In this document: positions 1 to 11,265 of the stretch, piece after piece
Position numbering within the stretch: the first letter of the stretch is position 1
Layout of the letters: every line of letters begins with the position of its first letter
Source of the DNA: Clostridia bacterium
GTDB taxonomy: Bacteria > Bacillota_A > Clostridia > Oscillospirales > CAG-272
Assembly: GCA_017552165.1 (NCBI GenBank)
Contig: JAFZCF010000107.1
Coordinates: 1-11,265 of the forward strand
Length of the DNA stretch: 11,265 nucleotides
Reading direction: 5' to 3'
Position numbers and translations under genes: made by a program
The notes under the pieces: model-generated
Told to the model about the DNA's origin: nothing
What the model saw: only the letters and a program-made list of their open reading frames with translations
The model's database searches: none

Positions 1-218
1 AGCAGCTCGTCCACGGCGAGCCGGAGCGATATCGGGCGAAGCGTCACCATCGGGAACTCCTTTGAAAGATCATACCTGTTGACGACGCCGAAAAGCTTTT
101 TCGTATAAGCCGGAGTGCCGTCGTCCCATTTCGGTCTGACCTTCGTGTCGGTGACGAGGGTGCCGTTTTCAAGTATATCGCGGCACGTTCCGGCGAACGT
201 TTTGTCGAATAAACTCAT
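1..218 (-). CDS. thyA: Thymidylate synthase, N-terminal part (runs off window)
   Basis: The reverse strand from an ATG at 218 reads about 72 residues with no stop to the window edge, beginning MSLFDKTFAGTCRDILENG. It matches the start of Bacillus-type thymidylate synthases: the 'RPKWDDGTPAYT' stretch parallels 'RTKWDSDGTPAHT' of B. subtilis ThyA as I recall it, and 'YDLSKEFPMVTLRP...AVDELL' parallels 'RFDNSEVPILTTKK...AIKELLW'. The family makes dTMP from dUMP using methylene-tetrahydrofolate in the cytoplasm. The catalytic cysteine and folate-binding regions lie beyond the edge, so activity cannot be judged. The start is supported by an AGAGGCGGG-like ribosome binding site just upstream and by a consensus promoter about 30 bases away. 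The gene is divergent from the operon at 460. Identification by recall of family sequences, not by search. Confidence 0.87.
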   Translation of the reverse strand, partial: MSLFDKTFAGTCRDILENGTLVTDTKVRPKWDDGTPAYTKKLFGVVNRYDLSKEFPMVTLRPISLRLAVDEL

Positions 219-246
219 TTTCCCGCCTCTTTGAGAGATTTACATA

Positions 247-275
247 ATTATAATTTATTGTCCTCCGAATGTCAA
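247..275 (-). promoter_or_regulatory. Consensus sigma-A promoter for thyA
   Basis: On the reverse strand a perfect TTGACA (plus-strand 270-275) is followed after exactly 17 bases by a perfect TATAAT (plus-strand 247-252). Transcription would start near 240 and give a leader of about 20 bases before the ATG at 218. A perfect match in both hexamers suggests strong constitutive expression, as fits a housekeeping gene. Confidence 0.85.
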
Positions 276-380
276 GCCGTTTTGTTCAAACCGGGGCGGC
301 GCCCGCGGTGAAGAAACGATGAATTTTCGCCCCCGGGGTGTACGTTTTCTGAAAGTCGGATGAAAAGCGGCGCCGCGAGG

Positions 381-409
381 TTGACACGGCGGAAAAAAAC
401 GTATAAAAT
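381..409 (+). promoter_or_regulatory. Sigma-A promoter of the VTC/DUF4956 operon
   Basis: TTGACA at 381-386, a 17-base spacer, and TAAAAT at 404-409 (five of six matches to TATAAT). Predicted start near 416 gives a leader of roughly 44 bases before the ATG at 460. The same hexamer pair and spacing recur at 3718-3746. Confidence 0.75.
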
Positions 410-459
410 ACCGTTGAAAGAGAAAAAACCGCGGAGAAACGCGCGGGAAAGGGGGAATC

Positions 460-1053
460 ATGAATATTCTGATTGCATTTTCCGACCGGGATATGACGGC
501 CTGCTATGAGGCGCTTTTCGCACTGAGAGGGGACTCCGCCGTCTCCGTCAGGGACGCGACCCAGATACCCGCGCGTGCAAAGCGGGGTGAGACGGACGTC
601 GCCGTCATCGACGAGACGCTCCCGCACGCCGACACGGCGAAGGCGATAGAACACCTCCGCGGCAAAGGGATAAGGACTGTCGTCGCGAAAATGAAGGCCC
701 CCGACCTGGCTGAGCTGACCGGCGCGGGCGCCGCGGACGCGTACATTGAATATCCGTTCCGTCCTGAGGATCTCTTCTCGGTGACCGACGGCCTCGCCGC
801 CCTCGGGAAGAACGGCGGGACGGTCCCGCTCGGCGACGCCGTCGCCGACGCGGCGTACATGATAATGGGAAACGAACGGCTGACGCTCGACGAGATCAGA
901 TTCGTCTCATGCCTCGCGTCGGGGCAGAAGCCGGAGGTGAAAAACACCGGGCTCATCGCCCGTTCGCTGAACCGCAAACTTGAACGCGAAAACAGAAAGG
1001 CGCGTATCGTATATCGGACTGGCACCGGTTACGGGGTGGTGATTTCGGAATGA
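460..1053 (+). CDS. Degenerate OmpR-like response regulator
   Basis: This 197-residue protein has the outline of a receiver domain (about 1-110) followed by a short winged-helix DNA-binding domain (about 138-197). The receiver opens 'MNILIAFSDRD' with acidic D9 and D11, and keeps a candidate phospho-acceptor D51 in 'VAVIDETLP'. The usual K-P-F near its end reads 'YPF', with tyrosine at 98 in place of lysine, and the switch Ser/Thr after beta-4 appears to be A76. The C-terminal domain starts like OmpR proteins ('LTLDEIRFVSCLAS') and ends with a recognisable 'RSLNRKL...RIVYRTGTGYGVV'. The middle is shortened compared with the usual wHTH. It may bind DNA without normal phosphorylation. Its stop overlaps the start of the kinase-like gene by ATGA. 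The start is set by AAAGGGGG at 448-455, four bases before the ATG. Family fold fairly sure; loss of phosphorylation inferred. Confidence 0.75.
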   Translation: MNILIAFSDRDMTACYEALFALRGDSAVSVRDATQIPARAKRGETDVAVIDETLPHADTAKAIEHLRGKGIRTVVAKMKAPDLAELTGAGAADAYIEYPFRPEDLFSVTDGLAALGKNGGTVPLGDAVADAAYMIMGNERLTLDEIRFVSCLASGQKPEVKNTGLIARSLNRKLERENRKARIVYRTGTGYGVVISE

Positions 1054-2243
1054 AAAAAACGGTTAAACTGTTCGTGATAAACGGCACGGCGGCCGCCGCT
1101 CTGCTTCTCGTCATACTGCTCGCGGCCGTCAATCTGCTCAGCTTCACGATGGCGGCGGAGGACGCCGACCGGCTCACGATGCGCATCGCGGAAGGGCGCG
1201 GGACGCTGAAGGGCCCTCCTAAGGACGTCGGGAGCGGCCTTGACAGGATGGGCCCCGGATCGCCCGAACTGCTCCATTCAACGAGATATTTCACTTATTG
1301 CGTCGACACGGGGAAAATGGTCGCCTTCAACATCTCGGCATTCACAGAGGAAGAGGCAAAGGCCCTCGCCGAAAAGCTTTTCCACGAGAAATTCGGTTAT
1401 ACCGGCTGGACGAACGGATCGTACAGATACCGCATTTACGAGGCGATAGACGGCAAATACTATGTGACGGTCGTTGATCAGGGGCGCGAGCTCCTCCCGT
1501 CCTACAGGATACTCATCGTTTCGGTGATCGGCGGGCTCGCGTGCCTCGCCGTGAGCGCCGCGGTCCTGACGGCGGTCGGGAAAAAGCTGTTCAGACCGCT
1601 CGAGGAGGCCGACAGACGTCAGAAACAGTTCGCGGCAGTGGTCGAATCCAATCTCAAGGTTCCGATTACCGTCATAAGCGCCGACGTTGCGCTCATCGAA
1701 CGGGAGAACGGGGAATCAGCCCGCACCGATTCGATCAGGCGGCAGATCGGCAAGGTGTCCTCCCTCGTCGAAGAGTTCGGGGAACTGTCGGTTTTCGGAG
1801 ACCAGACGGGAGAAAAAGAGACGGTAAACGTCTCGGAGCTCTTTTCCGCAAGGATAGACGAAAAGCGCGAGGCGTTCGACGCGGCGGGCGTTGAGGTCAT
1901 TACGGAAATACAGGACGGCGTGTCGCTTTCGGGCGACAGCGAGCTCATATGCGGTATGCTCGGCGAGCTCGTATGCAACGCCGTCAGGTTCGGCCGGGGG
2001 AGTGCTGTGTTCACGCTTTCGGAAAGCGGCGGCCGCGTGACGCTGACGGCGTCAAACGGTACGGAGCTTTCGGACAGGCGGGCGGACCAAGCGTTCGACA
2101 GGTTCGTGCGGCTCGAAAACGCCGCCGGGAAGGACGGCAGGGGGCTCGGGCTGTCGTACGTCAGGGACGTCGCGAGGACGATGAACGGCAGGGTGACTGC
2201 GTACGTCAGGGACGGGCAGTTCACCGTTGAGCTCGTGTTCTGA
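1050..2243 (+). CDS. Membrane histidine-kinase-like protein lacking the phospho-accepting His
   Basis: This 397-residue protein has membrane segments at about 8-34 and 152-175 flanking an extracytoplasmic sensor region of about 115 residues that I do not recognise. A dimerisation region and an ATPase domain follow. The H-box, normally F-xxxx-SHELRTPL, aligns as 'FAAVVESNLKVPIT'. The histidine position is S200 (codon TCC at 1647-1649), with N201 for the usual Glu, while L202, K203 and P205 keep the pattern. The ATPase half looks sound: an N-box 'ELVCNAVRF' with N310, 'FDRFVRLENA', and a glycine-rich G2 box 'GRGLGL' at 363-368. The G1-type stretch is weak ('ASNGTELS'). Such a protein could bind ATP but not autophosphorylate in the usual way, so it may act as a pseudokinase or phosphatase-like partner. 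Its ATG overlaps the regulator's stop, which implies translational coupling. Kinase-family membership strong, mechanism inferred. Confidence 0.85.
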   Translation: MKKTVKLFVINGTAAAALLLVILLAAVNLLSFTMAAEDADRLTMRIAEGRGTLKGPPKDVGSGLDRMGPGSPELLHSTRYFTYCVDTGKMVAFNISAFTEEEAKALAEKLFHEKFGYTGWTNGSYRYRIYEAIDGKYYVTVVDQGRELLPSYRILIVSVIGGLACLAVSAAVLTAVGKKLFRPLEEADRRQKQFAAVVESNLKVPITVISADVALIERENGESARTDSIRRQIGKVSSLVEEFGELSVFGDQTGEKETVNVSELFSARIDEKREAFDAAGVEVITEIQDGVSLSGDSELICGMLGELVCNAVRFGRGSAVFTLSESGGRVTLTASNGTELSDRRADQAFDRFVRLENAAGKDGRGLGLSYVRDVARTMNGRVTAYVRDGQFTVELVF

Positions 2244-2252
2244 GGCGCCGGT

Positions 2253-2972
2253 ATGCCGGTCACGGTTGAAAATCCCGTTCTCGTAATGAAGCGGGTTGAG
2301 GTGAAATACCTCATAAGCCCCGGACAGGTCGATTTCGTCCGGGAAAAGCTCGCGGGCCGCATGGAGATCGACCGTTTCGGTCTGACCTCGATCGGCACGC
2401 TGTATTACGACACCCCGGACTACCGTCTCATAAACAGATCGATAGAGAATCCGGAGTTCAAGGAAAAGATCCGCCTGCGCTCCTACGGGCTCGCCACGGC
2501 GGACTCTCCCGTGTTCCTTGAGATAAAGCGTAAAGCGTACGGCCTTGTATACAAAAGGCGCGTCAAATCGACGATACCCCTCGTCAACAGTTTTTTTGCT
2601 GGCGTCGGCGACATATGCTCGGAGGGGCAGATAAACAGCGAGCTGAAATACTGCCGCGATATGTACGGCGAGCTCGTCCCGTCGTGCCTCATAATCTACG
2701 ACAGGACGGCGTATTCCGAGCCGGGCGGCGGTCTCCGCCTGACGATAGACGGGAATCCGAGATACAGGATGAGCGAACTCGACCTGACCGTCTCCATGGA
2801 CGGGACAAGTCTTCTCCCTCCCGGCTGGGCGGTCCTTGAGATAAAGGTCCAGGACGCCATGCCGCTCTGGCTCTGCTCGCTCCTTTCCGAGGGAAAAATA
2901 TACAAGGGAAGCTTCTCGAAATACGGGGAAGCGTATAAAAAACAGATAATTGGCGCCCGCGCGGCGATATGA
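2253..2972 (+). CDS. VTC-domain (polyphosphate polymerase-type) protein
   Basis: This 239-residue protein reads as one complete VTC domain, the catalytic fold of yeast Vtc4, which makes polyphosphate from ATP inside a beta-barrel tunnel. Expected tunnel residues are present in order: 'RVEVKYL' (R14, E16, K18), 'YYDT' (51-54), 'KIRLRSYG' (R74, R76), 'FLEIKRK' (E90, K92), 'YKRRV' (K101), R151, 'TIDGN' (D166), 'AVLEIKVQ' (E196, K198) and the terminal 'KGSFSKYGEAY' (K218, S220, K223). No signal peptide or membrane segment is visible, so it is probably held at the membrane by the neighbouring DUF4956 protein. The start at 2253 follows GAGG at 2242-2245, which overlaps the kinase stop. The in-frame ATG at 2286 lies just before the first essential motif and is a weaker choice. 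The related CYTH/triphosphatase fold is the main alternative, but the 'KGSFSKY' ending favours VTC. Confidence 0.88.
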   Translation: MPVTVENPVLVMKRVEVKYLISPGQVDFVREKLAGRMEIDRFGLTSIGTLYYDTPDYRLINRSIENPEFKEKIRLRSYGLATADSPVFLEIKRKAYGLVYKRRVKSTIPLVNSFFAGVGDICSEGQINSELKYCRDMYGELVPSCLIIYDRTAYSEPGGGLRLTIDGNPRYRMSELDLTVSMDGTSLLPPGWAVLEIKVQDAMPLWLCSLLSEGKIYKGSFSKYGEAYKKQIIGARAAI

Positions 2973-2993
2973 CGGCGCCGGAAGGAGATACAG

Positions 2994-3665
2994 ATGTTTG
3001 ATTCGATTTACACGACTGAGGTCACGGCCGGGACGTTTTTTATAATGGCGCTCGCGGCCGTCGTCTCGGGCCTTCTCTTCGCGTGGATAATGTCGTTCAG
3101 AATGAGATCGAAGCCCCGCTTCTTTATCGTGATCGGCTTCATGCCTTTTATCGTCGCCTCGATAATCACCTTCGTGAACGGCAATATAGGCGCGGGGATC
3201 GCCGTCGGCGGCGCCTTCGGGCTGACGAGGTTCCGTTCGGCTCAGGGGTCGGCGGACGAGATTGCGGCGATACTCATCGCGATGACGTCCGGGATCATCT
3301 TCGGTATGGGATACCTCGCTTACGGGATAATCGTCCTGATCGTCCTCGCCGCGCTGTATTTCCTCATCTCGGGCAGCGGTATATTCGTTCACAAAAACGC
3401 GGCGGAGGAGCGGCTCCTGCGCATAACCATCCCCGAGTCGCTCGAATACAACGGCGTTTTTGACGACACTTTTGACCACTATCTGAGGTCGTATTCTCAG
3501 GAGGGGGTAAAGACCACGGGCATGGGCTCAATGTTCCGCCTGTCGTACAAAATTGTTATGAAGAACAGAGACGAAGAGAAGGCCTTCATCGACGAGCTGA
3601 GGACAAAAAACGGCAATCTCGAGATCGCCGTTCTCCCGTACACCGAGCCCGAAAACCGGCTCTGA
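2994..3665 (+). CDS. DUF4956 family membrane protein
   Basis: This 223-residue protein carries several membrane segments in the first 130 residues (roughly 11-34, 42-62, 64-76 and 91-128). The family's hallmark loop 'GAFGLTRFRSAQGSADEI' lies at 73-90. A soluble C-terminal part of about 90 residues follows, with 'RLLRITIPESLEYNGVFDD'. The family has no proven reaction. It is often found beside VTC-domain genes, and by analogy with the membrane subunits of the yeast VTC complex it may anchor the polymerase or take part in moving polyphosphate; that is inference. A strong ribosome binding site, AAGGAG at 2982-2987, sits six bases before the ATG. The gene is last in the operon, and the hairpin at 3678-3713 follows 13 bases after its stop. 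The CotH gene often seen with such pairs is absent here. Confidence 0.85.
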   Translation: MFDSIYTTEVTAGTFFIMALAAVVSGLLFAWIMSFRMRSKPRFFIVIGFMPFIVASIITFVNGNIGAGIAVGGAFGLTRFRSAQGSADEIAAILIAMTSGIIFGMGYLAYGIIVLIVLAALYFLISGSGIFVHKNAAEERLLRITIPESLEYNGVFDDTFDHYLRSYSQEGVKTTGMGSMFRLSYKIVMKNRDEEKAFIDELRTKNGNLEIAVLPYTEPENRL

Positions 3666-3677
3666 ATATTCGCCGAC

Positions 3678-3713
3678 AAAGGGGCGGGCGTCGCCGTTGA
3701 CGCCCGCCCCTTT
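3678..3713 (+). terminator. Operon terminator, perfect 15-bp hairpin
   Basis: AAAGGGGCGGGCGTC (3678-3692) pairs perfectly with 3699-3713 around a six-base loop GCCGTT. The downstream T run is short, only the TTT that belongs to the stem, so release may be less efficient than in a classic intrinsic terminator. The A/T ends of the stem would also let it work partly in reverse. The next promoter's TTGACA begins only four bases on, at 3718. Confidence 0.8.
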
Positions 3714-3717
3714 CGTG

Positions 3718-3746
3718 TTGACAAACGCAGCGGCAGGTGATAAAAT
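3718..3746 (+). promoter_or_regulatory. Sigma-A-like promoter upstream of module 1
   Basis: TTGACA at 3718-3723, 17-base spacer, TAAAAT at 3741-3746, the same hexamers and spacing as at 381-409. It would give a leader of about 215 bases before the sigma gene at 3968. The 302-base gap 3666-3967 therefore holds, in order, the previous operon's terminator, this promoter, an AT-rich stretch with two 'AAAAAAATCG' copies (near 3797 and 3817), and a second, ECF-like promoter region near 3910. A possible short leader ORF starts at 3855. Two promoters would allow basal plus self-induced expression of module 1. Confidence 0.6.
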
Positions 3747-3854
3747 AGCGCCGTAATTAAAATCGGGAGAGAGCCGGAAAGGCCGTCCGTCACGGCAAAA
3801 AAATCGCCCCCGCGCGAAAAAAATCGATTTTCCGGAGGAAAAAGTTCCTTGTAT

Positions 3855-3971
3855 ATGACTACTTTCGTCAATTTTATGACAACTTGCGAAAAATCGCAAA
3901 AAAGTTTGTCCGGTTTTGGCCCTTTTCTCCGTCTTATATACAGAGAGACCTCGAAAGGAGGACGCAATTGA
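3855..3971 (+). other. Possible leader ORF coupled to the first sigma gene
   Basis: A 38-codon frame from ATG 3855 (or TTG 3849) follows a GGAGG at 3834-3838. It ends in TGA at 3969-3971, which overlaps the TTG start of the sigma gene at 3968. The overlap would allow translational coupling. The peptide has no recognisable family and the frame also spans the ECF-like promoter near 3910-3940, so it would be translated only from the upstream TTGACA promoter. It may equally be chance. Confidence 0.2.
3888..3940 (+). promoter_or_regulatory. ECF-like promoter region of the first sigma gene
   Basis: An upstream block ATGACAACTTGCGAAAAAT (3876-3894) matches blocks before the other two sigma genes. 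Further down, CCGG (3910-3913), 16 bases and CGTC (3930-3933) followed by TTATATA give an ECF-style -35/-10 layout, since ECF -10 elements often contain CGTA or CGTC. The second module has CCGG-N16-CGTA in the same arrangement. The exact -35 is uncertain. Confidence 0.45.
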
Positions 3972-4516
3972 ATATATTCAGCGGCGCGGCGTGCGCGGCC
4001 GCGCTCAGAAAGATCGCCGCGGGAGACATGAGCGGGCTCGAGCTCATATACGAAAAAATGGGCAGGCAGATATACACCTTTGCCCTGGGCATCCTCGGCA
4101 GCGAGGCCGAGGCCGAGGACGTCATGCAGGAAACGTTTTTAAGAATAATGGATCACGCCGGTACCTGGCGGGGAGGGCAGGCGAGGGCCTGGATAATGGC
4201 GATAACACGCAACCTTGCCCTCGAACGGCTGAGGGGCAGGCGCGCGTTTGAGGGGAGCGTCAGGGATGACGGGTACTTCCCGCCCGACAGGATCGAAAAA
4301 GACGATATCGAACGGGCTCTGGACAGCGTCAGCCGGGACGACAGGCAGATCGTGCTGCTGCGCGCCGTCCACCGGTTCAAATATTCCGAGATATCTAAGA
4401 TAACGGGATACAGCGAGGAGGCGGCGCGGAAGCGCTACGTCCGGGCAATCGAAAAAATGAGAAAAACACTCAAAGGAGAACACGATAATGAACGTACCAA
4501 AGAAAATAAGGGATAA
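3968..4516 (+). CDS. ECF-type RNA polymerase sigma factor, module 1
   Basis: I place the start at TTG 3968 rather than the upstream ATG 3884. AGGAGG lies at 3956-3961, six bases before it, and the resulting 182-residue protein begins 'xNIFSGAACAAALRKIAAGDMSG', in register with the 180- and 179-residue paralogues at 7786 and 10587. Region 2 spans about residues 22-85 ('YEKMGRQIYTFALGILG', 'AEDVMQETFLRIM', then 'ARAWIMAITRNLALERL'). Region 4 covers about 115-165, with the helix-turn-helix 'YSEISKITGYSEEAARKRY'. It would direct RNA polymerase to ECF-type promoters when released from its partner. The gene overlaps the following membrane protein gene by 29 bases. It is more diverged than the other two copies, with a shorter linker after region 2. 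No zinc or extra C-terminal domain is seen. Confidence 0.9.
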   Translation: MNIFSGAACAAALRKIAAGDMSGLELIYEKMGRQIYTFALGILGSEAEAEDVMQETFLRIMDHAGTWRGGQARAWIMAITRNLALERLRGRRAFEGSVRDDGYFPPDRIEKDDIERALDSVSRDDRQIVLLRAVHRFKYSEISKITGYSEEAARKRYVRAIEKMRKTLKGEHDNERTKENKG

Positions 4517-6551
4517 ATACTCCTCCGTCGACGTGCCGCCGGCGGAGAACGTCCTCCCCCGGGAGGCGGTCGCGCAGAGCAGTAAAAAGGAAGAGCGCCG
4601 CGGGAACGTAAAGCTGTTCCTCGAGCTCGCGGCGAGCGCCGCGGCGTTATTTCTGATAATCGGGGCGGTCCTCGCGGGGCAGGGCGCCCTCAGGAGGCAG
4701 AACCAGCTTCCGCTCGGCGAGCCCGGGAACGGGGGATCGGATATACTCGTAGATACGGAGAACCTGCCTGGCGACACTACCTCCGCCCCTTCGACCGAGA
4801 CGGGCGACAAATCGACCGCCGGTCATGCGACCGGAAATCCGGACACGTCGAACGTGCCGGAGATCACGACTGCCGGTCCTCCGTTCACCACCGAGGAGAC
4901 GGAGGACGTGACGTCGGAGCCCGACACGACCACGCCGCACGTCGTTGAGCCGACCGGAAACTTCGACACAACGGCGGCTCCGGAGCCCGACGCGCTCGGG
5001 CTGACCGGCGACGAGACCATAGTCGAGCTTAACGAAAAGCTCGTCGGCAAAAAGTTCAGCGAGCTCGAAAAGTATTTCGGCGAGTCGGTGCGCTCTGTGG
5101 ACGGCGATGCGGCGAACAAAAAGCTCGCGAAGAAAAACTGGTCGCTTTCCTCACTCGAAGGGGTAAAACTGTACAAAATCCCGTTCGATAGCAAAAATTA
5201 TCTCAACGTTGGCGTCGAAAAGAGCAGCGGCGAGGTCCTGTGGGTCTATCCCGCTTATTCGTACGAGGACGACGCGTATGACGTCCTTCTCCTGAGGGAA
5301 AACTACAGGTATGACGAAGACCCGGTGATGCCGCTTTCCGAGTTCCCGCCGACGGGCAATTTCATGCTCGGCGACCCGGAATACGAGGTGCTCTGGGGCA
5401 TCATGGGACTCAAAGAAGCCGACCTTACGTCACGGTGGGGCGCTCCGTCGTCAAGCGGGGTATGGAGCACCGTATACGGGACGTACACCGTAAAGATAAC
5501 GTTCAATTCAAAGGGATACGCGGTAGATCTGGACTGTGAAAAAGCGGCGAATCCCCAGCGCAACGGCGTGAAGATGCCGGCATCTCTCGAGGCCGCCGTC
5601 AAAATGACGGATAAAGAACTCACCTCGGCGCTGAAAAACATGCCGGGTTACGCGCTCACCGAGCTGTTCGGAACAGAAGGAAGGGCAAAGCTTCTCATGC
5701 CAGGACAGGACGGGTATACCGCCAATGTGTGGGTGAGTGGTAAAAAGGCGGTCGTTATCCGTATGGACAGCAGAGGATACGCGACGTCCGCCACAGTTAA
5801 AAACGTTTCCGATATGCTTTATGACGGAAAGAATGAATATATCAGTCCTCTGTATTACGATAACAATCCGATGCTGATGGTCGTGTCGCGCAGTTCTAAT
5901 CTCCCAAGACGGGAGATATCCCGGAAATGGATGGACGCCCTGCTTGCAGCGGAATACAACAATATGTTCGTTCCCTCCGATAACTGCGGCGCATATACCG
6001 TCGATGCTGATTTTTTGCCTGCCGGCTCGGAAATCGTATATTTCGGCGATCCGTTCGGCAATGATATAACTTACCTGTGTCATAACGGCAGATTTATCAT
6101 GCTCACGTTCTGTCCAAAGGACGAAAACGGAAACTATGTTTTTGACAGCGACGGATATATAAACGTTTCTGCAAAGCCGGTTGCGAGGTTTATGCCTGTG
6201 TATGACGCAAAAAACAATCCGGTAGGGTTTTTCTACTCATACGGAGAAAGTATGACCTCGGCGCGGCTCGGTTTTTGTGATCTGATCACGGGCGAAACCG
6301 CAGACCTCGCTACGATAACCGCTTATCTCGGTATGATGACATTAAACGATAAGACAGTCACGATCACTAACGGTTCGGGAACGTTCACGGTTCAGGCAAA
6401 CACTCTGACCGATCTGGTAATACTCGCAATGACAGCGGAAGGATACGAGATATTTATCGGAAATATCAGTGACATCCCGCTGGAAATACCCACCGGCGCG
6501 AAATACACGCTTTCGATCAAGTCATCGGGCGTTGAAATAACAGCGGGATAA
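4488..6551 (+). CDS. Single-pass membrane sensor, probable anti-sigma factor, module 1
   Basis: This 687-residue protein begins inside the sigma gene (ATG 4488; AAGGAG at 4473-4478). A cytoplasmic head of about 42 residues carries 'KIRDKYSSVDVP' and 'NVLP', shared with the proteins at 8325 and 11123. One membrane segment lies at about 42-64. A Thr/Pro/Glu-rich, probably extended linker follows at about 90-165, and then a large extracytoplasmic part. Three stretches there look like one repeated pattern, a helix with 'L..fG' then a beta hairpin: near 186-252 ('LVGKKFSELEKYFGES'), 304-350 ('GLKEADLTSRWGAP...GYAVDL') and 379-440 ('YALTELFGTEG...GYATSATV'). This resembles SmpA/OmlA- or BLIP-like folds. 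The rest is unrecognised. No H-xxx-C-xx-C zinc motif is present. The anti-sigma role rests on gene order, overlap and topology. GC falls from about 70% (4621-4680) to about 38% (5821-5880) within the gene. Confidence 0.75.
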   Translation: MNVPKKIRDKYSSVDVPPAENVLPREAVAQSSKKEERRGNVKLFLELAASAAALFLIIGAVLAGQGALRRQNQLPLGEPGNGGSDILVDTENLPGDTTSAPSTETGDKSTAGHATGNPDTSNVPEITTAGPPFTTEETEDVTSEPDTTTPHVVEPTGNFDTTAAPEPDALGLTGDETIVELNEKLVGKKFSELEKYFGESVRSVDGDAANKKLAKKNWSLSSLEGVKLYKIPFDSKNYLNVGVEKSSGEVLWVYPAYSYEDDAYDVLLLRENYRYDEDPVMPLSEFPPTGNFMLGDPEYEVLWGIMGLKEADLTSRWGAPSSSGVWSTVYGTYTVKITFNSKGYAVDLDCEKAANPQRNGVKMPASLEAAVKMTDKELTSALKNMPGYALTELFGTEGRAKLLMPGQDGYTANVWVSGKKAVVIRMDSRGYATSATVKNVSDMLYDGKNEYISPLYYDNNPMLMVVSRSSNLPRREISRKWMDALLAAEYNNMFVPSDNCGAYTVDADFLPAGSEIVYFGDPFGNDITYLCHNGRFIMLTFCPKDENGNYVFDSDGYINVSAKPVARFMPVYDAKNNPVGFFYSYGESMTSARLGFCDLITGETADLATITAYLGMMTLNDKTVTITNGSGTFTVQANTLTDLVILAMTAEGYEIFIGNISDIPLEIPTGAKYTLSIKSSGVEITAG

Positions 6552-6569
6552 CCCTTGAAAGAGAAAAGA

Positions 6570-7511
6570 ATGAAAAGCAAGAGATTTTTATGCCTGCTTA
6601 TGGCGGCGGCGATTCTGATTTTATCCGCCGCATCCTGCGGTGAAAAACAGACGTACGGCGACGACGTCGACCCCTTTGAAATGCCGACAAGTTTTGAGCC
6701 GGGCTGCCGGCTTACGGTGAACCGTCTAAACGAGCTTTGGCTGAGCGCAGTCGAGGGAATAAAAAACATATTCCGCAATCTTTATATTTACGGAAACCCG
6801 GTGGAATATAACGATTATCCGCTCGCCGAAAAGATGGGTTTTGACCCCGAAAGCTACACAGCGAGCGACGACGCGAGAAACTATGAAAAAGATGACGGCG
6901 CAATCTCTCTCACACTCGACAAGTACGGAAGGTATTACTGGAAAAACCGTGCCGCCGGGGAGCCCGGAGAGGAAAAGGACGACGACGAACTTGAAAAAAT
7001 CGTCAGGGATTTTCTTGAAAGATACGAACTTTTTAGCCGGTATTCCGGTGACTGTTCTCTGAGAACAAGCGGACGAAGTTATTTGACACATCGGGACGAT
7101 GAAGGCAAGGAGGTATCTGTCCCGACGGAGGTAACCTTTGTATGCGACGGAACGCTGGACGGCGTTCGCTATCTTTACGGAAAAATAAGCGTCGTTATCC
7201 GCGTCGACGGAGTGATAAAGAGCGTTACAAGCCAGGCCCTGGATTTTGCATCAAGAAAACGCGCCGATATGATATCGGTATCCGAGGTGTTTGACATGAT
7301 CGAACAGGGAAAACTCGTAAATGTGGGAGGGCAGGTGAGCGGAACGCTTACCGTGAGCGTATTATACGTTGAATACTGGACCGAAAATGACAAAAACGGC
7401 ATGCCGACTCTTCAGCCGGTTTACAGTTACTACGGCACGGTTCCCGTTGACAACGGATTTTCGAAAACGACGGAGCTGACGTTGGGGTCGGTACAGGCCA
7501 ACCGCTTCTGA
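6570..7511 (+). CDS. Predicted lipoprotein of unknown function, module 1
   Basis: From ATG 6570 the protein has 313 residues. A TTG at 6555 would add five residues, but ATG gives a cleaner signal peptide and has an AAAGAG-like site before it. The N-terminus 'MKSKRFLCLLMAAAILILS' followed by 'AASCG' is a lipoprotein signal with cysteine at 23. Alanine rather than leucine at -3 makes the lipobox slightly atypical. The mature protein is acidic, with two parts: one rich in Tyr and Asp ('NPVEYNDYPLAEKMGFDPESY') and one with beta-rich stretches ('TLDGVRYLYGKISVVIRVDG', 'LTVSVLYVEYW'). I do not recognise a family. Only 18 bases separate it from the sensor gene, so it is probably co-transcribed and may work with that sensor at the outer face of the membrane. 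Module 2 has no counterpart. Confidence 0.75.
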   Translation: MKSKRFLCLLMAAAILILSAASCGEKQTYGDDVDPFEMPTSFEPGCRLTVNRLNELWLSAVEGIKNIFRNLYIYGNPVEYNDYPLAEKMGFDPESYTASDDARNYEKDDGAISLTLDKYGRYYWKNRAAGEPGEEKDDDELEKIVRDFLERYELFSRYSGDCSLRTSGRSYLTHRDDEGKEVSVPTEVTFVCDGTLDGVRYLYGKISVVIRVDGVIKSVTSQALDFASRKRADMISVSEVFDMIEQGKLVNVGGQVSGTLTVSVLYVEYWTENDKNGMPTLQPVYSYYGTVPVDNGFSKTTELTLGSVQANRF

Positions 7512-7539
7512 TTTTTTCAGTTAAAAAGCTATAACCGAA

Positions 7540-7618
7540 ACGCGGGCGGCGTTATGGATATGGATCGCCCCCCGCGTGAGTACGGAACGTACTCAAAAGC
7601 CGCGCCGTCCGTGGCGCG
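7540..7618 (+). other. Run of three hairpins after the lipoprotein gene
   Basis: Three inverted repeats follow one another. 7540-7551 pairs with 7566-7577, eleven pairs with one C-C mismatch. 7578-7584 pairs with 7588-7594, seven perfect pairs around GAA. 7601-7606 pairs with 7613-7618, six perfect pairs. They precede the terminator at 7621. They could be a stable mRNA 3' end or a small structured RNA. I do not recognise a known family. Confidence 0.5.
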
Positions 7619-7620
7619 CA

Positions 7621-7655
7621 CCCCCGTCGGAAATAGGGCGCCGGCGGGGGTTTTT
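7621..7655 (+). terminator. Intrinsic terminator of module 1
   Basis: CCCCCGTCGG (7621-7630) pairs with CCGGCGGGGG (7641-7650), ten pairs with one G-T wobble, followed by TTTTT at 7651-7655. The ten-base loop AAATAGGGCG is nearly the same as the loop of a hairpin at 10350-10380. Confidence 0.88.
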
Positions 7656-7704
7656 CGCGCTCCGCCGCAATGGGTGCGAAAAAAGAACTTCTTTCGCCTA
7701 TAAA

Positions 7705-7756
7705 GTGACGAAACGCGAAAAAGTCCGACCGGTTTTCGCCTTTCCGGACGTATAAT
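7705..7756 (+). promoter_or_regulatory. ECF-like promoter region of the second sigma gene
   Basis: The block GTGACGAAACGCGAAAAAG (7705-7723) matches blocks before the other two sigma genes. Then CCGG (7729-7732), 16 bases and CGTA (7749-7752) overlap a perfect TATAAT at 7751-7756. No TTGACA-like hexamer sits 17 bases upstream of the TATAAT, so use by an ECF sigma or an activator is plausible. The start would be near 7763, giving a leader of about 23 bases. Confidence 0.55.
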
Positions 7757-7785
7757 ATAACAGAGGGTCACGACGGAGGAAAAAC

Positions 7786-8328
7786 GTGGGTGCTTTTGAA
7801 AGTGCGGCGCTCGGAGCCGCGTTGAAGAAAATAGCTTCCGGCGATATGAGCGGGATAGATCTTATTTACGATCGCCTCGGAAGGCAGATCTACACGCTCG
7901 TCCTGTCCGTTGTCGGCAATGAGACCGACGCGGAGGACGCCATGCAGGGAACTTTCATAAAGATCATGAACTCCGCCGGGACTTTTGCCGAGACGCGCGG
8001 CTCGGCAAAAACCTGGATCCTCTCGGTGGCGAGACACGCGGCGTTCGACCTTCTCAAAAAGAAGGAGAGATCGCGCGTGGAGGAGCTCGGGGAGGACGTC
8101 CCGGATACCGACGGGTATTCCGGGGTAGAGGACCGGGACGAGGCGGAACGAATACTCGGCGTTCTCGACGAAACGGAGCGGCAGATAGTCGTGCTCCGCG
8201 CCGCAGAGCGGCTGAAATTCAAAGAGATCGCCGCGATAATCGGCAGATCGGAGGAGCGTACGAGAAAGAAGTACGCGGAGGCAATCGAAAAAATCAGGGA
8301 AAACAGAAAAACGGGTGGTCTGAAATGA
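7786..8328 (+). CDS. ECF-type RNA polymerase sigma factor, module 2
   Basis: This 180-residue protein starts at GTG 7786 after GGAGG at 7775-7779. It shares the opening 'GAFESAALGAALKKIASGDMSG' pattern with its two paralogues. Region 2 lies at about 22-88 ('LIYDRLGRQIYTLVLSVVG', 'AEDAMQGTFIKIMNSAGT', 'AKTWILSVARHAAFDLL'). A variable acidic linker ('EELGEDVPDTDGY') follows, and region 4 lies at about 125-172 with the helix-turn-helix 'FKEIAAIIGRSEERTRKKY'. In region 2 the usual 'QETF' reads 'QGTF', a small departure. It is closer to the module 3 copy than to module 1. Its stop overlaps the start of the membrane protein gene (ATGA), implying coupled translation with a partner. The family is certain; the promoters it recognises are unknown, though its own upstream region is a candidate. 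Confidence 0.92.
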   Translation: MGAFESAALGAALKKIASGDMSGIDLIYDRLGRQIYTLVLSVVGNETDAEDAMQGTFIKIMNSAGTFAETRGSAKTWILSVARHAAFDLLKKKERSRVEELGEDVPDTDGYSGVEDRDEAERILGVLDETERQIVVLRAAERLKFKEIAAIIGRSEERTRKKYAEAIEKIRENRKTGGLK

Positions 8329-10310
8329 AGGAACTCAATATAATCAGAAAAAAGTACGCCTCGGCGGAGGTGCCGGAGAGGTCCGCGGTATATCCTCCCG
8401 GAGTGAGCGCAAAAGCGCCGAAACGCGGGGGGAACGGCCGACTTGCTATTGAACTCGCCGCGGGCGGCGTGCTGCTTTTCGTCATGGTCCTCGCCGTCGC
8501 GATCGGTCCGGGCCTTATCCGCAAGGATTACGTCGAGCCGGGCGTGACGGGCGATACAAAGGCGCTTGTCGAACCGCATGCGGCGGACGGTGTATGGTAT
8601 TGCAATAATATTGGTTCCATCGGAGAACCGCCGTTTTCTCTGCCGGACGGATCGCCCGAAATAAGCGGCAAGTATTATTCATATAAAAAATTCTCGGTAT
8701 CGAACTACAATAAATTTATTTCAAGCCTTACGGACTCGGGTTTTGAGCTCGCAACGAAGAAATACAGTAGTTTTCTTTTTCGTGACGATTGCATGATTTT
8801 TTTACAGTATGATGCGTATGAGACTTTAAGCCTGTCGTGGTATTCCAGAAGTCGGTATGCAGAAGACGACGGCGATACATCCTCGCTTTTGTGGTATGAC
8901 AACAAAGACAGTCTTTCAAAAATCAAAATACACCCGATAAACATATCTCCGGAAGGGTTCTATGATCTTACCGGGGGACAGATTTATGCGATCCCCGTTT
9001 ACTCATACGACCGTTATAACTCCGCCGGACAAGAAGATATTAACGGGTCGTACGATTGTTCGGTATGCTTTGTGAAGGACAATAAGACCTGGCAGGCCTC
9101 AATGGAATCAGTTGCCGTCTGCGACATTGACGGGGATCAAATAAATGACGTACTGTTGCTGTCATACGGCCCGACCAGCGGAGTATTCACTTTCAGAGTC
9201 GTTGCGGTAACCGAAAGCGGAGTGTATGATACTGTCTTCGGAGCTATGGAGTATTACGACCTCGGCTTTGCGAATGAAGACGGTAAGATTGTTGTTGAAG
9301 GTGTCGGGAATGACCTCAAACAGCATTTCTTCGAAATCGTCTTTTCAAAAAACGGTCAAAAACCGGTCGTAATGTTATATGACAATGGTGAACCGCTCCC
9401 GACATGGGTACTGCAGGGTGTACTTGATTATCAAAGTCACATCAATGATAAATACTGGTTTGACTACCTGGGTCTCAACGAAAGGGCGTTAGTTGAAGAA
9501 GAGCCGCAAAGTTTAATGCTGGAATACAGAATCACAGCCGACGATGCGGACAGTCCTATATGGAGCGCGTCGGACGGCGAACTTATCCCGTTTGTAATAC
9601 GGAGAACACGGTATCTGGACTCCTCGGATTACAGGAGCGCACTGAAAAAAATTGTGGATAAAGGCACCGAAGCAAATCAGGAAACAAGATATCGTTTGGT
9701 AGCTGAAAAAACCGGTCTCACATATGAAACAGTCAAAAATCTGATTGAAAATGCAGAATATATGGGCAGCAACATAGATGAGCTTTACGATATCGCCGGG
9801 CAGGAGTACGTCGATCTGGTTCTGTCCACGCGGCCTTCGCAGGAAGTGGTTGACGCTTATAATGCCGTGATTTATGACGAACGTTATAAAACGGCGTATT
9901 TGGACGCTATCCGCGACCCTGACAATCTGCTTTTCTACAAGGACGACGCGGAAAAGCTGAAAAACGAGCGATTTGAGGAGATGAAGACGCTTGTCGAAAA
10001 CGAGGGCTGTATGATAGTTGCTGATCTGAACGACGAGAAATGGGCAAACACGCTTGCCTCGCTCAGGGGATATTGCGTTGCCTTCGGGACCGCTGCACAG
10101 GTGAAGTCTCTTCTTGGCAAACTCGACTATGAAACGGAATTGTTCTACGCTCCCCGAAAACCGTTCGGCGACGATTGGCTGTTTGGATACGTCGATCCCG
10201 ATACTGTCAACTGGGAGGCAATACAGGACAAATGGCCCAATCAGCTCTTGGATGAGGAAGCATTGTATTTCCGGCAAAATATAAATTCCAAGGCGCTTTA
10301 TATTAAGTAA
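8325..10310 (+). CDS. Single-pass membrane sensor, probable anti-sigma factor, module 2
   Basis: This 661-residue protein has the shared head 'IIRKKYASAEVPERSAVYPP' (6-25), one membrane segment at about 40-62, then some 600 extracytoplasmic residues unlike those of the module 1 protein. A calcium-loop-like 'DIDGDQINDVLLL' at 267-279 fits an FG-GAP/VCBS-type beta-propeller blade (D267, D269, D271, N274/D275). The C-terminal third (about 430-600) is helical and charged ('YRSALKKIVDKGTEANQET', 'DAEKLKNERFEEMKTLVENE') and unrecognised. There is no zinc-binding anti-sigma motif. The start overlaps the sigma stop by ATGA; the ribosome binding site is weak, which suits coupling. Base composition falls from about 60% GC in the sigma gene (8041-8100) to about 32% at 8761-8820. 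The anti-sigma or sensor role is inferred from position, topology and the shared head only. Confidence 0.75.
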   Translation: MKELNIIRKKYASAEVPERSAVYPPGVSAKAPKRGGNGRLAIELAAGGVLLFVMVLAVAIGPGLIRKDYVEPGVTGDTKALVEPHAADGVWYCNNIGSIGEPPFSLPDGSPEISGKYYSYKKFSVSNYNKFISSLTDSGFELATKKYSSFLFRDDCMIFLQYDAYETLSLSWYSRSRYAEDDGDTSSLLWYDNKDSLSKIKIHPINISPEGFYDLTGGQIYAIPVYSYDRYNSAGQEDINGSYDCSVCFVKDNKTWQASMESVAVCDIDGDQINDVLLLSYGPTSGVFTFRVVAVTESGVYDTVFGAMEYYDLGFANEDGKIVVEGVGNDLKQHFFEIVFSKNGQKPVVMLYDNGEPLPTWVLQGVLDYQSHINDKYWFDYLGLNERALVEEEPQSLMLEYRITADDADSPIWSASDGELIPFVIRRTRYLDSSDYRSALKKIVDKGTEANQETRYRLVAEKTGLTYETVKNLIENAEYMGSNIDELYDIAGQEYVDLVLSTRPSQEVVDAYNAVIYDERYKTAYLDAIRDPDNLLFYKDDAEKLKNERFEEMKTLVENEGCMIVADLNDEKWANTLASLRGYCVAFGTAAQVKSLLGKLDYETELFYAPRKPFGDDWLFGYVDPDTVNWEAIQDKWPNQLLDEEALYFRQNINSKALYIK

Positions 10311-10349
10311 TCATTTTTTGAGGAAATCACTCAAAATGAATAACGTCCG

Positions 10350-10380
10350 ACGGTCTCGGGAGTAGGGCACCGAGAGCCGT
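10350..10380 (+). other. Hairpin with conserved RARTAGGGCR loop
   Basis: ACGGTCTCGG (10350-10359) pairs with 10370-10380 with one bulged G. The loop GAGTAGGGCA and its closing CGG/CCG match the loop of the module 1 terminator hairpin (7628-7643) at 13 of 16 positions, the rest being purine changes. No known RNA family recognised. Confidence 0.5.
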
Positions 10381-10414
10381 AAAAGCGCCCGGCGGGTCTC
10401 CCACCGGCGCTTTT
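10381..10414 (+). terminator. Terminator of module 2
   Basis: AAAAGCGCC (10381-10389) pairs perfectly with GGCGCTTTT (10406-10414). An inner GGCGGG/CCCACC stem with one mismatch extends it. The TTTT belongs to the stem and is followed by GCTTTG, so it could act in both directions. Confidence 0.75.
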
Positions 10415-10439
10415 GCTTTGCGGAAATGCTCGCCGAGAT

Positions 10440-10462
10440 CCGCCCCGTGTGGGAGGTTTTTT
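10440..10462 (+). terminator. Second terminator-like hairpin
   Basis: CCGCCC (10440-10445) pairs with GGGAGG (10451-10456) with one G-A mismatch and a five-base loop, followed at once by six T (10457-10462). It is a shorter backup to the hairpin at 10381. Confidence 0.5.
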
Positions 10463-10493
10463 GTTGCGATCTATGACATTATTTGACTGTTAT

Positions 10494-10555
10494 GTGACGA
10501 ATTAATGAAAAAGCTCCGGACAGAAAAGCGTTTTTTGCGTCTTTAAACGTATAAT
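10494..10555 (+). promoter_or_regulatory. ECF-like promoter region of the third sigma gene
   Basis: GTGACGAATTAATGAAAAAG (10494-10513) matches the upstream blocks of the other two sigma genes. CGTA (10548-10551) overlaps a perfect TATAAT (10550-10555), preceded about 17 bases up by GCGTTTTTT rather than CCGGTTTT. Upstream lie TATGAC (10472), TTTGAC (10482) and TGTGAC (10493), spaced 10 and 11 bases. The predicted start is near 10562. Confidence 0.5.
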
Positions 10556-10586
10556 ATAGTGAAGGACCACGGAAGGAGAGCGGATC

Positions 10587-11126
10587 ATGGGCGTATTTGA
10601 CAGCGCGGCTTGCGACGCCGCGATGAAAAAGATCGTGACCGGAGATATGGACGGCGTCGATATCATATACAAATATCTCGGGAAAAAGATTTATACGCTC
10701 GCGCTTTCCATTCTCGGAAACGAGACCGCGGCGGAGGATGTGATGCAGGAAACGTTTCTCAGGATCATGAACTCCGCCGACACCTACGTTCCGGAGCGCG
10801 GCGGCGCAAAGACCTGGATCCTTTCGGTCGCGAGGAATATCGCGATCGACAGGGAACGTAAGGAGCACGCCGGGCTGTGGGCGGATCTGAGCGAGGACGT
10901 CCCGGCGGAGGACGTTTACGCGCGTATCGACGACGCCGACGAGGCGGAGCGCATTCTCGGGACTCTCGACGTTACCGAGAAGCAGATCGTTGTTCTCCGC
11001 GTCGTGCAGCGGCTCAAATGGAAGGAGATCGCCGGGATAATCGGCAGGTCGGAGAGCCACACGAGAAAGAAGTTCTCGGACGCTGTCAATAAGATAAGAA
11101 AAGTAACGGGGGAAGGGAAAAAATGA
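10587..11126 (+). CDS. ECF-type RNA polymerase sigma factor, module 3
   Basis: This 179-residue protein starts at ATG 10587 after GGAG at 10575-10578. Region 2 covers about 22-88 ('IIYKYLGKKIYTLALSILG', 'AEDVMQETFLRIMNSADT', 'AKTWILSVARNIAIDRER'). Region 4 covers about 125-172, with the helix-turn-helix 'WKEIAGIIGRSESHTRKKF'. The first 22 residues 'MGVFDSAACDAAMKKIVTGD' keep the paralogues' opening. The intact 'QETF' motif and an acidic linker 'LSEDVPAEDVYARIDDADEA' make it the most standard copy. The stop overlaps the next ATG (ATGA at 11123-11126), as in module 2. It is close to the module 2 factor in the linker and in region 4, which suggests the later of two duplications. Promoter specificity is unknown. 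Confidence 0.92.
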   Translation: MGVFDSAACDAAMKKIVTGDMDGVDIIYKYLGKKIYTLALSILGNETAAEDVMQETFLRIMNSADTYVPERGGAKTWILSVARNIAIDRERKEHAGLWADLSEDVPAEDVYARIDDADEAERILGTLDVTEKQIVVLRVVQRLKWKEIAGIIGRSESHTRKKFSDAVNKIRKVTGEGKK

Positions 11127-11265
11127 AGGCATTCAGAACGATACGCAGGAAGTTTGATTCCGTTAAAGTTCCGGAACAGTCGGCGGTATATCCGCCGAAA
11201 CTGCTCGAGAGGAAAAAGGAGCAGAAAGCAGACAAATCGCTGCTTTTTGAGCTGCTTGCGGGCGG
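11123..11265 (+). CDS. Membrane sensor, probable anti-sigma factor, module 3 (cut by window end)
   Basis: Only 47 codons are visible, from ATG 11123, which overlaps the sigma stop and follows GGGGGAAGGG at 11108-11117. The peptide begins 'MKAFRTIRRKFDSVKVP' and continues 'EQSAVYPPKLLE', a basic stretch, then 'LLFELLAGG' where the membrane segment should begin. This is the same head as in the proteins at 4488 and 8325, so the gene is a third family member. Its extracytoplasmic part lies outside the window. It is identified solely by the shared head and gene order. Confidence 0.78.
   Translation, partial: MKAFRTIRRKFDSVKVPEQSAVYPPKLLERKKEQKADKSLLFELLAG

Follow-up and report, generated by a model that had tools for sequence, protein, structure and literature searches.

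Three tandem ECF sigma factor/membrane anti-sigma candidate units with apparently exchanged sensor parts in a Clostridia bacterium

The stretch of DNA analysed here—11,265 nt, called the window below—is probably an entire contig, since a database form of its second membrane protein (P0005) has 11265 as longest contig. Its plus strand carries an array ordered as sigma 1, m1, a lipoprotein-like gene, sigma 2, m2, sigma 3 and m3, the last being cut by the window end. As the preliminary description stated, the array comprises three co-directional two-gene units, in which a sigma factor of 182, 180 or 179 residues is encoded by a gene overlapping that of a single-pass membrane protein, the overlaps being 29 nt in unit 1 and 4 nt in units 2 and 3. 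That description passed over the lipoprotein-like gene, which follows m1 after 3 nt, is probably co-transcribed with it and has no family at curated cut-off in Pfam and NCBIfam. The genes of the array are:

3968..4516, plus strand: ECF sigma factor 1 (TTG start, 182 aa)
4488..6551, plus strand: membrane anti-sigma candidate m1 (687 aa)
6555..7511, plus strand: lipoprotein-like secreted protein (318 aa; LSAASC lipobox by eye)
7786..8328, plus strand: ECF sigma factor 2 (GTG start, 180 aa)
8325..10310, plus strand: membrane anti-sigma candidate m2 (661 aa)
10587..11126, plus strand: ECF sigma factor 3 (ATG start, 179 aa)
11123..11265, plus strand: membrane anti-sigma candidate m3, first 47 residues (gene cut by the window end)

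The array is preceded on the same strand by genes for, in order, a response-regulator-like protein, a histidine-kinase-like protein, a VTC-domain protein and a weak relative of DUF4956 (Pfam). The receiver-like protein (460-1053), remaining below the Pfam cut-off, adjoins the histidine-kinase-like gene (1050-2243), the product of which has a good HATPase_c match and a weak HisKA one (E 0.17); by eye, its acceptor histidine is apparently absent, ESNLKVP standing where the usual SHELxTP motif would be expected. The VTC-domain gene (2253-3665), of the polyphosphate polymerase type, adjoins the gene for the DUF4956-like membrane protein.

Concerning the sigma factors, all three score above the Pfam cut-offs for Sigma70_r2 and at least one Sigma70 region-4 model, no other family exceeding its cut-off. 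The two stretches cover residues 27-95 and 118-172 in sigma 2, 28-93 and 119-172 in sigma 3, and 55-120 and 140-194 in sigma 1, the last numbered on the longer 210-aa ORF form used for the Pfam scan in place of the 182-aa one. All three thus consist of sigma2 and sigma4 domains only, connected by a linker of under 50 residues, which is the make-up defining ECF sigma factors in PMC8103513. They are paralogous, as had been claimed: sigma 1 is 49% identical to both sigma 2 and sigma 3 (80/164 and 79/161 aligned residues), sigma 2 and sigma 3 being 61% identical (105/172), and the pairwise local scores of 371, 357 and 534 lie far above the shuffle maxima of 57, 52 and 61 (300 shuffles each; sigma 1 without its first codon in these alignments). 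The SigI family, which lies outside the ECF group, and the RsgI_N head family were matched in Pfam by neither the sigmas nor m1 and m2 at E up to 1; SigI is also absent from the NCBIfam matches of the sigmas (best 25 of 95-101), m1 and m2 having no NCBIfam match at all.

A maximum-likelihood tree of 16 sigma rows, from which P0006, P0007 (identical to sigma 2) and P0014 (a possible chimera) were omitted, groups sigma 1 with P0010 and P0012 (97/93), sigma 2 with P0009 (100/99) and sigma 3 with P0008 (100/100). P0007 is found on 4 contigs, the longest being 19992. The deeper order is unsure, as some branches are long and four of the 13 inner forks remain open; the sigma of L001—a locus from a Clostridia metagenome-assembled genome (MAG) of water-buffalo rumen—is not resolved together with sigma 1. 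All three window sigmas join relatives encoded on other contigs; the duplications would be older than these splits, and the array appears to be a set of old paralogs whose sensors change, rather than the product of a recent expansion. The earlier picture of an expanding locus is not supported by this grouping; its other half, that of interchangeable sensors, finds support in the mosaic relatives described below. As a separate observation made by eye, the P0014 sigma is unlike P0009 in its N-terminal part up to the EADAEDAMQETF region and identical to it beyond; it may be a chimera, natural or assembly-made.

The membrane partners share one plan. In m1, a head of about residues 1-40 is followed by a single membrane helix at about 42-62 and a T/P/E-rich stalk at about 75-185 (by eye), and both m1 and m2 show one hydropathy peak, near residues 42-62. 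Comparison of the first 70 residues (47 for m3) gave pair scores of 106, 58 and 95 against shuffle maxima of 49, 40 and 34, so the reported paralogy of the heads holds for about 40 residues. The outside domains differ, as also reported, to judge by the two complete ectodomains: m1 against m2 scores 51, below the shuffle maximum of 65, i.e. homology is undetectable. The m1 protein has no Pfam, NCBIfam or PDB match, its ectodomain being unclassified, and a PDB sequence search with m2 returned chance-level matches only. AlphaFold2 models of m2 (6-row alignment, mean pLDDT 30.8) and m1 (single sequence, 40.1) were unusable.

An alignment of 21 heads, chosen by the author from the window, protein matches and fetched loci, yields the rough consensus K-(K/R)-I-(K/R)-(K/R)-x-(Y/F)-x-S ... 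(V/I)-P-x-x-x-x-V-(L/Y)-P, to which L074a, L121, L122 and L130 fit only partially. The outside parts carried by these heads are a VWA domain, a GLUG-like one (by eye), unclassified or none. The short partners L076, L080, L081 and L082 (61-69 residues after trimming) have the first half of the head and no ectodomain. When nine partners were scanned for families, VWA was found in L119, L120 and L079, the other six remaining below all cut-offs; one of the nine head-bearing proteins, L119, also weakly matches an NCBIfam 'anti-sigma factor' model (E 0.0014, 18.7 bits against a cut-off of 100). With VWA in some partners and no recognised family in others, one head type is thus combined with several outside parts.

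According to PMC7406223, class I (ASDI) anti-sigma domains measure 101 +/- 33 residues, the zinc-binding ones carrying Hx3Cx2C, and those of class II (CnrY-like) have under 50 residues forming two helices that contact sigma4 and sigma2. Here, only about 40 residues precede the membrane helix and no Hx3Cx2C was seen by eye in the m1, m2 and m3 heads; the head is within the class II size, the likeness to CnrY being one of size, not of sequence comparison. ECF sigma genes are typically co-transcribed with a cognate anti-sigma gene; as in the three window units, the related sigma gene of L001 overlaps a membrane-protein gene. The membrane helix starts with ELAA in m1, m2 and P0126, EFAA in L001 and ELLA in m3; such an E(L/F)AA-like sequence may serve as a degradation tag after release.

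How the partners are built can be followed in relatives of m2, which is divided as follows:

8325..8531, plus strand: m2 residues 1-69, i.e. tip (1-20) and near-constant linker/membrane segment (21-69)
8577..9422, plus strand: m2 ectodomain block A, residues 85-366
9423..10307, plus strand: m2 ectodomain block B, residues 367-661

Of 198 candidates compared with m2 residues 1-70, 5 proteins, including that of the window itself, matched at E<=0.01, and the query of whole m2 found 8 proteins among 7990 candidates scored. P0001-P0004 have 47, 44, 46 and 43 of the 49 residues of the linker/membrane segment in common with m2, and 12, 12, 7 and 5 of the 20 tip residues, respectively. In P0003 and P0004, block B (93-94% identical to that of m2) comes soon after the membrane segment, block A being absent. 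P0001 and P0002 agree with each other in the tip (20/20) and in a C-terminal block (92% over 311 residues) that is absent from m2, and differ between the membrane segment and that block. The P0002 ectodomain is not entirely without relation to m2: in that intervening stretch, 116 of its residues match part of block B (28%, E 1e-6; no such match in P0001), which indicates that slow divergence also plays a part.

Block A recurs in still other settings. P0126 joins it (63%) to an m3-type head (38/47), it occurs as a lipoprotein in P0127 and in a gene of L098 (both 63%), and P0128 carries it (62%) behind an M56/BlaR1-like domain, which hints at an envelope-related input. A more distant block A lipoprotein in L099 (40%) adjoins a pair of genes for an XRE/sigma4-like regulator and a single-pass protein (by eye). 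Counterparts of the C-terminal block of P0001 likewise exist in L099, within a small lipoprotein (57% over 120), and in L101, within an M56 protein (44% over 95). Among 394 genomes of the order, block A was detected in eight (E<=0.001), two of the matches being strong (G414, 65%; G687, 41%). Membrane proteins without a sigma neighbour had been named beforehand as evidence against the sigma/sensor pairing. Ectodomain blocks do occur without the head, as in the L098 lipoprotein and P0128, and, being headless, these proteins favour modularity and are not evidence against the pairing; the one true head from a head-only search, in G001, sits beside a sigma gene.

Base composition at third codon positions (GC3) adds to this. 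The L098 block A gene has a GC3 of 0.43, six of its seven measured neighbours having 0.70-0.77 and one 0.41, which suggests an imported piece. In m2, a GC3 breakpoint at codon 76 was reached in 4/500 permutations; as genes without such a joint also break (histidine kinase 12/500, sigma 1 0/500, VTC 131/500, m1 at codon 394 0/500), the m2 break gives weak support for a joint. Between sigma and ectodomain, GC3 falls by 0.06 within unit 1 and by 0.18 within unit 2, the range in 11 units of relatives being -0.03 to 0.19.

The pairing of P0001-P0004 and P0126 with sigmas is deduced from equal contig figures: the longest contig is 8006 for both P0009 and P0001, 14558 for both P0008 and P0002, and 40019 for P0011, P0016 and P0126. 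If equal figures mean the same contigs, then the sigma 2 relative P0009 (86%) goes with a near-identical linker but another ectodomain, and more than one unit is present on at least two further contigs. In a shifted reading frame, the DNA at the m3 start encodes EGIQNDTQEV-stop, which is exactly how P0008 ends; the partner of P0008 would therefore start like m3, and P0002, the tip of which is MKELDII, would belong to another unit.

These mosaics might be chimeras of metagenome assembly, in which near-identical linker DNA has joined one head to the ectodomain of another. The mosaic proteins are likely of metagenomic origin (P0002 is from a MAG) and their common segment is about 150 nt; the combination of tip, linker and block B is, however, found in two non-identical proteins from different contigs (P0003, P0004), that of tip, linker and C-terminal block is repeated in P0001 and P0002, in P0126 the linker in front of block A is of the m3 type and differs from that of m2, and block A also stands behind such unrelated N-termini as a lipoprotein signal and M56. 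Artefactual joining is accordingly considered very unlikely. Equally improbable is that nothing was exchanged, and that the ectodomains diverged past recognition after duplication under conservation of the head and membrane segment. Plain divergence does occur—the three units of G060 have homologous ectodomains at 42-44%, and the part of P0002 distantly related to block B (28% over 116) is of the same kind—but it would hardly leave block A 61-63% identical to that of m2 in three other settings (m3-type head, lipoprotein and M56 protein), block B 93-94% identical under a different tip, and an abrupt drop of identity at the tip/linker border. Exchange of ectodomain blocks, with recombination near the conserved linker/membrane segment as its probable cause, is therefore preferred.

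A promoter-like element of the type GTCCGR-N16-CGTNWTAT is located 37-39 nt upstream of all three sigma starts and of the related L001 sigma. The sites in the window are:

3908..3937, plus strand: promoter-like site of unit 1, GTCCGG-N16-CGTCTTAT, CGT 38 nt before the sigma 1 start (training site)
7727..7756, plus strand: promoter-like site of unit 2, GACCGG-N16-CGTATAAT, CGT 37 nt before the sigma 2 start (training site)
10526..10555, plus strand: weaker promoter-like site of unit 3, AAGCGT-N16-CGTATAAT, CGT 39 nt before the sigma 3 start (non-training, p=0.035)

The -35/-10 forms, with 16 nt between, are GTCCGG/CGTC for sigma 1, GACCGG/CGTA for sigma 2, AAGCGT/CGTA for sigma 3 and GTTGGA/CGTC for L001. 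In these four cases the -10 form tracks sigma identity, CGTC being common to sigma 1 and the L001 sigma (58% identical) and CGTA to sigma 2 and sigma 3 (61%). The classical ECF promoter boxes are AAC (-35) and CGT (-10) in PMC8103513, which also has later ECF definitions narrowed to the sigma2/sigma4 make-up; at spacing 16, the window has GTCCGG, GACCGG and AAGCGT instead of an AAC -35.

A weight matrix (6-N16-8) was trained on sigma 1, sigma 2 and L001 and applied with 1000 dinucleotide shuffles per relative. Its layout and the exact pattern were set after the upstream regions had been viewed and some starts were set by hand, the scoring being therefore not blind; the blind portion consists of four later relatives, one of them at p<0.01, with L085 and L130 outside the test. 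Five of the ten long-partner relatives outside the training set have the element at p<0.01 (L074a 0.003, L074b 0.006, L075 0.001, L079 0.002, L120 0.002), L074a, L074b and L075 all being from one genome, G060; in the other five it is non-significant (L077 0.72, L086 0.53, L119 0.19, L121 0.97, L122 0.42), and where the partner is small or was not detected (seven relatives), p is never below 0.05. As background, 265 ORF upstream regions from 23 loci gave two scores of at least 10.4, the lowest of the five significant ones, both before sigma genes (L075, L074b). The exact pattern matches twice in G001 (control 0), one match being the training site and the other preceding a second ECF gene on the same contig, 61 nt from its start (element p=0.006); three times in G060, two of the matches being before sigma genes and the control count being also 3; and nowhere in G129. 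For some members of the family, the recurrence of the element before the sigma genes of relatives speaks for self-activation, from a promoter whose -35 departs from the ECF norm. One G060 match (L128, 4437-4466) lies about 150 nt upstream of an FtsX-like permease gene; this gene may belong to the regulon, or the match may be due to chance, control matches being equally many.

As to the ends of transcription units, inverted repeats were seen by eye at about 7621-7650, followed by T5, before unit 2 and at 10381-10414 before unit 3; a consensus terminator scan has neither of these and gives 10439-10453 before unit 3. It lists 19 terminator-like sites in the window against a shuffle mean of 10.1. 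A 36-nt inverted repeat is present at 3678-3713.

How widespread the units are was followed by searches at several levels. The sigma search hit one of nine genomes of the genus (G001 itself), at least 13 of 395 of the family at E<=1e-25 and at least two of 391 of the class at E<=1e-33 (G001, G1008). As to whether tandem arrays recur, G060 is the only one among the 13 family genomes to show two units within 3 kb, and such arrays therefore seem uncommon in the family. The G060 pair (L074, 563-5355) again joins sigma genes to single-pass partners, the ectodomains of which are homologous though diverged (44%), and a third copy lies elsewhere in that genome (L075), the ectodomains of the three being 42-44% identical. 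In L001, positions 5055-7400 hold a serpin-like gene (by eye), located after the related sigma/membrane unit, and then a second, different ECF/membrane pair, which has the promoter-like element in its upstream region. The head-only search in 394 genomes of the order gave six matches, inspection of which covered G001 and L087-L089 (for the latter, minus-strand ORFs of at least 100 aa), with L072 and L073 outside. The head matches of L087, L088 and L089 were rejected, two being zinc-ribbon-type membrane proteins (by eye) and one having no credible gene. It should be noted that nearly all head-bearing loci were found via the sigma gene, so that the count of head/sigma adjacency is biased. Phage contigs gave distant ECF matches only (8 phage records, all under 60% identity), and viral contigs two loci only, at 25-27%.

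Based on the above, the array probably represents three autonomous, self-activating ECF sigma/anti-sigma transcription units, in which sensor parts, as the quickly changing component, have been exchanged on old paralogs. The head of about 40 residues—a basic helix, then the VP...V(L/Y)P motif—would bind its own sigma and keep it inactive in a short, class II-like manner. A change sensed by the outside part would lead, probably through proteolysis of the inhibitor, to the freeing of the sigma; by analogy with anti-sigma systems covered in PMC7593790 and PMC12203970, cleavage outside at site 1, intramembrane cleavage and breakdown of the freed head by Clp would be expected. The freed sigma would then drive its own operon from the GTCCGR-N16-CGTNWTAT-type promoter, together with further genes, and replacement of the ectodomain blocks by recombination near the linker/membrane segment would provide the same switch with a new input. 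The heads might instead activate or recruit the sigma, or the sigmas might share heads freely as one pooled switch. P0126 hints that tips tolerate different sigmas: its tip is of the m3 type, 24 of the 25 N-terminal residues agreeing (by eye), and its contig figure of 40019 is otherwise found only with the sigmas P0011 (61% to sigma 3) and P0016 (43%) among the matches listed (best 120 of 219). Against this, every unit has one overlapping partner per sigma, and membrane-bound anti-sigma control is given as the most widespread ECF mechanism in PMC8103513; activation or pooling is thus rated unlikely. Within the reading of three inhibitor-controlled units, it is conceivable, though somewhat less than an even chance, that, within a group of Clostridia living in the gut, ectodomain blocks are passed horizontally between the heads of ECF anti-sigma factors, receptors of the BlaR1/M56 type and free lipoproteins, recombining at the near-constant linker/membrane segment and so rewiring old tandem switches with the output unchanged.

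The SigW-RsiW and SigV-RsiV systems of B. subtilis are membrane-anchored ECF sigma/anti-sigma pairs. The present units are like them in having an ECF sigma of sigma2 and sigma4 domains only, a single-pass partner that has a cytoplasmic head and is encoded by an overlapping gene, and a promoter-like site with a CGT -10 element; they are unlike them in the head, too short for class I and without a zinc signature, in the -35 (GTCCGR, not AAC), in the row of three paralogous units and in the large unclassified ectodomains, apparently exchanged. The closest parallel found, as described in PMC4711584 and PMC12203970, is SigI/RsgI of Clostridium thermocellum, with several paralogous pairs in the genome of one member of the Clostridia, one head type, varied outside sensors and self-recognised promoters. 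RsgI-N is, however, about 165 residues long, and RsgI1-6 have known carbohydrate-binding modules (PMC4711584), whereas no family is recognised here. With BlaR1/MecR1 (M56), the outside block is common to both receptor types, as P0128 carries block A behind its M56 domain; the output of BlaR1/MecR1, according to PMC7593790, is not a sigma factor but a protease whose target is a repressor. The Pfam scan found no beta-lactamase-like sensor family in P0128 or m2. Sensor swapping is well known in two-component systems. Among ECF anti-sigma factors, no description of sensor exchange was found in titles and abstract openings, mostly without subscription papers; there, sequence divergence would usually hide such swapping. 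In this locus and its relatives, the constant and variable parts are cleanly separable, which lets one ask which residues set the sigma-head pairing and whether the ectodomains are plug-in parts, and the units may be usable in laboratory strains as building blocks for synthetic switches.
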